The notes under the pieces: model-generated
Told to the model about the DNA's origin: nothing
Databases searched by the model: none
Seen by the model: the letters and a program-made list of their open reading frames with translations, nothing else
DNA from: Thermococcus stetteri
GTDB taxonomy: Archaea; Methanobacteriota_B; Thermococci; Thermococcales; Thermococcaceae
Assembly (NCBI RefSeq): GCF_017873335.1
Contig: NZ_JAGGKB010000001.1
Span: 124,001 to 188,000, forward strand
DNA length: 64,000 nt
Direction: 5' to 3'
Part shown: piece after piece, positions 1 through 64,000 of the stretch
How the letters are laid out: every line of letters starts with the position of its first letter
Numbering within the stretch: position 1 is the first letter of the stretch
Made by a program: the position numbers and the translations under genes

Positions 1-591
1 GAGTATCAATCCAAAATCAACAAAAGCGGAGCTAAGAAGAGTAGGAATCTCTCCAGAATGCACGAGAAGGCCAAACTTCAGGCTAAGCACTACATTAACA
101 CGGCGGTAAGACAAACAGTTGAGAAGCTCTATTGTCTCGGTGTTTCAAGGATTGTGGTTGGATATCCCAAGGGAATTGCCAGAAACTCTGATAAGGGCAG
201 GAAGCAGAATTTCCTTCTCTCTCACGTCTGGCGGTTTAATTACGTTATTAAACGTTTAACAGAGGTTGCTGAAGAGTATGGTATTTCCGTTGTTGTAGTT
301 GGTGAGGCTTTCACTTCTCAAACCTGCCCTCTCTGTGGTCAACGCCATCCTAATGGAAGAATTTTTAGAGGTTTGTTTAAGTGCCACAGGGAGGGCGTTG
401 TCATGAATGCGGATTTAGTTGGTGCTTTTAACATTTTGAAGAAGGCAATAAAAACCATAACCCCGAGCCTCCCCGCTTTAGCGGGGGGTAGGGGTAATTG
501 GCCGGAGACCCGGCCAGAGGGGTCGAAGACCCGTTTTAACTTGGGTCTGAATGGAACCCCTCAAACCTTCCCGTCATTGGCGAGGGGTTGA
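1..591 (+). CDS. tnpB: TnpB RNA-guided nuclease (IS605 OrfB), 5'-truncated by window
   Basis: C-terminal about 196 residues of a TnpB-family protein, open from base 1 in frame with the stop at 589-591. The RuvC-II segment with its catalytic Glu (VVVVGEAFTS) is followed by a zinc-finger region beginning CPLCG. The RuvC-III block NADLVGAFNILKK carries the last catalytic Asp. The second CxxC of the finger is reduced to CHRE; the other copy has CPVA at the same place, so loss of the fourth Cys looks like a subfamily trait rather than decay. TnpB proteins use a right-end-derived omega RNA to cut DNA and help retain the element. No frameshift is seen in the visible part, so this copy may be intact. 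Confidence 0.9.
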   Translation, partial: EYQSKINKSGAKKSRNLSRMHEKAKLQAKHYINTAVRQTVEKLYCLGVSRIVVGYPKGIARNSDKGRKQNFLLSHVWRFNYVIKRLTEVAEEYGISVVVVGEAFTSQTCPLCGQRHPNGRIFRGLFKCHREGVVMNADLVGAFNILKKAIKTITPSLPALAGGRGNWPETRPEGSKTRFNLGLNGTPQTFPSLARG

Positions 592-632
592 TTCGTTGGA
601 ACCCTCGCCCTTCAGGGCGGGGAGGAGGTCAG
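455..632 (+). ncRNA. candidate omega RNA (reRNA) of tnpB copy 1
   Basis: The 3' end of tnpB and the right end are rich in potential hairpins: CCCCGC/GCGGGG at about 470-487, GGCCGG/CCGGCC near 500-515, GGGTC/GACCC near 519-532, and the terminal CGCCCT/AGGGCG at 606-619. Copy 2 keeps hairpins at matching places despite base changes. In characterised TnpB systems the guide RNA overlaps the tnpB 3' end and right end, and the guide begins just past the element boundary. The 5' limit is a guess. Confidence 0.4.
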
Positions 633-633
633 A

Positions 634-771
634 GAAGAGAATGCGGTTCAACTGACTGGATACAATCTCAAAAAGCTCCCTAAAGAATTACTTAAGCTTG
701 AGCCCCTCAAAGTCGTGAGAAGAATCAAAATGATAGCTCCCAAACAGGCCGGCACCTCTATGTTTGACTAA
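634..771 (+). pseudogene. gene remnant abutting the IS right end
   Basis: Open frame running directly out of the IS right end to TAA at 769-771, reading EENAVQLTGYNLKKLPKEL and on for about 45 codons with protein-like composition and no start codon of its own. It is probably the 3' part of a gene interrupted by the IS, with its 5' part to the left of the window. I do not recognise the family. Confidence 0.35.
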
Positions 772-778
772 GATACTT

Positions 779-940
779 ATGGGACTTGGACTCAAAGAGG
801 AGAAGTTCGAGTATGAGATAACAACCACAGAAGGGCAAAGGTGGATTGTCCAGGTTAACGGAAAGGGCGTCCCTGTGGGATTGGAAAATGTCCCAAAAGA
901 GAGCAGGCATCCAAAGGTTATTGTTGCAATTGAAGCCTGA
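779..940 (+). CDS. small hypothetical protein, 53 aa, possibly a gene fragment
   Basis: ATG at 779, stop at 938-940. The product begins MGLGLKEEKFEYEITTTEG and reads like a small beta-rich domain. There is no ribosome binding site before the ATG, and the previous frame ends 7 bases upstream. This may therefore be the last part of the same interrupted gene, displaced by a frameshift, rather than a separate gene. A T-rich stretch (about 950-962) follows and could terminate transcription. Confidence 0.35.
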   Translation: MGLGLKEEKFEYEITTTEGQRWIVQVNGKGVPVGLENVPKESRHPKVIVAIEA

Positions 941-1012
941 GATTAAACCGGTTTTTTATTTTTCGGGCAAAAAACCTATTAACCACCGGGGCAATTAACC
1001 CCGGTGCTGCCG

Positions 1013-1537
1013 ATGGCCGAGAACAAGATAGAAAGAACCCTCGTCATTCTGAAACCCGATGCCGTCGTTAGGGGCCTTATGGGAGAAATCATCAGCCGTT
1101 TTGAGAAGCGCGGCCTCAAGATCGTTGGAATGAAGATGATATGGATAACGAGGGACCTTGCCGAGAAGCACTACGAGGAGCACAAGGGCAAGCCCTTCTT
1201 CGAGCCACTCATAGACTACATAACCAAGGCTCCAAGCGTCGTCATGGTAGTTGAAGGAAGATACGCCATAAGCGTCGTCAGGAAGATGGCCGGAGCAACC
1301 GACCCAAAGGACGCTGAACCAGGGAGCATAAGGGGCGACTACGGCCTCGACGTTGGAGACGCAATCTACAACGTCGTCCACGCCAGCGACAGTCCAGAGA
1401 GCGCCGAGAGGGAAATAAACCTCTACTTCAAGCCCGAGGAGCTTTTTGAGTACTGCAAGGCCTCCGACTGGTTCTACCACACCCACGCGAGGGTAAAGAA
1501 AGAATATCTGGACAGCATGGACTGCCTTGAGCGCTGA
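1013..1537 (+). CDS. ndk: nucleoside diphosphate kinase
   Basis: Transfers the gamma phosphate of ATP to NDPs through a phospho-histidine; a cytosolic housekeeping enzyme. The protein (174 aa) begins [18 protein letters not shown], the N-terminal NDK signature. It has the active-site block NVVHASDS with the catalytic His, then the family C-terminal region. ATG 1013 is preferred over the in-frame GTG at 1004 because it matches the family N-terminus and GGTG precedes it by a few bases. About 15 residues longer at the C-terminus than the short bacterial form, as usual in Thermococcales. Confidence 0.97.
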
Positions 1538-1538
1538 T

Positions 1539-2345
1539 TTAGTCCACTACAATGTCGAGCTTCCCCTTCTTTTTCCTTATAAAGTCCGAGTACTCCTTTA
1601 TAACTTCACGGCATTCCCCGGGAAGCCTTTTATTCGCCCTGCTGACTGCAACCTTTCCGAGGAGCAGGAAGGTCATCAAGACGACGATACCGTAGAGGGC
1701 TATTGCAAGGGCGCCCCTCGGAACAAGGAAGAGAAGCGTTGCCGGGAGGAACCCAACGATTAAAATCGCAAACTTTATCGCTGAGCTTGGAGTTGGAGCC
1801 ATCAAAGTGCATTCCGCAAGCTCCCTGGAACGGGGAAATTCTTTGAGGACTGCTCCCCCGATGAAGAGCATTCTACCATCCCTAAAGACCATCATGCTCT
1901 TCTCGTCGGTGTAAACCTCAGCTCCTTCAAGGAAGTCCGTCCTTTCAACCCTAAGGAACTTTATAGAGCTTCCCTCCCTGGGCCAGGCAAAGAGTGTGTA
2001 TACCAGAATACCAGGGACTATCAAGGCGTAAAGTAATGTTGACGAAAGTACAACTGCCCCCGCAAATGTCCCCAACGCCAGGTACGAGACCTGGACGTAC
2101 TCGTCGATGCTCAGGCTCTCCCTCGCTCGAAAGTAGGAATAGACAATCGCAACCAGAAACGACAAAAACACCCATACCCCCGCCCATTGGGTAGGAGTGA
2201 GGCACGTTCCAGCGCAGATGTAGGTATTCCGCGGCCAAGTCTCTGCAAACGGAACCGAGAATGCATAGGTAAAAACTGGTATTCCCAGCAGTGACATGAA
2301 AACCTCGCTACCCCTTCCCCTCAGTTTACCCGCGATGAGAGCCAA
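1539..2345 (-). CDS. hypothetical membrane protein, start possibly frameshifted
   Basis: About 268 residues with several hydrophobic segments: the N-terminus, two near residues 50-125, and a hairpin around residues 190-230. A short soluble domain lies between the second and third groups and a basic tail ends KKKGKLDIVVD. No family recognised. The only in-frame start is TTG at 2345 with no binding site. A well-placed ATG at 2380-2382 with GGTGGTG just before it lies one base out of frame, and a one-base change there would extend the protein by a hydrophobic stretch (VAVGTVLGILL). So the true start is probably near 2382 and the gene carries a one-base indel. Convergent with ndk, 1 bp apart. Confidence 0.6.
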   Translation of the reverse strand: MALIAGKLRGRGSEVFMSLLGIPVFTYAFSVPFAETWPRNTYICAGTCLTPTQWAGVWVFLSFLVAIVYSYFRARESLSIDEYVQVSYLALGTFAGAVVLSSTLLYALIVPGILVYTLFAWPREGSSIKFLRVERTDFLEGAEVYTDEKSMMVFRDGRMLFIGGAVLKEFPRSRELAECTLMAPTPSSAIKFAILIVGFLPATLLFLVPRGALAIALYGIVVLMTFLLLGKVAVSRANKRLPGECREVIKEYSDFIRKKKGKLDIVVD

Positions 2346-2475
2346 GAGGATACCAAGTACGGTTCCAACTGCAACCTATCATCACACCACCGCCGGAATT
2401 TACCACATGGATTTTTAATCCTTGCTCCGGCTAACCTTTAAAAGCCCACGGCGGACTTTAGCTCAGGTGAGAGAA

Positions 2476-4272
2476 ATGACGAAAAGGATTAGACAGCCGA
2501 TCATCGCGGTTCTTGGTCATGTTGACCACGGCAAGACGACACTGCTCGACCGCATCAGGCATACGAACGTCGCTGGAAAGGAAGCTGGAGGAATAACCCA
2601 GCACATAGGCGCGACTGAGGTTCCGATTGATGTCGTTAAACAGCTCGCCGGCCCGCTCATCAAGCTCTGGAAGGGAGAGATAAAGCTCCCCGGCCTGCTC
2701 TTCATCGACACTCCCGGCCACGAGGCCTTCACGAGCCTGCGCGCGAGGGGCGGAAGCCTCGCCGATCTGGCAGTCCTCGTCGTGGACATAAACGAGGGCT
2801 TCCAGCCGCAGACGATAGAGAGCATCGAAATCCTAAGGAGGTACAGAACGCCCTTCATAGTGGCCGCCAACAAGATAGACAGGATAAAGGGCTGGGTCAT
2901 CGCGGAGGACGAGCCTTTCCTCGTCAACATCAAGAAGCAGGATCAGAGAGCAGTCCAGGAGCTGGAGACCAAGCTCTGGGAGCTTATAGGCAAGTTCTAC
3001 GAGATGGGCTTTAACGCAAACCGCTTCGACCGCGTCCAGGACTTCACGAGGGAGCTTGCAATAGTTCCAATCTCTGCCAAGTACGGCATAGGCGTTCCAG
3101 AATTGCTCGTCCTCATAGCCGGCCTTTCACAGAAATACCTCGAGGAGAAGCTGAAGATAGAGGTCGAGGGACCCGCCAGGGGAACGATCCTGGAGGTTAG
3201 AGAAGAGCTCGGCCTCGGGACAACCATCGACGTCATCATCTACGACGGAACTCTGAGAAAGGACGACACAATAGTCGTCGGTGGAAAGGACAAGGCGATA
3301 GTGACCAAAATACGCGCGCTCCTGAAGCCGAAGCCCCTCGACGAGATCAGGGACCCGAGGTTCCGCTTCGACCAGGTTGACGAGGTAACAGCGGCAGCTG
3401 GTGTCAAGATAGCCGCTCCAGGCCTTGAGGAGGCGTTAGCTGGTTCACCCGTCATAACGGCGCGCTCCGAGGAGGAGATTGAGAGGGCAAAGCAGGAGAT
3501 ACTCAGCCAGATTCAGAGCGTCGTCATAAACACCGGCAAGATCGGTGTCATAGTCAAGGCCGATACGCTTGGAAGCCTTGAGGCACTCAGCAAGGAGCTT
3601 CATGAGAAGGGAATCCCCATTAGGAAGGCCGACGTCGGCAACATAAGCAAGACCGACGTTATGGAGGCCCTGAGCGTTAAGGAGGAAGAGCCGAAGTACG
3701 GCGTCGTCCTCGGCTTCAACGTCAAGGTCAACGAGGACGCGGAGGAGATCGCGAACGCAAAGGGCGTTCCAATATTCGTCGGCAACATCATCTACAAGCT
3801 CATCGAGGACTACGAGGCCTGGGTAAAAGAAGAGGAGGAGAAGAGGAAGCGCGAGCTCCTCAAGAACGTCACCTTCCCCGGCGTTATCAGGCTCTATCCC
3901 GACGAGCGCTACGTCTTCAGGAGGAGCAAGCCGGCCATAGTCGGCGTCGAAGTCCTTGAGGGCAGGATAAGGCCGGGTGTAGCTCTAATCAAGGAGACAG
4001 GGGAGAAGGTCGGCGTCATCAAGTCAATAAAGAACAAGAACGACTTCGTCCAGGAGGCGAAGAAGGGAGATGCAGTGGCTATAGCAATTGAGGGCGCGAT
4101 AATCGGCAGGCACATACACCCCGGGGAGACACTCTACGTTGACCTGAGCAAAAACGACGTCATAATCCTCGCCAAACAGCTCAGGGACGAGCTTGAGGAG
4201 ACCGACATAAAGGCCCTCAAGATGACGGCGAAGGTGAAGGCGAAGGAAGACCCGTTCTGGAAGGCCGTCTGA
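2476..4272 (+). CDS. infB: translation initiation factor aIF5B (IF-2 homologue)
   Basis: GTPase that promotes subunit joining and initiator tRNA placement. The 598-aa protein shows G1 GHVDHGKT at residues 14-21, G3 DTPGHE, and G4 NKID, then the beta-barrel domains and the aIF5B C-terminal domain. ATG 2476 is chosen because GGTGA lies 6 bases upstream; in-frame codons before it look untranslated. The G1 region runs straight through without an intein, although several Pyrococcus/Thermococcus IF-2 proteins carry one there. Confidence 0.97.
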
Positions 4273-4278
4273 TGCCTT

Positions 4279-5532
4279 TCAACCCTTTCTCCTTAACTTT
4301 ATCACTCCCTCAACATGCGGCGTATGAGGAAACATATCCACCAAAACAGCGTCTTCAACGCGGTAGGTCTTCTTTAGGTGGTTCTCGTAGTCGAGCTTGA
4401 AGGCCCTTGGATTGCAGGAGACGTAAATAACGTTCTCAACACCGCTTTTAACGAGCAGCTCTCCAGCCTCCTTCAATCCCCTCCTCGGGGGGTCAACTAT
4501 CACCGTATCGTAGTTTCCGATGGGAGTTTCCTCCGCTCTCCCCACCTCAAAGACGGCCTCAACGCCGTTAACCTCGGCGTTTCTCCTAGCCATCTCCACC
4601 GCGAAGGGATTGAGCTCGACTCCCCTTACATTAAAGCCCCTCTTCGCCAGCCAGATTCCAAACGTCCCAACGCCCGAGTACAGGTCGAGAACCTTCACTC
4701 CATCCGTAAAATCCTCAACGGCCTTCAGGAGGAGGGATAGGGCGTAGCTGTTGGTCTGGAAGAAGGAGTTGGGATGAAGGAGGTACGTAACCCCCTCAAT
4801 CCGCTCGCGAATGTACGGCTCCCCAACCACGAGCCGGGCATCGCCCCGGGGATCGTCTCTTTTATCCTGCTTAAGGCTCCAGTAGAGGGAATCTGCAAAG
4901 GAGAAGTAGCCTTTAAACGCCTCCAGAACCTCCATCTGGGGTCCAATGTGGGCAATGAGGTTTACCATCACCTCCCCCGTGAACTTACCTTCCCTCACCT
5001 GAAGGTAGTGCACTTGACCGCGTTTCTTCTTCAAATCCCAGGATTCAAGGCCTGTTTCCACCAGAAACGCCCTCAAAGATCGGAGGTATTCTGGAGTCTT
5101 CTTCGAGAAAACGGGGCACTCATGGAGGTCGACGACTCCAAAGGGATTCCCGTACTCCTTAAGTCCGATACCAGAGCTCGTCACTATGAAGTTGCTCACG
5201 TTGCGAAATCCCCACACCCGAGGCGAGCCTTTGATGTCAGCGCCTATTCCCGTGGTTCTCTCAAAAGCTTCAGCCTTGAGCCGTAGCTGCTCCTTGTACT
5301 TCAACCCCTGCCAGAGACATCCCCCGCACTTGCCAAAGTGCCCGCAACGCGGACGTTTACGGAGAGGGGATTCCCTCAAAACTCTAAAGTCAACTGCGAT
5401 TTTTCTGCCGAATCGCCTAGTTGTTCTGAGCACTACAACTTCGTCCCCGGGGTAGGAAAACGGTATGTATACATTCGAGATGACGCCCAGACCGTCTTCG
5501 CTCAACTTTTCAATTTCTCCCCCCAACTTCAT
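4279..5532 (-). CDS. TrmA/RumA-type RNA (uracil-5-)-methyltransferase
   Basis: A 417-aa SAM-dependent methyltransferase. An N-terminal TRAM-like domain is followed by a 4Fe-4S Cys cluster CGHFGKCGGCLW (residues about 62-73). The Rossmann core has VLDLYSGVGTFGIWLA, the SAM-acid VRGVELNP, the active-site VIVDPPRRGL, and the catalytic-Cys motif YVSCNP. In Pyrococcus abyssi two paralogues split the work between tRNA U54 and 23S rRNA uracils; from sequence alone I cannot say which this is. Start at ATG 5532 (MKLGGEIEKL). Convergent with infB, 6 bp gap. Confidence 0.93.
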   Translation of the reverse strand: MKLGGEIEKLSEDGLGVISNVYIPFSYPGDEVVVLRTTRRFGRKIAVDFRVLRESPLRKRPRCGHFGKCGGCLWQGLKYKEQLRLKAEAFERTTGIGADIKGSPRVWGFRNVSNFIVTSSGIGLKEYGNPFGVVDLHECPVFSKKTPEYLRSLRAFLVETGLESWDLKKKRGQVHYLQVREGKFTGEVMVNLIAHIGPQMEVLEAFKGYFSFADSLYWSLKQDKRDDPRGDARLVVGEPYIRERIEGVTYLLHPNSFFQTNSYALSLLLKAVEDFTDGVKVLDLYSGVGTFGIWLAKRGFNVRGVELNPFAVEMARRNAEVNGVEAVFEVGRAEETPIGNYDTVIVDPPRRGLKEAGELLVKSGVENVIYVSCNPRAFKLDYENHLKKTYRVEDAVLVDMFPHTPHVEGVIKLRRKG

Positions 5533-5576
5533 GACCACACATGAAAAGCCTTTCTATAAAATCCTTGTGGAGAAAG

Positions 5577-5840
5577 TTATCTTCCAAGTGAGAACTCCTT
5601 TGTCCTTACGACCACTGCCGTTTCTGGCAGTTCAACCTCGCCACGGGTTATTATTAGCGCTCCGTCATAAGTCGTCATGGTAAGTCTCGTTCTTTTGAAG
5701 CCTCCAGTCTCGCCCACTATCACGAGAGGGTTCTCCTTCAGCTCAAGGAACTTCCTGAAGGTTTCAGGCTCAACAAAAACCAGAACCCCTCCAGCTATAA
5801 CGCGGTTGGCATCAACTGCCATTCCGCAGCCCATTCCCAT
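5577..5840 (-). CDS. hypothetical protein, 87 aa
   Basis: Small soluble-looking protein, with no cysteines beyond the N-terminus, containing LVIVGETGGFKRTRLTMTTY; probably a compact alpha/beta domain. No family recognised. ATG at 5840 or 5834; GGGTGATGGGA before the second would suit 5834. It lies divergent from the PTPS-like gene, 52 bp away. Confidence 0.7.
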   Translation of the reverse strand: MGMGCGMAVDANRVIAGGVLVFVEPETFRKFLELKENPLVIVGETGGFKRTRLTMTTYDGALIITRGEVELPETAVVVRTKEFSLGR

Positions 5841-5892
5841 CACCCTAAAACGTTTTTATGCACTAATACTAATTTGACTTTCGGTGAATGGA

Positions 5893-6240
5893 ATGAAATC
5901 ACGCGTCGTCGAGCGCTTCAAGTTCGAGGCTGCCCATGCCGTCATAATAGGGAACCAAGTGGAGGAGATTCATGGGCATACCTTCAGGCTCGAGGTAACT
6001 GTAGAGGGTCCGCTGAAGAACGGTTATGTCATAGATTTTCTAAAACTTCGGGAAATCGTTGAGAACATAATCAAGAAACTCGACCACCGAAACCTTAATG
6101 CCCTTTTTGAGAACCCAACAACCGAGAACATAGCCCTCTGGATAGCGGAAAAAGTCCAAGAGAATCTTCCAGAAGGAGTGAAGCTACACCGTATAGTCCT
6201 CTGGGAGGGAGATGAAAACGGGGTAGAGTTTGAGTTTTAG
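5893..6240 (+). CDS. 6-pyruvoyl-tetrahydropterin synthase / QueD family protein
   Basis: A 115-aa COG0720 protein. Zinc ligands are EAAH near the N-terminus and the HGH of EEIHGHTF; further signatures are [20 protein letters not shown] and the C-terminal [10 protein letters not shown]. In QueD and PTPS the catalytic Cys sits in C-x3-HGH. Here that position is Val and two Glu precede HGH, a pattern reminiscent of PTPS-III-like homologues in which Glu replaces Cys. It could act in 7-deazaguanine (archaeosine) or pterin synthesis. ATG 5893 preferred over GTG 5884 because GGTGA lies 5 bases upstream of it. Confidence 0.9.
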
Positions 6241-6710
6241 ACTTCCTTCGCTTTTACTTCTTTGACGCTCTCAACCATGGCAATGCTATTTTTGGAGCCG
6301 TTCAGATCTATTTTTCCGGGGAGTATGGATTTGGTGGGGATGGCTTTCCTAGTTTCCTCGGAGGGACTCCAGTTTATCAAATCCCCCTCTTCAATGTTGA
6401 GGGTCTTTATCAACCCAACTGGACCTTCGATTATGTACCTGGCGGCTTTTTTCGGGGTATAAATCCGCCATTTTTTTGCTGTCTTAAAGTCCACAACGCG
6501 CCTCGTGGAGTCAAGCCAGATAACGTCTATGTCGCTCAGCATGAAGAACATGTGGATCGAGGCGTTTGCCCTTGTCTCGGTGGGAAGGATGAAGACTAGG
6601 GCGTAGTTTACATTGCTAACCAACATAAGCCCGCGAAATCTCCTGAAGAAGGTATCCGCAAGGTAAACCCTGCCGTGCCAGGTCTTTCCCTTGGTCTCGT
6701 TGATTATCAT
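6237..6710 (-). CDS. DUF192 family protein (COG1430)
   Basis: A 157-aa protein with the DUF192 core: a transferred-to-GLM segment ([22 protein letters not shown]), an H-x-F-F motif ([17 protein letters not shown]), and the closing region [22 protein letters not shown]. Function of the family is unsettled. It lacks the usual signal peptide, so is probably cytosolic. The 3' end overlaps the PTPS-like gene by 4 bp, convergently. A C-terminal basic tail of about 35 residues extends past the domain. Confidence 0.9.
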
Positions 6711-6817
6711 GGTAATACTTTGGAGCGATCGTTAATAAGCCTTGCCGAACCGAAAAGCTTTTAAACACCAAAGGTTATTTTAACAATGGGTAAGAAAAAG
6801 GTTGAGGGGTGGTTGGA

Positions 6818-7245
6818 ATGGCCGAGGAAAAGAAGATCAGAACCCTTGAGCAGATCCAGGACGAGATTAGGAGCTACCTTGCGAAATAGAGTACCTCAGG
6901 AACCAGGTTGGCGTTATCGACGCTACGATAGCAGACCTCAGGATAGTCGATGCCACCCTCGCCTACGTCAAGGAGAAAGGAAAGGGCAAAGAAATCTACA
7001 TCCCGCTTGGGAGTGGTGTGGCAATTAGGGGCAAGATCGAGAACCCCGACGACGTCATCATGGACGTCGGGGCCGGGATACTCGTCGGGGCAACGGTTGA
7101 TGAAGCGAGGGAGAACATAGAGAAGAGGATCAAGGCCCTCATGGACCTCCGCCTGGCCCTCCTGAGGAAGATCGAAGAGGACACCAGGAAGGTCAACGAA
7201 CTCCTCAAGGAGCTCAGGGAGATGCAGCCTGAGAAGAAGGAGTGA
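6818..7245 (+). pseudogene. pfdA: prefoldin alpha subunit, frameshifted
   Basis: ATG 6818 begins MAEEKKIRTLEQIQDEIRSYL and reaches a TAG at 6887-6889. One base after codon CTT (6878-6880) the adjacent frame takes over seamlessly as EIEYLRNQVGVIDAT and runs to TGA at 7243-7245. Inserting one G at about 6880 restores a full prefoldin alpha of 142 aa (coiled coil, beta hairpin YIPLGSGVAIRGKIE, coiled coil). Prefoldin alpha/beta hexamers hold unfolded proteins for the chaperonin. The beta gene follows 37 bp later. Real mutation and sequencing error are both possible. Confidence 0.85.
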
Positions 7246-7282
7246 GCCTTCCCACCACCTCTTTTTTATTGGGGGTGCTCCT

Positions 7283-7582
7283 ATGGAGGCGGTTAAGGCT
7301 TACGAGCTCCAGATCGAACTCCAGCAGGTCAGAAGCCTGCGCCAGAGCCTTGAGCTTAAGTTGAAGGAGCTTGAGTACGCGGAGGGAATAATAACCTCCC
7401 TGAAGTCAGAGAGGAAGCTCTACAGAGCCCTAGGGGATCTTCTGGTGGAGATAACAAAGGAAGAAGCCCTTGAGCACATCGAAAGGAGCAGACTCGTTTA
7501 TAAGAGGGAAATCGAGAGGCTCAAGAAGAGGGAGAAGGAGATCATGGAGGAGCTTTCAAAACTCAAAGCTCCCCTTTCTTAG
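7283..7582 (+). CDS. prefoldin beta-like subunit
   Basis: A 99-aa protein made of two helices rich in heptads around a short central turn (EYAEGIITSLKSERKLYRALGDLLV), the layout of prefoldin beta. Start ATG 7283 with GGGGGTG upstream. It directly follows the frameshifted alpha gene. Thermococcus kodakarensis has two alpha/beta prefoldin pairs, one linked to lower-temperature growth; which pair this is cannot be told here. The 3' end overlaps the convergent korG2 by 20 bp. Confidence 0.85.
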   Translation: MEAVKAYELQIELQQVRSLRQSLELKLKELEYAEGIITSLKSERKLYRALGDLLVEITKEEALEHIERSRLVYKREIERLKKREKEIMEELSKLKAPLS

Positions 7583-8132
7583 CCTTCTCACCCAGCTCAA
7601 AGCCCTTGTAGAGCGCCCTGAGGTTTATCTGCTCCGTTCCCTTGGGGACGGCGTCAAGGACGGCTTTTTCTATGGCCTCTCTACCCACTATGCCCGTCCA
7701 GGCCGTGAGGATGCCAAGGGTCAGGATGTTCATGGTTAAGCTGAGTCCAGTCGTATCCTCCGCTATCTCCGTAAGCGGAAGAGCTACGACCTCGAGCTTC
7801 TTCTCGAACTCAAGATCCCTGTGGGGGACGAGATCTTTCTCGATTATTACCTTCGCACCCTCTTTGACGGTATGGAGGTACTTGGTGTAGGCCTCCTGGG
7901 AGAAGAAGACCGCGTAGTCCGGGCTGAGGGTCTTGGGGTAGTCTATCGGCTCGTCGCTGATGACTACTTCAGCTTTGCTCGCACCGCCCCTCGACTCTGG
8001 TCCATAAGCCTGGGTCTGGACGGCGTAGAGACCCTCGTAGACGGCCGCGGCCCTTCCGAGGATAACGCTCGCGAGGATGACTCCCTGGCCCCCGAATCCG
8101 CTGAATAAAACCTCCTTCCTCATTCTTCCCAC
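7563..8132 (-). CDS. korG: 2-oxoacid:ferredoxin oxidoreductase gamma subunit, second set
   Basis: A 189-aa gamma subunit (POR/KOR family). It shows the GFGGQGVILASVILGRAAA glycine motif near the N-terminus, TQAYGPESRGGASKAEVVIS, and the MNILTLGILTAWTGIV and VPKGTEQINLRALYKGFELG segments typical of the domain. It closes the seven-gene leftward kor operon and overlaps the preceding beta gene by 13 bp. Together with the two genes upstream it forms a complete ABG set whose substrate is not evident from sequence. Confidence 0.93.
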   Translation of the reverse strand: MGRMRKEVLFSGFGGQGVILASVILGRAAAVYEGLYAVQTQAYGPESRGGASKAEVVISDEPIDYPKTLSPDYAVFFSQEAYTKYLHTVKEGAKVIIEKDLVPHRDLEFEKKLEVVALPLTEIAEDTTGLSLTMNILTLGILTAWTGIVGREAIEKAVLDAVPKGTEQINLRALYKGFELGEKAKKGEL

Positions 8133-8968
8133 CCCATCATCTTCTTAGCCCTCTTTATGTACTCCTGATACTCCCTCACGAGGCCGGGCCTGTCCCTGTC
8201 GGCAAACTCGCCGATGACGATCTTGCCCTCAAGCTCCTCCTGCGGCATCTTCTTGGCCTTTGCCAGAGGAACGGTTATCTTCTGATACCAGCGGATGAGC
8301 TCCGGGGCGGTCTTCATCCTGTTCCTCCTTCCGAAGCTTATCGGGCACGGAGAGAGGAACTCGACGAGTGTGAACCCCTCCTTCTGGAGGGCCTTCTTTA
8401 TGCTGTTCATGCCCTGGAGGTAGTTGAAGACGGTCCATCTGGCCACGTAGTTGGCGCCGGCCGAAACGGCGAGCTGGGCTATGTCGAACGGGTTCTCGAA
8501 CTGGCCGTAGGGTGCGGTGGTTCCCTTGAGGCCCTTGAGGGCGGTTGGGGCCACCTGGCCGCCGGTCATCCCGTAGGTGAAGTTGTTGATGAGTATCACA
8601 GTCACGTCAAGGTTCCGCCTTATCGCGTGGATGAGATGGTTTCCGCCGATAGCTGCCGCATCTCCGTCTCCCATGAAGGCTATTATCTTGAGGTCCGGGT
8701 TTGTGAGCTTTATTCCCGTTGCGAAGGCCAGGGCCCTTCCGTGGGTAGTGTGAAGGCCGTCGAAGTTAACAAAACCCGGAACACGGGAGGAACAGCCGAT
8801 ACCGCTCACCCAGACTATCTCGTCCTGGTTCAGGCCGAGGTCGTCTATTGCCCTGAGCGTGAACTGGAGGACTGAGCCTATTCCACATCCTGGGCAGAAT
8901 ATCGTCGGGAGCATGTCCTTCCTAAGGTACTTGTCCCTTATCTCGTAGGCAGACTTCAGGTACATCAT
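8120..8968 (-). CDS. korB: 2-oxoacid:ferredoxin oxidoreductase beta subunit, second set
   Basis: A 282-aa TPP-binding beta subunit. The FCPGCGIGSVLQ cysteine motif is near residue 25. The TPP/Mg block FMGDGDAAAIGGNH is followed by INNFTYGMTGGQVAPT, where the Asn and the GMTGGQ tail are standard. Start ATG 8968 overlaps the alpha stop as ATGA, so the two are translationally coupled. It catalyses the thiamine-dependent decarboxylation step and passes electrons to ferredoxin. Confidence 0.95.
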   Translation of the reverse strand: MMYLKSAYEIRDKYLRKDMLPTIFCPGCGIGSVLQFTLRAIDDLGLNQDEIVWVSGIGCSSRVPGFVNFDGLHTTHGRALAFATGIKLTNPDLKIIAFMGDGDAAAIGGNHLIHAIRRNLDVTVILINNFTYGMTGGQVAPTALKGLKGTTAPYGQFENPFDIAQLAVSAGANYVARWTVFNYLQGMNSIKKALQKEGFTLVEFLSPCPISFGRRNRMKTAPELIRWYQKITVPLAKAKKMPQEELEGKIVIGEFADRDRPGLVREYQEYIKRAKKMMGWEE

Positions 8969-10113
8969 CCCACCACCCTTTCAACTATCTCCATCGGCGT
9001 GTGGACCTCGCCACCGATCTTGCTTATCAGTTCAACCTCGGCCTTCCCGTTCGCTCCTTCCTTGACGAGGTGGTAGAGCTGTCCCATGTTCATCTCCGGG
9101 ACGAAGATTTTCTTGACCCCCTCGGCCAGCTCCTCAATCATGTCGAAGTCGAAGGGCCATATCGTGTTGAGCTTGAGCAGTCCGGCCTTGATCCCCTTCT
9201 CGCGGAGGATTTTGACGGCCCTGATGGCGGAGCGGGAGACGATTCCAGTCGAGACTATCGCTACCTCTGCATCGTCGAGCTCGAACTTTTCATAGCTGAT
9301 TATGTCGTCCTTGTTGTCCAGAATCTTCCTGTAAATCCTGCCGATGAGCTTCTGCTGGACTTCCGGCTCAACAGTCCTCGGATGGCCGTACTCGTCGTGG
9401 GTCAGGCCGGTAACATACGTCCTGTAGCCTTTTCCAAAGATTGGCATGGGTGGGACACCGTCGCCGTGAGGATCACCAAAGGGAAGCTTAGCCTCTTCCT
9501 CGTTCTTCGGGAGCTTGCGGTAGACAACCTCTATCTCGTCCGGGTTCGGGATGTAGACGCGCTCCCTCATGTGGGCAAGCTCTGCATCGCCGAGAAGAAC
9601 CACGGGAGTCCTGTACTTTTCGGCCAAGTTGAAGGCCCTTATCGTGAAGTCGAAGGCCTCCTGGACGGTCGAAGGAGAAAGCACGATCAGCATGTGGTCG
9701 CCGTGGGTTCCCCAAATGGCCTGCATTATGTCCCCCTGAGCAGGAAATGTCGGCTGGCCGGTTGATGGGCCTCCACGCATCATATTGACCACGACTATCG
9801 GAGTCTCGGTCATTACGGCGTAGCCAAGGTTTTCCTGCATGAGGCTGAATCCAGGACCGGAAGTAGCTGTCATGGCCTTCGCTCCGGCCCAGGAAGCCCC
9901 GATGATGGCCGCTATGCTCGCTATCTCGTCCTCCATCTGTATGCTCACGCCGTCAACGAGCGGCATGTAGAGGGCCATCGCCTCGAATATCTCGCTGGCG
10001 GGTGTTATCGGGTAGCCAGCGTAGAAGCGGCATCCAGCTAAGATGGCCGCCCTCGCTATGGCCTCATCGCCTTGAATGAAATCAGCCTTTCCAACGGGAA
10101 ACGGGTATCTCAT
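8965..10113 (-). CDS. korA: 2-oxoacid:ferredoxin oxidoreductase alpha subunit, second set
   Basis: A 382-aa alpha subunit: N-terminal pyrimidine-binding domain with GDEAIARAAILAGCRFYAGYPITPASEI and the TATSGPGFSLMQENLGYAVMTE block, then domain II. About half of its residues match the alpha subunit of the first set by eye, so the two ABG sets arose by duplication. The ATG at 10113 overlaps the stop of the upstream korG by 4 bp. Confidence 0.95.
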   Translation of the reverse strand: MRYPFPVGKADFIQGDEAIARAAILAGCRFYAGYPITPASEIFEAMALYMPLVDGVSIQMEDEIASIAAIIGASWAGAKAMTATSGPGFSLMQENLGYAVMTETPIVVVNMMRGGPSTGQPTFPAQGDIMQAIWGTHGDHMLIVLSPSTVQEAFDFTIRAFNLAEKYRTPVVLLGDAELAHMRERVYIPNPDEIEVVYRKLPKNEEEAKLPFGDPHGDGVPPMPIFGKGYRTYVTGLTHDEYGHPRTVEPEVQQKLIGRIYRKILDNKDDIISYEKFELDDAEVAIVSTGIVSRSAIRAVKILREKGIKAGLLKLNTIWPFDFDMIEELAEGVKKIFVPEMNMGQLYHLVKEGANGKAEVELISKIGGEVHTPMEIVERVVG

Positions 10114-10622
10114 TTCGACCCCTCCTCATATCCAACGTTGAAAGCTTTGATGTTTATCTCCTCAGTCCCCTTCGGGACGCGCCTCCTTATGGCCTCCTCC
10201 ACGTTCTCCTTCTCCACAACTCCGGTCTTCGCCACGAGGTAGCCCAACGCCACCATGTTCACTGTCAGAGCAAGCCCGGTCGTTTCCTCGGCAAGTCTTG
10301 TGAACGGAGCGCCCACGTAGTCCCTGTCGGGCTTAACGAGATCGGTGTCAATGATGAGAAGGCCGTCCTCCTTGAGGGAATCCTTAACGGTGTCGTAGCC
10401 GAGCTGGTGAAGGGCTACCAGAACGTCTGCCTCAGTGATCATAACGTCGTAGATGGGCTCCCTTGAGATTATCACGTCGGCTATCGAGTGGCCTCCCCTG
10501 CTGGCCGAGCTGTAGTCTTGGGTCTGAAGGACGTTCAGCCCCTCTATAGCGGCCGCCTCACCGAGGATGACACCGGCCAGGACGACGCCCTGACCACCTA
10601 TACCAGCGAGTCTAATCTGCAT
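10110..10622 (-). CDS. korG: 2-oxoacid:ferredoxin oxidoreductase gamma subunit, first set
   Basis: A 170-aa gamma subunit beginning MQIRLAGIGGQGVVLAGVILG, with TQDYSSASRGGHSIADVIIS, LTVNMVALGYLVAKTGVV and VPKGTEEINIKAFNVGY. It sits between the two ABG sets: 3 bp after korB of the first set and overlapping korA of the second set. Confidence 0.94.
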   Translation of the reverse strand: MQIRLAGIGGQGVVLAGVILGEAAAIEGLNVLQTQDYSSASRGGHSIADVIISREPIYDVMITEADVLVALHQLGYDTVKDSLKEDGLLIIDTDLVKPDRDYVGAPFTRLAEETTGLALTVNMVALGYLVAKTGVVEKENVEEAIRRRVPKGTEEINIKAFNVGYEEGSK

Positions 10623-10625
10623 ATC

Positions 10626-11480
10626 TCACTCCTCCTTAAGCCCGAAGTGCTCCTGGACTTCGTCTATCAGCTTGTTAAGCTCGCTCACGAACTCGGGCCT
10701 CTGCCTGTTCACGAACTCCCCTATCACAAACTTGCCCTCAAGCTCCTCTGGAGACATGTTCTTCGCCTTGCTTATTGGGACGCTGTTCTTGAGATACCAG
10801 CGGAGCATCTCGGCGGGTTCCTTCATCCTGTTCCTCCTTCCAAACTGGACTGGGCACTGGGAGATAACCTCAACGAGGGAGAAGCCCTTGACGGTTAGGG
10901 CCTTCTTTATGCTCTCAATGAGCTGGTAGACGTGTGCTGTGGTCCACCTTGCAACGTAGGAAGCCCCGGCAGCAGCTACCGTCTCGCTTATCTGGAGCGG
11001 GTGCTCTATGTTCCTGTACGGGCTCGTGGTCGTCTTGGCACCATAGGGAGTCGTGGGAGCGAGCTGGCCGCCGGTCATACCGTAGATGAAGTTGTTGACG
11101 AGGATTACAGTTATGTCGATGTTCCTCCTCGCGGCGTGGATGAGGTGGTTCCCTCCTATGCTGGCTAAATCACCGTCCCCGCTTATGACGACGACCTTCT
11201 TGTCCGGAAGTCCGACCTTAACGCCGGTGGCAAAGGCTATGGACCTGCCGTGGGTTGTATGTAGAGTGTCAGCGAGAAAGTAGGGCGATGCAATCCAGGC
11301 GGAACAGCCTATACCGCTGACGACGACGAGGTCTTTCGGGTCGAGCTTCAGCCTGTCCACAGCGTTGGCGAAGGCGTTGAGAACTGTTCCGCCGCCACAG
11401 CCCGGACAGAGCGCGGTTGGAAGAGCTTCCTTCCTGAGGTACTTGATCATGGGATAGCGTGAGTAAATTTCCTTCGCCAT
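10626..11480 (-). CDS. korB: 2-oxoglutarate:ferredoxin oxidoreductase beta subunit, first set
   Basis: A 284-aa beta subunit with LCPGCGGGTVLNAF, the TPP motif ISGDGDLASIGGNH and VNNFIYGMTGGQLAPTT. The FGRRNRMKEPAEMLRWY block is shared with its paralogue (8120-8968). ATG 11480 shares its base with the end of korA (stop-start overlap). With korD, korA and korG it would make a KGOR-type heterotetramer producing succinyl-CoA and reduced ferredoxin. Confidence 0.95.
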   Translation of the reverse strand: MAKEIYSRYPMIKYLRKEALPTALCPGCGGGTVLNAFANAVDRLKLDPKDLVVVSGIGCSAWIASPYFLADTLHTTHGRSIAFATGVKVGLPDKKVVVISGDGDLASIGGNHLIHAARRNIDITVILVNNFIYGMTGGQLAPTTPYGAKTTTSPYRNIEHPLQISETVAAAGASYVARWTTAHVYQLIESIKKALTVKGFSLVEVISQCPVQFGRRNRMKEPAEMLRWYLKNSVPISKAKNMSPEELEGKFVIGEFVNRQRPEFVSELNKLIDEVQEHFGLKEE

Positions 11481-12670
11481 CAGGCAACACCCCTTATCTC
11501 GCGGAGAATCTCGTTAACCGTTAGCGGGACTCCGCCTATCTTGTTCACGCCCTTGAGGAGAACGTCGTCGTTCACAAAGCGCTGAACCTCCAGTATCATC
11601 TGGCCGAGGTTCATCTCAGGGACGAGTATGGCCCTGGCCTTCTTCCCAAGTTCTCTCATCCTCTCTCCTGGGAACGGGTGGACGGTCTTGGGCACGAACA
11701 GGCCGGCCTTTATGCCCTCCTCCCTCGCCTCTAGAACCGCTCCAAGGGCTGGCCTTGCCGTTACGCCCCAGCTGACGACGAGGATTTCAGCGTCGTCCGT
11801 GAAGTGCTCCTCGTACTTCTCATAGACGTGCCTGTTCCCCTCGATCTTCCTGTGAATGCGTCTCACGAGCCTATCGTGAACCTCTGGCGTGTAAACGTCC
11901 CTCAGTCCGTTCTCCTTGTGGGTTGAACCCGTGACGTGGGTGAAGTAGCCGTGGCCGAAGAGAGGCATGGGTGGGACACCGTCGCCGTGAGGATCACCAA
12001 AGGGAAGCTTGGCCTCCTCCTCGTTCTTTGGGAGCTTGCGGTAGGCTATCTCGACTTCCTCTATGTCTGGTATCTTGACGAGCTCCCTGGTGTGTGCGAG
12101 GACGCCGTCGAAGAGCATGACAACCGGAGTCCTCAGCTTCTCGGCTATGTTGAAGGCCCTAACCGTTTCCCAGAAAGCGTCCTGTCCGCTTGTCGGCGAG
12201 AGGGCTATTATCGGATGGTCGCCGTGGGTTCCCCAGCGGGCCTGGAAGAAGTCTCCCTGGGCCCCCTTAGTTGCCTGACCGGTTGAGGGACCGCTCCTCT
12301 GGACGTCAACGAGGACTAAGGGAGTTTCGGTCATGACTGCATAGCCAAGGTTTTCCTGCATGAGGGAGAAGCCCGGGCCTGCGGTTGCCGTCATGACCTT
12401 GAGGCCCGTCCAAGAGGCTCCAACCATCGCCGCTATGCTCCCTATCTCGTCCTCCATCTGAAGGTAGTAGCCACGAAGCTTTGGGAGCTCCCTAGCCATC
12501 GTCTCGGCTATCTCGCTTGAGGGAGTTATCGGATAGCCGGCGTAGAAGCGGCAACCCGCGAAGATGGCCCCGTAAGCAACCGCCTCGTTGCCCTGCATGA
12601 AGTAGTTGCCGGGTTTGTAGAGCTTCTTGATGAGCCTGATCTGCTCAGGCTCGTCGCCGCGGATAATCAT
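11480..12670 (-). CDS. korA: 2-oxoglutarate:ferredoxin oxidoreductase alpha subunit, first set
   Basis: A 396-aa alpha subunit: NEAVAYGAIFAGCRFYAGYPITPSSEIAE (pyrimidine-binding start), TATAGPGFSLMQENLGYAVMTE, and a conserved middle block LPKNEEEAKLPFGDPHGDGVPPMP that is nearly identical in the second-set alpha. The N-terminus is about 17 residues longer than its paralogue. GGTGA precedes ATG 12670, 3 bp after korD. Confidence 0.95.
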   Translation of the reverse strand: MIIRGDEPEQIRLIKKLYKPGNYFMQGNEAVAYGAIFAGCRFYAGYPITPSSEIAETMARELPKLRGYYLQMEDEIGSIAAMVGASWTGLKVMTATAGPGFSLMQENLGYAVMTETPLVLVDVQRSGPSTGQATKGAQGDFFQARWGTHGDHPIIALSPTSGQDAFWETVRAFNIAEKLRTPVVMLFDGVLAHTRELVKIPDIEEVEIAYRKLPKNEEEAKLPFGDPHGDGVPPMPLFGHGYFTHVTGSTHKENGLRDVYTPEVHDRLVRRIHRKIEGNRHVYEKYEEHFTDDAEILVVSWGVTARPALGAVLEAREEGIKAGLFVPKTVHPFPGERMRELGKKARAILVPEMNLGQMILEVQRFVNDDVLLKGVNKIGGVPLTVNEILREIRGVA

Positions 12671-12673
12671 GCC

Positions 12674-12946
12674 TCACCACCTTACCGCTATGGCGAAGTC
12701 CGGGCAGAGCAGCTCACAGAGCTTGCACTTGACGCACTTCTCGGCGTGAACCGGGACAGGGTAATGGACGCCCTTTTCGCTCAGCTCCTTGCTCCACTCA
12801 AAGACCTTTCTCGGGCACATCTCTACACAGATTCCACAGCCCTTGCACAGAAAAGTATCGATGTCGATCTCGACTATTCCCTCGGCCTTACCAATGACGA
12901 GGTATCCTTCCTTTTCAACCGTTGTCTTGGTTTCGACGTCTGCCAT
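12674..12946 (-). CDS. korD: KGOR delta subunit, 2x[4Fe-4S] ferredoxin
   Basis: A 90-aa ferredoxin-like subunit with two Cys clusters: CKGCGICVEMCP and CVKCKLCELLCP. It carries electrons from the TPP site to external ferredoxin. ATG 12946 (MADVETKTTVEKEG) is chosen because GGGTGA lies just upstream; the longer in-frame opening to 12991 lacks a binding site and would cross the promoter. First gene of the kor operon. Only one delta gene serves two ABG sets. Confidence 0.94.
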   Translation of the reverse strand: MADVETKTTVEKEGYLVIGKAEGIVEIDIDTFLCKGCGICVEMCPRKVFEWSKELSEKGVHYPVPVHAEKCVKCKLCELLCPDFAIAVRW

Positions 12947-12986
12947 AATCATCACCCGCAATCTGCTAACCCCGTTTACGTTTGTC

Positions 12987-13025
12987 AACATTTAAAGCTT
13001 TCGTGAGAGGACACTAATGTCCACA
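12987..13025 (-). promoter_or_regulatory. kor operon promoter with nearby inverted repeat
   Basis: On the minus strand AGCTTTAAATG (about 12999-12989) is a good archaeal TATA box, about 43 bases before the korD ATG. Just upstream, 13009-13022, lies GGACA-CTAA-TGTCC, a short inverted repeat in the position of an operator. No known Thermococcales regulator motif was matched. Confidence 0.5.
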
Positions 13026-13096
13026 AAAGATGTGCTGGTTAGTTTATACACCCTGCGAAAAAGCTGGAAGAAAAGAACCCGAGAAGTGAAGGAAGT

Positions 13097-14071
13097 TCAC
13101 CACGTAACCAGCTGCCAGTCGAGGAGGCCGTTCTCGACTATGTACTCCCACCTGTCCCTGCATTCAGGCTTCAGGTTCTCTATGTAGCTCAAGTCCTGCG
13201 TGGCTGAAAACTTCTTTATGGCCTTTCCAATGACTTTATCGTAGTCAGTGAGGCAGTTGTGCGGACCCCTCTTTGAACCTGCCCCTACAGGGTCACTTAG
13301 AATCCTTTTCTCCGGAAACTTCCTCTTTGCCCAAATTAGAACCTCAACCGCGCTCCAGAGCCAGGGCGGGCGGTATTCCTTCTTCTCCCAAAGCCTCTCG
13401 TAGAGGGTTCCCTTCTGGATGTCGGTTATGTTGATTGAGAAGGTGTCCGTGTAGGGCTCGGCCTTGACTATGCTTTCCTTGGCGTCTTCAATCCCGTCGC
13501 GTTCGGAGAGGAAGATCGGTTTGAGGAGAAGGTAAGTCTTAACTTTAGCACCAGCCTTGTGTGTTATCTCAGCCGCCTTCACAAAGTCTGCGAAAGTGTT
13601 CCCTTTGTTTATGGAGACATCGGCTATGTCGTCGTTGGCAGTCTCAAGTCCTATGGCAACTTCAAAGTGCTTGTCCGGGACTATATCGGCCAGCTTCTTG
13701 ACGGCGTCGTACCTCACCAGCTCGCTCCTGCTCTCGATGACGATCTCCTCGACGTTGTCCATGCCAGCGAGAATTTCAAAGATCTTCCTTCTCGTCTCGG
13801 GCTTAAGCTCGCCGTTATCGAGGAAGGAACCCGAGGTGAACATTCTAACCGCGAACGGCCCCTTCTTTCCCTCTATCTTCTTGAGGGCCTCCTTCACGTA
13901 GTCCACTATCGCCTCCTGGCTCCACTTTACCTTCGGGGCCGAGGCGGGATAGGAGCACATGTAGCACGCCTGCCCTATGCGGTAGCGATAGCAGCCTATC
14001 GTGGGCAGGATTATGAAGAGGGCCGTCCCCCGCTTTCCGGCAACGTTGTCCTCGCTCGTCCAGTAGGTCAT
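13097..14071 (-). CDS. archaeosine synthase subunit RaSEA (radical SAM)
   Basis: A 324-aa radical SAM protein. The cluster-binding segment is CYRYRIGQACYMC (C-x8-C-x2-C) at about residue 27, and the barrel has VRMFTSGSFLDNGE and EIVIESRSELV. Closing segments resemble the archaeal family that works with ArcS to convert preQ0-Lys at tRNA position 15 into archaeosine. I assign it by overall resemblance (Elp3-like archaeal family with GLLDWQLVTW end). Single gene, its own promoter: TTTAAA on the minus strand at about 14104-14109. Confidence 0.85.
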   Translation of the reverse strand: MTYWTSEDNVAGKRGTALFIILPTIGCYRYRIGQACYMCSYPASAPKVKWSQEAIVDYVKEALKKIEGKKGPFAVRMFTSGSFLDNGELKPETRRKIFEILAGMDNVEEIVIESRSELVRYDAVKKLADIVPDKHFEVAIGLETANDDIADVSINKGNTFADFVKAAEITHKAGAKVKTYLLLKPIFLSERDGIEDAKESIVKAEPYTDTFSINITDIQKGTLYERLWEKKEYRPPWLWSAVEVLIWAKRKFPEKRILSDPVGAGSKRGPHNCLTDYDKVIGKAIKKFSATQDLSYIENLKPECRDRWEYIVENGLLDWQLVTW

Positions 14072-14118
14072 TCTCTCACCTGATGCGGGCTTGAAACCAG
14101 GGTTTTTAAATGTGAGGG

Positions 14119-15174
14119 CTAATAGATGTCCTTCTCTATAACGACGTAAGCGCTCCTAAAGTGTCCCCCAATGCCCGCGGCGCTGGCCTCGGCCTCCGCT
14201 CTCCTTACGGCTTCCTTCACGGCCTCCACAATCTTAACGTCTGATAGGGCTCTCGAAACCCTGTTTATCCCGACCGCGAGGCTGTAGCCGTGCTCGTTGC
14301 CGCCCACCCTGACCCAGTTCAATGTTATGCCCTTGAGCTTGGCGAGTTCCTCTCTGATCCAGTCCTCGAAGATGCCGGTGTCACGAGACTTTTCTCCTTC
14401 CTTGAAGGACAGGAACTCCTCGGTGATCCCAGCCTCCTGAAGTATCCTTTCTACCTCCTTCTCGAGCCTGTTCTTGTCCACCTTGACAGTCCTACTGGTC
14501 GAGAGCGGAACCTCGAGAACCCTTCCCCCTCTGAACTGGAGGGCCCTGCGCTGAAGCCTGAGAACAGGAAGCCTCTCAACCCTCTCCAGCTTGAACTCCC
14601 TAATCGCCACGGTGGTCTTGAAGCCCAGCTCCCTCTCCACGTATTCTTTTATTGTTCCCGCCACGAGCTCCTTGTCCGCCTCGCCGGTGGAGTAGCCCTC
14701 AACCGAGACCCTCAGGATTAGGAGGTTCGTTCCCGTGAACCCCTGCTTGACCCTTCCGGAGGCTTCTATCCTGCTTACCACAATCCTATTCCTCTGGAAG
14801 AGGTGTCTGAGAGCTCCAATAATGCCGTTCTCGACGGACAGCTCGAACTCAGGAGGGACTTCAAGTGAAAGCTCCAGGCTGATGGATTTCGGCGTCTCGG
14901 GCTTTGGCTCTTCCTTCTCTACTTCGGGTGACTTCTGAGCGGGTAGTTTGAGCTCACCGTTCAGGAAGTCGAGGACTTCCCATCTGTCGAGGGAATAAAT
15001 TGAGACTCCTTCAAGCTTCGCAGGTAGGGCCTGGGGATCTCCCATGAGCCTTCCCTTTGAGAAGAGAATAGGGCGGGCGTTCTTTGGAGTCACGAGAATG
15101 AAGCCGTCCCTCTCCGAGACGTATCTTAAAAGCTCATCCCTGTCCATCAGGGGTCTTGATTCTATCAGCTCCAC
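14119..15174 (-). CDS. hypothetical protein, 351 aa
   Basis: No family recognised. A short N-terminal domain (to about residue 85) ends in an acidic, Pro-rich linker (KSPEVEKEEPKPETPKS). A larger alpha/beta part follows, with repeated VSxEGYSTGEADKELVAGTIKEYVERE-like segments and a C-terminal stretch GGHFRSAYVVIEKD. GTG 15174 is favoured over GTG 15183 because GGGGGTGAT then sits 5 bases before it. Divergent from surE. Confidence 0.75.
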   Translation of the reverse strand: MELIESRPLMDRDELLRYVSERDGFILVTPKNARPILFSKGRLMGDPQALPAKLEGVSIYSLDRWEVLDFLNGELKLPAQKSPEVEKEEPKPETPKSISLELSLEVPPEFELSVENGIIGALRHLFQRNRIVVSRIEASGRVKQGFTGTNLLILRVSVEGYSTGEADKELVAGTIKEYVERELGFKTTVAIREFKLERVERLPVLRLQRRALQFRGGRVLEVPLSTSRTVKVDKNRLEKEVERILQEAGITEEFLSFKEGEKSRDTGIFEDWIREELAKLKGITLNWVRVGGNEHGYSLAVGINRVSRALSDVKIVEAVKEAVRRAEAEASAAGIGGHFRSAYVVIEKDIY

Positions 15175-15266
15175 AGGTATCACCCCCAGTGAACATTAAC
15201 GCATGGGAGTATAAAAAAGTTGCCTCGGACCGGAAGTCTAAAAAAGAAAGACTCAAACTTTCAATT

Positions 15267-16046
15267 ATGAGAATACTTGTGACTAACGACGACGGGATAT
15301 ATTCGAACGGCATCCGGGCGGCGGTGAAGGCCCTCTCCAGCCTTGGGGAGATATACGTCGTTGCACCGCTTTTCCAGAGAAGCGCCAGCGGTAGGGCCAT
15401 GACACTCCACAGGCCGATAAGGGCGAAGAGGCTTGACGTCCCGGGTGCGAAGGTGGCCTACGGAATAGATGGAACCCCAACGGACAGCGTTATCTTTGCC
15501 ATAGCCCGCTTTGGGGACTTCGACCTGGCCGTCAGCGGCATAAACCTCGGAGAGAACTTGAGTACCGAGATAACCGTCTCTGGGACAGCATCAGCGGCTA
15601 TTGAAGCTGCAACCCATGGGGTTCCAAGCATAGCAATGAGCCTTGAAGTGGACTGGAAGAGAACTCTCGGGGAAGGGGAGGGGGTTGATTTTTCAGCATC
15701 AGCGTACTTCCTTGAGAGAATAGCAGATGTAGTGCTTGAGAGGGGCCTACCGGATGGAGTCGACATGCTGAACGTCAACGTGCCGAGCGACGCTACGCCA
15801 GAAACTGCCATCGAGGTAACCAGGCTCGCGAGGAAGCGCTACTGTCCGACGATTGAAGAGAGGATAGATCCAAGGGGGCATCCCTACTACTGGATAGTGG
15901 GGCAGAAGAGGGAAGAGTTTGAGCCCGGAACCGACGCCTATGCCTTGAAAATCGAGAGGAAGGTCAGTGTAACGCCGATAAACATAGACATGACCGCGAG
16001 GGTAGATTTTGAGGAGCTTAAAAAGATCCTCTTTGAAAACCTCTAG
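15267..16046 (+). CDS. surE: 5'-nucleotidase / survival protein SurE
   Basis: A 259-aa metal-dependent nucleoside monophosphatase. It has MRILVTNDDGI (metal-binding Asp pair at residues 8-9), the APLFQRSASGRAMTL loop, and AVSGINLGENLSTEITVSGTASAA, all SurE signatures. ATG 15267 is set by the family N-terminus; a TATA-like GAGTATAAAAAAG at 15207-15219 would give a leader of only about 25-35 bases with no clear binding site. Confidence 0.96.
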   Translation: MRILVTNDDGIYSNGIRAAVKALSSLGEIYVVAPLFQRSASGRAMTLHRPIRAKRLDVPGAKVAYGIDGTPTDSVIFAIARFGDFDLAVSGINLGENLSTEITVSGTASAAIEAATHGVPSIAMSLEVDWKRTLGEGEGVDFSASAYFLERIADVVLERGLPDGVDMLNVNVPSDATPETAIEVTRLARKRYCPTIEERIDPRGHPYYWIVGQKREEFEPGTDAYALKIERKVSVTPINIDMTARVDFEELKKILFENL

Positions 16047-16063
16047 GCACGGGTGTCCTCGCC

Positions 16064-16513
16064 GTGAAGGCTCGGGCGGCTGTTTATCCTCTCCTCCCAA
16101 CATGGGAGTTTTTGCTTTGGAGGGCACTTCCACCAAGGTACTACGTTAGGGCGGCCTGCCTCCAGCTCCATCCTTATCCCGTCCGCACCTTCCATTTTGA
16201 GCCTTCTCTGTTCTTCGCTACTCTCGTGGTGTTGCCCTCGGCGGTCTTGCTTGGTCTCGGGTTGTGGAAAGGGCAGGACATCCTTACGGGATTTGGTTTC
16301 GTTGCACTTATCACGCTTTCAACAACGCTCGCTCTCCTCATTCTCTTCGAGAAATCCTGGATCCCAGTTGCTGGAGGAGGCATTATGGCAACCATTGGAA
16401 GTTCATTAATAAAAACTGGAAAAGGAGAAAAGTATTTGATGGGAGCTTCTCTGTTTATCTCGGTGTTCATACTGTGTTCTATTGTGTGGAGCGGTGTATC
16501 TTTAGCTATCTAA
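16064..16513 (+). CDS. hypothetical membrane protein, N-terminus doubtful
   Basis: From about residue 45 on the protein has three to four hydrophobic segments (SLFFATLVVLPSAVLLGLG, FGFVALITLSTTLALLILF, IPVAGGGIMATIG, ASLFISVFILCSIVWSG), clearly a small membrane protein. The first 44 residues read poorly and the GTG at 16064 has no binding site. An ATG at 16101 in another frame opens 15 codons and stops. The real gene may start inside or contain an indel. Confidence 0.5.
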   Translation: MKARAAVYPLLPTWEFLLWRALPPRYYVRAACLQLHPYPVRTFHFEPSLFFATLVVLPSAVLLGLGLWKGQDILTGFGFVALITLSTTLALLILFEKSWIPVAGGGIMATIGSSLIKTGKGEKYLMGASLFISVFILCSIVWSGVSLAI

Positions 16514-16521
16514 CCCGGAGT

Positions 16522-17499
16522 TCACTCCTCTCCAAAAATCCTCTCGACGAACCACTTCTCGTCAAAGGGCCTGAGGTCGTCGTAGCCCTGTCCGACGCCG
16601 ACGAAGAGTATGGGTGCGCCGATTGCGTGGCTTATGCTCAAAGCCGCCCCTCCCCTCGCGTCCGCGTCGAGCTTGGTGAGTATAACCCCGTCTATTCTTA
16701 CAGCGTCGTTGAACTGCTTGGCCTGTTCGACTACTGCGTTGCCTCCGAGTGAGTCTCCCACGAATATCACCAAATCGGGCTTGGTAACGCGGGCGATCTT
16801 CTTCATCTCATCCATGAGGTTTCTGTTCAGCTCGTTTCTCCCTGCGGTGTCGATGAGGACGACGTCAATCCCCCTCGCCTTGGCGTGCTGGATGGCATCG
16901 TAGGCCACGGCGGCTGGATCCGCACCGTAGTCGTGCTTGATGACCTTGACGCCGACTCTCTTTGCGTGTTCTTCAAGCTGCTCTATTGCTCCAGCCCTGA
17001 AAGTATCGCTGGCCGCTATTACAACGCTGAACCCGTTCTTTTTGAGCCAGTGGGCGAGCTTCGCTATGGTTGTGGTCTTTCCAGATCCGTTGAACCCCAC
17101 GAAGGCTATGACGAAGGGTTTGTCCTCTTTCGATTTTATCATCTCAAGGAGGTTAATCCTCTTTTCTGGGGTCAGGATTTCTAGAATGGCTTCCCTCAGG
17201 GCCTCTTCTACAATCTTGCCCTTGTTGGTACCTATCCTGACCTTTCTTCCGACGAGCTTCTCCTTTATCTTCTCGCGGAGGGCTTCTACGGTCTCAAGAG
17301 CAACGTCTGCCTCAAGGAGTTCAAGTTCAAGCTCATCTAGAGCATCCTCAATGTCCTTCTCCTTTATCTCAACCTGGAGAAGTCTCCCGAGGAAGCCTTC
17401 CTCTTTCTGAGGAGCCTTAACAGCCTTTTCCTCTTCTTCTATTTTCTCCTCAACTTCCTTTGTGAACTTTTTGAGCTTCTCCCTGAGCTTTCCAAACAT
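16522..17499 (-). CDS. ftsY: signal recognition particle receptor FtsY
   Basis: A 325-aa SRP GTPase. An acidic/basic coiled N-terminal region (residues 1-45) is followed by the N domain and the G domain: [15 protein letters not shown] (G1), [11 protein letters not shown] (insertion box), DTAGRNELN (G3), [14 protein letters not shown] (G4/G5). It docks SRP-ribosome complexes at the membrane. ATG 17499 preceded by GGTGGTGAG. The minus-strand TATA lies at about 17527-17538, inside an AT-rich patch just downstream of the guide RNA. Confidence 0.96.
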
Positions 17500-17544
17500 G
17501 CTCACCACCGGTTGAAAGGGCGTATATTATTATATATGACTATC

Positions 17545-17602
17545 GGCCTCAGCGATAGCTGGTGTCCTCACCGCTCGGACCCGAAGCCACTCATCACGGG
17601 CC
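17545..17602 (-). ncRNA. C/D-box guide sRNA
   Basis: Read on the minus strand: box C GTGATGA (17597-17591), a 12-nt guide GTGGCTTCGGGT, box D' CCGA (17578-17575), a 4-nt spacer, box C' TGAGGA (17570-17565), a second 12-nt guide CACCAGCTATCG, and box D CTGA (17552-17549). GGCC on both flanks can close a terminal stem. Two 12-nt guides and a total of 58 nt are the standard archaeal design. The D guide complements CGATAGCTGG and the D' guide complements ACCCGAAGCC, both of which resemble conserved 23S rRNA domain II segments (recalled, not checked). Box C overlaps the stop codon of the upstream gene. Confidence 0.8.
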
Positions 17603-18109
17603 TTTTCTCCGAATGAACTCCTTGGATTCAACTACCCTGCCCTCTTCAATGCGGTACAGCTTTATAACCTCTGCACCCAGGGTTTCCCTGCGGTAGGCTA
17701 AGAGGTAGTCCACAAAGTTCCTTATTGGATAGCGGGTTATTGAATCCCCAATGTATTTGGTTTCATATAGAAGAATAAGCTTGTTCCGATTCTCATCTAG
17801 CCAATCATAAAGCTTTTTCTGTTCCTCTTTTGAGCGCGAGAGGGGGTTTAATATGAGGTATGCATCAAAGCCCGGGTTCTCCAGGGGATCACCGAGAAAA
17901 ACTTCTCCATCGACAACAAACGGAAGTCCCTCTGCTAGGATTTTATACCCTTCCCTCGCCCATTCATTGAGGAATATTCTTGCTATTCTTCGGGGGTTTC
18001 CGCTCATCAGAATCCTCCCAGATTTAACATAGACAAGATCGCTCAGCTTCATTCCGATCAGAGGTACTTCCCGGATAGAGTTAAAAAGATTTCCTACTTT
18101 GCGAAACAT
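17594..18109 (-). CDS. hypothetical protein, 171 aa
   Basis: Soluble protein of no recognised family. Segments include KLSDLVYVKSGRILMSGNPRRIARIFLNEWAREG and FDAYLILNPLSRSKEEQKKLYDWLDENR, suggesting an alpha/beta fold. ATG 18109 is the only good start, though no strong binding site is seen. Its TGA stop is part of the box C of the guide RNA downstream. Confidence 0.7.
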   Translation of the reverse strand: MFRKVGNLFNSIREVPLIGMKLSDLVYVKSGRILMSGNPRRIARIFLNEWAREGYKILAEGLPFVVDGEVFLGDPLENPGFDAYLILNPLSRSKEEQKKLYDWLDENRNKLILLYETKYIGDSITRYPIRNFVDYLLAYRRETLGAEVIKLYRIEEGRVVESKEFIRRKGP

Positions 18110-18175
18110 TTTCTAAAAACATCCCTAGTTACTGAAAAGTCGTTAAAAATCCCTGAAAACAACTTAACAGACCAC

Positions 18176-18232
18176 AAACTATATATCCCACCCCCAAACC
18201 CAACTCATAATGACAAACCTTTCAGGGGTGTT
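18176..18232 (+). promoter_or_regulatory. promoter and leader of the BMP nucleoside transporter operon
   Basis: CTATATATCCC (TATA at about 18180-18186) lies 50 bases before the lipoprotein ATG at 18236, predicting a start near 18210 and a leader of about 25 bases. GGGGTG at about 18224-18229 is the binding site. The region upstream contains two CTGAAAA direct repeats (18131 and 18153 areas) of unknown meaning. Confidence 0.65.
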
Positions 18233-18235
18233 CCC

Positions 18236-19492
18236 ATGAAGAAGAGCCTGGTAGCAGTTTTCCTTGTGGGCCTGCTGGCCCTTAGTGTCGTTGCAAGCGG
18301 TTGCATAAGCGGGGGAGGACAGGCTTCCTCGACGGCGACAAAAACAGAGGGAAAAGCAGGCGCAATCGCCATTGTCTATGACGTCGGTGGCAGGGGTGAC
18401 CAGAGCTTCAACGATATGGCCTACCTCGGCGCCTCTAAGGCCGCTAAGGACTTCAACCTTGAACTCGTTGAGCTCCAGAGCAACAGCGAGGACGACTACA
18501 TAAAGAACCTCGAGACCCTCGCCAAGCAGAAGAAGTACAAGGTTATAATCGCCGTTGGTTTCATGATGACTGACGCCGTAAAGGCCGTCGCCGATAAGTA
18601 TCCCGACCAGAAGTTCGCAATCATTGACGGCTACATCCCGGACAAGCCGAACGTCATGAGCATCCTCTTCAAGGAAAACGAGGGTTCAGCCCTCGCCGGT
18701 GCCCTCGCAGGCCTCATCGCCGCTAACGACGGCAAGGACAAGGTCGGTATCGTCCTCGGTATGGAGATATCGGTTCTCTACAAGTTCGAGGCCGGCTACC
18801 GCTTCGGAATCAAGTGGGCCGAGGACTACTACAAGCAGAAGACCGGAAAAGATGTCAGCATAGACGTCCTCTACCAGTACACCGGCTCCTTCAACGACGC
18901 GGCCAAGGGTAAGGCCGCCGCCCAGGCCCAGCTCCAGCAGGGTGCTTGGGTCATCTACCAGGTCGCCGGTGGAACCGGTCTCGGTGTCTTCGACGCCGTT
19001 AAGGAAGTTCTCGACTCCCAGGGCAAGAAGATGGGGCCGCCCTTCGCCATCGGTGTCGACTCAGCCCAGGACTGGATCAAGCCGGGCGTCATCATAGCCA
19101 GCATGATGAAGCGCGTTGACGTCGGTGTCTACAACGCGGTTAAAGCAGCCGTCGAGGGAACCTTCAAGGGCGGCATCGTCGAGCTAGGCCTCAAGGACAA
19201 AGGTGTTGGGCTCAGCACCGTCGACGACGTTATGGCCATGTTTAACTCCCTGCCTGAGGACACCCAGAAGAAGAAGCTCCAGGAGCTCGGCTTCAACAGC
19301 AAGGAGGAGCTCCAGCAGTACCTCGAGAACACCAGGAAGCAGGTTCCCGACTGGATATGGCAGGCGGTTGACGAGCTCAAGCAGAAGATAATCAGCGGCG
19401 AGATCAAGGTTCCGGCCCCGATGGACAAGGAAGGCATTGAGAAGGTCAGGCAAGCCAAGACCTGGCAGGAGATGGAGCAGCTCGCCAGCTGA
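18236..19492 (+). CDS. BMP-family nucleoside-binding lipoprotein of an ABC transporter
   Basis: A 418-aa lipoprotein. The signal peptide ends in the lipobox VVASGC (Cys about residue 22), followed by a Gly/Ser/Thr linker. The BMP/Med fold has AIVYDVGGRGDQSFNDMAYLG, FKENEGSALAGALAGLIA and DSAQDWIKPGVIIASMMKRVD. Residues about 330-400 form an extra helical segment (FNSLPEDTQKKKLQELGF, SKEELQQYLENTRKQ) not typical of the short bacterial forms. It is followed at 41 bp by the ATPase and two permease genes, so it should supply nucleosides to this importer. Confidence 0.93.
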   Translation: MKKSLVAVFLVGLLALSVVASGCISGGGQASSTATKTEGKAGAIAIVYDVGGRGDQSFNDMAYLGASKAAKDFNLELVELQSNSEDDYIKNLETLAKQKKYKVIIAVGFMMTDAVKAVADKYPDQKFAIIDGYIPDKPNVMSILFKENEGSALAGALAGLIAANDGKDKVGIVLGMEISVLYKFEAGYRFGIKWAEDYYKQKTGKDVSIDVLYQYTGSFNDAAKGKAAAQAQLQQGAWVIYQVAGGTGLGVFDAVKEVLDSQGKKMGPPFAIGVDSAQDWIKPGVIIASMMKRVDVGVYNAVKAAVEGTFKGGIVELGLKDKGVGLSTVDDVMAMFNSLPEDTQKKKLQELGFNSKEELQQYLENTRKQVPDWIWQAVDELKQKIISGEIKVPAPMDKEGIEKVRQAKTWQEMEQLAS

Positions 19493-19533
19493 TCCCTTTC
19501 TTTTCTCTTCTTCAATTTGAGGGGGGTTGGTCT

Positions 19534-21078
19534 GTGGGTGAGGAAAAGCGGCCGATCATCGAGATGAAGGGCATCGTTAAGGTCTATCCCGATGGAACAA
19601 GGGCTTTGAGGGGAGTTGATCTAACCGTTTATGAGGGTGAGATTCTCGGTCTTCTTGGTGAGAACGGTGCTGGAAAGACAACTCTTATGAAGATCCTCTT
19701 TGGTATGCTCAAACCGACATCAGGTAAAATCATCGTTAAGGGGGAGGAGGTTCACTTCAAAAGCCCCTCTGATGCCATAGCGAAGGGCATCGGAATGGTT
19801 CACCAGCACTTCACGCTCGTTGAGGTGTTCGATGCGCTTCACAACATAATCCTCGGAATGGAGGGGCACGGGCTGTTCTCCAAGATAGACGTCGAGAACG
19901 CGAGGAAAAAGCTCCAGAAGCTGATGGACGAGCTGAACTTCCAGGTTCCGCTCGATGTCCCCGTTGAGAACCTCCCGGTTGGAGTCCAGCAGAGGATTGA
20001 GATACTCAAGATGCTCTACAGGAACGTTGACGTCCTCATCCTCGACGAGCCGACTGCCGTTCTAACCCCCATTGAAGTCGAGGAGCTCTTCAGGGTCCTG
20101 AGACAGCTCAAGGCCGAGGGGAAGACGATAATCTTCATCAGCCACAAGCTCAACGAGGTCATGGAGATAACCGACAGGGTCACGGTAATAAGGAGGGGGG
20201 AAGTCATCGGAACGGTCAACACGAGCGAGGCGACGCCGCAACTCTTGGCGAGAATGATGGTCGGAAGGGACGTCGTCCTGAGGCTCGAAAAGCCTCCTGC
20301 ACAGCCAGGAAAATCGGTGCTCCGCGTTGAGAACCTCTGGGTCAAGGGAGACAGGGGGGAGGATGCAGTTAAGGGTCTGAGCTTCGAGGTCAGGGCGGGA
20401 GAGATATTTGGAATAGCAGGTGTTGAGGGCAACGGTCAGACGGAGCTTATCGAAGCAATCACAGGGCTTAGAAAGGTCGAGAAAGGAAGGGTCTTGATTG
20501 AGGATAAGGACGTTACTGGGAAAACCCCCAAGGAGCTCTACGACTTGGGCATGGCTCACATTCCAGAGGATAGAACCCACATGGGGCTCGTTCTCGATAT
20601 GACGGTCACCGAAAACTCCATCCTCGGCCTGCACTGGAGGAAAAAGTTCCAGCGGTTCAGGGGAGTGATCCACTGGGGCAAGGCGAGGGAACACGCCAAG
20701 AACCTGATAGAAAAGTTCGACATTCTCGCCCCTGGAACCGAGGCTCCAGCTAAGGCCCTCAGCGGCGGGAACCAGCAGAAGCTCATAGTGGCAAGAGAGG
20801 TCAGTAAGGAACCGATTCTAATCGTTGCATCCCAGCCTACGAGGGGTGTGGACGTTGCATCCACAGAATACATTAGAAACTACCTGATAAAGCTCAGAAC
20901 TGAGGGAAAGGCCGTTCTTCTAGTCTCCGCTGACCTCGACGAGGTTCTTCAGCTGAGCGACAGGATGGGAATAATGTACGAGGGCGAGTTCATGGGCGTT
21001 GTCAAGCCTGAAGAGGTCACGATAGAGGAGATAGGTATGATGATGGGGGGCATCAGGTATGAAGAGCTCAGGAAGTGA
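19534..21078 (+). CDS. nucleoside ABC transporter ATP-binding protein (two NBDs)
   Basis: A 514-aa protein with tandem ABC domains, as in sugar/nucleoside importers of the CUT2/BMP type. NBD1 has Walker A GENGAGKTT, signature LPVGVQQR, Walker B LILDEPTAVL and SHKLNEV. NBD2 has a degenerate Walker A GVEGNGQTE, an intact signature LSGGNQQK and IVASQPTRGVD. The asymmetric active sites are usual in this family. GTG 19534 is the likely start. The 3' end overlaps the first permease by 20 bp. Confidence 0.94.
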   Translation: MGEEKRPIIEMKGIVKVYPDGTRALRGVDLTVYEGEILGLLGENGAGKTTLMKILFGMLKPTSGKIIVKGEEVHFKSPSDAIAKGIGMVHQHFTLVEVFDALHNIILGMEGHGLFSKIDVENARKKLQKLMDELNFQVPLDVPVENLPVGVQQRIEILKMLYRNVDVLILDEPTAVLTPIEVEELFRVLRQLKAEGKTIIFISHKLNEVMEITDRVTVIRRGEVIGTVNTSEATPQLLARMMVGRDVVLRLEKPPAQPGKSVLRVENLWVKGDRGEDAVKGLSFEVRAGEIFGIAGVEGNGQTELIEAITGLRKVEKGRVLIEDKDVTGKTPKELYDLGMAHIPEDRTHMGLVLDMTVTENSILGLHWRKKFQRFRGVIHWGKAREHAKNLIEKFDILAPGTEAPAKALSGGNQQKLIVAREVSKEPILIVASQPTRGVDVASTEYIRNYLIKLRTEGKAVLLVSADLDEVLQLSDRMGIMYEGEFMGVVKPEEVTIEEIGMMMGGIRYEELRK

Positions 21079-22111
21079 AATCCTCAGAAAGCTCAACGTT
21101 AAGGCCTTCATCGAGAGTCTGATAGCGATCTTCGTGGGCTTTCTCATCGGAGCAATAGTAATGTACGCCTTCGGCTATAATGCGATTAAGGCCTATGAGG
21201 GCCTATTTAGGGGCGCACTCGGTTCGATAGACGGAATAGCAGCGACCTTGGACTACTCAACCCCCATAATGCTGACGGCTCTAACGTTCGCCGTGGGTAC
21301 GAGGACTGGAATATTCAACATCGGCGCCGAGAGCTCCTTCTACTTCGGAGCAATAGCGGCGGTGATCTTCACCAACATCTGGGACAACATGTGGTTTGGC
21401 CTCCTCATGGGGATGCTCTTAGGAGCTCTCTGGGCACTTCCCGCGGCCCTCCTCAAGGTCTACCGCGGCGTCCACGAGGTCATCTCTACTATTATGCTGA
21501 ACTGGATAGGCTGGTACTTCGTCATCTACCTCATAGTCGGTCCCTACGCTAATCCACAGGACCCCAACAAGACGATAAGAATCCCAGAGGCGGCGAGACT
21601 GCCCCTCATTGGAAACACGACCCTCTCGTGGGGCTTCATCATAGCAGTTCTGGCGGCACTCTTCACGTACTTTCTGCTCTGGCACACTGGACTCGGCTTC
21701 GGCATGCGCGTCAGCGGACAGAACCCAAGGGCAGCCGAGTACGGCGGCATAAACCCCAAGATGGCAATTATGTGGTCGTTTATAATAGGAGGGCTTGTGA
21801 GTGGTCTTGGCGGCGCAATAAAGATAATGGGCGGTTACCCCGGCTACGCGATAAGCCAGGGCGGCGCAAACATCTACGGTCTCGGTTTCGATGGAATCGG
21901 TGTGTCCCTGGTTGGCAGGAATCATCCACTCGGTATAATTCTCTCGTCAATATTCTTTGGAATGCTCAGGGCCGGCACCTCGACGATGCAGGCCACTGCC
22001 CAGGTTCCCCTTGAGATCGTCAGGGTCATCCAAGGAATTATAGTCATCACTGTTGCTATCCCCGGACTCCTCGACCTGATTAGAAAGGCCGTTGGGAGAG
22101 GATTACAATGA
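21059..22111 (+). CDS. nucleoside ABC transporter permease 1
   Basis: A 350-aa BPD_transp_2-family permease with about nine hydrophobic segments. The coupling region around VSGQNPRAAEYGGINPKMAIM is followed by GLVSGLGGAIKIMG. ATG 21059 lies inside the ATPase gene's last 20 bases, so translation is coupled. Its partner is the next gene, with which it overlaps by 4 bp. Confidence 0.93.
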   Translation: MKSSGSEILRKLNVKAFIESLIAIFVGFLIGAIVMYAFGYNAIKAYEGLFRGALGSIDGIAATLDYSTPIMLTALTFAVGTRTGIFNIGAESSFYFGAIAAVIFTNIWDNMWFGLLMGMLLGALWALPAALLKVYRGVHEVISTIMLNWIGWYFVIYLIVGPYANPQDPNKTIRIPEAARLPLIGNTTLSWGFIIAVLAALFTYFLLWHTGLGFGMRVSGQNPRAAEYGGINPKMAIMWSFIIGGLVSGLGGAIKIMGGYPGYAISQGGANIYGLGFDGIGVSLVGRNHPLGIILSSIFFGMLRAGTSTMQATAQVPLEIVRVIQGIIVITVAIPGLLDLIRKAVGRGLQ

Positions 22112-22995
22112 ACGTGGCGGACATATTAAGCCCCCTCGTGATCTCGCTCATAGCAATGGTTCCCATAGTCCTCACGAGCGTCGGTGCGGCCTGGAGCGAG
22201 AGGGCCGGAGTTGTAAGCATAGGCTACGAGGGAGTCCTTCTCATGAGCGCCTTCTTCGGAGGCATATTCGCTGAGGTCAGCGGGCATGCTTCAATAGGTC
22301 TCCTTGGAGGGATCCTCGTGGGAATCCTCCTTGGAATGCTCCACGGCTTCCTCACGGTCTACCTTAAGGGCGACCATGTGATTCCGGGTATAGGCATAAA
22401 CCTCCTCGCCGCTGGTGTCGTTCCCTTTGGAATCCTCGCCTACTGGGGGACGGCAGGCCAGCACCAGCTGCCCTTCAAGCTCTACCACTGGAGGACTCCC
22501 TACGGAGAGATAAGCCCGATGGTGTTCGTGACCATCGCCGTAGCGATAATTACCTGGTGGGTGCTCTTCAAGACCCCCCTGGGCTTAAGAGTGAGAGCAG
22601 TCGGTGAGAACCCGGAGGCGGCGGATGCACTCGGTATAAACGTCGAGAAGTACCGCTTCTGGTCAACGGTCTACGGCCATGCCCTAGCGGGACTTGCAGG
22701 GGCTTACATGAGCGTTGACTGGCTCGGCCTCGTGCACAAAACAATGTCTGGAGGAAGGGGCTTCATAGCGCTCGCCAACATGGTGTTCAGCAACTGGAAC
22801 CCGCTGGTTTCGCTCATCAGCGGTTGGCTCTTCGGCTTCTTCGACGCACTGGCAACGTGGCTTGCTCCAAAGCACATAATCCCGGGACAGTTCATCCTGA
22901 TGTTGCCCTACATAATGACCCTGATCATCGTTGCGGGAATAATAGGAAAGGCAAAGCCGCCGAAGGCCGACGGAAAACCGTACAAGAGGGAGTAA
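22108..22995 (+). CDS. nucleoside ABC transporter permease 2
   Basis: A 295-aa BPD_transp_2-family permease, shorter than its partner as usual. It has WSERAGVVSIGYEGVLLMSAF near the N-terminus and the coupling motif RVRAVGENPEAADALGINVEKYRF. Start ATG 22108 overlaps the stop of the preceding permease (ATGA). It ends the operon; a T-rich run just past its stop doubles as the end of the convergent gene. Confidence 0.93.
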   Translation: MNVADILSPLVISLIAMVPIVLTSVGAAWSERAGVVSIGYEGVLLMSAFFGGIFAEVSGHASIGLLGGILVGILLGMLHGFLTVYLKGDHVIPGIGINLLAAGVVPFGILAYWGTAGQHQLPFKLYHWRTPYGEISPMVFVTIAVAIITWWVLFKTPLGLRVRAVGENPEAADALGINVEKYRFWSTVYGHALAGLAGAYMSVDWLGLVHKTMSGGRGFIALANMVFSNWNPLVSLISGWLFGFFDALATWLAPKHIIPGQFILMLPYIMTLIIVAGIIGKAKPPKADGKPYKRE

Positions 22996-23001
22996 TGCCC
23001 T

Positions 23002-23994
23002 CTACTTTTTTATTATCACTCCTAGGGCAGTTCCGAGTACTATTCCAGTAATCAGTGAAAGCAGGATGTACCGCTCTGTGTTTGCTTCTGTTTCCCTTTT
23101 GGTTTCTTTGGGCACCACTTCAACGTTTTTACCGTTGAGTGCTTCGATAACCGCCGCCGTGTTCTTCACCAGCCAGTCTGTGTAGTTGCCGGAGCTCCAG
23201 AATACGGTTATTCCAGCGAGCGGCCTTCCGCTCTTATCGGCCAGCTCCATCATGGCTCTTTTCATTTGATCCGGACTGTCGAGGCCGTACACGAGGATGT
23301 CCACTCCCTCTGCCCTTCCTAAGAGCGTATCAACGCCCTTGGCCGGGACTTCTTCTTCAGGCTTCAGGGCATCAACGGCCTTAATTCCAAGCCACTCCAG
23401 GGCGTACTGGTCGGGGGGCATCTGTATGACAGCGGTGGCGTTTGAATGAACGAAGGATTTGTATGAATCGGCTATTCCAAGAACCTTCGCTTTAAAGGTC
23501 TCAAACTGGAGCCTGTACTCGCTTTCCCTTGCCGGGTCGCTCTGGATAAGTGCCTCCTCGGTCGCCTCCGCTATTGCAATGGCGTTGTATGGGTCGAGCC
23601 AGACGCCGTGGGGGTTGTCCTTCTCGTTGTACCAGTGCTCCTTGAGGTATCTGAAGCCGTATTTTTTGTAGTCGTCCACGAGGAGTATCCTGCCGGCTAT
23701 CTCGCCGTTCTCCTTCAGCTCCACCATCCTCTTCTCGACCGGAAGGTGGCCACTGGTAGTCACTATGACGCTGGCCCTCTGGACGAGTTCGACCTGCTCC
23801 GCCGTCATCTGGTAGTCGTGGGGATCGACGCCGGGCGGTATGAGAACCACCACATCGACGCCGGGAAACGCTTCCCTGACTATTGAGCCAAGAGGCCCTA
23901 TCGTGGCCACTACTAGCGGCCTCTCCCCGCTGGCCATTGCTGGATGGAAGAAGAGTGAGCCTATGAGCAGTAGAACTATGATTTCCCTCTTCAT
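23002..23994 (-). CDS. ZnuA-like metal-binding protein, C-terminally anchored, orphan
   Basis: A 330-aa cluster A-I solute-binding protein (ZnuA/TroA fold). An N-terminal signal peptide (to about residue 22) is followed by VVATIGPLGSIVREAFPG, PPGVDPHDYQMTAEQ with the ligand His, and NPHGVWLDPYNAIAIAEA with a second His. A Glu/Lys-rich stretch near residue 300 leads to one C-terminal membrane helix (LLSLITGIVLGTALGVIIKK). It is thus tethered to the membrane rather than being a lipoprotein. No metal permease or ATPase lies beside it. Function in transport or sensing is open. Confidence 0.85.
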   Translation of the reverse strand: MKREIIVLLLIGSLFFHPAMASGERPLVVATIGPLGSIVREAFPGVDVVVLIPPGVDPHDYQMTAEQVELVQRASVIVTTSGHLPVEKRMVELKENGEIAGRILLVDDYKKYGFRYLKEHWYNEKDNPHGVWLDPYNAIAIAEATEEALIQSDPARESEYRLQFETFKAKVLGIADSYKSFVHSNATAVIQMPPDQYALEWLGIKAVDALKPEEEVPAKGVDTLLGRAEGVDILVYGLDSPDQMKRAMMELADKSGRPLAGITVFWSSGNYTDWLVKNTAAVIEALNGKNVEVVPKETKRETEANTERYILLSLITGIVLGTALGVIIKK

Positions 23995-24065
23995 TTTTTG
24001 GTCACCCTAATCCATTTTCAAAAAAACTTTTAAAACATTGTCTCCAGCTACCACGGGTGGTTGTC

Positions 24066-25850
24066 TTGAGAAGACTTGCTGGCTTAATAATCATGGGACT
24101 TCTGCTCTCCACCCTTCCTGCCTCTGCATACGAGGTCCATTCAAAAGTTACCGTTGAGATAAACCCAAACTCGGAGCTTCTTGGGATTCTCTACTACCTT
24201 TCCTTCGGCAACGACACCTTCGTGATAGACAGAGGGAGCTATCTTGAAGAAGTTGAGGCCTACTTCGGAAAATACCGGGATTCAGGTGCCGTTGCACTCT
24301 TGAAGAACTACTTTTCGGGTGCGAATAGTATCCCAGAGAGGGACTACCGTCTCATGATTCTCGAGTACTACCTTCTCCTATGCTCGGAACCTCCTGAGCT
24401 GAAGCCCCTCACCGAGCTGGACTATCCCTGGTTCGAGGAGGTTTTCCTGCCGGCCCTGAGGAAGTTCGCGAGGGAGAGCAACTTCATGGCCTTCTACCGC
24501 TCTCACCAGAACTACTATTGGGAAGATCTGAGGATTTACACGGGTGCGCTTTCGCTCCTTCCACCGGATAGGTTCATGGCCGAGACCACGGAGATTTCCA
24601 ACGTGAGCTACCTCTTTCTCCACCCGTACCTCGTCGCTGTTCACGGCCACAGCTTCAGCCCGGTGCTCAACGGGACGCTCTACTGGGGCGCCGGCGGGAT
24701 GATGCCGCTCGTCAGGAGGACGCCGCAGAGGACTGTCTGGAGCTACAAAACAGCCAGAGATACGATGTTCGGCCTTCCGCTTAACAAGGACGTGATAAAC
24801 TCAACTCGCCTCGATGAGCTGATCTACCTCGGCTTCATCTACCACGAGCTCGGCCACGACGTCACCCTTCCGGCCCTTTACTCCCTCAACCTCACCGAGT
24901 ACGAGTACTTCCAGGATGTCATAGAGGAGGACATGCCCTACCTGGCGCGCTACGACATACACTTCTGGAACCCCGTTGGGATGATCTACGAGGGCTTCGC
25001 AGACGCTTGGGAAGACTACGCCCTGGCCCAGCTGGACGGGAATTACACACTGCTCGAGATGTACATGCAGAAGGCCTGGGGCGAGTTCTGGATAGAGGAG
25101 CTGTTCTACAGGATGCAGGACTGCGTTGACAAGGTCAGAGTCATGGCAGTGCCAAACCTCACCGCCTGCGTTCCCTGGGCCCTCGAGTCCCTCAAGAAGT
25201 TCGTCTCACCCGAGAACGCCAGCCTGGTCTACGAGAATGAAGTTCCGGTAACGCCCCTGAGGGCCTTTGACAGGGCCGCCCAGGCCGGGAAGATAGTGAT
25301 AGTCTATGGCACTCAAAATCCCGACGAAAACGGAACGGAGTACGACAGGGAGACGGCTGAGATGATAGCGGAAAACCTGCGTAAGTTCTACTCCCAGTGG
25401 CCAGGACAAGTGGATGTTGTCGTCAAAGCAGATAGCGAAGTTACAAGCGAAGACCTGAAGGAGAACCTGGTGCTCATCGGCGGCCCCGTCGCGAACTCCG
25501 TCGTGGGAAAACTGGACGGAAACTTCCCCTTCATGTTCGTTAACGTGGGCGGGAACTGGGAGCTGGCGTACACCTGCGATGCATCCGAAAACTGCACTTA
25601 TAGGCCCGTGTTCTTCACAATCACTAACGAGAGCATCACAAGGAGCACCTACCTTCTAACGGACAACGCCTCGGTCATACTCACGATTAGGAACCCGTAC
25701 AACCCCGAGAACTACGTGACTTGGATAGCCGGAGAGAACAGGTACCTGACGAGGCTTTATACGAACCCGACCTACTACCTCAGCAGCTATGAAGTATATG
25801 ATGGAAAAGAAATCCAGATGGGATTCTACGTTCAGCCACTTTCTTCCTGA
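24066..25850 (+). CDS. secreted DUF4932-like protein with HELGH zinc motif
   Basis: A 594-aa exported protein. The signal peptide is RRLAGLIIMGLLLSTLPASA. At about residue 260 FIYHELGHDVT gives the HExxH of zinc metallopeptidases, and EGFADAWEDYALAQ downstream could supply the third ligand (Glu or Asp). The overall N-terminal layout resembles DUF4932. The last 150 residues form a separate beta-rich domain (VIVYGTQNPDENGTEYDRET, VLIGGPVANSVVGKL), like those seen in Thermococcales surface proteins. TTG 24066 is preferred to GTG 24057 since GGGTGG then precedes it. Many N-x-S/T sequons. Confidence 0.75.
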   Translation: MRRLAGLIIMGLLLSTLPASAYEVHSKVTVEINPNSELLGILYYLSFGNDTFVIDRGSYLEEVEAYFGKYRDSGAVALLKNYFSGANSIPERDYRLMILEYYLLLCSEPPELKPLTELDYPWFEEVFLPALRKFARESNFMAFYRSHQNYYWEDLRIYTGALSLLPPDRFMAETTEISNVSYLFLHPYLVAVHGHSFSPVLNGTLYWGAGGMMPLVRRTPQRTVWSYKTARDTMFGLPLNKDVINSTRLDELIYLGFIYHELGHDVTLPALYSLNLTEYEYFQDVIEEDMPYLARYDIHFWNPVGMIYEGFADAWEDYALAQLDGNYTLLEMYMQKAWGEFWIEELFYRMQDCVDKVRVMAVPNLTACVPWALESLKKFVSPENASLVYENEVPVTPLRAFDRAAQAGKIVIVYGTQNPDENGTEYDRETAEMIAENLRKFYSQWPGQVDVVVKADSEVTSEDLKENLVLIGGPVANSVVGKLDGNFPFMFVNVGGNWELAYTCDASENCTYRPVFFTITNESITRSTYLLTDNASVILTIRNPYNPENYVTWIAGENRYLTRLYTNPTYYLSSYEVYDGKEIQMGFYVQPLSS

Positions 25851-26140
25851 GGCTTTTCCACTTCTTTTCCGCGGCTCTTGATGTGGGGTTTTCCGATGGC
25901 TATGGTGAAGCCCTTGAAGGAGTCGTCCTTCCTGTTGAACTCTATCGCCAGAGGGAGGTCGTTGTCCTCGTTGAAGACGATTCTCACGATCCTTGCTCGA
26001 GAGTGGTCGCTAATGTAGTCCTCCTTAAGGCTCTCGTAGTTGTCGATGACGTGGTTGATGCTCTCGCTGTGCATCTCGTAGATTTCACGGGAATAGACGC
26101 TGTGGTTCTTTATCTCCTCAACTTTCTGCTCCCTGTCCAA
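25832..26140 (-). CDS. hypothetical protein, 102 aa
   Basis: Small charged protein (EIYEMHSESINHVIDNYESLKEDYISDHS, IVFNEDNDLPLAIEFNRKDDSFKG); no family recognised. TTG 26140 with GGGAGTGG just upstream. It lies 12 bp after the phosphoribosyltransferase, so the two are probably cotranscribed. Overlaps the end of the convergent gene by 19 bp. Confidence 0.65.
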   Translation of the reverse strand: MDREQKVEEIKNHSVYSREIYEMHSESINHVIDNYESLKEDYISDHSRARIVRIVFNEDNDLPLAIEFNRKDDSFKGFTIAIGKPHIKSRGKEVEKPQEESG

Positions 26141-26152
26141 GCTACCACTCCC

Positions 26153-26800
26153 TCAGGCTTTGAGCCACTTCCCTTCCCTGAACTTAAAAGCCTTCCTTAT
26201 CTCCGCCATCCTGAGGGCTTCCTCAAGCTTGCCCTTCGGCACTTCAAGGCCGTGGAGCTCCTTGAAGAGCTCGATTATCTCATCGGTGCTTACCGCTTCC
26301 TTCTCCTCGAGGATGTTGCCCACAAGGTTTATCATGTCCTCGACAAAGTTCCAGGGGAAGACTATCCAGGCCCAGTCTATCTCCTCGGCGTAGTAGTCAG
26401 GCTTGAAGCGGGAGCCTCTGATCGTGAGAAGGGTTGCTGTCTTCACTTCTGCAGGGTTCTGGCTGACTACGTAGTTCTTCGCCAGCGTCAGGCTCTCACC
26501 GGTGTCGCTGATATCGTCAACGATGAGAACCTTCTTGCCGCTCAGGTCGTAGTTGGTGCCGTACTTGAGCCTGGCCTTGCCGTCTGGGGTAGCAGTCACC
26601 CCCCAGTGCTCGACCTTAAGGCTTACGAGGTCTTTGATTCCCAGATAGTCGCAGTAGAGCCTCGCCGCGACCCAGCCGCCCCTTGCGAGCCCAACCACCA
26701 CGTCTGGCTTCCAGCCTTCCTCTAGAATTTTCCAGGCGCCTTCTTTTGCCCACCTTTCAATGTCTTCCCAAGAAGCGAGCCTTGCAGGAAACTTCTTCAT
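26153..26800 (-). CDS. purine-type phosphoribosyltransferase (COG2236)
   Basis: A 215-aa type I PRTase. The PRPP-binding loop is VLIVDDISDTGESL (two acidic residues then DTGES), with VVGLARGGWVAARLY as the pyrophosphate loop. The C-terminal 60 residues form a helical extension typical of archaeal members. It would convert a purine base (xanthine, guanine or hypoxanthine) plus PRPP to the nucleotide; the specificity hood cannot be read by eye. Good ATG at 26800. Confidence 0.88.
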   Translation of the reverse strand: MKKFPARLASWEDIERWAKEGAWKILEEGWKPDVVVGLARGGWVAARLYCDYLGIKDLVSLKVEHWGVTATPDGKARLKYGTNYDLSGKKVLIVDDISDTGESLTLAKNYVVSQNPAEVKTATLLTIRGSRFKPDYYAEEIDWAWIVFPWNFVEDMINLVGNILEEKEAVSTDEIIELFKELHGLEVPKGKLEEALRMAEIRKAFKFREGKWLKA

Positions 26801-26905
26801 TGGATTTCCCTTAACGGGGCGAAGTGGATGTTATATTTAAGGTTTTTGTAGCCAAGGAAATGTTTACAAGGCCTGCCAATCAACATATAGATAGGTGGTA
26901 AAGAG

Positions 26906-27334
26906 ATGGTACGGATAATGCCGGTTGACAGGCTGAGCGATGAGGATGTAAGGGAAATTCTCACGAAGTACAGGAAGATAGCGCTCGTCGGCGCTTCCCC
27001 AAAGCCGGAGCGCGATGCCAACCAGGTCATGCGCTATCTCCTCGACCGCGGCTACGAGGTCTATCCCGTGAACCCTAGATATGATGGAGTCCTTGGGAGA
27101 AGGTGCTACCCGAGCGTTCTCGACATCCCTGATGACGTTGACATCGTTGACCTCTTCGTTAGACCCGAGTTCACGATGGACTATGTCGAGCAGGCGATAA
27201 AGAAGGGCGCGAAGGTTGTCTGGTTCCAATTCAACACCTACAACAGGGATGCGTTTAAGAAGGCAAAAGAAGCGGGCCTTACAGCCGTCGCTCACAGGTG
27301 CATAAAGCAGGAGCACGAGAGGCTTTTTGGTTAG
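26906..27334 (+). CDS. CoA-binding domain protein
   Basis: A 142-aa single-domain Rossmann protein of the CoA_binding_2 family: IALVGASPKPERDANQVMRYLLDRGYEVYPVNP at the nucleotide-binding start, VDIVDLFVRPEFT, VWFQFNTYN, and AVAHRCIKQEH at the end. Related to the CoA-binding domain of ADP-forming acetyl-CoA synthetases but without a catalytic partner. Ends 4 bp into the convergent methyltransferase gene. Confidence 0.9.
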   Translation: MVRIMPVDRLSDEDVREILTKYRKIALVGASPKPERDANQVMRYLLDRGYEVYPVNPRYDGVLGRRCYPSVLDIPDDVDIVDLFVRPEFTMDYVEQAIKKGAKVVWFQFNTYNRDAFKKAKEAGLTAVAHRCIKQEHERLFG

Positions 27335-28431
27335 CCTCTGTACCTCAGCACGTGGATGTCTCTGACGACCCTGTGCCTCTCCTCGTAGTCGAGGTGCCTC
27401 CCAAGGACTTCGAAGCCGAGCTTTCCAAGCCACTTCCTTTCCTTCCGGTATATCCCTCCACCGTTCAGCTTGTAGGCTGGGAAGACGAAGACAACCTTTC
27501 CGTTTCTTTTCAGAACGTCGGCAAAGCTCTCGAAGACGGGATAGTAGAAGCGGTCGAGCTCGTTGGCCAGCTTTATGGCCTCTCCTCTGCTGGGGTGCCT
27601 CTTGAGGGGCTTTCCGAGGTAGGGTTCGGTAACTATGGCGTCGAACCTCTGTCTAAAGCACTTCTTCAGCTTCCTTGCGTCGCAGACCTCCAAGTGGGCC
27701 GAGTTCTTAATCCTGAACTCCTTTCTCAGCCAGGCGAGGTTCTTCTTGGCGTCCTTGATCTGTCCCTCATCGCGGTCGCTCCCGTAGGCGGTAAGGCCCT
27801 GCAGAACGAACTCCTGGACAATTGTCCCAATACCGCAGAACGGGTCTAGGAAGCTCCCCCTCCTGACCTCAGTCAGGTTCACCATTATCCTCGCCAACCT
27901 GGGCGGAATCGAGAGTATCGGCTTCTGAACGGGCCTCTCAACGTCGAGCTTCTTCAGCTCGAAGGGGTCCGTTACCCTAATCGTCTCCCCCACGAGGAAG
28001 CTTCCGTCTTCCCTAAAGATGAAGACGAAGTCCTTAACCTCCGGGAAGCCCTTGAGGATAAGCTCCGCGGGCATCGCGTATGTCTTTGCAGGCTTGAAGA
28101 ACTTAGCCGGACCTTCCTCCTTGAACCTCTTCTTTATCTCGCTTCCAAGCTTGCGCCAGAGCTTCCAGTCGTTTTTTCCATAGAGGCTGACCGTGAAGAG
28201 CCTGGAGTATTCCAGCCCGTTTAGGGCCCCTTCACCCTCTCCAATTATTCTGACGAGCTTGAGAGAACCACCTATCCGGCGGAAGTACCTCTCTACAGAA
28301 GGCTTGGATTCAAAGACTATCCAGTTATTTCCTTCCTCAATTGATCTAACTTTTAGTCCAAATCTTCTCCCGAAAGAGTAAAATTCAGCACGACCTAGCT
28401 CTAGATTCTTGCCTAAAATTACTCCATACAT
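27331..28431 (-). CDS. Trm-G10/Trm11-like RNA methyltransferase (COG1041)
   Basis: A 366-aa protein with an N-terminal THUMP-like half and a C-terminal Rossmann methyltransferase: GSFLDPFCGIGTIVQEFVLQGLTAYGSDRDEGQIKDAKKNL, then the catalytic-loop region AIVTEPYLGKPLKR. Canonical tRNA G10 enzymes have DPPYG there; here it is EPYLG, so this is a paralogue with a different active-site loop. The target may be tRNA or rRNA, and activity is unproven. ATG 28431. Confidence 0.8.
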   Translation of the reverse strand: MYGVILGKNLELGRAEFYSFGRRFGLKVRSIEEGNNWIVFESKPSVERYFRRIGGSLKLVRIIGEGEGALNGLEYSRLFTVSLYGKNDWKLWRKLGSEIKKRFKEEGPAKFFKPAKTYAMPAELILKGFPEVKDFVFIFREDGSFLVGETIRVTDPFELKKLDVERPVQKPILSIPPRLARIMVNLTEVRRGSFLDPFCGIGTIVQEFVLQGLTAYGSDRDEGQIKDAKKNLAWLRKEFRIKNSAHLEVCDARKLKKCFRQRFDAIVTEPYLGKPLKRHPSRGEAIKLANELDRFYYPVFESFADVLKRNGKVVFVFPAYKLNGGGIYRKERKWLGKLGFEVLGRHLDYEERHRVVRDIHVLRYRG

Positions 28432-28519
28432 GGATTGCGCTTTGAGTAAGCTTTTAAAAAGGTTCCGCGTAAATATAAATCACCAGAAATGTTCAGAACG
28501 AGTCTGCCGGTGACCGTTC

Positions 28520-29770
28520 ATGTTGACAGTTGAGGTACTTAGATCCGTTGAAATCATACCCGATCCCTATACGCGTGCGATAACCTACGCAAGGCTAGGG
28601 GAGGTTCTGGCCCGCAAAAAAGACCCCCTGTACAAAGAGGCGTTTTTGAAAGCGTTTGATTCCCTAAAGTACATAAACGATCCTGAGCTCCTTCTGAGGG
28701 CAACTTTAGCCATTGGATACCACATGGGTAAAGCTGGGATCAGGGCATACTACAAGGTGTTTCTGAGGGCAGTGCAGGACTCTGCTGTTCTTTCTCCTCC
28801 AGTTAGGGACGAGATCCTGGCTTTGGCCGTCAAATATCTCATTAGTCTTGGCGACTTGGGGCAGGCAGTCTCACTTGCAACTGAAATTTCGGACAGAAAA
28901 CTCGCACAGACAACATTCCTCCTAATCGTCAAGGCCGGAAGCCGGCTCATTCAGGACAGTTCACTGAAGGCAGCCTACAAGCTTAGAAAAATAAAACTTG
29001 CAGTTGAATACATAACCGATGAGCCGTACCGCTCAAAGGCATTATTGGAACTTGCAAAGGCTTTTGTGGCCATCGGTAGCTATGAAAGTGCGCTGGCCAC
29101 GATAAAGGAGATAAACTCACCGGAGTGGGCAAAGATCGCGTTCAAAGAGCTTACGTTCATCCTAAGTCAGAAGGGTGTCATAGACAAGTTCATAGATGCG
29201 TTCTCTGAGCTTGCCAATGAGTTTAACTCCCGCTTTGGCTCCGACCTCGTCGTGGAGCTTGCAGAGGCCTTCCTACTCGCGGGGAACCCCAAACTGGCGG
29301 TCCAGATGCTCCACCGGCTCAAGGATCCGGCGCAAGTCATCTCCAAGATTGCACTTGAAGTACTAGAAAAGAACCCCGCAGTCATACCCGGACTTCTTGA
29401 GGCCCTCCCGGATGAGGAAGCGGTTATAGTCGGAAAAGCAGTAATGGACAAGATACTTGAGCGTCCCACAAAGGCCTTGGAAAACGTTGTTAAAGCCGTT
29501 GCGAGAAGGGTACGGGCGGAACCGATATGGGTGAAGGTAGCGAGGTATTACACCCTGATTGGTGACATCGAAGCCGCCAAGAGCATAGGTTTAGTACTCA
29601 GGGATCCCAAGCTTCGGTCAATAGTCCTGGCAGACGTTGCACGGAGCTACTTAAAGCAGAACAGAATAGAGGATGCCATAGATGCGGCACTTGAAGTAAG
29701 AGACAGCAAGTTCGTTTCCCTTCTCGTGTCAGAGATACTCGTCAGGTCTCTAAGTGAGGGGGGAGCCTAA
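28520..29770 (+). CDS. all-helical repeat protein, 416 aa
   Basis: Built of about eleven paired-helix repeats of 30-40 residues (for example RSKALLELAKAFVAIGSYESALATIKEI and RSIVLADVARSYLKQNRIEDAIDAALEV), resembling TPR or HEAT-like scaffolds; no enzymatic motif. TATA-like AAATATAAAT at about 28471-28480. The next gene starts on the base after its stop, so the two proteins are likely partners. Role unknown; such proteins usually mediate protein contacts. Confidence 0.8.
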   Translation: MLTVEVLRSVEIIPDPYTRAITYARLGEVLARKKDPLYKEAFLKAFDSLKYINDPELLLRATLAIGYHMGKAGIRAYYKVFLRAVQDSAVLSPPVRDEILALAVKYLISLGDLGQAVSLATEISDRKLAQTTFLLIVKAGSRLIQDSSLKAAYKLRKIKLAVEYITDEPYRSKALLELAKAFVAIGSYESALATIKEINSPEWAKIAFKELTFILSQKGVIDKFIDAFSELANEFNSRFGSDLVVELAEAFLLAGNPKLAVQMLHRLKDPAQVISKIALEVLEKNPAVIPGLLEALPDEEAVIVGKAVMDKILERPTKALENVVKAVARRVRAEPIWVKVARYYTLIGDIEAAKSIGLVLRDPKLRSIVLADVARSYLKQNRIEDAIDAALEVRDSKFVSLLVSEILVRSLSEGGA

Positions 29771-30055
29771 ATGGAGGTCATAAACCTGCTTAGAAAAAAA
29801 TCGTCGACTAGAATTGAGTTTGTTCGTGACCTGGTCGCGTTTATGCTTTCCACAGATTTGGGAAATTCAAACGAAGTTCTGTTTAGGGACGCCGTGGATG
29901 AGGTGTACTCAATACTGCGCGAAGAAGTCGTCGAGAGAGGTAAAAAGGAACTGGCGGATGCCTATGAAAAGGCCGTTCTACTTAGGTTCGTTGTTTTTAA
30001 TGAAGAAATGGACCCTAAAAAGCTCCTTAGTGATATCCTGGAAAGTACGAGGTGA
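29771..30055 (+). CDS. hypothetical protein, 94 aa, partner of the repeat protein
   Basis: Helical, charged protein (EFVRDLVAFMLSTDL, LFRDAVDEVYSILREEVVERGKKEL, YEKAVLLRFVVFNEEMDPKKLL). No family recognised. Its ATG immediately follows the upstream stop, and its own TGA runs into the start region of yjbQ, placing all three in one transcript. Confidence 0.75.
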   Translation: MEVINLLRKKSSTRIEFVRDLVAFMLSTDLGNSNEVLFRDAVDEVYSILREEVVERGKKELADAYEKAVLLRFVVFNEEMDPKKLLSDILESTR

Positions 30056-30060
30056 GTGAG

Positions 30061-30483
30061 ATGCTTTATGAAATCCCGATATCCACGAAGGAGAGATTCC
30101 AGATAATGGACATAACCGAGGAAGTTCAGAAGATGGTCTACAGATCAAAGGTGAAGCACGGCATAGCCGTTGTTTTCACCCATCACACAACAACTGGCCT
30201 CATGATAAACGAGTACGAGAGCGGCCTGATCGAGGATTTCAAGGCCAAGATGAAGGAGCTCATACCCAGAGGGGCCGGCTACACCCACGACAGGATAGAC
30301 AGCAACGCCCACGCCCATCTGAGGGCTTCCCTTCTCCTGAACCCGGAGGTCGTCATACCCATAGACCAGGCCGAACTCCAGCTTGGGACGTGGCAGAGAA
30401 TACTCTTCGTTGAGCTCGACGGCCCGAGGCACAGGCGGGTCTACGTGATGGTCTGCCCCTGCCCGGAGTTTCCGGAGGAGTGA
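30061..30483 (+). CDS. YjbQ / UPF0047 family protein
   Basis: A 140-aa member of the UPF0047 (YjbQ) family, reported to have weak thiamine phosphate synthase activity in some organisms. Signature blocks: VFTHHTTTGLMINEYE, DSNAHAHLRASLL (metal-binding His), and QRILFVELDGPRHRRVYV. ATG 30061 is preferred over GTG 30052 because GGTGAGTGAG lies right before it. Confidence 0.92.
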   Translation: MLYEIPISTKERFQIMDITEEVQKMVYRSKVKHGIAVVFTHHTTTGLMINEYESGLIEDFKAKMKELIPRGAGYTHDRIDSNAHAHLRASLLLNPEVVIPIDQAELQLGTWQRILFVELDGPRHRRVYVMVCPCPEFPEE

Positions 30484-31041
30484 TCAGACGTACTGCGCCA
30501 TGTAGGCTATCCTCTCAAGCAGTTCATTGAAGCCCTCGTAGGTAACCAGCGATAGGGCTATGGGTTCCTGCTCAAGCCTCTTCTTTATGACTTCTCTCAG
30601 CTCCTCAACGCGCTCTCGCGGAACGAGGTCGATCTTGTTGATGACGACTATTATCGGCTTCTCGTACCGGAACTTCAGCATGTGGTGGATCTTCTCCATC
30701 CCCCTGTGGAGGCCGACCGTCGCGTCGACCATGTGAATGATAATGTCAGCCGAGACTATCTCGTTGATTATCTCGCGGAACTTCTCCTCGCTCAGAACCT
30801 TCCCCCTGAGCTCCATCTCCGGGTCAAATAGGCCTGCAGTATCCATGAGGACAAATTCGTCAGCCCCACCGAGCGGGTTCTTCATGCCCTTGGATATCTT
30901 GAGCTTCCCAAAGCGCCTTCTTATGACTCCCTTTGTCGTCCCCGGCAGGTTCTCGACTTCGCTCACTCTTCCACCAATGAGGGCGTTCATAAGCGTTGAT
31001 TTGCCAACGTTCTCAGCACCGATGATCGCAACCTTTATCAT
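30484..31041 (-). CDS. Era/Obg-like small GTPase
   Basis: A 185-aa stand-alone G domain: G1 GAENVGKST, G2 area PGTTKG, G3 DTAGL, G4 NKID. There is no KH or other RNA-binding extension, so it is not Era itself. ATG 31041 is preceded by GGGTGGTGGT; the longer open frame to 31104 is not supported. Convergent with yjbQ, adjacent stops. Confidence 0.88.
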   Translation of the reverse strand: MIKVAIIGAENVGKSTLMNALIGGRVSEVENLPGTTKGVIRRRFGKLKISKGMKNPLGGADEFVLMDTAGLFDPEMELRGKVLSEEKFREIINEIVSADIIIHMVDATVGLHRGMEKIHHMLKFRYEKPIIVVINKIDLVPRERVEELREVIKKRLEQEPIALSLVTYEGFNELLERIAYMAQYV

Positions 31042-31090
31042 ACCACCACCCATAAAGTTGTAGAGCAGACGGGATATAAAGGTGATGAGC

Positions 31091-31402
31091 ATGAAGAGGG
31101 TCAAGCTGGGCCATCACTATTACTACGTTGTAACTCCTGAGGATCTCTCAACGAGGAAATTTAGGGGAAAGAACATCGTTCTTGAAGGGGCCATTGAGGA
31201 TAAGCCCCTTGTAGAGTTCCTCCCCATGGAGCTCCCAAGCTGGAGGACGACGTTCAAGATCCACGGGTTTTCCGTCGAGTTCGCGGGAAGCCCATGCGTT
31301 GGAAAAGGGGACACCGTGAAAGTCTACGGCCGCTTTGTTGGGGAAGGGATAATAGCGACGGCCATCGAGACCGAGAGGGCCATCTTCACGACGGAGGAAT
31401 GA
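31091..31402 (+). CDS. hypothetical OB-fold-like protein, 103 aa
   Basis: Beta-rich small protein: FRGKNIVLEGAIEDKPLVEF, KGDTVKVYGRFVGEGIIATAIE, the strand pattern of nucleic-acid-binding OB folds. ATG 31091 follows GGTGA by 5 bases. Cotranscribed with the HD hydrolase. No specific function can be read. Confidence 0.7.
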   Translation: MKRVKLGHHYYYVVTPEDLSTRKFRGKNIVLEGAIEDKPLVEFLPMELPSWRTTFKIHGFSVEFAGSPCVGKGDTVKVYGRFVGEGIIATAIETERAIFTTEE

Positions 31403-31404
31403 AG

Positions 31405-31962
31405 ATGCTGGAGCTTTTCATCGAGCTCGGCAACCTGAAGAAGCTGAAGAGGACAGGGTGGATTTTAAGGGGCGTTCCAAATCCGGAGAGCATAGCGGAC
31501 CACTCCTTTCGAACGGCGTTGATAACCCTTTTTTTAGCGGACGAGCTTAAAAGGAAGGGCGTTGAAATAAACCCCGACAGGGCCCTTCGGATAGCCCTTC
31601 TCCACGACATCGGAGAGGCGAGAATAACAGACATTCCCCAGCCAGCCCTCAAGTACGTGGACAAGTCAGAAGCAGAAAGAAAGGCCGTTGAAGCCCTGCT
31701 GAGAGCCAGCCCGCTACCCGAGGAATACTACCGGCTCTGGCTCGAGTACGAGGAGGAAAGCACACCCGAAGGCCGGCTCGTCAGGTTCGCAGATAAGCTT
31801 GAAATGCTCATCCAGGCCCTTGAGTACGAGTCCGCAGGTGTCTCGGGCCTCGACGAGTTCTGGGGCACCCTCGAAAGCCTCAGAAAGAGCGAGTTCTACG
31901 GATACTTCAAAGAGATAGTTGACGGCCTCGAAGGGTTGAGAAAACAAAAGCGTTTGCTTTAA
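31405..31962 (+). CDS. HD-domain 5'-nucleotidase-like hydrolase
   Basis: A 185-aa HD-superfamily protein of the YfbR/HDDC2 type, usually dNMP 5'-nucleotidases. Metal ligands: His in IADHSFRTA, the HD of LLHDIGEAR, and Asp in RFADKLEML. ATG 31405 is favoured over 31399 because GGAGG then has 7-base spacing. It begins right at the stop of the OB-fold gene. Confidence 0.88.
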   Translation: MLELFIELGNLKKLKRTGWILRGVPNPESIADHSFRTALITLFLADELKRKGVEINPDRALRIALLHDIGEARITDIPQPALKYVDKSEAERKAVEALLRASPLPEEYYRLWLEYEEESTPEGRLVRFADKLEMLIQALEYESAGVSGLDEFWGTLESLRKSEFYGYFKEIVDGLEGLRKQKRLL

Positions 31963-33483
<1,521 letters not shown>

Positions 33484-33484
<1 letters not shown>

Positions 33485-33699
33485 CACTCCCACAGCCCCC
33501 TCTTGAGCTCTTCCCAATCCTTCAGCTCTTCCACCTCAACGCTGTCGAAGAACCTCCTCAGGTCGGCCTTTTTCCGCGGGAGAACTTCAATCCTGTCGCC
33601 TAAGTCAACGATGATTACCTCATCACCGAGCTTCTCCCTGAGTTCCTTGGGGAGATGGAGCCTTCCCTGCGCGTCTATCCTCTTCACGACTACTTCCAT
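33484..33699 (-). CDS. vapB: AbrB/SpoVT-type antitoxin VapB
   Basis: A 71-aa protein with an N-terminal swapped-hairpin domain (VVVKRIDAQGRLHLPKELREKLGDEVIIVDLGDRIEVLP) and a C-terminal acidic tail (FFDSVEVEELKDWEEL) that would sit on the toxin. The minus-strand TATA lies at 33711-33720, about 15-20 bases before the ATG. The antitoxin frame is intact while its toxin is broken. Confidence 0.9.
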
Positions 33700-33797
33700 G
33701 CTCTTACAAAAATTTATATGTTATTGGAGCGCTAAATAGTTTTTGGTGAAAATTTGGCTTTGTGGAGAAAGCAGTTCTATTTAACAAATCCACAACT

Positions 33798-33827
33798 CTT
33801 AAATAAGCATTCCTCCAACTTTGGAGC
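33798..33827 (+). promoter_or_regulatory. wtpB promoter and leader hairpin
   Basis: CTTAAATAAG at 33798-33807 is a TATA candidate about 25 bases before ATG 33829, so wtpBC can be transcribed without wtpA. CTCCAA-CT-TTGGAG at 33812-33825 is a perfect 6-bp hairpin whose 3' arm holds the GGAG binding site. It could mask the site or be chance. Confidence 0.45.
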
Positions 33828-33828
33828 G

Positions 33829-34578
33829 ATGCACCGGGACTACACTCTCTACCTCTTTGCAGCACTTGGGAGCTTCCTGATAGCCTACATAGCCGTCCCC
33901 ATAGCGGTGGTTTTCCTCAAGCAGGCCTCCGACGTGGGGATGCTCGTTAAAACCCTCCACGACCCGTATGTGATAGGGGCCATCAGAAACTCCCTTCTAA
34001 CCGCGACCGCAACCACTCTGATAGCCCTCCTTTTCGGCGTTCCCCTCGGCTACGTTCTGGCGAGAAAAGATTTCCCCGGAAAGAGCACCGTCCAAGCACT
34101 GGTGGATGTCCCTATAGTCATTCCGCACTCCGTTGTTGGAATAATGCTCCTCGTCACGTTCTCGAACTCAATCCTCGACAGCTACAGGGGGATAGTAGCC
34201 GCCATGCTCTTCGTTTCCGCCCCGTTCACGATCAACGCCGCAAGGGATGGTTTCCTGGCTGTGGATGAGAAGCTCGAAGCAGTCGCCAGAACCCTCGGTG
34301 CTTCTCGCTGGAGGGTCTTCGCCTCAATATCCCTACCGATGGCATTTCCCTCAATAGCGAGCGGGGTCATAATGACGTGGGCGAGGGCCATAAGCGAGGT
34401 CGGCGCGATACTGATAGTTGCATACTACCCAAAGACGGCCCAGGTTCTAATCCTTGAGTACTTCAACAACTACGGACTGCGAGCATCGAGGCCGATAGCG
34501 GTTGTCATGGTGAGTCTGAGCCTCGGAATCTTTATACTGCTCCGCTGGCTGGTGGGGAGGAAGAATGCTGGAAGTTAG
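33829..34578 (+). CDS. wtpB: tungstate ABC transporter permease WtpB
   Basis: A 249-aa permease with about six membrane helices. The EAA loop [30 protein letters not shown] fits binding to the WtpC ATPase. ATG 33829 is chosen by the family N-terminus ([19 protein letters not shown]); the in-frame codons before it cover a promoter. Overlaps wtpC by 14 bp. Confidence 0.94.
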
Positions 34579-35602
34579 GGGGATTTCCAAGGACTACCGC
34601 GAGTTTCATCTTAGGGACGTTACCTTCTCGGTTAAACGGGGAGAGCACTTCATAATCCTCGGGCCGAGCGGCGCCGGGAAGACAGTCCTCCTTGAAGTAA
34701 TAGCAGGGATAATCGAACCCGACTCGGGAAGGATATTCCTGAACGGAGAGGAGGACATAACGAGCCTGCCACCTGAAAAGCGCGGCTTGGCGTACATACC
34801 GCAGAACTACGCTCTCTTCCCGAACATGAGCGTCTTCGAAAACATCGCCTTCGGCCTGAAAGTGCGGAAGGCTCCAAAGGCTGAGATAGAGAGGAAGGTA
34901 CGGGAGCTATCGGAGATCCTGGGCATCTCTCACCTCCTCAAAAGAAAGCCGAAGACCCTGAGCGGCGGTGAACAGCAGAGGGTGGCGATAGCGAGAGCTT
35001 TAGCCGTTGAGCCGAAGCTTCTCCTCTTAGATGAGCCCTTTGCAAACCTAGACGTCGGCACGAGGGGAAGGCTTATCAGAGAGATGAAGCGCTGGAGGAA
35101 GGAGCTCGGCTTCACGGCCCTCCACGTTACACACTCCTTCGAGGAGGCCGTGAGCCTGGGAGACCGCGTTGGAGTCATGCTCGGTGGAAGGCTCGTACAG
35201 ACCGGGCCGGTTAGGGAGGTCTTCTCGAGGCCCGCCAGTGAGGAAGTGGCGAAGTTCCTCGGCTTCGAGAACATCATCGAGGGAACCGCCGACGGAAGAA
35301 CGCTGAAGGCCAACGGGATAACCATAGAGCTTCCCATCGAGGCCTCCGGGAGAGTGAGGGTTGGAGTGAGGCCAGAGGACATCGTGCTATCGGCTGAGCC
35401 CTTGAAGAGCTCGATGAGGAACACCTTCGAGGCCGTGGTCGAGGGAGTTGAGGAACTCGGCCCGCTCGTCAGGGTGAGGCTCAGGGCGGGCAATACGGAG
35501 CTTTCGGCTTTCATCACGCGCTCCTCGGTCTTCGAGCTCGGCCTCGAGGCAGGTAAAAAAGTGTGGGTGGGCTTCAAGGCAAGCGCGGTTCACGTGTTTT
35601 AA
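34565..35602 (+). CDS. wtpC: tungstate ABC transporter ATP-binding protein WtpC
   Basis: A 345-aa ATPase: Walker A GPSGAGKT at about residue 34, Q-loop PQNYALFP, signature [15 protein letters not shown], Walker [13 protein letters not shown]-loop VTHSFEEA. The last about 100 residues form a TOBE/MOP-type domain ([12 protein letters not shown]), in some homologues an oxyanion sensor that shuts the transporter down. Start ATG lies inside wtpB. Confidence 0.95.
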
Positions 35603-35616
35603 ATTGAAACAGAAAG

Positions 35617-36624
35617 TCACTCTATCTTCGCCCCACAGACAGGACAGAACTTCGCTCCTTCGGGGACAATGTGGCCGTTGGGACAGCGCTTTATCTCGTG
35701 GCCACAGTAGGGACAGAACCTCGCTCCAGGTGGGAGCGGCTTGCCGCAGTAGAGGCATATCTCCTGTTGCTGGGGCTGAGCCGGAGCGGCCTGTTGTTGA
35801 GGCTGGTTCTGGTAGCCAGCGGGCGGGACTCCACCGCCGGCGTATGGTTGCGCCGGCTGGGCAGGCTGAGCCTGCGGCTGCATCAGCTGTGGGATGAGAA
35901 CCATTCCAGTACCAACTGAGGCGCTTCCGCTCTTCCCAAGCTCCGCCGCCACCTGCTTCGCGGTGTCAAGCTGCATAACTGCCTGGGCGTTCCCCGTCTG
36001 CATTATCCAGAAGAGCCTCTGCCTCCACTCGTCCGTCGTGTTCACTCCTTCAATCTTAACATCGACGAGTTCAAGGCCCAGCCTCCTGAAGTCCTCCATG
36101 AGCTTTACCTTAACTTGAGTGCTCACCATGTCGAGGTTCTAGAAGAGGTCAACTATGGAGTACGTGCTGAGGTGCTTCATCATGCCCTCGTTGAAGTATG
36201 CCCTGATGAACTTGGTTACGTCGCTCGTGTCGTAGAGGCTCTGGCCGCCCACTACCTCTGTCAGGAACTGAACTGGGTCGGCAACCTTGAACCAGTAGAC
36301 TCCGTAGTACTTTATGGGGGCGAGCTCCCTCGTCTAGGTCTCGCTTCCGTATCTTCCCTGGAACTCCTTCATGCTGACGAAGATTACAGTTGCTTTGAAC
36401 GGGCTGTTGCTCCCGCCGACGAGCTTGTAGAGCTTCGGAAGGTTCATAGTGGTCAGCGTGTGCCTTCCCGGGCCGAGGACATCGTAGATTTTGCCGTCGC
36501 GCATGAAGACCGCTACCTCGTACTCGTGGACTATGAGCTGGGCACCCCACTTTATGACCTCGTTCGGGTACCTCCAGATTATCTCGTCCTCTCCGGGATT
36601 GACCCACTCAATAACCTGCACCAT
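35617..36624 (-). pseudogene. SPFH-domain protein with C-terminal double zinc ribbon, two in-frame TAG codons
   Basis: From ATG 36624 the protein reads MVQVIEWVNPGEDEIIWRYP and the SPFH core (YEVAVFMRDGKIYDVLGPGRHTL). The frame contains TAG at 36334-36336 (after YGSET) and TAG at 36139-36141 (after YSIVDLF). It continues without any shift through TRELAPIKYYGVYWFKVADP and NLDMVSTQVKVKLMEDF to a Gln/Pro/Ala-rich linker and two C-terminal zinc ribbons (CLYCGKPLPPGARFCPYCG, CPNGHIVPEGAKFCPVCG). With both TAG read as sense it would be about 335 aa. Last gene of the zinc-ribbon cluster, starting at the upstream stop. Confidence 0.85.
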
Positions 36625-36625
36625 A

Positions 36626-37120
36626 TCACTCACCCCTCAGTATTGCGCTCCTTCCTTCGAGGACTTCCTCAAAGTTCCTCAGCATGTCATCGAGGGCGAA
36701 GACCTCTCCTCCGAGCCGGGATGGGTCGGCAACGGCTCCGGAGATTGCACCGGCCTTCTCCCTGATCCCCTCGGCCAGCTCTATCATCTTCGCGTCGTAC
36801 TCGATGAGCTTCTCAAGCTCCTTCTCCTTTATCTTCACCCTGTCAAAGTAGCCGGCGTAGCCGGCTTCGGCATGCTTGACCTTCCCCTCGAGCATTACCA
36901 GCCTCTTCCTCATGTCCTCTATCGCCATGAGCATGTTGCAGTTCACCATTGCGCACCTCTGGAGTGCCCTTTCAAGTTCTCTCCTTGCCCCCGCGAGTAT
37001 TTCAGCGGCCTTTGCCCTCACGAGCCTGTCGTCCTCCCTCATCAGCTCCTTCTTCTTGTAGCCGTGGAAACCGGGAACGACGAGCTCAAGCTTTTCCCAT
37101 ATCAAAGTTTCCTTCCCCAT
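36626..37120 (-). CDS. coiled-coil protein of the SPFH/zinc-ribbon cluster
   Basis: A 164-aa mostly helical protein. Residues 30-110 are heptad-like (VRAKAAEILAGARRELERALQ, MEDMRKRLVMLEGKVKH-type), and the C-terminal part is ALDDMLRNFEEVLEGRSAILRGE. No family recognised. It lies 9 bp after the zinc-ribbon membrane gene, and its stop touches the SPFH gene's binding site, so the genes are one transcript. Likely a structural partner of the SPFH protein. Confidence 0.75.
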   Translation of the reverse strand: MGKETLIWEKLELVVPGFHGYKKKELMREDDRLVRAKAAEILAGARRELERALQRCAMVNCNMLMAIEDMRKRLVMLEGKVKHAEAGYAGYFDRVKIKEKELEKLIEYDAKMIELAEGIREKAGAISGAVADPSRLGGEVFALDDMLRNFEEVLEGRSAILRGE

Positions 37121-37129
37121 GATATCACC

Positions 37130-38023
37130 TCAAACGGGCATGAAGTAAGTGTTGCCCTTCTTTATCCCCATAACTTCGCTAACAACCCTCTTACTGACCG
37201 AACCTTTTGAGAAGACCCCAGCCGCTCCGGCTCCGCCTCCAACGAGGCCGCCGATGAGCCCCCAGACTGTTCCGGCGTAGGCGGACGCTATCAGTCCGAG
37301 CAGGGCTCCTGCACCTATCAGCCCGATGCCGAGGAGAGTAGCTCTCTTTCTTGCCTCGCTCATTAGCGGATACTCCGCCCTTATCACCCTTCCATCGGTC
37401 CCATCGACGAAGTTGACAAAGCTCTGCCCGTTGTACTCGTAGTGAACCTCCCAGACGGGATAGTGTACAAGACCCTGGAAAACAACTTCAAGCTCAAACC
37501 CACCGGTTCTGGCGCTTTCCTCTCTCGCCTCCTGCTGCAACGCCGTCGTTATATGGGAGCGCGCTATCTCTTCCGCCTGCTCCCTCGGCATCTCCGGCTC
37601 GTAGTACTTCCCCTTCTTCACTATTGTCTCGTCAAAGAACCTCTTGCCCCTGACCGGGAACGGGTAGTTCATCAGGAGAGTCTTGAAGGGCGAACCCGCT
37701 GGAATTCCAAGGAAGCGGACCTCTTCAACGGTCTCCTTGTACTTGTCCTTCCCGTGGAGGTAGAAGAAATAAACCGGGACCCAGTGGAGCTCTTTCTTCG
37801 TAACCCTCGCGTCCACTATGTCAGCCGGGGCACCGTACTGCCTTGAGAGGAACTTGAGGAGCTTCCCGGCAGGGTCTTCCCTCATCGGCGGGAAGAAGAA
37901 GTGCTCCCCAACCTTCTCGCCGCTCTCGACCTTGAACGTTGCCCCGCAGTAGGGACAGGTCGCGACCGTGACGGTGTCGGGAACCTTGAACGTTGCCGAA
38001 CAGACCGGGCATGTTACCTCCAT
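37130..38023 (-). CDS. zinc-ribbon membrane protein B
   Basis: A 297-aa protein starting with a zinc ribbon (CPVCSATFKVPDTVTVATCPYCGATF). A soluble domain carries LHWVPVYFFYLHGKDKYKETV and VHYPVWEVHYEYNGQSFVNFVDGTDGRVIRAEYP. Two glycine-rich membrane helices (LLGIGLIGAGALLGLIASAYAG, VWGLIGGLVGGGAGAAGVF) end it. The same layout recurs in the split upstream gene, so they are tandem paralogues. ATG 38023 overlaps the upstream stop. Confidence 0.85.
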   Translation of the reverse strand: MEVTCPVCSATFKVPDTVTVATCPYCGATFKVESGEKVGEHFFFPPMREDPAGKLLKFLSRQYGAPADIVDARVTKKELHWVPVYFFYLHGKDKYKETVEEVRFLGIPAGSPFKTLLMNYPFPVRGKRFFDETIVKKGKYYEPEMPREQAEEIARSHITTALQQEAREESARTGGFELEVVFQGLVHYPVWEVHYEYNGQSFVNFVDGTDGRVIRAEYPLMSEARKRATLLGIGLIGAGALLGLIASAYAGTVWGLIGGLVGGGAGAAGVFSKGSVSKRVVSEVMGIKKGNTYFMPV

Positions 38024-38700
38024 CAGATCACCCCCAGGGAGCCTTCCCTCTCGAGTCTCTGCCCTTCGAGGGCCTTACTGCCGGCGAACCAGCCGAGAGC
38101 GGCCCCACCCACCATCGCCAGTATTCCAAAAACGGGCGACGCCGAAACAAAAGCCCCGCCGAAGGCCGCTATCAGTGCCCCAACTCCTGCCCCGGCCAGA
38201 TATTCGGCTCTTCTGAACAGGTTCATCGGCTCGGTGGCAGCGACTGCCTTCCCGTCCCAGCCCGCGAAGACGGTCTGGAATATCGAGTTCCCGTATTTGT
38301 AATAGACCACCCACATCGGAAGGAGAAGGAGCCTGACATCTTCAGGTTCCGAAGCGTGGATATCAAAGCGCTCTATCCTGTCGGATTTCGCCAGAAAGCG
38401 GTTCCTTATCACGTCCACAGCGTCTTCTCTCATCATGAGCTTCGCGTGCAGTTCGTCCATCTCCGTGTTGAGGAGCTCCAGCTTTATCCTGCTCCAGCTC
38501 TCTTCATCGAGATCAATCAGCTTCAGTTCCTTCGGCCTGCTCTTCGAGAAGTGCTTTATCATGTCCTCAACGCCGAAGCTCTTTACTTTTTTCTCCTGAA
38601 AGCCTCACCCTTTGAGGCGGGGATGAAGTAATCGAAAAACCAGTCCTTGAGCGGGAAAGCAAAACCATTTTAAAACCCAAAAAACATACCATACTTTAGA

Positions 38701-39999
38701 ATGAAGCGGTCAATAACAGTAAAACTACAACCCTCAAAAGAGCAAGAAAAAAACCCTCAAAGAGTTAGCCCTTATTAGCTCGAAAATTTGGAATAAAGTG
38801 AACTATCTGAGAAGACAAGAATTCTTCGAAGGAAAACCAATAGACTTTAACAAAACCGAGAAAATCGTTTATGAAGAATTCAAATCCGAAATAGGCTCGG
38901 CAACAGTCCAGCAAATTTGCAGGAAGAACGCTGAGGGCTGGCGTTCATTCTTCTCACTCATCAGGAACAAACGGAACGGAGAACTCCCCAACTGGTTCAA
39001 GCCTAAACCACCGAACTACATCAAAGAAGGGGGCTTAATAGTCCTCAGGAACGACCAATATAAAATTGAAGGCAATAAACTAATCCTCAAAGGCCTCGGA
39101 AAATTCAAACGTCTTGAAGTCCAGTTCAAGGGAAGAATTCACCTCAAAGGCAAGCAAGGAAGATTAGAAATTCACTACGACCCTGTTAAACGAAAATGGT
39201 ATGCTCACATAAGCTATACCGTCGAGGAGAAACTTTACGGTAGAGAATGGGTTAAACTCCCAAGGCAACCTTTAGGAAACCTTTCAGCGGGAATTGACCT
39301 CGGAGTGAACAATTTAATGGCTGTCTACGTCGAGAATGGAGAAAGCTTCCTCGTGAATGGCAGACCGCTAAAAGCAATTGACTTCTACTGGAAGAGGAGA
39401 ATAGCAGATTATCAGTCCAAACTCAACAAAAGCGGAGCCAAGAAGAGTAGGAAGCTCTCCAGAATGCACCAGAAGGCTAAACTTCAGGCTAAACACTACA
39501 TTAACACTGCTGTCAGGCAAACAGTTGAAAAGCTCTACCAGATGGGTGTCTCCAGAATTGTCGTTGGTTATCCCAAAGGAATTGCGAGGAACTCTGATAA
39601 GGGGAGAAAGCAAAACTTCATTCTTTCCCACGTTTGGCGGTTTAATTACGTTATTAAACGTTTAACAGAGGTTGCTGAAGAGTATGGTATTTCCGTTGTT
39701 GTAGTTGGTGAGGCTTTCACTTCGAAAACCTGCCCGTTTGCGGGAAGCCCCACGAAGGGGCTCGCTTTGTTCGTGGACTTTATTCGTGTCCCGTGGCGGG
39801 GCTTATCTTCAATGCAGACCTTGTTGGTGCTTTTAATATTTTGAAGAAGGCAATAAAAACCATAACCCCGAATCTGAGCGGTCTTTATGCTCAGAGGAGG
39901 GGTAATGGGCCTAAGACCGGGCCAGAGGGGTCGAAGACCCGCTTTAGTTTGGGTCTAAATGAGACCCCTCAAACCTCCCTGCCCTTAGCGAGGGGTTAA
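38701..39999 (+). pseudogene. tnpB: TnpB, two frameshifts
   Basis: ATG 38701 reads MKRSITVKLQPSKEQEK, then an A7 run at 38747-38753 (one A too many) breaks the frame. The next frame gives LKELALISSKIWNKVNYLRR, the RuvC-I block SAGIDLGVNNLMAVY, and RuvC-II VVVVGEAFTSKTCP. A second break follows at about 39735 (one base missing within the first CxxC). The third frame restores CGKPHEGARFVRGLYSCPVAG and NADLVGAFNILKK and stops at 39997-39999. Catalytic residues all survive; only the frame is damaged. Confidence 0.9.
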
Positions 40000-40040
40000 A
40001 CTGTTGGAACCCTCGCCCTTCAGGGCGGGGAGGAGGTCAG
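39860..40040 (+). ncRNA. candidate omega RNA of tnpB copy 2
   Basis: Counterpart of the copy 1 structure. It has hairpins CTGAGC/GCTCAG near 39876-39893, GGCC/GGCC near 39909-39923, GGGTC/GACCC near 39928-39941 and the terminal CGCCCT/AGGGCG. Loops and stems differ in sequence from copy 1 while pairing is kept, which points to selection on RNA structure. The guide portion would be read from the flank beyond 40040, that is from the interrupted gene. Confidence 0.4.
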
Positions 40041-40709
40041 CTGTCTCCTCGCCGAGCCTATGAGCGAAAGGTTCTCGTTCACCCTCTCCGTGTAGTGCCT
40101 CACTACGGTGTGGCAGTGGGTGTTGCCCTTTGAATCCGTGTGGCACTCCTGCTCGCGCTTCATGTACTTCACCGTTCCCTCGACGTGCACTCTTCCGGCC
40201 CAGTAGGGGGTGTAGTGCCCCTCTATCCCAACTACCTGAATGTCTTCCTTTATTCTCCTCAGGTCGAAGTCCCCCTCGACCCTCTTCCAGAAAGCTTGAG
40301 CTATCGCGTTTTTATCAAGGGAAGGGACGATGTAGATGTTCTTGGTCTTTATGTTGCCGCTTATGTGGTTCGGAAAGCCGCAGTAGGGGCAGACTGCTAT
40401 TATCGTCTCGGGAGAAACCTCAAGCGGTGCCCCACAGCGCTCACACCTGAAGGTAAACTCCTCTATGTTCACCACTCTCATTGTTAGTAATCTTCCAAGA
40501 TATTTAAGCTTACCTGAGATGGGTAACAGGGGATTTATGGTACGTCACATAGATGGGTAATTATGAAAAATTTTGGGGAAAACTTTAAAAGGAGTTCTAT
40601 ATTCATCCTCAAGTCGTTCGAAGAACTGACTAACAATGCTTTAAATTCATCTGATTAGTTCTGTATGGGTGAATAACTGGAAAATATCTCAAACTTGGAG
40701 GTGGTTGGG

Positions 40710-41003
40710 ATGAGCATGGAAGTTGTGAACGCTGTCATCGCTGGGATTGGGTTCCAGAACCCGATGGAGAAACTCTATAGGCTGTGGCCAAGGATAGCGG
40801 AAGCCTTGAGCATTAGCGCAGTTCCCCACCTTGTGGGAGAAGCATCGGCAGAAGGGCTTGACATGGACGTCGTGTTCTTCGCCGAGGCGAAGGAACTGAT
40901 CTTTGACGACGAAGAAGGAAGAAAGTTCATAGTCCCGCTTGAGCCAAGGGGAGGCGTTGAGGGAGCATATATTCGGCTAATAAAAGCCCTGGGGGCAGTC
41001 TAA
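40710..41003 (+). CDS. hypothetical protein, 97 aa, first of an MBL operon
   Basis: ATG 40710 follows GGAGGTGGT. Sequence MSMEVVNAVIAGIGFQNPMEKLYRLWPRIAEAL suggests an amphipathic helical N-terminus and a small alpha/beta body; no family recognised. The 228 bp before it are AT-rich, with TATA-like CTTTAAATTC at about 40640-40649 and a TTCGAA-centred inverted repeat near 40615-40630; otherwise I see nothing there. It overlaps the next gene by 1 bp. Confidence 0.7.
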   Translation: MSMEVVNAVIAGIGFQNPMEKLYRLWPRIAEALSISAVPHLVGEASAEGLDMDVVFFAEAKELIFDDEEGRKFIVPLEPRGGVEGAYIRLIKALGAV

Positions 41004-41812
41004 TGAAGAGAAAGCAGACTGAGATCGAGATAAACGCTTCGAAAGAGGCTGTCGAGGAAGTTCTCAGCGATCCTGCACAGTTCATAACGAACTGGCCGTA
41101 CGTAGTGAGAGTCAGCAGGAAAAAAGGCCTGAGTGCAGAGATAATGCTTCCCAGGTTCGTCTTCAAGTTCAGGGACACCTACTCTTTCGAATATCACAAG
41201 GACTACAATAGCCACATTTATGATGGTACTGGAAACAAAAGCATGCTTGTGCTCGTAGTCACACTCAACAAAACGAGAAGGAAAGTTAAAGCCCTGCTGG
41301 AGCTGTCATACAAAGGTAGAGGAGGACTCTTCCTTGGAAAGACGCTCCAGGACATGGTTGAAGGAATAGCCAGGACGCTGAAGGAGCTCGCTGAGAGCGT
41401 AACCTCTGCTGCAAAAGTTCCCGAGCCAACCCCATCCTTAAGGAAGGAGCTGGCACTTAAGGTAGACTTCTCAGACCCGATGAGCGTGGCAACTTTCCTC
41501 TCAAAGTCCCGCATGGCACACAGCGGACTTCACGTGATAAGCCCTGGCGAGCTTGCGAACCTCCTTGGAGAGCTCCGCTCCAAGCTCAACTCAAGCGTCC
41601 TCTACGTCTCGGGAATAACCCAAGACGGAACGAGCTCCTTCAAGGTCCTCCTCGACGGCAGTCAGATACTTGCCATTGAATACCGTGGAAACGAAGGTGT
41701 TGAGGTCATCAAGGTCACCGATGAGGCGAGCGCCAAGAAGGCCCTCAATGTGATTTCCAAGATAAGTGGAGCGTATATGGTGAACGTTTGGGTTCCGGTT
41801 GGAGGTGTTTGA
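41003..41812 (+). CDS. two-domain protein (SRPBCC-like plus unknown)
   Basis: A 269-aa protein. Residues 1-130 resemble an SRPBCC/START-like fold: TEIEINASKEAVEEVLSDPAQFITNWPYV opening, then beta strands and a long C-terminal helix (TLQDMVEGIARTLKELAES). Residues 150-269 are a second domain (DPMSVATFLSKSRMAHSGLHVISPGELANLL, VLLDGSQILAIEYRGNEGVEV) that resembles small archaeal sensory or scaffold domains but was not identified. Coupled to genes on both sides. Confidence 0.7.
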   Translation: MKRKQTEIEINASKEAVEEVLSDPAQFITNWPYVVRVSRKKGLSAEIMLPRFVFKFRDTYSFEYHKDYNSHIYDGTGNKSMLVLVVTLNKTRRKVKALLELSYKGRGGLFLGKTLQDMVEGIARTLKELAESVTSAAKVPEPTPSLRKELALKVDFSDPMSVATFLSKSRMAHSGLHVISPGELANLLGELRSKLNSSVLYVSGITQDGTSSFKVLLDGSQILAIEYRGNEGVEVIKVTDEASAKKALNVISKISGAYMVNVWVPVGGV

Positions 41813-41813
41813 A

Positions 41814-42587
41814 ATGATAAGGAACATGAACAGCTATCCCCTCTACGATGATGGCGAGCACAAGGTCCTGTGGCTTGGAATAGAGGAGGCTGAGGACGAG
41901 AAGGGAATCCTCACCAACCAGTACCTCGTCATAGACGGCAGCGAGGCGGCCTTAATAGAGCCGGGAGGGTTTTTCGTCTTCAGCAGGGTTCTCAAGAACG
42001 TCTCGGCCCACATCAATCCGACCCAGATAAAGTACCTCCTATACTCCCACCAGGACCCCGACGTCATAGCGGGCCTCAACCTGTGGTTCGAGTATGCGCC
42101 CCTCGCCAAGATTGGAATCTCTGAACTGTGGGTTCGCTTCCTGCCCCACCTCGCCGTCATGAGCGCGGGAAGGACGATCGGAATCCCCGACAAGGGAATG
42201 GAGTTCCAGGTTGGAAACTCAAAGATACGGGCCGTTCCTGCCCACTACCTCCACAGCCCGGGCAACTTCGGCTTCTACGACGAGAAGAGCGGCATACTCT
42301 TCAGCTCGGACATCGGTGCGGCCACGTTCCCGGAGGGGGAGTGGTACCTCTTCGTCGAGGACTTCGAGGAACATGAAAAGTATATGGAAGGGTTCCACAG
42401 GCGCTACATGAGTTCAACAAAGGCTCTGAGGGCATGGGTAAGGCACGTAAGAAAACTGAACCCGACGATGATAGCTCCTCAGCACGGTGCAATATTCCAG
42501 GACGAGAACGTTGGCAAGTTCCTCGACTGGCTGGAGAACCTCGAAGTCGGAATAGACGTGTTTGAGAAGGAATTCTACGAGGATTGA
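41814..42587 (+). CDS. MBL-fold protein of the oxygen-binding di-iron (ODP/FprA-like) type
   Basis: A 257-aa beta-lactamase-fold protein resembling the metal domain of flavodiiron proteins without the flavodoxin part: YLLYSHQDPDVIAGLNLW in place of HxHxDH, PAHYLHSPGNFGFYDEKSGILFSSDIG, and APQHGAIF near the end. The His-x-Asp-x-Asp pattern is the hallmark of di-iron members, some of which sense O2 in bacteria. ATG 41814 after GGAGGTG. Third gene of the operon, so the two unknown proteins before it may act with it. Confidence 0.8.
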   Translation: MIRNMNSYPLYDDGEHKVLWLGIEEAEDEKGILTNQYLVIDGSEAALIEPGGFFVFSRVLKNVSAHINPTQIKYLLYSHQDPDVIAGLNLWFEYAPLAKIGISELWVRFLPHLAVMSAGRTIGIPDKGMEFQVGNSKIRAVPAHYLHSPGNFGFYDEKSGILFSSDIGAATFPEGEWYLFVEDFEEHEKYMEGFHRRYMSSTKALRAWVRHVRKLNPTMIAPQHGAIFQDENVGKFLDWLENLEVGIDVFEKEFYED

Positions 42588-42592
42588 GCACC

Positions 42593-43246
42593 CTATACCA
42601 TCTTTTTTACAAGCTCCACGAGCTCCCAGAGGTCTTTCACGTGATAGTCTGCTCCTTCAACCTTTCCAAACCTGATCACGTTTACCGCCCTAACTCCCAC
42701 ACCGTGCGCTGCCAGGACATCGCTTGAGCTATCACCCACAACCATAGCTTCATCTGGGCGGAGGTTCAGTTTTTCAAGGGCCTTCTGGATCAGATAGGGG
42801 CTGGGCTTTACCCCGTCGATGTTCGAGTAGTCCTTCCCGAGGACGGCATCGAAGTACTTATCGAGGTCAAAAGCCCTCAGCACGAGGAGGGTGTTCTCAA
42901 GGGAGGCGTTGCTCACCGCGGCCAGCCTTAGACCGAGCCTCCTGAATTCTCCAAGGGTCGAAACGTCGGGAAAGGCCTTTATCTTTCCCTCGGCGAGCAT
43001 CCTCTTCCGGTACCTGTTGTTCACCGCGTCGATGATCTTCCACAGCTCCACGGGGTCTATACCGAACTTTCTCACGTAGGTCCTCGGGAGCTCCAGGCGG
43101 GCGGTCTTGGAGTAGAGCTCGTAGTCCAAGCTTATGCCGTGCCTCTCAAGCTCCGGCTTTACCCACTCCTCGAACCACTTCTTCGGGTCGTAGCCCTCGT
43201 AATAGACGAGGGTCTCGTCAACATCAAAGATTATTCCCCTCAGCAT
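42593..43246 (-). CDS. HAD-superfamily hydrolase
   Basis: A 217-aa HAD phosphatase. Motif I is IIFDVDETLVYY, motif II is AAVSNAS, and motifs III/IV are VKPSPYLIQKAL with VVGDSSSDVLAAHGVG. A helical cap of C1 type lies between motif I and II. Substrate unknown. It follows the TrmO-like gene with a 7-bp overlap. Confidence 0.9.
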   Translation of the reverse strand: MLRGIIFDVDETLVYYEGYDPKKWFEEWVKPELERHGISLDYELYSKTARLELPRTYVRKFGIDPVELWKIIDAVNNRYRKRMLAEGKIKAFPDVSTLGEFRRLGLRLAAVSNASLENTLLVLRAFDLDKYFDAVLGKDYSNIDGVKPSPYLIQKALEKLNLRPDEAMVVGDSSSDVLAAHGVGVRAVNVIRFGKVEGADYHVKDLWELVELVKKMV

Positions 43247-43896
43247 TCGGGCTCACCGAGCTTGTCCCTGATCTCAACTGGGAGGCTATCATAGACTTCC
43301 TTCAAGGTCTTTATTAAATCCTTCAGCTCCTTGGCAGTTAGCGTCGTGGTCTTCGGCCCAATTTCAAGGATGAGAGCATCGTACTCTTCCGGAGAGACCT
43401 CCTCCAGCTCATCCAAGTGGTCGCTCTTTCGGGGTATGACGTTCACTTCTCCTATCATCCTGCCCTCCTGTATGTGGGCTTCCCTCTCCTCTATGGGAAC
43501 CTCCTTTGGACAGTCGTAGCGCTCGACGAATATCTTGATGTCCACGACTGGCGTCCCGTCGTGGGCGTCAATCCAGTCTATGTAGAGCCTGTTCTCCTCT
43601 ATCCTGTGTATCCGGACGGTGTAGAGCGCTATCGGGTTCGGTCTGTAGGGCGAGCGCGTTGCGAACACACCGGTGAGTGGGTTCTTCGGGTTGCCGTAGG
43701 GATGAACCTTGAGAACCCTCCGCCTGGTCGGGGTGTCGCTCTCGTGGAACCACAGGACGAGCTTTATCCAATCTCCCTCGCGGAGTCCTTCAACAGCCTC
43801 TGCAAACTCGGGGAGTATTTCGATGAACGTCTCGTGGGGCTCTTCGTCCTTTCTCACGTAGCCAACCGGGACGATTTTGAAGGGCTGAAGCTCCAT
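43240..43896 (-). CDS. trmO: TrmO/TsaA-like tRNA methyltransferase family protein (UPF0066)
   Basis: A 218-aa protein. The TrmO beta-barrel domain (residues 1-140) has PVGYVRKDEEPHETFIEI, VFATRSPYRPNPIALYTVRI and VDIKIFVERYD, as in the enzymes that N6-methylate t6A37 of tRNA-Thr. A C-terminal acidic helical extension of about 70 residues (LDELEEVSPEEYDALILEIGP, KELKDLIKTLKEVYDSL) is not part of that domain. Start ATG 43896. Confidence 0.88.
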   Translation of the reverse strand: MELQPFKIVPVGYVRKDEEPHETFIEILPEFAEAVEGLREGDWIKLVLWFHESDTPTRRRVLKVHPYGNPKNPLTGVFATRSPYRPNPIALYTVRIHRIEENRLYIDWIDAHDGTPVVDIKIFVERYDCPKEVPIEEREAHIQEGRMIGEVNVIPRKSDHLDELEEVSPEEYDALILEIGPKTTTLTAKELKDLIKTLKEVYDSLPVEIRDKLGEPEC

Positions 43897-43925
43897 AATC
43901 CCACCTCAAAATAGAGAAAGAAGGA

Positions 43926-45191
43926 TTAAGTACCATGCTCCCAGCTCTCCAGATACCTTCTCTGCTCTTCCGTGAGCTCTTCTATCTTTATTCCCATCGA
44001 GGCAAGCTTTATCCTCGCCACCATCTCGTCGATCTCCCTCGGGAGGACATAGACCTTCGGCTCAAGCTTTCCGCGGTTCTCCTTGATGTACTCAGCGGCC
44101 TTCGCCTGGAGCGCGAAGCTCATGTCCATTATCTCCGCTGGGTGGCCGTCCGCTGCAGCCAAGTTAACCAGCCTGCCTTCGGCAAGGAGGTAGAGCCTCC
44201 TGCCGTCGGCCATCTTGTACTCGGTGATGTTCGGCCTCGGCTCGCTTATCTCGACTGCCAGCTCCTCAAGGTCTGGCTTGGAAATCTCGACATCGAAGTG
44301 GCCTGCGTTGGCCATTATGACGCCGTCCTTCATGACCTCGAAGTGCTCCTTCCTTATGCAGTTGATGTCTCCTGTGGCCGTTATGAAGATGTCCCCCATC
44401 CTCGCCGCTTCCATCATGTTCGTGACTATGAACCCGTCCATCCTTGCTTCCAGGGCCCTTATCGGGTCAACTTCGACGACTATCACCGTCGCACCCAAGC
44501 CGCGGGCGCGCATTGCTATGCCCCTTCCGCACCAGCCGTAGCCGACAACGACGACGTTCTTTCCAGCCACGAGGAGGTTGGTGGTCCTTATGATGCCGTC
44601 CCAAGTTGATTGTCCCGTCCCATAGCGGTTGTCGAAGAGGTACTTGGTGTAGGAATCGTTGACCGCTATGATCGGGAACTTCAGAACGCCGTCCTTCTCC
44701 ATGGCCCTAAGCCTTATGACACCGGTTGTGGTCTCCTCGCTCGCGCCCCAGATTTCGGGAATTAGCTCAGTCCTCTCGCGGTGAACTGTGCTTATCATGT
44801 CCGCTCCGTCGTCTATGATGATGTTCGGTCTTATGTCGAGGGCCTTGTGAATGAACTCATAGTACTGCTCCCTGTCTTCGCCCCTTACAGCGTAGACCTT
44901 GACCCCTGCCTTTGCCAGAGCAGCAACGACGTCGTCCTGGGTAGAGAGCGGGTTGCTTGCAGCTGCCGAAACCTCTGCCCCGGCCGCTTTTAAGGTGAGG
45001 AGCAGAAAGGCCGTCTTCATCTCGAGGTGAAGTGTTGTGGCAATTCTAACGCCTTTGAAGGGCTTTCTCTTCTCAAAATCGACCCTGATGCTCTGGAGAA
45101 CGGGCATGAAGCGGGAGACCCAGTCTATCTTCTTCTCCCCGCTCGGTGCCAACGAGATGTCCTTAACACAGTAGTCCTTCGTGCAGTCCAT
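43926..45191 (-). CDS. ahcY: S-adenosylhomocysteine hydrolase
   Basis: A 421-aa NAD-dependent enzyme that clears S-adenosylhomocysteine made by methyltransferases. It shows [13 protein letters not shown] (substrate site), [34 protein letters not shown], and the NAD fold [21 protein letters not shown]. The C-terminus matches archaeal forms, without the bacterial insertion. ATG 45191 with GGTGA upstream is preferred over the GTG three codons earlier. Confidence 0.97.
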
Positions 45192-45287
45192 ACGCTTCAC
45201 CGCTCACAACTCCGCGCGGGAGCTTAAAAGCCTCTCCCCCAGGAAGGTTTATCTGCTTTAAGAACAACACATTGAGCGGTGGAAACT

Positions 45288-46166
45288 ATGGGAGTTAAAA
45301 AGCTCGGCGACACTGCCTATCTCTATCCGGGAAGCCCCTCGACACTTATTCGAGTTCACGAGGGGAAGGCCGTCCTCATTGACTCAGGACACGGGAGCGG
45401 GAGGCATAAGGACTTAAAGAGAGAACTCAGAAAGCTTGGGCTTGAATTAAAGCTTCAGCTCGCGACCCATGCCCACGCCGACCACATCTCTGTCTGTCCG
45501 AAGATCGATGCTCCGCTCTTCATCCACCGCTTCGAGTTCTCGATAGCGGAGAGCCCCCTCAACAGGGAAGTGCTGACATTCGGCTCAAAAGCTCCCAGGG
45601 GCTTTCTTGCCTATGCTTTTCCCGACGAGGTGAAGGTGCACGGTGTCTTTGAGTGGGGCGATGAAATAGAAGGTTTAACGGCAATTCAGCTCAACGGCCA
45701 TTCTCCCGGCATGACGGGCTTTTTAGATGAGGAGAACGGCCTAATTTACGCAGGTGACTCCTTCTTCGGCGAGAGGCTCCTCCAGTCGGTCGGCCTTCCC
45801 TACCTTGTGGACGTAGGGCTCTTCAGGAAGTCCCTTGGGGCTCTTCGAGAATATGCGGAGAAAGGATACCTCCTGATACCCTCCCACGGAAAGGCAGTTT
45901 CTGGTGAAGATGCCCTGGAGATCATCGAATTCAACATCAAACGGGTCGAAGACGCGGAGAATCTTGCCCTGGAGTTCCTAAGAGAACCGTTGGCAGTTGA
46001 TGAGCTTGCCTACAGGATTATGAAATCCTTGGGCGTTGAAATAACACCGAAAAAGCTCGCCCTAAACCTCGTCCCTGCTAGGGCTCTCATGGCTGAACTT
46101 TACAACCGAGGAGAGATCAAAGCGGTCGTGGATAAAGGTCTCAAGTGGGTCATTGAGAAGGGGTGA
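45288..46166 (+). CDS. MBL-fold metallohydrolase
   Basis: A 292-aa beta-lactamase-fold protein: HxHxDH motif THAHADH, metal residues NGHSPGMTGFL and YAGDSFFG, and a final IPSHGKAV. A C-terminal winged-helix-like extension (DELAYRIMKSLGVEITPKKL) occurs in glyoxalase-II-like and other groups. Substrate unknown. ATG 45288 with GGTGG nearby. Confidence 0.88.
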   Translation: MGVKKLGDTAYLYPGSPSTLIRVHEGKAVLIDSGHGSGRHKDLKRELRKLGLELKLQLATHAHADHISVCPKIDAPLFIHRFEFSIAESPLNREVLTFGSKAPRGFLAYAFPDEVKVHGVFEWGDEIEGLTAIQLNGHSPGMTGFLDEENGLIYAGDSFFGERLLQSVGLPYLVDVGLFRKSLGALREYAEKGYLLIPSHGKAVSGEDALEIIEFNIKRVEDAENLALEFLREPLAVDELAYRIMKSLGVEITPKKLALNLVPARALMAELYNRGEIKAVVDKGLKWVIEKG

Positions 46167-46205
46167 GCAAAAGCTTTATGAAGTTAGGAGCACCTAACAA
46201 ATTTT

Positions 46206-46943
46206 ATGCCCGAGAGGGAATACCCCTGCATGAAGAGGGTTGCTAAAGACCTGTACAAAATCAAGGCGGGAAAGTATTCGGCTTTCTCATACCTCATAAC
46301 GGCCGACATAAACGTCCTGATAGACACGGGGCTGATGAGCGATTATCCAAGGCTTGAAGAGGCCTTACTTGAGCTTGGGCTTAGGCCGGGCGATATAGAC
46401 ATCGTCCTCAACACCCACGAGCACTGCGACCACGTCGGCGGCAACCTCTACCTTCAGGACGTTGCTGTGATCGGGGCCTACAAGTACGCCGCGGTGAAAA
46501 TCCGCTATGGGGACGACGAGGTTATGAGGTGCAGGCACCACGGAGAGCTCTTTCCAGGGAGCAAGGTTCACCTGTGGCTGAACAACGCCGATGTAATCGA
46601 CGCTGGCTCGTGGGTGCTGAAGGTAGTCCACACCCCTGGCCACACTTCAGGGAGCATGTGCCTCTACGAGCCGAGGAAGAGGGTGCTCTTTTCCGGCGAC
46701 ACCTTATTTGCCAACGGCACGGTCTCCAACATCTACGACTCGGGCAGTCTGGGAGAGTACTTCAATTCCCTCAGGTTGCTCAAGACACTCAAGATAGATC
46801 ACCTCTACCCGGGCCACGGCTGGGAGTCCAAGAACGTCGAGCGCGACATCAAGCTGACGATCAAGAGGGTCATAGAGAAGTTCCCGAACAGGAAGTACCT
46901 TCTCAGGATACTCTCCGAGGAAGGGAAAGTTTATATTGATTGA
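46206..46943 (+). CDS. MBL-fold metallohydrolase (glyoxalase II-like)
   Basis: A 245-aa protein: NTHEHCDHVGG (HxHxDH), HTPGHTSGSM, LFSGDTLFANGTV and LYPGHGWE. Start either ATG 46206 or ATG 46230 (MKRVAKDLYKIKAGKYSAFSYL). It is separated from the MBL gene before it by 39 bp; the two are not close paralogues. Substrate unknown. Confidence 0.88.
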   Translation: MPEREYPCMKRVAKDLYKIKAGKYSAFSYLITADINVLIDTGLMSDYPRLEEALLELGLRPGDIDIVLNTHEHCDHVGGNLYLQDVAVIGAYKYAAVKIRYGDDEVMRCRHHGELFPGSKVHLWLNNADVIDAGSWVLKVVHTPGHTSGSMCLYEPRKRVLFSGDTLFANGTVSNIYDSGSLGEYFNSLRLLKTLKIDHLYPGHGWESKNVERDIKLTIKRVIEKFPNRKYLLRILSEEGKVYID

Positions 46944-46966
46944 AGCGACGTTTTACTGGTGGGCCT

Positions 46967-47536
46967 ATGATAGTTGACCTCTCCCTCTCCCTCAGCGAGG
47001 AGACGCCCGTCTACCCCGGCGATCCTGAGATAAAAGTCAGGCCCTGGGCCTTCATAGATACCGACGGCTACTATATGAACGTCATAAAGATGGGAGAGCA
47101 CTCGGGGACACACGTTGATGCTCCCGCGCACTTTGTTCCCGGCGGAAAAACCGTCGATGAGCTTCCCCTCGAGAAGTTCATTGGTAAAGCCTTCGTCGTC
47201 GATGTCAGAGATGGTGAAGGGCCCGTTCAGCTTGAGGAGATACCAGATTCCGGCTACTACGGGAAGATAGTCCTCTTCCTCACAGGCGGCAGGGAACTCT
47301 CCCCAGAGGTTGCCCTCTTCCTCGTTGCAGAGGGGGTTAAGGCCGTTGGAACGGATCACATGACAATAGGTGATGAAACGACCCACACCATATTCCTTTC
47401 CGAGGAAATCCCGGTCTTTGAGAACTTGGCGAACCTTGAAGAAGTTCTTGGGGAGGAGTTTACGTTCATAGCGTTCCCGCTGAAAATAGAGGGCGGTTCA
47501 GGAAGTCCCGTGAGAGCAGTTGCCATTCTCGGTTGA
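46967..47536 (+). CDS. cyclase family protein (kynurenine formamidase-like)
   Basis: A 189-aa metal-dependent hydrolase of the cyclase/formamidase family: DLSLSLSEETPVYPGDP at the start and the metal motif GEHSGTHVDAPAHF. The usual later His is present in GTDHMTIGD. ATG 46967 follows TGGTGG. Overlaps rnp4 convergently by 39 bp. True substrate not known for archaeal members. Confidence 0.9.
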   Translation: MIVDLSLSLSEETPVYPGDPEIKVRPWAFIDTDGYYMNVIKMGEHSGTHVDAPAHFVPGGKTVDELPLEKFIGKAFVVDVRDGEGPVQLEEIPDSGYYGKIVLFLTGGRELSPEVALFLVAEGVKAVGTDHMTIGDETTHTIFLSEEIPVFENLANLEEVLGEEFTFIAFPLKIEGGSGSPVRAVAILG

Positions 47537-47896
47537 TTTGGTTGTGTACTTTCTCCTTGCCTTCTTCTCCCTCAGATACGGATAGCGCATTATGTGACCG
47601 CAGTTCAGACAGGTTATGACAACGTGAGGATACGGCCTATCCCTGAGTCTGACCCTAGCATTGACCCCGGGAACGAGGAAGGAGTGGCACCTCTTGCAGT
47701 AGCGCCTCTTCCACTTCCTCGGAAGCCTTATCTTAGCCTTCTGCTGGACTTCGAGCGCTATCTCGACGTACCTGTTGGCCAGTTCTTGTGAGTATGGGAA
47801 TACCCTCTCCGCGAGCGTGAAAAGGGTCTCCACCCTTTCTCGGGCTATTTTCTTCTTCTCTCTCTGCTCCCTTCTCCTGATGTCCTTCTTCCCCAT
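47498..47896 (-). CDS. rnp4: RNase P protein component 4 (Rpp21 homologue)
   Basis: A 132-aa RNase P subunit for tRNA 5' maturation. A basic N-terminal helical half is followed by a zinc ribbon with four Cys (YCKRCHSFLVPG and ITCLNCGHIMRYPY). A basic tail of about 25 residues runs into the convergent cyclase gene. ATG 47896. Confidence 0.95.
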   Translation of the reverse strand: MGKKDIRRREQREKKKIARERVETLFTLAERVFPYSQELANRYVEIALEVQQKAKIRLPRKWKRRYCKRCHSFLVPGVNARVRLRDRPYPHVVITCLNCGHIMRYPYLREKKARRKYTTKSTENGNCSHGTS

Positions 47897-47897
47897 G

Positions 47898-49400
47898 CTA
47901 CCACCGGATTAGCTTTAATTTCCCTGGGGAAGGCTCATAGAGGTAACCCCCACGGAGGAGGCTATCAACTATCTCCTCTGCCCTGCCCCTCCTGATTCCG
48001 TACTCTTCAAGCGCCCTTATGAACTCTTCCCTCAAAACAATGCCGTCTTTTCTAGTTGATTCGAGGTCTGCAAATATGCTAAGTGCCCTGCCAGCGAGCT
48101 TGTCGCTCCCGACATAGCGTTCGTATTCCCGTATAAGCCTCAGCTTCTCCTTCTCAGGAAGTTCGTTCACCCAGAGATCAGTTAGTTCCTGGTAAATCCC
48201 GATTAGATCCGTTATCAGCGGCTTTGAAAGCTTACCCTCCAAACGGGCCATTGAACCCAAGAGCCTCGCTCCTAGACGGTAGCGCAGGTTGGCGTTGAAG
48301 ACTTTTCCTGAGAGGGTGAGCGCGTCGAACAGCTCGCCGTACTCCCGCCGGTTCTTTGCCAGGAAGGCCTCGAATTTCCATCCGTACTCCTTGAGCTCCC
48401 AGGGGTTCAGTGTGCTGATCATCTCCCTCGAAAGAATCACAGTGACTATCAGGTTTTGAGTCAGTTCTTCGAGCTCCCTGTTTCTCTCGTAGCTTACTGG
48501 TTCTATGAGAACAAAAGGTGTCTCGGCTAACAGTGCCGCCTCGTCCTCAGGCCTTATTCCAGCCCTAGGGGTAAGAAAAGTTGCCTCCTTCCTCTCGAAC
48601 GTCTTCAGTGCCCACTTAGGAACGGGAACTTCACTCTCGAGCAGAGTCTTGTTGTGGGGAACGTAGTAGAGAGGACCGGCTCTCGAAGGCCGTGTGAACC
48701 TGAAGTCTATTCCCAATAAGCCGTCGTCCTCAATCTCCGCCCACCTGTCCCTCCTCAACTGCATTTCCCAGGGAAGAAGGGAGTGGATGTACTTCAGGGT
48801 CTCCCAAAGAGAAAGCGTGGCATTCTTTGAGCCGTCCACACCTCTGAAGCCCGAGAGAACGAACCCATCAAGCCACTCTGCACCAACGACGAAAGGCGCC
48901 GTGAGGATAGAATAGATGATAGCCCTTTCCAATTCATAGTTAGCGTATATGGTCTCCGAGATTAGGCTCTCAAGCTCGTTTTTTGAGAGCGCAAGAGGGC
49001 GGTAGTCTTTCCAGTATTCGGAGTAGTCAGCGGGCGATATCTTCCTCGCGTGAAGCAGTCTCAGGGTTCCGAACGGGTATGCATCAAGGACTCCTTCTGC
49101 CTCCACGTATTCTCCCGACTGAATCTTCGCGTCTATTCTCGTGGTCTCGTTTATCTCGATGACGAGGTAAGCCCTTGGTCCACAGTAGTTTTTCATCTCG
49201 GAAGGAGCCACCGGGGAGAGTATGTAGTAAATACCCTCCCGGGGTGCGTTTGGAGGCTTTCTCAGAATGAGGAATCCCCTAACTCTAGCCTCCTCTCCGT
49301 TTCTGGTTCGCTGTATATCTTCAAGGAAGTCTTTAACCCTTCTTTCGGGAGTTAGCGCAGGCTTTCTCTCAAGGTTGAGGAGTTCCATAAGCTCTTCCAT
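47898..49400 (-). CDS. hypothetical protein, 500 aa, leaderless
   Basis: No family recognised. Residues 30-110 could be an OB-like segment (ARVRGFLILRKPPNAPREGIYYILSP, SGEYVEAEGVLDAYPFGTLRLLHARKI). A long helical middle follows, and the C-terminal 60 residues look like a winged helix (LREEFIRALEEYGIRRGRAEEIVDSLLRGGYLYEP), as in MCM C-termini; AAA motifs are absent. ATG 49400 is chosen because the TATA box at 49423-49430 lies 23-30 bases before it, giving a leaderless mRNA. The longer in-frame opening to 49466 crosses the TATA and the 5S gene. Ends 1 bp before rnp4. Confidence 0.75.
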   Translation of the reverse strand: MEELMELLNLERKPALTPERRVKDFLEDIQRTRNGEEARVRGFLILRKPPNAPREGIYYILSPVAPSEMKNYCGPRAYLVIEINETTRIDAKIQSGEYVEAEGVLDAYPFGTLRLLHARKISPADYSEYWKDYRPLALSKNELESLISETIYANYELERAIIYSILTAPFVVGAEWLDGFVLSGFRGVDGSKNATLSLWETLKYIHSLLPWEMQLRRDRWAEIEDDGLLGIDFRFTRPSRAGPLYYVPHNKTLLESEVPVPKWALKTFERKEATFLTPRAGIRPEDEAALLAETPFVLIEPVSYERNRELEELTQNLIVTVILSREMISTLNPWELKEYGWKFEAFLAKNRREYGELFDALTLSGKVFNANLRYRLGARLLGSMARLEGKLSKPLITDLIGIYQELTDLWVNELPEKEKLRLIREYERYVGSDKLAGRALSIFADLESTRKDGIVLREEFIRALEEYGIRRGRAEEIVDSLLRGGYLYEPSPGKLKLIRW

Positions 49401-49422
49401 CACCGTCCACTCGACCGCAAAG

Positions 49423-49430
49423 TTTATAAA
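49423..49430. promoter_or_regulatory. palindromic TATA box shared by 5S rRNA and the divergent gene
   Basis: TTTATAAA is its own reverse complement. Its centre lies about 28 bp from the first base of 5S rRNA on the plus strand and about 27 bp from ATG 49400 on the minus strand, both at the normal archaeal TATA-to-start distance. No other TATA is visible for either gene. Confidence 0.7.
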
Positions 49431-49454
49431 GTCATCTCTGGAGCTATGAAACGG

Positions 49455-49578
49455 TACGGCGGCCATAGCGGCGGGGTCACACCCGGTCTCGTTTCGACCC
49501 CGGAAGTTAAGCCCGCCAGCGTTCCCGGGTGTACTGCCCTCCGAGAGGGGGCGGGAAACCGGGAACGCCGCCGGCCAC
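49455..49578 (+). rRNA. rrf: 5S ribosomal RNA
   Basis: About 124 nt starting TACGGCGGCCATAG and ending CCGCCGGCCAC. It contains the conserved internal region CCCGGAAGTTAAGCCCGCCA, and the helix IV/V block GCCCTCCGAGAGGGGGCGGG can fold as in other Thermococcales 5S. No 16S or 23S gene lies nearby, so this is a stand-alone 5S transcribed from its own promoter. The ends are approximate by a few bases. Confidence 0.97.
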
Positions 49579-49650
49579 TAACTTTCTGTCGTAATTATCT
49601 ACACAAAAGCTATTTAAATTTTGAAAGGTTACTGTTTCTGGTCGGTCGTT

Positions 49651-50715
49651 ATGCTTGGAAGAACAAAGAAGAACAAGGTTGACTGGGAGTACATAGTGCA
49701 GAATCACCCCGAAATAATAGAAGAACTTAAAAGCCTCCACAATTGGGATGAAATTAAATCCATAATCCCAGAGGTGGAAAATACCGGCGCACACTACCTC
49801 ATTTCTCTACAAGCCATAGCGGCTGTGATCAGGGAACTGAAAATCCAGAGGGGCCAGTTGGGTGAAAGGATCGAAGTTCTTACATCCAAACTTGACGACC
49901 TCAGCACTACTCAAAGGGAACAGTACAACTCAATTGAAAAGCGCCTGAAAGAGCTCGAAGACAGAATTACTAACCTAGAACAGAGGACTATCTTCATAGA
50001 CAGCATAGAAGCCGTGATTCCACGCATGAACGACCTCGAAGAGAGACTTGAGAAACTTCCAGTAGAACTTTATAAACGGCTCGAGGAGAGTTACTCAAAG
50101 AAGCTTGAGGAAGAACTGCAGGATATGCTCGCAGAAAAAGTTGAGGAGATAAAAAGGGAACTGGAGCAAGAGACGCTTTCAGTTGGTGTCGATCTTGCAA
50201 GGACCCTCAGGGGCCTTCAGGAGCATTATGAGAAACTCGTGGAGGAGAACATCAGACTGAAGAGCTTAGGAAAAGAGAACGATGTCCTTAAGAAGCAGCT
50301 GATTGAGAAAGAAAGAGAAATTGAAGAGCTTAGGAAAAGACTTGCCCTAATGGAAGAGATGGCCAAGAAGGTCGAAACCCTTGCAGAGAAAGTAAACGCT
50401 TACGAGGCCAAACTAAAACAGATGAAGACCGTTGAAAAGCAGCTGTCTGAACTAACCGGGGCAAAGGATGTTTCTTCTGCTATTGAAATTCTGAAGAAAG
50501 AGTTCATCCCCCGCTCGAAAGTCGAGAGAACGCTAAAAGAAATCAAGGCTGCGGTAGCAGAGATCGATGTCCTAAAAGAAGAAAATGAGAGATTAAAACG
50601 GGAAAACGAGAAGCTGAAAGAGGCTCTCAAGACGCTCCTCCAGGAAATGAGCGAAAAGAGCAGTGAGAAGGCAACGCCAGAGGAGTCATTCCTTCTCGAG
50701 AAGGGTGAGTTCTGA
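49651..50715 (+). CDS. long coiled-coil protein, 354 aa
   Basis: After a short head (MLGRTKKNKVDWEYIVQNHPEI) nearly the whole length is heptad-rich (EKRLKELEDRITNLEQRT, KEREIEELRKRLALMEEMAKK, ENERLKRENEKLKEALKTLL). It looks like an elongated dimer. No ATPase motif, so not an SMC. ATG 49651; TATA-like CTATTTAAATT at about 49608-49618. Convergent with the HEAT-repeat gene, overlapping 30 bp. Confidence 0.8.
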   Translation: MLGRTKKNKVDWEYIVQNHPEIIEELKSLHNWDEIKSIIPEVENTGAHYLISLQAIAAVIRELKIQRGQLGERIEVLTSKLDDLSTTQREQYNSIEKRLKELEDRITNLEQRTIFIDSIEAVIPRMNDLEERLEKLPVELYKRLEESYSKKLEEELQDMLAEKVEEIKRELEQETLSVGVDLARTLRGLQEHYEKLVEENIRLKSLGKENDVLKKQLIEKEREIEELRKRLALMEEMAKKVETLAEKVNAYEAKLKQMKTVEKQLSELTGAKDVSSAIEILKKEFIPRSKVERTLKEIKAAVAEIDVLKEENERLKRENEKLKEALKTLLQEMSEKSSEKATPEESFLLEKGEF

Positions 50716-51429
50716 GAGGCCCTCCTCAACCTTACGCTTTACGAGGGTGCTGTGATCGTCAAATTCCCTAAGCTTTTTAATAACCACCATGCGAAACTTC
50801 TTGTTCTTCTCCGCGAGCTTAACCAGCGTCTCAATGGTGCTGGCCCGCACGATCTCGTCCCTATCCCGCATAAGCTCAAAAAGCTTGGGAATAAATGGTG
50901 TTACATACCGCAATCCGTTTTCACTCAACGCCGAGATAAAGTTAAGGGCGGCAAGCTTGTCTTCAGGGTTTCTGGAGGTTAGAAGGCGGCCAATGTCCTT
51001 GAAGACCCCACCCAAGAGGGAAGGATTCGTCCTCATTATCTCCTCCAAGACGTAGGACATGTTAACTTTTATCTTTGGATCTCCAAGGCGGTAGTTGGCA
51101 AATATCACAGGCACTATTTTCTTGACTTCGTCGGGGTTTATCTTAGCTAGCAGCCCAAAAGTCCTTGCTATCTCTTGGGTTAAGGGAACAGACTCACTTC
51201 TCCGCACCATGATCATAAGCTTCGTGATGATAGCGCTCTGGAGTTCTGGTATGTCTTCAATTACCTCAGATACCACTCGTAAGGCATTTTTTTGAACAGT
51301 CCAAAGGTCATCGTCCAGAAGTTTTATGATCTCCCTCAAGAAGTCCCTATCAACGACCGCCTTTGTGACTATCTCCTGCATTCTCTCTCCAGTTGCCAGA
51401 GCTTCCCTGAGATCCAGCTCTTCTTCCAT
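50686..51429 (-). CDS. HEAT-repeat protein, 247 aa
   Basis: Six or so HEAT-like helix pairs: LLDDDLWTVQKNALRVVSEVIEDIPEL, LLTSRNPEDKLAALNFISALSENG, LMRDRDEIVRASTIETLVKLAEKN. No catalytic motif; a protein-binding scaffold by family. ATG 51429 after GGTGGGAGG. Confidence 0.82.
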   Translation of the reverse strand: MEEELDLREALATGERMQEIVTKAVVDRDFLREIIKLLDDDLWTVQKNALRVVSEVIEDIPELQSAIITKLMIMVRRSESVPLTQEIARTFGLLAKINPDEVKKIVPVIFANYRLGDPKIKVNMSYVLEEIMRTNPSLLGGVFKDIGRLLTSRNPEDKLAALNFISALSENGLRYVTPFIPKLFELMRDRDEIVRASTIETLVKLAEKNKKFRMVVIKKLREFDDHSTLVKRKVEEGLSELTLLEKE

Positions 51430-51498
51430 CCTCCCACCATACTACAAATCGGCAAAGTTTTATATTAATCTTTTCATCGTACTAATCGGGTGAAGCAC

Positions 51499-52776
51499 AT
51501 GAGATGGATAATAACAATGTTGGGGCTCTCATTAGTTTTAGTTGTGCTTTTTCTCCCAGCTGTTTCCAGTTCAGACAGTCCAGTGCTTTGGAAAGGCTCC
51601 GTTTGTACCGATGTGCCCTACCAAAAGACAATTGAGGCCGTTGCAATAACTAACTCAACCATCTACGCGGCCTGCTCCTACCGTCAGGTCACTAACTCTT
51701 CAGGATTGATCGGTGTATACTACCTTGGGACCCTGTCCGCTTATTCACTCAATGGTTCAAAACTGTGGGAAAACTCCTCTGGTTATGTCGTCAAACTCTA
51801 TCCCCTCGACGGAAGTGTTCTTGTAGACAGTCTGGGTGGGCTTGTTCTCTTTGACAATTCTGGCAGAGTGATGTCGGTCGCAAACACCGTGGGTAAGCTC
51901 TACGACTTCACAGTTAAGGACACCATAGTTTACGCGGTTGATGGAGACTATTTTATATCTGGCCCGAACTCCCCAGCAACGTACAAAGGCCATCTCTACG
52001 CCTTTAAACTTGGAAAAAGCCCAACTCCCATCTGGAATGTCTCGATTGATGACATGCTCTCAAGGGTAAGGGTTGGGGAAGGGGTTATTTATGCATCCTC
52101 TGGGTTCCCCTCCGGATATTCATTCTCAGATCAGTTCGGTTCTATCTACGCGTTCTCTGCCGATGGCAAACCACTCTGGAACATAACCCTCGGACACTGG
52201 GTTAGGGATATAGAGGTTTGGAAGGGTAGTGCTCTTCTCGGGACGGGTTTTAACAATTCAAAGGGGGAGCTTTATCTGCTCTCCCCAGCTGGAAAAATCT
52301 TAATGGAGCAGAGTACTTTCTACGTTGAGGACATTCTCGTACTCGGAGACACTGCCTATGTTTCTGGCTATGACGGGCAAAACGGCACCGTGATTTCCCT
52401 TAATCTCCCATCCGGGAAGGTGCTCTGGGAGCAGAAGCTCCCTTATAGGGCCAAGGTACTGGCGTATTCGGATGGGTTCCTTCTAGTCGGTGTAGGTAAG
52501 TTCGAGCAGAGAACTGAAAACGGCACGACATATATCTACAGCGTTGGCTCTCTCTACCTCCTCAACCCAAAGAATGGAGAGATCATCGGAAGCGTTCCGA
52601 ACACCGGTTACGCGAGGAGTATTGCTGTTCTTGGAGACAAAGCAGTTATTGGAACAGCTAGTTCAGATTTCTACGTAATCGATCTAAGCTCATTTAAACA
52701 TGAAGAGTCCATATGTGGCCCAGCGACGATAGCTGTGCTGCCAGTACTTTTTGGACTTTTAATTCGCAAATTATGA
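51499..52776 (+). CDS. CGP-CTERM-anchored PQQ-like beta-propeller surface protein
   Basis: A 425-aa exported protein: signal peptide (to about residue 27), then repeated propeller blades with W at blade ends (GSKLWENSSGYVVKL, PTPIWNVSIDDM, GKPLWNITLGHW, GKVLWEQKLPY). The C-terminal CGPATIAVLPVLFGLLIRKL is a CGP-CTERM sorting signal, a Thermococcales trait in which the Cys is thought to be lipidated after removal of the helix. Many N-x-S/T sequons suggest S-layer glycosylation. ATG 51499 with GGTGA 6 bases upstream. Confidence 0.88.
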   Translation: MRWIITMLGLSLVLVVLFLPAVSSSDSPVLWKGSVCTDVPYQKTIEAVAITNSTIYAACSYRQVTNSSGLIGVYYLGTLSAYSLNGSKLWENSSGYVVKLYPLDGSVLVDSLGGLVLFDNSGRVMSVANTVGKLYDFTVKDTIVYAVDGDYFISGPNSPATYKGHLYAFKLGKSPTPIWNVSIDDMLSRVRVGEGVIYASSGFPSGYSFSDQFGSIYAFSADGKPLWNITLGHWVRDIEVWKGSALLGTGFNNSKGELYLLSPAGKILMEQSTFYVEDILVLGDTAYVSGYDGQNGTVISLNLPSGKVLWEQKLPYRAKVLAYSDGFLLVGVGKFEQRTENGTTYIYSVGSLYLLNPKNGEIIGSVPNTGYARSIAVLGDKAVIGTASSDFYVIDLSSFKHEESICGPATIAVLPVLFGLLIRKL

Positions 52777-53035
52777 GCATTTTTTACTTTTTCATCGACT
52801 TGCATAACGGTTAGAATTGGAGATTTTACAAATAGTTGCTGATAAAACCATAATCTTGAACAGCTATAATATGCCTGAATGTTATACTATTAATGGGTCT
52901 TGGAACCATACAAAGGACATAATTTATACGAAAAAGTTATATACTTTCCAACTACTAATCATACTATAAGAATTATATCCAACTAATCCAATGCAAGAGG
53001 GCTACAATCAGCACAGAACCTCTGGGGGTGACAGG
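52777..53035 (+). promoter_or_regulatory. AT-rich leader region of the earA-like gene
   Basis: A 259-bp intergenic stretch. A T-rich run just after the propeller stop (TTTTTTACTTTTTC) could terminate it. GTTATATACTTTCC at about 52935-52948 is the best TATA before the regulator, leaving an 80-90 base leader, with GGGGGTGA (53025-53032) as binding site. No TACATA motif is seen here, so the regulator does not obviously control itself by that motif. Confidence 0.45.
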
Positions 53036-53365
53036 ATGAACTCGGTAGTGATCGAGCCTCAGGTGTTACGTTCCCTTCATCGCAGCGAGCTCAGAAAGAG
53101 GATACTAATGTACCTCAACGAGATATACCCATCTGCCACATACTTATCCGAGATAGCGAGGGTAATCGGCTCCGATCCATCCAACGTTCGGGGAGCACTG
53201 GTCGGCCTCGGGAACCGGTACAACAACGAAAGTTCCCTCGTTTATCTTGGCCTTGTTGAAGAGATAAGCAGGAACGGCTTTAAGTACTATCGCCTGACAG
53301 AATATGGCAAGAAAGTCGTTGATTACCTAAAAGAGTACCACCGCTACTACAGACGCTTCCTGTGA
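53036..53365 (+). CDS. earA: EarA-like archaellum transcription activator (winged helix)
   Basis: A 109-aa single winged-helix protein. The helix-turn-helix is ATYLSEIARVIGSDPSNVRGALVGLG and the wing/end is YLGLVEEISRNGFKYYRLTEYGKKVVDYLKEY. The archaellum operon follows one gene downstream. EarA of Methanococcus maripaludis activates its fla operon by binding TACATA repeats. Four copies of that hexamer occur in the palindrome before flaB1 here. The assignment rests on size, fold, position and the operator match. Confidence 0.82.
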   Translation: MNSVVIEPQVLRSLHRSELRKRILMYLNEIYPSATYLSEIARVIGSDPSNVRGALVGLGNRYNNESSLVYLGLVEEISRNGFKYYRLTEYGKKVVDYLKEYHRYYRRFL

Positions 53366-53374
53366 GGTGGAGAT

Positions 53375-54334
53375 ATGTCCACCTCCTCGGTTCGCGCAGT
53401 TGATATCAACTTAGATCTTATGACCGAGCTGTCTCTGTTTTTCCTAGTTTCGCTCGGGACAAAGCGGGGCATTTTCTCGGCACTTTCAAAGCGGCCACTC
53501 ATCTCCAGGTTCATGGACGATGTCGGTATTCCCAACAGGAGGCTCCTCTCCCGCTTTTTAACGACCCTCAACAGGCTGGGTATCGCTAGGACCACAAATG
53601 ACCACCTTGAGCTGGTGGACTTCTCCCACAACTTAGTCATTACTAAAGACAGATACAGTGCACTAGTCCCCGACTGGGCGTCTGTCCTTGAGGAGATATA
53701 CAAGATGGTTGATTATGCATTCATAACCCCCACACACCCCCAGATACTCATGGACTTCGATAAAGACGCTGATTTCTGGGATATGAGGATGAGCACGAGC
53801 TTCTCTTCCCTTTACCGTCAGGCAATAGCTGAAGTGGCGGGCATAAAAGCCGGTATGTCCGTTTTAGACATTGGTTGTGGTTCAGTCTCTCCTGCCTATT
53901 TTGGGAGACTCGTTGGGTACAATGGATTCTACCTTGGTCTTGACTATTCCTATGCACTCCTGGATATAGCCCGCACCAGAATAGCCGGTGAATCCCTCCC
54001 CGTCGTTCTCAAAGAAATGGATGCCACACTTATACGCCCCGTGAACTCCTATGATGTTGTGATAATGAGCTTTTTCCTTGAGTATGTGCAGAATCGAAGG
54101 AGAATCCTAAAAAACGCCCTTGAAGGACTTAAGAGAGGGGGAAAGCTAGTCATTGTCGACCCCTTCAGGGACAGGTTCAAATATGTTCATGCCCTGGAGT
54201 TTTTTGAGTCTCTTAACAGGGACTTTGTAGGGTTTCCCTCCGTTTCCGAGATAAAGGAGATAGTTTCCAGCCTGGACTTTGAAGTGAGTGTAAAGTCCCC
54301 GGGCAGAAGCTTCCTCCTGCTGGAAAAACTGTGA
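53375..54334 (+). CDS. SAM-dependent methyltransferase, archaellum-associated
   Basis: A 319-aa two-domain protein: a winged-helix/dimerisation N-terminus (LVSLGTKRGIFSALSKRPLISRFMDDVG, LLSRFLTTLNRLGIARTTNDHLELVD) and a class I methyltransferase core (MSVLDIGCGSVSPAYFGRLVG, GLDYSYALLDIAR, YDVVIMSFFLEYV). The layout is that of O-methyltransferases of the plant caffeate type. Lying 9 bp after the regulator and before the archaellins, it may modify archaellin glycans or proteins; this is inference. ATG 53375. A T7 run follows at 54340-54346. Confidence 0.8.
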   Translation: MSTSSVRAVDINLDLMTELSLFFLVSLGTKRGIFSALSKRPLISRFMDDVGIPNRRLLSRFLTTLNRLGIARTTNDHLELVDFSHNLVITKDRYSALVPDWASVLEEIYKMVDYAFITPTHPQILMDFDKDADFWDMRMSTSFSSLYRQAIAEVAGIKAGMSVLDIGCGSVSPAYFGRLVGYNGFYLGLDYSYALLDIARTRIAGESLPVVLKEMDATLIRPVNSYDVVIMSFFLEYVQNRRRILKNALEGLKRGGKLVIVDPFRDRFKYVHALEFFESLNRDFVGFPSVSEIKEIVSSLDFEVSVKSPGRSFLLLEKL

Positions 54335-54346
54335 GCTTCTTTTTTT

Positions 54347-54376
54347 GTTATGTACCTACATATGTAGGTACATAAC
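54347..54376. promoter_or_regulatory. 30-bp perfect palindrome, presumed EarA operator of the archaellum operon
   Basis: The left arm is GTTATGTACCTACAT (54347-54361) and the right arm is its exact reverse complement (54362-54376). TACATA occurs at 54357-54362 and 54369-54374 on the plus strand and twice on the minus strand (TATGTA at 54349-54354 and 54361-54366). It ends 29 bp before the flaB1 TATA box, where activator sites sit. It could also fold as a terminator hairpin, but the T run lies before it, not after. Confidence 0.8.
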
Positions 54377-54395
54377 TACTTACACTACCAACAAC

Positions 54396-54455
54396 AAAAA
54401 AGAGCTTTATATAATACCTTCGTAATGAAAAATGCAAAGAACCCCTAGGGGGTGC
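54396..54455 (+). promoter_or_regulatory. archaellin operon promoter and leader
   Basis: AAAAAAGAGC (BRE-like) then TTTATATAAT at 54406-54415. Transcription should start near 54438-54441. The short leader contains CCCCTAGGGG (about 54442-54451), a self-complementary block that overlaps the GGGGGTG binding site and might modulate translation of flaB1 (ATG 54463). Confidence 0.75.
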
Positions 54456-54462
54456 GTGGCTA

Positions 54463-55119
54463 ATGAAGGCCAGAACTAGGAAAGGTGCGGTTGGTATTGG
54501 AACCTTGATTGTGTTTATAGCCATGGTGCTGGTGGCGGCAGTAGCCGCGGCAGTGCTCATCAACACGAGCGGCTACCTCCAACAGAAGGCCTCCAGCACC
54601 GGCAGAGAGACTACCCAGGAAGTTGCCAGTGGACTGCAGGTCGAGAAAGTAGTCGGTAAGACCGACTCTAACAAAACATACATCCAGTACATGGCTATCT
54701 ACGTCAGCCCGAACGCCGGTAGCGCGGGAATAGACCTTAAGAATACCAAGGTCATACTCAGCAACGGAAGCGTCCAGGCTGTTCTGAGCTACCAGACAAG
54801 GGCATACACAAACGGAGTCGTTAGCAACATATTCAACACTTCCCTCGAGGCGTGGAATAACATCACCACAGCAAGCACCGAGTTCGGTATCATCGTCCTC
54901 CAGGACGCCGACAATTCAGTCAAGCAGAACTATCCGACCCTTAACAAGGGCGACCTCGTTGTCCTGACGGTTCAGGTTGGCAACACCGGAGTATTCGGCA
55001 AGGGTATCCCACCGAGAACCAAGATAATCGGCAAGGTCGTTCCGGAGTTCGGTGCTCCGGGCGTCATCGAGTTCACCACCCCGAGCACCTACACCAGCGA
55101 GGTTATGACGCTGCAATGA
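54463..55119 (+). CDS. flaB1: archaellin B1
   Basis: A 218-aa type IV pilin-like filament protein. The class III leader MKARTRKG is cut before AVGIG by the archaeal prepilin peptidase, exposing the hydrophobic helix [21 protein letters not shown]. The body has the archaellin core [20 protein letters not shown] and several N-glycosylation sequons (NKT, NGS, NTS, NIT). The C-terminus [15 protein letters not shown] is shared with B2. First gene after the palindrome and promoter. Confidence 0.96.
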
Positions 55120-55129
55120 GGGGGTGAGG

Positions 55130-55813
55130 ATGATGTTCGCTAGGAAGAAGAGGGGTGCGGTTGGTATTGGAACCTTGATTGTGTTTATAGCCATGGTGCT
55201 GGTGGCGGCAGTAGCCGCGGCAGTGCTCATCAACACGAGCGGCTACCTCCAACAGAAGAGCCAGAGCACTGGTAGGGAGACCACCGAGGAAGTCGCGAGC
55301 GGCCTCAAGGTTCTCAACGTCTACGGTTACGCCGCCTACAACAGTGGTACCGGCACATACGACAACATAACCAGGCTCGCCATCTACATCACGCCGAACG
55401 CTGGCAGCAACGGGATTGACCTCAGCAACACCAAGATACTCCTTAGCGATGGGAGTGTTGAGGCCGCTCTCAAATATGACAGCTCCCAGTACACAAACGA
55501 GTCTGTAAGCGACATATTCAATGACACCGTGGGAAGTACACAAAACCTCACTTGGAACAGCCTTACTTCTACTACGTTCGGCATAATAGTCATCCAGGAC
55601 GCAGACCACTCAGTCAAGAAGGACTACCCGACCCTCAATAAGGGCGACATCGTTGTCCTAGCTGTTAACACAGGTAAAATATTCACTGACACCAACGGAA
55701 TTCCGCCGAGGACCAAGATAACCGGAGAGGTAATCCCTGAGTTCGGTGCTCCGGGCGTCATCGAGTTCACCACCCCAAGCACCTACACCAGCGAGGTTAT
55801 GGAGCTCCAGTGA
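55130..55813 (+). CDS. flaB2: archaellin B2
   Basis: A 227-aa archaellin; leader MMFARKKRG cut before AVGIG. It shares a 105-bp identical tract with B1 over the N-terminal helix and a near-identical 3' end, while the middle differs ([28 protein letters not shown]). ATG 55130 or 55133, with GGGGGTGAGG just upstream. Confidence 0.95.
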
Positions 55814-55869
55814 TTTCAGCGGCTCTTCTTTCTTCTTTCGTTCTTTTAACAACACCTGGAGGTGGTGCT

Positions 55870-56532
55870 ATGCGTAGGAAGGGAGCAATAGGCATCGGCA
55901 CGCTGATCGTCTTCATTGCACTGGTACTAGTAGCTGCAGTGGCTGCTGGAGTCATCATCGGTACCGCCGGCTACCTCGAGCAGAAGGCCCAAGCAGCTGG
56001 AAGACAGACAACTCAGGAAGTCGCGAGTGGTCTGAAGGTCATTAACGTCTACGGCTATACCAACGCCACACCGCCCAGCAGTGGTACTATACAGAGGATG
56101 GCAATATTCGTCTCTCCAAATGCTGGCAGTGAGGGGATTGACCTCAGCAACGTAAAGATAGTCCTCAGTGACGGGATGAGGCTGGTGGTCTACAACTACT
56201 CAGGCAGCTTCCAGAATGCAGAGAGCGTTAAAGACCTCTTCAACACTACTGAGGTCCCAATATGGAGCAACATAACGAACAATGCAAGCTTCGCCATAGC
56301 AGTCATCAACGACATAGGCAGTGAGATGCAGAACAGCCACCCAACGCTCGAGTTCGGAGACATGGTGGCCCTGTGCATCTGGACTACCATGTTCGTTGAC
56401 GACGAAGGGAGGAGCGGCATAGGTCCCAGCACCAAGATAACTGGAAAGGTCATCCCCGAGAGAGGCGCCGCCGGTGTACTCGACTTCACGACACCGGCCA
56501 CCTTCAGTTACAACGTGATGCAGCTCCAGTGA
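55870..56532 (+). CDS. flaB3: archaellin B3
   Basis: A 220-aa archaellin; leader MRRKG cut before AIGIG. Core FVSPNAGSEGIDLSNVKIVL; C-terminus GAAGVLDFTTPATFSYNVM. ATG 55870 after GGAGGTGGTG; the longer in-frame opening to 55810 encodes the gap after B2 and is not part of it. The 56-bp gap holds a T-rich stretch (CTTCTTTCTTTCGTTCTTTT) that could attenuate transcription after B2. Confidence 0.95.
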   Translation: MRRKGAIGIGTLIVFIALVLVAAVAAGVIIGTAGYLEQKAQAAGRQTTQEVASGLKVINVYGYTNATPPSSGTIQRMAIFVSPNAGSEGIDLSNVKIVLSDGMRLVVYNYSGSFQNAESVKDLFNTTEVPIWSNITNNASFAIAVINDIGSEMQNSHPTLEFGDMVALCIWTTMFVDDEGRSGIGPSTKITGKVIPERGAAGVLDFTTPATFSYNVMQLQ

Positions 56533-56543
56533 GGTGATGTGAG

Positions 56544-57329
56544 ATGAGGAGGGGAGCAATAGGCATTGGCACGCTCATCGTCTTCATTGCAATGGTGCTT
56601 GTAGCGGCCGTGGCCGCGGGGGTACTCATAGCCACCAGTGGCTACCTCCAGCAGAAGGCCATGAGCACCGGCAGGCAGACAACCCAGGAGGTAGCGAGCG
56701 GAATAAAAGTGCTCAACGTCTATGGGTACGTGTATGGTTCAACTCCCTCCGGCAACAACATAACCAGGCTCGTGCTGTACGTCAGCCCGAATGCCGGAAG
56801 CGGGGGAATCGACCTCTCTCATGTTAAAGTAGTCCTCAGTGACGGCAAGAAGATGGCCGTCTACCGCTACTTTGATAAAACTCTAGACACAGCGCTCGGA
56901 AACAATGTAAATGCCAGCTACTTCCATTATGTTGGGGACATAAGCGATATCTTCGAATATGACACTAGCCTTCAGCCCTACGGGTCAGGAGCCGTCAACC
57001 TCCAGACACCCAACGGCAACCTCTCAACAATCTGGAGCAACATCTACTACGCCATTACCCAAGGACACGTGCTCTTTGGAGTTGCAGTCGTGCAGGATGG
57101 AGATGGAAGCCTTGGCGAGTACAACCATCCGACCCTCAACTGGGGAGACATAGCCGCTCTGCTAATTTGGACAACACCATTTGACAATGACAACGACCAC
57201 AACAATGGATTCGGTCTTCCACCGAGCACAAAAGTCACAGGAAAAGTCATCCCAGAAACGGGTGCGGGTGGTGTTATAGACTTCACAACCCCAACGACAT
57301 ACACTACAAACATTATAGAGCTCCAGTGA
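56544..57329 (+). CDS. flaB4: archaellin B4 (longest)
   Basis: A 261-aa archaellin; leader MRRG cut before AIGIG. About 40 residues longer than the others because of an insert in the variable region (about residues 108-155: [39 protein letters not shown]). This would enlarge the outer domain of the filament subunit; in other archaea such divergent last archaellins form the hook-like proximal part. GGTGATG just before ATG 56544. Confidence 0.95.
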
Positions 57330-57342
57330 GGGGGTGGGACTA

Positions 57343-57819
57343 ATGGCGCTCAACTTCCTTTCATCTTTGTTCAAGAAGAAAAAGCAGGAACTTCCCACCC
57401 CCGAGGAAGAATCCATTGATCTGGAGGAACTCGAAGAGGCCGTCGAAAACAGAGAGGAAAACGAACAGTTGAACCAGCTCATGGAAAGGGTCAATGAGAT
57501 CGAAAATGACCTCCCAAGGATAAAGATTGGGATTGACACACTCAAGAAGCAGATACAGGAGCTGAGGGACGAGATAGACAGGCTCGACAAGACCATCAAG
57601 GACGTTATGATGCTCTACGAGGTCATAAGTCAGGAAATCAACCCGTTCAAAGAGCAGATGAGCCAGGAAAACCCACTATCCAGCGAGATTCAGGACATCA
57701 GAAAGGAGCTTGAGAACCTCAAGCTTGAGATCGCCCAGATCAAAAACGACATTAAGGTGCTCGCGGGATATGGGGTTGATCTTGACTCGATCATATACGA
57801 GGTCCTCGCGGAGGTGTGA
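57343..57819 (+). CDS. flaC: archaellum accessory protein FlaC
   Basis: A 158-aa protein: basic N-terminus (LSSLFKKKKQEL), acidic stretch, then a coiled coil (EIENDLPRIKIGIDTLKKQIQELRDEIDRLDKTIKDVMMLYEVI) and a C-terminal GVDLDSIIYEVLAEV, the FlaC/ArlC pattern. FlaCDE proteins form the cytosolic ring and link the motor to chemotaxis. ATG 57343 with GGGGGTGGG upstream. Confidence 0.9.
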   Translation: MALNFLSSLFKKKKQELPTPEEESIDLEELEEAVENREENEQLNQLMERVNEIENDLPRIKIGIDTLKKQIQELRDEIDRLDKTIKDVMMLYEVISQEINPFKEQMSQENPLSSEIQDIRKELENLKLEIAQIKNDIKVLAGYGVDLDSIIYEVLAEV

Positions 57820-57822
57820 TGC

Positions 57823-59166
57823 ATGGAGATGACAAGACTTGTCACAGAGGCCGACATCAACGCCAAGCTGTCCGAGCTGAAGGGCAAGGTCCCCAACGTC
57901 ATAATCAACGACCTCAGGGAGAAGCTGATAGCCAGGAAGGACAACCTCACCTACGAGCAGCTGGAGAAGATAGTTCAGAAGGTGCTGGAAACATATGGAA
58001 ACCAGGCGACCAAGTATGAAGAATTGAACAAAAGGGTAGACGAGCTTGGAAAGAGGCTGACCGACCTCAGCATGCAACTTAGCAGGCTCGTTGAGACCCT
58101 CGAAACCGCTAAGTTCGAAGTCCACGAGAAGAAGGCCGAAGAGGTATCTGAGAAGGTCGAAGAAGTCCACGAGAAGATTGGAAAGCTCGAGGAGATCCTT
58201 GAAGGAGAGGAAGAGAAGGAAGAGGTTCCGTCAGAGGTCGCCCAGAAGCTCGAGGAACTGCACAAAAAGATCGAAGAACTCGAGGAAAAGGTGGAGGCCA
58301 AGACTGCACTTGAGAAGCTCGAAGAGGCCCAAGAGCGGCTTGAAGAACTGCAAGAGAAGATCAAGGCCGGCGAAGAGGTCAGCGAGGAAGAGCTTGCAGA
58401 GGCTGAAAAGGTCGTTGCTGAGGCCCAAGAGGAGGTCGCCCGCGCCGAGGAGGAAGTTAGGGAAATCGAAGAAGTGCCCGCAGCAGAGGAAGAGATTACC
58501 CCCAAGGTAGTGCCATCAGAAGTGCCCCAAGAGGAGGCTCAACCAGAAATAAAAATGGAAGAAGCACCGCCGGAGGTGCAGCCAGAGGAGGTTGCACCTG
58601 CTGAGGAGGCCGCCCCCGAGATGGGAGGGGCCGGTGAAGCTCTCCCACCTGAAGAGGTCCCCGAAGAGGTTTCGGTTGAAGAGGTTCCCGTTCATGAGGT
58701 TGTTGGAGAAGAAAAGAAGGAGAAAGGTGGTGGTGAAATGACTAGCCAGCTCCAGATTCCTGAGGACATAGCAAGCCTCCTCTTTGAGGAGGAGCCAAAG
58801 AAGGCCAGACTTGAGAAGCTCCCGGAGGACATAGTCTCGACGATGATAGCACTCAAGTGGCTCGGCTTCCTGATCGACAGAGTAGGAATACAGAACCTTG
58901 AGAGAGTGCTAGAGTTCTACTATGAGATAGGCTGGATAAGCGAGGAAGTGCTCAACCAGCTTCTCAACTACGCCAGAGGGACGAGGCCACACCATAGGGA
59001 TCCCGAGTGGAAGCCCGCTGAGAAGCTGACGGTACAGGATCACCTCATAAGCCTGCTCTTCATCGAGAGACTCAGGGGACTTAAGATAAACAGGGCAGTG
59101 CTGGACAAGCTTGAAAGGGAAATCAAAATGCTCGAAAAGACCCTCGACGAGTTCTACGGAATCTGA
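57823..59166 (+). CDS. flaD: archaellum accessory protein FlaD (FlaD/E)
   Basis: A 447-aa protein in three parts: an N-terminal helical region (residues 1-100), a very acidic Glu/Lys and Pro/Glu-rich linker (about 100-300), and the conserved FlaD/E C-terminal domain (residues about 315-447: LPEDIVSTMIALKWLGFLIDRVG, VLEFYYEIGWISEEV, VQDHLISLLFIERLRGL). An internal ATG at residue 306 carries its own strong binding site. Follows flaC by 3 bp. Confidence 0.92.
   Translation: MEMTRLVTEADINAKLSELKGKVPNVIINDLREKLIARKDNLTYEQLEKIVQKVLETYGNQATKYEELNKRVDELGKRLTDLSMQLSRLVETLETAKFEVHEKKAEEVSEKVEEVHEKIGKLEEILEGEEEKEEVPSEVAQKLEELHKKIEELEEKVEAKTALEKLEEAQERLEELQEKIKAGEEVSEEELAEAEKVVAEAQEEVARAEEEVREIEEVPAAEEEITPKVVPSEVPQEEAQPEIKMEEAPPEVQPEEVAPAEEAAPEMGGAGEALPPEEVPEEVSVEEVPVHEVVGEEKKEKGGGEMTSQLQIPEDIASLLFEEEPKKARLEKLPEDIVSTMIALKWLGFLIDRVGIQNLERVLEFYYEIGWISEEVLNQLLNYARGTRPHHRDPEWKPAEKLTVQDHLISLLFIERLRGLKINRAVLDKLEREIKMLEKTLDEFYGI
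58725..59166 (+). other. internal in-frame start within flaD (short C-terminal FlaD)
   Basis: GGTGGTGGTGAA at 58726-58737 leads directly to ATG 58738, in frame with flaD. Initiation here would make a 142-aa protein consisting of only the conserved FlaD/E domain. In Methanococcus FlaD is known to be produced also as a short form from an internal start, which makes this site credible. Confidence 0.6.
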
Positions 59167-59196
59167 GACACAAAAAGCAAAAGCGGGGGGCGGCCT

Positions 59197-59736
59197 ATGG
59201 GGTTCAGCGTGTCAGCGAGTGCAGCGATCATCTTTATCTCATTTTTAATAGCCGCCAGCACTCTCTATACTGCATGGGACAACACTTACACAACCGTCCA
59301 GGCCGCCCGGGAGGAATGGTACGATCTAAAACTCTCTCAATTGAATACCAATGTTGATTTGAATTCAACGTTAGGATTAGCTACTCTCTATAGGCAAGGA
59401 ACTACGGTAGTAAGCTATGATCTCACCCTTTATATTCACAACTTTGGCTCGACACTATACGCCCCTTACTGGAGTGGGGTCTATGATGGAAAGTTTGTAA
59501 CATTATACGATATCAACGATGATAACGTTGGCTTTGCACAAGATTACACATATGTGCTACCAGGGGAGGACATTGAACTCAATATTACCAACATAACTGC
59601 GGACAGTACTCTACATAATCTAACTCTAACGTTTGAAAATGGATGCTGGTTAAGGATTAGCTGGTACTATAATACAAATGGCCAGAGTGTATACATAGAG
59701 GCCAGGGGGAAGGGTTGTCCAACGGAGGTGAGTTAA
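59197..59736 (+). CDS. flaF: archaellum stator protein FlaF
   Basis: A 179-aa protein: one N-terminal membrane helix (ASAAIIFISFLIAASTLYTAW), a short coiled neck, and an external beta-sandwich (VSYDLTLYIHNFGSTLYAP, VLPGEDIELNITNITADSTLHNLTLTFENG). FlaF binds the S-layer and anchors the motor. GC content is lower than in neighbours. Its stop overlaps the flaG start (TAATG). Confidence 0.92.
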   Translation: MGFSVSASAAIIFISFLIAASTLYTAWDNTYTTVQAAREEWYDLKLSQLNTNVDLNSTLGLATLYRQGTTVVSYDLTLYIHNFGSTLYAPYWSGVYDGKFVTLYDINDDNVGFAQDYTYVLPGEDIELNITNITADSTLHNLTLTFENGCWLRISWYYNTNGQSVYIEARGKGCPTEVS

Positions 59737-60203
59737 TGGCGGCAGGAGGTCCAGCAAGCGAGCTGATAATGTTCATCGTGGCAGTACTGGTTGCGGGAAG
59801 CGTGGCAGGAGCACTAGCCTACGTCACCACTGACATTGCTCACGGTATGAACGACAGGGGAGCCATGCTTGCCGACCAGCTCAGGACGGACTTTGCAATA
59901 ATCAACGATCCCAATAACATTCCTCAGGATAGCAATGGAAATTACATGTTTTACATCAAAAACATTGGCAAAACAAAGATACCATTCAACTCGGATGCCG
60001 TACAAGTGTTTATAGATGGGCAAATAGTAACGGATGCCACGTTTACAGATGTAAACGGTAATACAATTACAGCCCTTGATCCCTATGATGTTAGCGTGAT
60101 TCATATTAACCCCGCGAACACGCCCCTGGGAAATTCGGGGTATCACAAAATACTCATCGTGCTTGAGAACGGAAAGAAGAGGTCATTGATCTTCAAGATT
60201 TGA
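59736..60203 (+). CDS. flaG: archaellum stator protein FlaG
   Basis: A 155-aa FlaF paralogue: membrane helix SELIMFIVAVLVAGSVAGALAYVT, then the beta-sandwich (FYIKNIGKTKIPFNSDAVQVFIDGQIV, VSVIHINPANTPLG, KILIVLENGKKRSLIFKI). ATG 59736 with GGAGGTGAG upstream. Acts with FlaF. Confidence 0.92.
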   Translation: MAAGGPASELIMFIVAVLVAGSVAGALAYVTTDIAHGMNDRGAMLADQLRTDFAIINDPNNIPQDSNGNYMFYIKNIGKTKIPFNSDAVQVFIDGQIVTDATFTDVNGNTITALDPYDVSVIHINPANTPLGNSGYHKILIVLENGKKRSLIFKI

Positions 60204-60247
60204 ATTGTAACAGGACGCTAAAATAACGCCTCCCGGTGGTGGTCACG

Positions 60248-60946
60248 TTGGTCGAGGAGCTCCTCAAGATAGAACTCAAAGGCGATGAGTTGCACAGGCG
60301 CCTTGGCGGTGGAATCCCCGCCGGGACAATAATGCTAGTTGAAGGTGACAGGGGTAGTGGTAAATCTATATTCGTCCAGAGGCTCCTCTACGGCTTCCTA
60401 ATGAATGGCTACACCGCCAGTTACATCTCAAGTCAGTACACTACCGTTGAGTACATTAAGCAAATGGAATCCCTAGGCTATAACATAATCCCTTTTCTAA
60501 TCAGAAAAAAGCTGGTTTTTGTGTCCCTCTACCCTCTCCTCTCCGGTGTGAGTGAGAAGAGAAAGTTTCTGAGCAGGCTTTTCGGCGAGCCAAGGTTGTG
60601 GGAGCCTAACGTCATGATCATCGATGCGTTCTCATCCCTCCTCTCCCGAGAACAGGACCCCGATGCCGTGAGGGATTTTCTCCTCTACGTAAAGAAGATG
60701 GCCTCCCTGGACAAGGTGATCATCCTCACCGCTAACACAGAGGAGATAGATAGGGACTCTCTCTTCGTCCTCGAGGAAGCCGCAACCATGCTGATCCGCC
60801 TCAACGTTAAGGTCTTTGGTGGTGACCTGAAGAACTCCGCGACTATTGTGAAGTACAACAACGCCAAGGGAGTCTTTCAAAAGATAATTCCCTTCCGCGT
60901 CGAGCCGAAGGTCGGCCTCATAGTAGAAATAGCGGCGGTGGTGTGA
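60248..60946 (+). CDS. flaH: archaellum motor regulator FlaH (KaiC-like ATPase)
   Basis: A 232-aa RecA/KaiC-fold protein: LGGGIPAGTIMLVEGDRGSGKSIFVQRLL (Walker A GDRGSGKS), Walker B region VMIIDAFSSLL. The catalytic Glu after Walker B is absent, as usual for FlaH, which binds but hardly hydrolyses ATP. TTG 60248 suits the GGTGGTGG spacing and the family N-terminus; GTG 60236 or 60239 are alternatives. Ends 1 bp before flaI. Confidence 0.93.
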   Translation: MVEELLKIELKGDELHRRLGGGIPAGTIMLVEGDRGSGKSIFVQRLLYGFLMNGYTASYISSQYTTVEYIKQMESLGYNIIPFLIRKKLVFVSLYPLLSGVSEKRKFLSRLFGEPRLWEPNVMIIDAFSSLLSREQDPDAVRDFLLYVKKMASLDKVIILTANTEEIDRDSLFVLEEAATMLIRLNVKVFGGDLKNSATIVKYNNAKGVFQKIIPFRVEPKVGLIVEIAAVV

Positions 60947-60947
60947 T

Positions 60948-62570
60948 ATGGCGCAGACGGTTATCAGTGACACCCTCGAGGACGCAATGGCGAGGAACCC
61001 GCACCTGAGAAAGTACATCGAACAGTTTAGGAAAAAGTACGGGCGAATGCCAGAGTTTCACGCACAGCTCAGCAGGGACATGAAGGACATACCCTATCCC
61101 AACATACTCTACCCAGTTGGTGACCCAATATTCGTCCACATCTACACTGATCCCACCACCGCCGAGAAGCGCTACATTGTCGTAGAGCCGAGGATAGAGA
61201 GCGTTGAGGAGGAAGAGAAGTACAAACTCATCAAGGACAAGATACTGGAACTTGCGCCAACGAGGGAGATTCCCGAGGATCAGGAGGAGTTTGAGAGATT
61301 CCTTGATGCCCTATTTGACGAGGCCGTCCTAAGCCTAGCCAAGGGGAGGAGGTCAAAGTTCACCATAACCAAGGATGAGATGGAAAAGTTCCGCTACCTC
61401 ATAAAGAGAGACATCATTGGCATAGGCCCACTGGAGCCGCTGGCTAGGGATCCGTACATTGAGGATATCCACATCATAGGTGCCCACAACGTTTCCCTCG
61501 TCCACAAGATATTCGAGATGATGCAGACAAACATAGACTTCGGCGATGACGTCAAGCTGGCTGACTACTTCAAGAACATGGCCGAGCGCATAGGAAGGCC
61601 TGTCAGTGACCGCAATCCAATAGTCGATGGTGCCCTCCCCGACGGCTCCCGTATCAACATAATCTACTCCCCGGACATCTCCATCAAGGGTCCGAGTGCA
61701 ACCATCCGTAAATTCTCCGCAACTCCGATAAGCATCACCCAGCTCATAGCGTGGGGCACCCTGAGTGCGGAGGTTGCCGCCTACCTGTGGATAGCCCTTG
61801 AGTACGGTATGAGTGTCTTCGTCTGTGGTGAGACGGCCTCGGGTAAGACAACACTCCTGAACGCGATAATTCCCTTTATCAAGCCCGGATCAAAGATATA
61901 TTCTGCAGAGGACACCCCTGAGGTTCAGGTCCCCCACCCCGTCTGGCAGAGGCTCATAACAAGGGAGCGCGGTCCTGAGGAGAGCAGGGTCACGCTCTTC
62001 GACCTCCTGAAGGCAGCCCTGCGTTCGAGGCCGAACTACATCATCGTCGGTGAGATCCGTGGTGCCGAGGGTGCCATAGCATTCCAGGCAATGCAGACCG
62101 GCCACCCGGTTATGTCCACATTCCACGCCGGCGACATAAAGAAGATGATCCAGCGTTTCACCGGCCATCCAATCAACGTGCCGATAACATTCATTGACAA
62201 CCTGAACATAGCAGTCTTCCAGCAGGCTGTCTACCTCAAAGGGAAGTTCCTCAGGAGGACTGTCAGCGTCGTTGAGATCGAGGGCTACTACGAGGAGCTT
62301 GGCGGTGTAGCGACTAGGAACGTCTTTGAGTGGGATCCCGTCTCAGACAGGCACATATTCCGTGGATTCAACAACTCATACATTCTGGAGAGGAAGATAG
62401 CGGAAATAGCGGGTTATGAGGATCCAAAGGACATTTACAACGAGCTGTTCCTGCGGGCAAGGATACTCCAGAGAATGGTCGAGCTCGGAATAACGAACTA
62501 CTGGGACGTCTACCGCGAGATCAAGGCCTTCTACATGAAGGGCATTGAGGGTCTCAGCTTCAGGATTTGA
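60948..62570 (+). CDS. flaI: archaellum motor ATPase FlaI
   Basis: A 540-aa type II/IV secretion superfamily ATPase that drives assembly and rotation. It has Walker A CGETASGKTTLLNA, Asp box SAEDTPEVQVPH, Walker B YIIVGEIRGAEG and His box MQTGHPVMSTFHAG. The long N-terminal domain (about 230 residues) is usual in archaea. ATG 60948 after GGTGGTGTG. Confidence 0.97.
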   Translation: MAQTVISDTLEDAMARNPHLRKYIEQFRKKYGRMPEFHAQLSRDMKDIPYPNILYPVGDPIFVHIYTDPTTAEKRYIVVEPRIESVEEEEKYKLIKDKILELAPTREIPEDQEEFERFLDALFDEAVLSLAKGRRSKFTITKDEMEKFRYLIKRDIIGIGPLEPLARDPYIEDIHIIGAHNVSLVHKIFEMMQTNIDFGDDVKLADYFKNMAERIGRPVSDRNPIVDGALPDGSRINIIYSPDISIKGPSATIRKFSATPISITQLIAWGTLSAEVAAYLWIALEYGMSVFVCGETASGKTTLLNAIIPFIKPGSKIYSAEDTPEVQVPHPVWQRLITRERGPEESRVTLFDLLKAALRSRPNYIIVGEIRGAEGAIAFQAMQTGHPVMSTFHAGDIKKMIQRFTGHPINVPITFIDNLNIAVFQQAVYLKGKFLRRTVSVVEIEGYYEELGGVATRNVFEWDPVSDRHIFRGFNNSYILERKIAEIAGYEDPKDIYNELFLRARILQRMVELGITNYWDVYREIKAFYMKGIEGLSFRI

Positions 62571-62580
62571 GGTGGTGCCA

Positions 62581-64000
62581 ATGCCGGAAGAGAAAGCCAG
62601 TATCTTCACCAAGGCCGATCTAAACATGGAATCGTACATCAAGGGTATCCTTCTGCCATATCTTGGAATCTCGGCAGTCCTCTTCGTAGTCATAGGTTTC
62701 ATAATGAGGATTCTCCCAGTTGCCAGAAGCCTCCAGATTCTCATGTTTTTAATCCCCCTAGTCCTTGTGGTCTACGCTGCTGCCTATCCATACATAGTGG
62801 CTGACTCCAAGAAGATTTCAATAAACTCAAAGATGCCGTACTTCATCACTTACTTTGCAGTCCTCTCAACGAGTGAAATGGGTAGAAGCGAGCTCATAGC
62901 CATACTCGCCAAGGATCCAAAGCTGGGGGCAATAGCGAGTGAGCTGAAAAAAGTTCACACGATAGTGAACAAACTTCACCTCTCGATGCCGGAAGCCTTT
63001 CGCTTTCTCGCTAGAAGAACGCCGAGCCAGATATTCGCGGACTTCCTCGATAGGCTGGCCTATTCCCTCGACAGTGGTGTTGAGTTAAAGGACTACCTCT
63101 TCCAGGAGCAGAAAACTGTTATGGACGACTACGAGACCTTCTACGAGGGAGCACTCTACGACCTAGACGTTTTCAAGGAGATATACGAGTCCATCATTAT
63201 CTCCGTCGTCTTCATAGCCTCGTTTATTATCATCGGTCCGATCATAACGGGTATGGACATAGGCAAGATGGGTCTCTACGCACTCCTCATGATCATAGCA
63301 GCGGAAGTCGGCGTTCTACTCGTCGTTAAGTTCAGAATGCCCGAGGACCCGATCTGGGCGGACAGTAAGGGAATAAAAGACCCCAAGCGGGAGCGCATTA
63401 AAAGGTCAGCCATATATTCGGGCCTCGGAACCGTTATACTGACGCTCGCTTACTTCCTCTTCATCAGGCAGAGGTTCAGCATCCCCGAGCCGTTCGTGGT
63501 TGCAATGGTTCTCACACCGTTCTACTACCTTGGGAGGGTCGTGGATAAGGAAGAAAAGCGCATCTTCAGGAAGGATGAGAACTTTCCAGCCTTCATCAGG
63601 AGTCTAAGTTCCTCACTTGCCGCCAGTGGTGCTTCCCTTGTTCTCGTCCTCAAGTACCTCAGTGCCCACGACTTTGGATCCCTCACTGATGACATTAAGG
63701 CCCTCTACAGGAGACTCGCCATTAGGGTTGACAGGGATAGGGCGTGGGACTTCTTCATTGCGGGAACTGGAAGCTGGCTGATCGGGATCTTCTCTGAGAT
63801 ATTCAGGGAGAGCTTGCATATGGGTGCCGAGCCGGACTACGTGGGTCTGGTAATAAGTAGGAACTTTGAGAGAATCGTCAGGCTCAGGAGAAAGAGGCAG
63901 CAGAGCATAGCTAGCTTCATAGGTATAATCTACGGCCTAACGGCGGCTTTTGCTTTTGCACTCGCCGCCTCCTTCCAGGTAGCCGTCTCGATAAACGACA
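62581..64000 (+). CDS. flaJ: archaellum platform membrane protein FlaJ, 3' end outside window
   Basis: Open from ATG 62581 to the end of the window with no stop (473 codons). T2SF-family layout: N-terminal membrane segments (LLPYLGISAVLFVVIGFIM, LIPLVLVVYAAAYPYIV), a cytosolic helical domain (SMPEAFRFLARRTPSQIFADFLDRLAY), then further membrane segments (SIIISVVFIASFIIIGPIITG, YALLMIIAAEVGVLLVV) and a second cytosolic domain (NFPAFIRSLSSSLAASG). It follows flaI by 10 bp; GGTGG before the ATG. Confidence 0.95.
   Translation, partial: MPEEKASIFTKADLNMESYIKGILLPYLGISAVLFVVIGFIMRILPVARSLQILMFLIPLVLVVYAAAYPYIVADSKKISINSKMPYFITYFAVLSTSEMGRSELIAILAKDPKLGAIASELKKVHTIVNKLHLSMPEAFRFLARRTPSQIFADFLDRLAYSLDSGVELKDYLFQEQKTVMDDYETFYEGALYDLDVFKEIYESIIISVVFIASFIIIGPIITGMDIGKMGLYALLMIIAAEVGVLLVVKFRMPEDPIWADSKGIKDPKRERIKRSAIYSGLGTVILTLAYFLFIRQRFSIPEPFVVAMVLTPFYYLGRVVDKEEKRIFRKDENFPAFIRSLSSSLAASGASLVLVLKYLSAHDFGSLTDDIKALYRRLAIRVDRDRAWDFFIAGTGSWLIGIFSEIFRESLHMGAEPDYVGLVISRNFERIVRLRRKRQQSIASFIGIIYGLTAAFAFALAASFQVAVSIND

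Follow-up and report, generated by a model that had tools for sequence, protein, structure and literature searches.

The 64-kb stretch of Thermococcus stetteri DNA analysed here (hereafter the window) contains, directly upstream of the first archaellin gene, a region that is probably an EarA-dependent archaellum control element, i.e. one that would combine three-unit EarA binding, aid to TFB at a weak BRE, a palindrome derived from overlapping tandems and a joint motility and chemotaxis regulon. The core of this region is an order-wide feature of about 60 arl promoters: a rigid (ASSTACAY + 4 nt)x3 array with a 12-bp period that ends just before an A-rich weak BRE. The perfect palindrome found at the same place is a lineage-specific variant of this known EarA element. 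The features of the control region are as follows.

53036–53365, + strand: earA, winged-helix archaellum regulator (PF07381, E=8e-33; only copy in the genome; mean pLDDT 87 for the winged-helix model)
53375–54334, + strand: SAM-dependent methyltransferase gene between earA and the arl promoter (Methyltransf_11, E=1e-12)
54337–54346, + strand: T-rich run downstream of the methyltransferase gene and probably its terminator (run seen in the sequence, role predicted)
54347–54376, no strand: 30-bp perfect palindrome (sequence and chance estimate)
54347–54353, no strand: left outer palindrome arm, lineage-specific (unconserved alignment columns)
54354–54365, + strand: EarA unit 1, ACCTACAT with spacer ATGT (order-wide conserved columns)
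54366–54377, + strand: EarA unit 2, AGGTACAT with spacer AACT (order-wide conserved columns)
54378–54389, + strand: EarA unit 3, promoter-proximal, ACTTACAC (54378–54385) with spacer TACC (conserved columns)
54350–54369, − strand: reverse-strand tandem of two EarA boxes (54362–54369 and 54350–54357) on the DNA of units 1 and 2 (strict tandem pattern)
54394–54401, + strand: ACAAAAAA, A-rich weak BRE block (near-invariant in the alignment; BRE role from PMC10665913)
54406–54413, + strand: TTTATATA, TATA box of the arl promoter (near-invariant in the alignment)
54463–55119, + strand: arlB0, first archaellin gene (PF01917, E=4e-45)

Three-unit array in arl promoters

EarA is essential for archaellation in P. 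furiosus (PMC10665913; Stöckl et al. 2023). The same study described the motif A(C/G)(C/G)TACA(T/C) in Thermococcales, in up to three adjacent copies located about nine nucleotides before a weak A-rich BRE, proposed that EarA recruits TFB and stated EarA targets beyond the archaellum operon as an open question. In M. maripaludis, fla transcription depends on four EarA sites, the loss of all four resembles an earA deletion, and deleting three A residues from the BRE bypasses EarA (PMC5512572; Ding et al.). Because EarA sites are known in both P. furiosus/Thermococcales and M. maripaludis, the presence and role of such sites at the T. stetteri promoter can be taken as established by homology.

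The earA gene was found in 72 of 94 Thermococcales genomes and the loci were then compared, using an alignment anchored on the A-rich BRE that comprises 59 arl promoters plus five with a slightly different BRE. The first-pass annotation of the window had described a TACATA palindrome upstream of the archaellin gene; what the alignment shows as conserved is three direct 12-bp units. The array in the window reads ACCTACAT ATGT / AGGTACAT AACT / ACTTACAC TACC, then AACAACAAAAAA, and its units start at 54354, 54366 and 54378. Units 1 and 2 match the A(C/G)(C/G)TACA(T/C) motif exactly, and unit 3 has one deviation. Conservation sets in abruptly at 54354 and excludes the outer left arm of the palindrome; neither this start of the conserved block nor unit 3, which lies outside the palindrome, had been recognized in the first-pass annotation. 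The distance from the unit 3 motif to ACAAAAAA is 8 nt, a register that is constant across the aligned arl promoters, and all three units keep a fixed register to both the BRE and the TATA box. Other elements of the earlier description hold well: the gene two positions upstream that had been called EarA-like belongs to PF07381, the archaellum promoter does carry EarA boxes beside this genuine earA, and the spacing given from the palindrome to the BRE-like block and TATA agrees with an A-rich block from about 54394 and a TATA box at 54406–54413.

These sites resemble the arlB0 sites of PMC10665913 in motif, in their up to three adjacent copies, in the A-rich weak BRE and in the nearby earA, whereas the text of that paper describes no 12-bp period, no dyad or palindrome and no boxes outside arl. 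They also resemble the M. maripaludis fla promoter (PMC5512572), where several 6-bp sites lie directly upstream of an A-rich BRE and transcription needs EarA; they differ in that the sites there are four TACATA copies. A broader likeness, by description rather than sequence, exists with the different regulators TFB-RF1 and Ptr2, activators whose sites lie upstream of a weak core promoter and which recruit TFB or TBP, as was proposed for EarA too (PMC10665913). The novelty for Thermococcales that had been suggested for the element is thus partial: EarA sites, up to three per promoter, were already published, but the palindrome is absent from the main texts of PMC10665913 and PMC8643681, and published knowledge of EarA sites is extended by the palindrome and the 12-bp geometry.

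EarA-box tandems outside arl and the 23-bp motif of T. kodakarensis

The strict tandem ASSTACAYNNNNASSTACAY has 122 matches in the 94 genomes, mostly in arl and chemotaxis promoters, versus 11 for the reversed pattern; the genomes are related, so these counts are not independent events. Assigned locus by locus, the 46 strict tandems outside arl precede chemoreceptor or cheR genes (20), a CheY-like gene that follows the earA–methyltransferase pair in one subclade (seven), an AAA ATPase gene (seven) or earA itself (one), or lie between a DUF5658 gene and an uncharacterised gene (six); the other five are located in coding sequence or have no assignment. We also inspected 40 chemoreceptor (MCP) upstream regions, picked from the match list before their sequence was viewed: 17 contain the tandem at ≤1 mismatch and 22 at ≤2, while shuffled control sequence usually gave no better than 4–5 mismatches. 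MCP promoters without a box exist, several of them belonging to apparently operon-internal genes. In the T. stetteri genome, intergenic one-mismatch tandems outside arl occur about 70 bp before two MCP genes. Tandems are also kept in two genomes with no detectable earA, i.e. one before the DUF5658 pair in the near-complete G042 and two in the fragmented draft G050.

Villain et al. (2021; PMC8643681) reported a 23-bp motif, TTTGTGTABSTGBTTATGTAGGT, before the T. kodakarensis genes with the strongest induction by gyrase (fla with two copies, che, TK0156, TK2147, TK1139 and TK1605), where the arl induction is 54-fold; they called its function unclear, regarded it as topology-sensitive and speculated on a direct role in topology. 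The reverse complement of this motif, ACCTACATAAVCASVTACACAAA, equals two EarA units 12 bp apart; by sequence, the 23-bp motif is a tandem of EarA boxes. A pattern derived from ACCTACATAAVCASVTACACAAA matches at the arl, che, TK0156-, TK1139- and TK1605-like loci (MCP and AAA ATPase included) of G024, a genome taken as T. kodakarensis KOD1 whose gene order matches the published TK annotations. In the T. stetteri genome it matches at arl and both MCP promoters; control matches across the two genomes numbered 0 and 1. TK2147 was not recovered with the patterns used. The published motif and the EarA tandem thus occur in the same promoters (fla with two copies, che, MCP, AAA ATPase and TK1605), but the former was presented as topology-sensitive, with EarA unmentioned.

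In T. kodakarensis histone mutants, expression is lower by up to 65-fold for arl, up to 10-fold for che and 5-fold for TK1139, and no candidate transcription factor was obvious to the authors (PMC8155482). EarA is not mentioned in that paper either, and PMC10665913 cites Villain et al. merely as a source of reads. A literature search, with most subscription papers outside its coverage, found no paper joining the 23-bp motif to EarA. We consider it reasonably likely that a single EarA tandem with a 12-bp period, reinforced by a dyad at arl only, serves as a joint motility and chemotaxis operator and that the 23-bp motif is this operator, so that EarA would supply the link so far missing from DNA topology or chromatin to motility. 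In T. kodakarensis, two transcriptome studies have seen the same motility and chemotaxis block shift, by up to 65-fold, with no regulator named; the EarA-tandem reading of the 23-bp motif turns this into one hypothesis that can be tested in an organism amenable to genetics. A probable EarA regulon that covers chemotaxis, together with an account of an unexplained motif, is a more valuable outcome than the palindrome. The palindrome is a natural test piece for the contribution of symmetry to activator binding.

Symmetry of the arl element and rival explanations

The 30-bp palindrome at 54347–54376, with GTTATGTACCTACAT and ATGTAGGTACATAAC as its arms, is perfect as first described (0 mismatches), and TACATA indeed occurs twice per strand, at 54349(−), 54357(+), 54361(−) and 54369(+). 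A perfect palindrome of this length is expected by chance 6e-5 times per window and about 0.002 times per 2.03-Mb genome of this size and composition, and the window holds no second perfect palindrome of at least 16 bp. Symmetry beyond the inner dyad described below is not conserved: the full 30 bp occur in this genome alone among those examined, and shorter versions measure 24 bp in G024, 22 bp in G028, 16–18 bp in 11 others and less in the rest. The left outer arm (54347–54353) falls in unconserved alignment columns (0.05–0.5 bits) and is partly common to G028 and G024 only.

The palindrome is composed of units 1 and 2 and the matching left flank 54347–54353. Unit 1 has a CC centre and unit 2 a GG centre, and they are joined by ATGT; therefore the minus strand of the two units also reads ACCTACAT ATGT AGGTACAT, another tandem. 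The palindrome is perfect because units 1 and 2 plus the left flank read identically on both strands in this species. In 46 of 56 arl promoters units 1 and 2 are separated by ATGY, compared with one of 28 strict sites elsewhere (Fisher p=1e-12, related genomes counted separately). The resulting inner dyad, ACCTACAT/ATGYASST, is conserved, widespread and arl-specific, the non-arl boxes being plain tandems without a dyad, so some symmetry probably matters for function. In a dyad covariation test across species, half pairs from mismatched species were nearly as complementary as true pairs (p=0.09, not significant); hence the comparison does not demonstrate selection for symmetry in itself. Full symmetry, which had been put forward as the defining feature of the site, is supported neither by this result nor by the outer arm, which is unconserved. 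Among the few promoters compared, arl is the strongest responder and has the most units and the sole dyad, which fits an effect on occupancy.

These data bear on the reading in which the full two-fold symmetry is functional, i.e. a 30-bp operator is bound cooperatively by two EarA dimers. We regard it as rather unlikely, although it would explain the perfect 15-bp arms, the shorter palindromes (24 and 22 bp in two relatives, 16–18 bp in 11 others) and the arl-specific inner dyad: the outer arm is unconserved, the covariation is not significant, the boxes elsewhere are plain tandems and the third unit lies beyond the palindrome. The AlphaFold monomer model of EarA (mean pLDDT 87) predicts a winged helix and a long C-terminal helix, and a fold search with it gave generic, weak winged-helix matches (E>0.005) to dimeric ArsR, MarR and AspA types; such a fold is compatible with dimers but no proof of them. 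A PDB sequence search gave no EarA structure.

Alternatively, the boxes could be bound by a different factor, or could themselves work as an element of DNA topology or chromatin, as speculated in PMC8643681, with EarA acting elsewhere. The response of the motif genes to gyrase and histone mutations (PMC8643681, PMC8155482) and the few genomes that keep a box without detectable earA would agree with this, yet P. furiosus archaellation needs EarA, the box is the EarA motif defined in P. furiosus and Methanococcus, and it abuts a weak BRE, which together make such a reading improbable. We give hardly any weight to an RNA hairpin (e.g. a terminator of the earA–methyltransferase transcript). The sequence could fold into a 13-bp stem (−18 kcal/mol) with a T-run just before it, but this run is 5' rather than 3' of the stem, i.e. 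on the wrong side, the element is conserved as repeats with the pairing disrupted in most relatives, and it keeps a fixed distance upstream of the promoter. We therefore rejected the hairpin and terminator reading. The idea that an EarA paralogue binds the boxes outside arl was also rejected because EarA is single copy nearly everywhere; the exceptions are an EarA-like domain in a longer frame in three genomes only, with a methyltransferase fusion in the one inspected.

Proposed EarA regulon and associated genes

In the EarA-dependent reading that we prefer, EarA, encoded two genes upstream, would bind the three 12-bp units at 54354–54389 and recruit TFB to the weak A-rich BRE, and the arl operon would then be transcribed. 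A forward and a reverse tandem sharing the same DNA give rise to the palindrome; the inner dyad probably raises EarA occupancy at arl, and the outer 7-bp arms are probably a recent elaboration in a clade that includes G024. The two-unit tandem before chemoreceptor, che and AAA-ATPase genes would allow EarA to co-activate archaellum and chemotaxis genes. As this tandem stands before all these genes and corresponds to the 23-bp motif, EarA probably activates motility and chemotaxis genes together, as one regulon. EarA binding at the arl site, its stoichiometry, TFB recruitment and EarA control of chemotaxis genes are inferred, and EarA may likewise bind the boxes outside arl. For the EarA explanation as a whole count (i) the adjacent, single-copy earA, (ii) the fixed three-unit register, (iii) the published P. 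furiosus and M. maripaludis results, (iv) the distribution of the tandems and (v) the match to the 23-bp motif, whose genes fall together in histone mutants. Against this explanation count the boxes kept in G042 and G050, the missed TK2147 and the boxless MCP promoters.

Several gene arrangements were observed at these loci. In essentially all Thermococcales loci the same fast-evolving methyltransferase gene directly follows earA. The two are joined in G073, where one 427-aa ORF comprises the methyltransferase and an EarA-like winged helix, and in two further genomes a 435-aa frame holds another EarA-like domain (locus L081; second copies in G077 and G085). In one subclade (L031–L035, L099–L101, L166, L167 and L197–L201) the arlB genes are oriented away from earA; the earA–methyltransferase pair is followed instead by a CheY-like gene that has an EarA tandem of its own. 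The tandem about 50 bp before earA itself (L190, G018) hints at autoregulation in that genome only.

EarA-like boxes also accompany genes of other annotation. A divergent DUF5658 membrane-protein gene and an uncharacterised gene (MLLTRHAKERL...) form a conserved pair with the boxes between them (L211, at T. stetteri C1:74514; L271, L168–L170, L178, L179 and L182). In several genomes the EarA tandem lies in the promoter of the AAA ATPase gene (TK1139-like; L163, L165, L180, L181 and L273), a gene whose annotation is unrelated to motility. Finally, an EarA-like tandem is conserved about 45–60 bp before a gene for a protein of about 146 aa with no Pfam match (L209, at T. stetteri C1:22945; L278, at G024:C1:316111).
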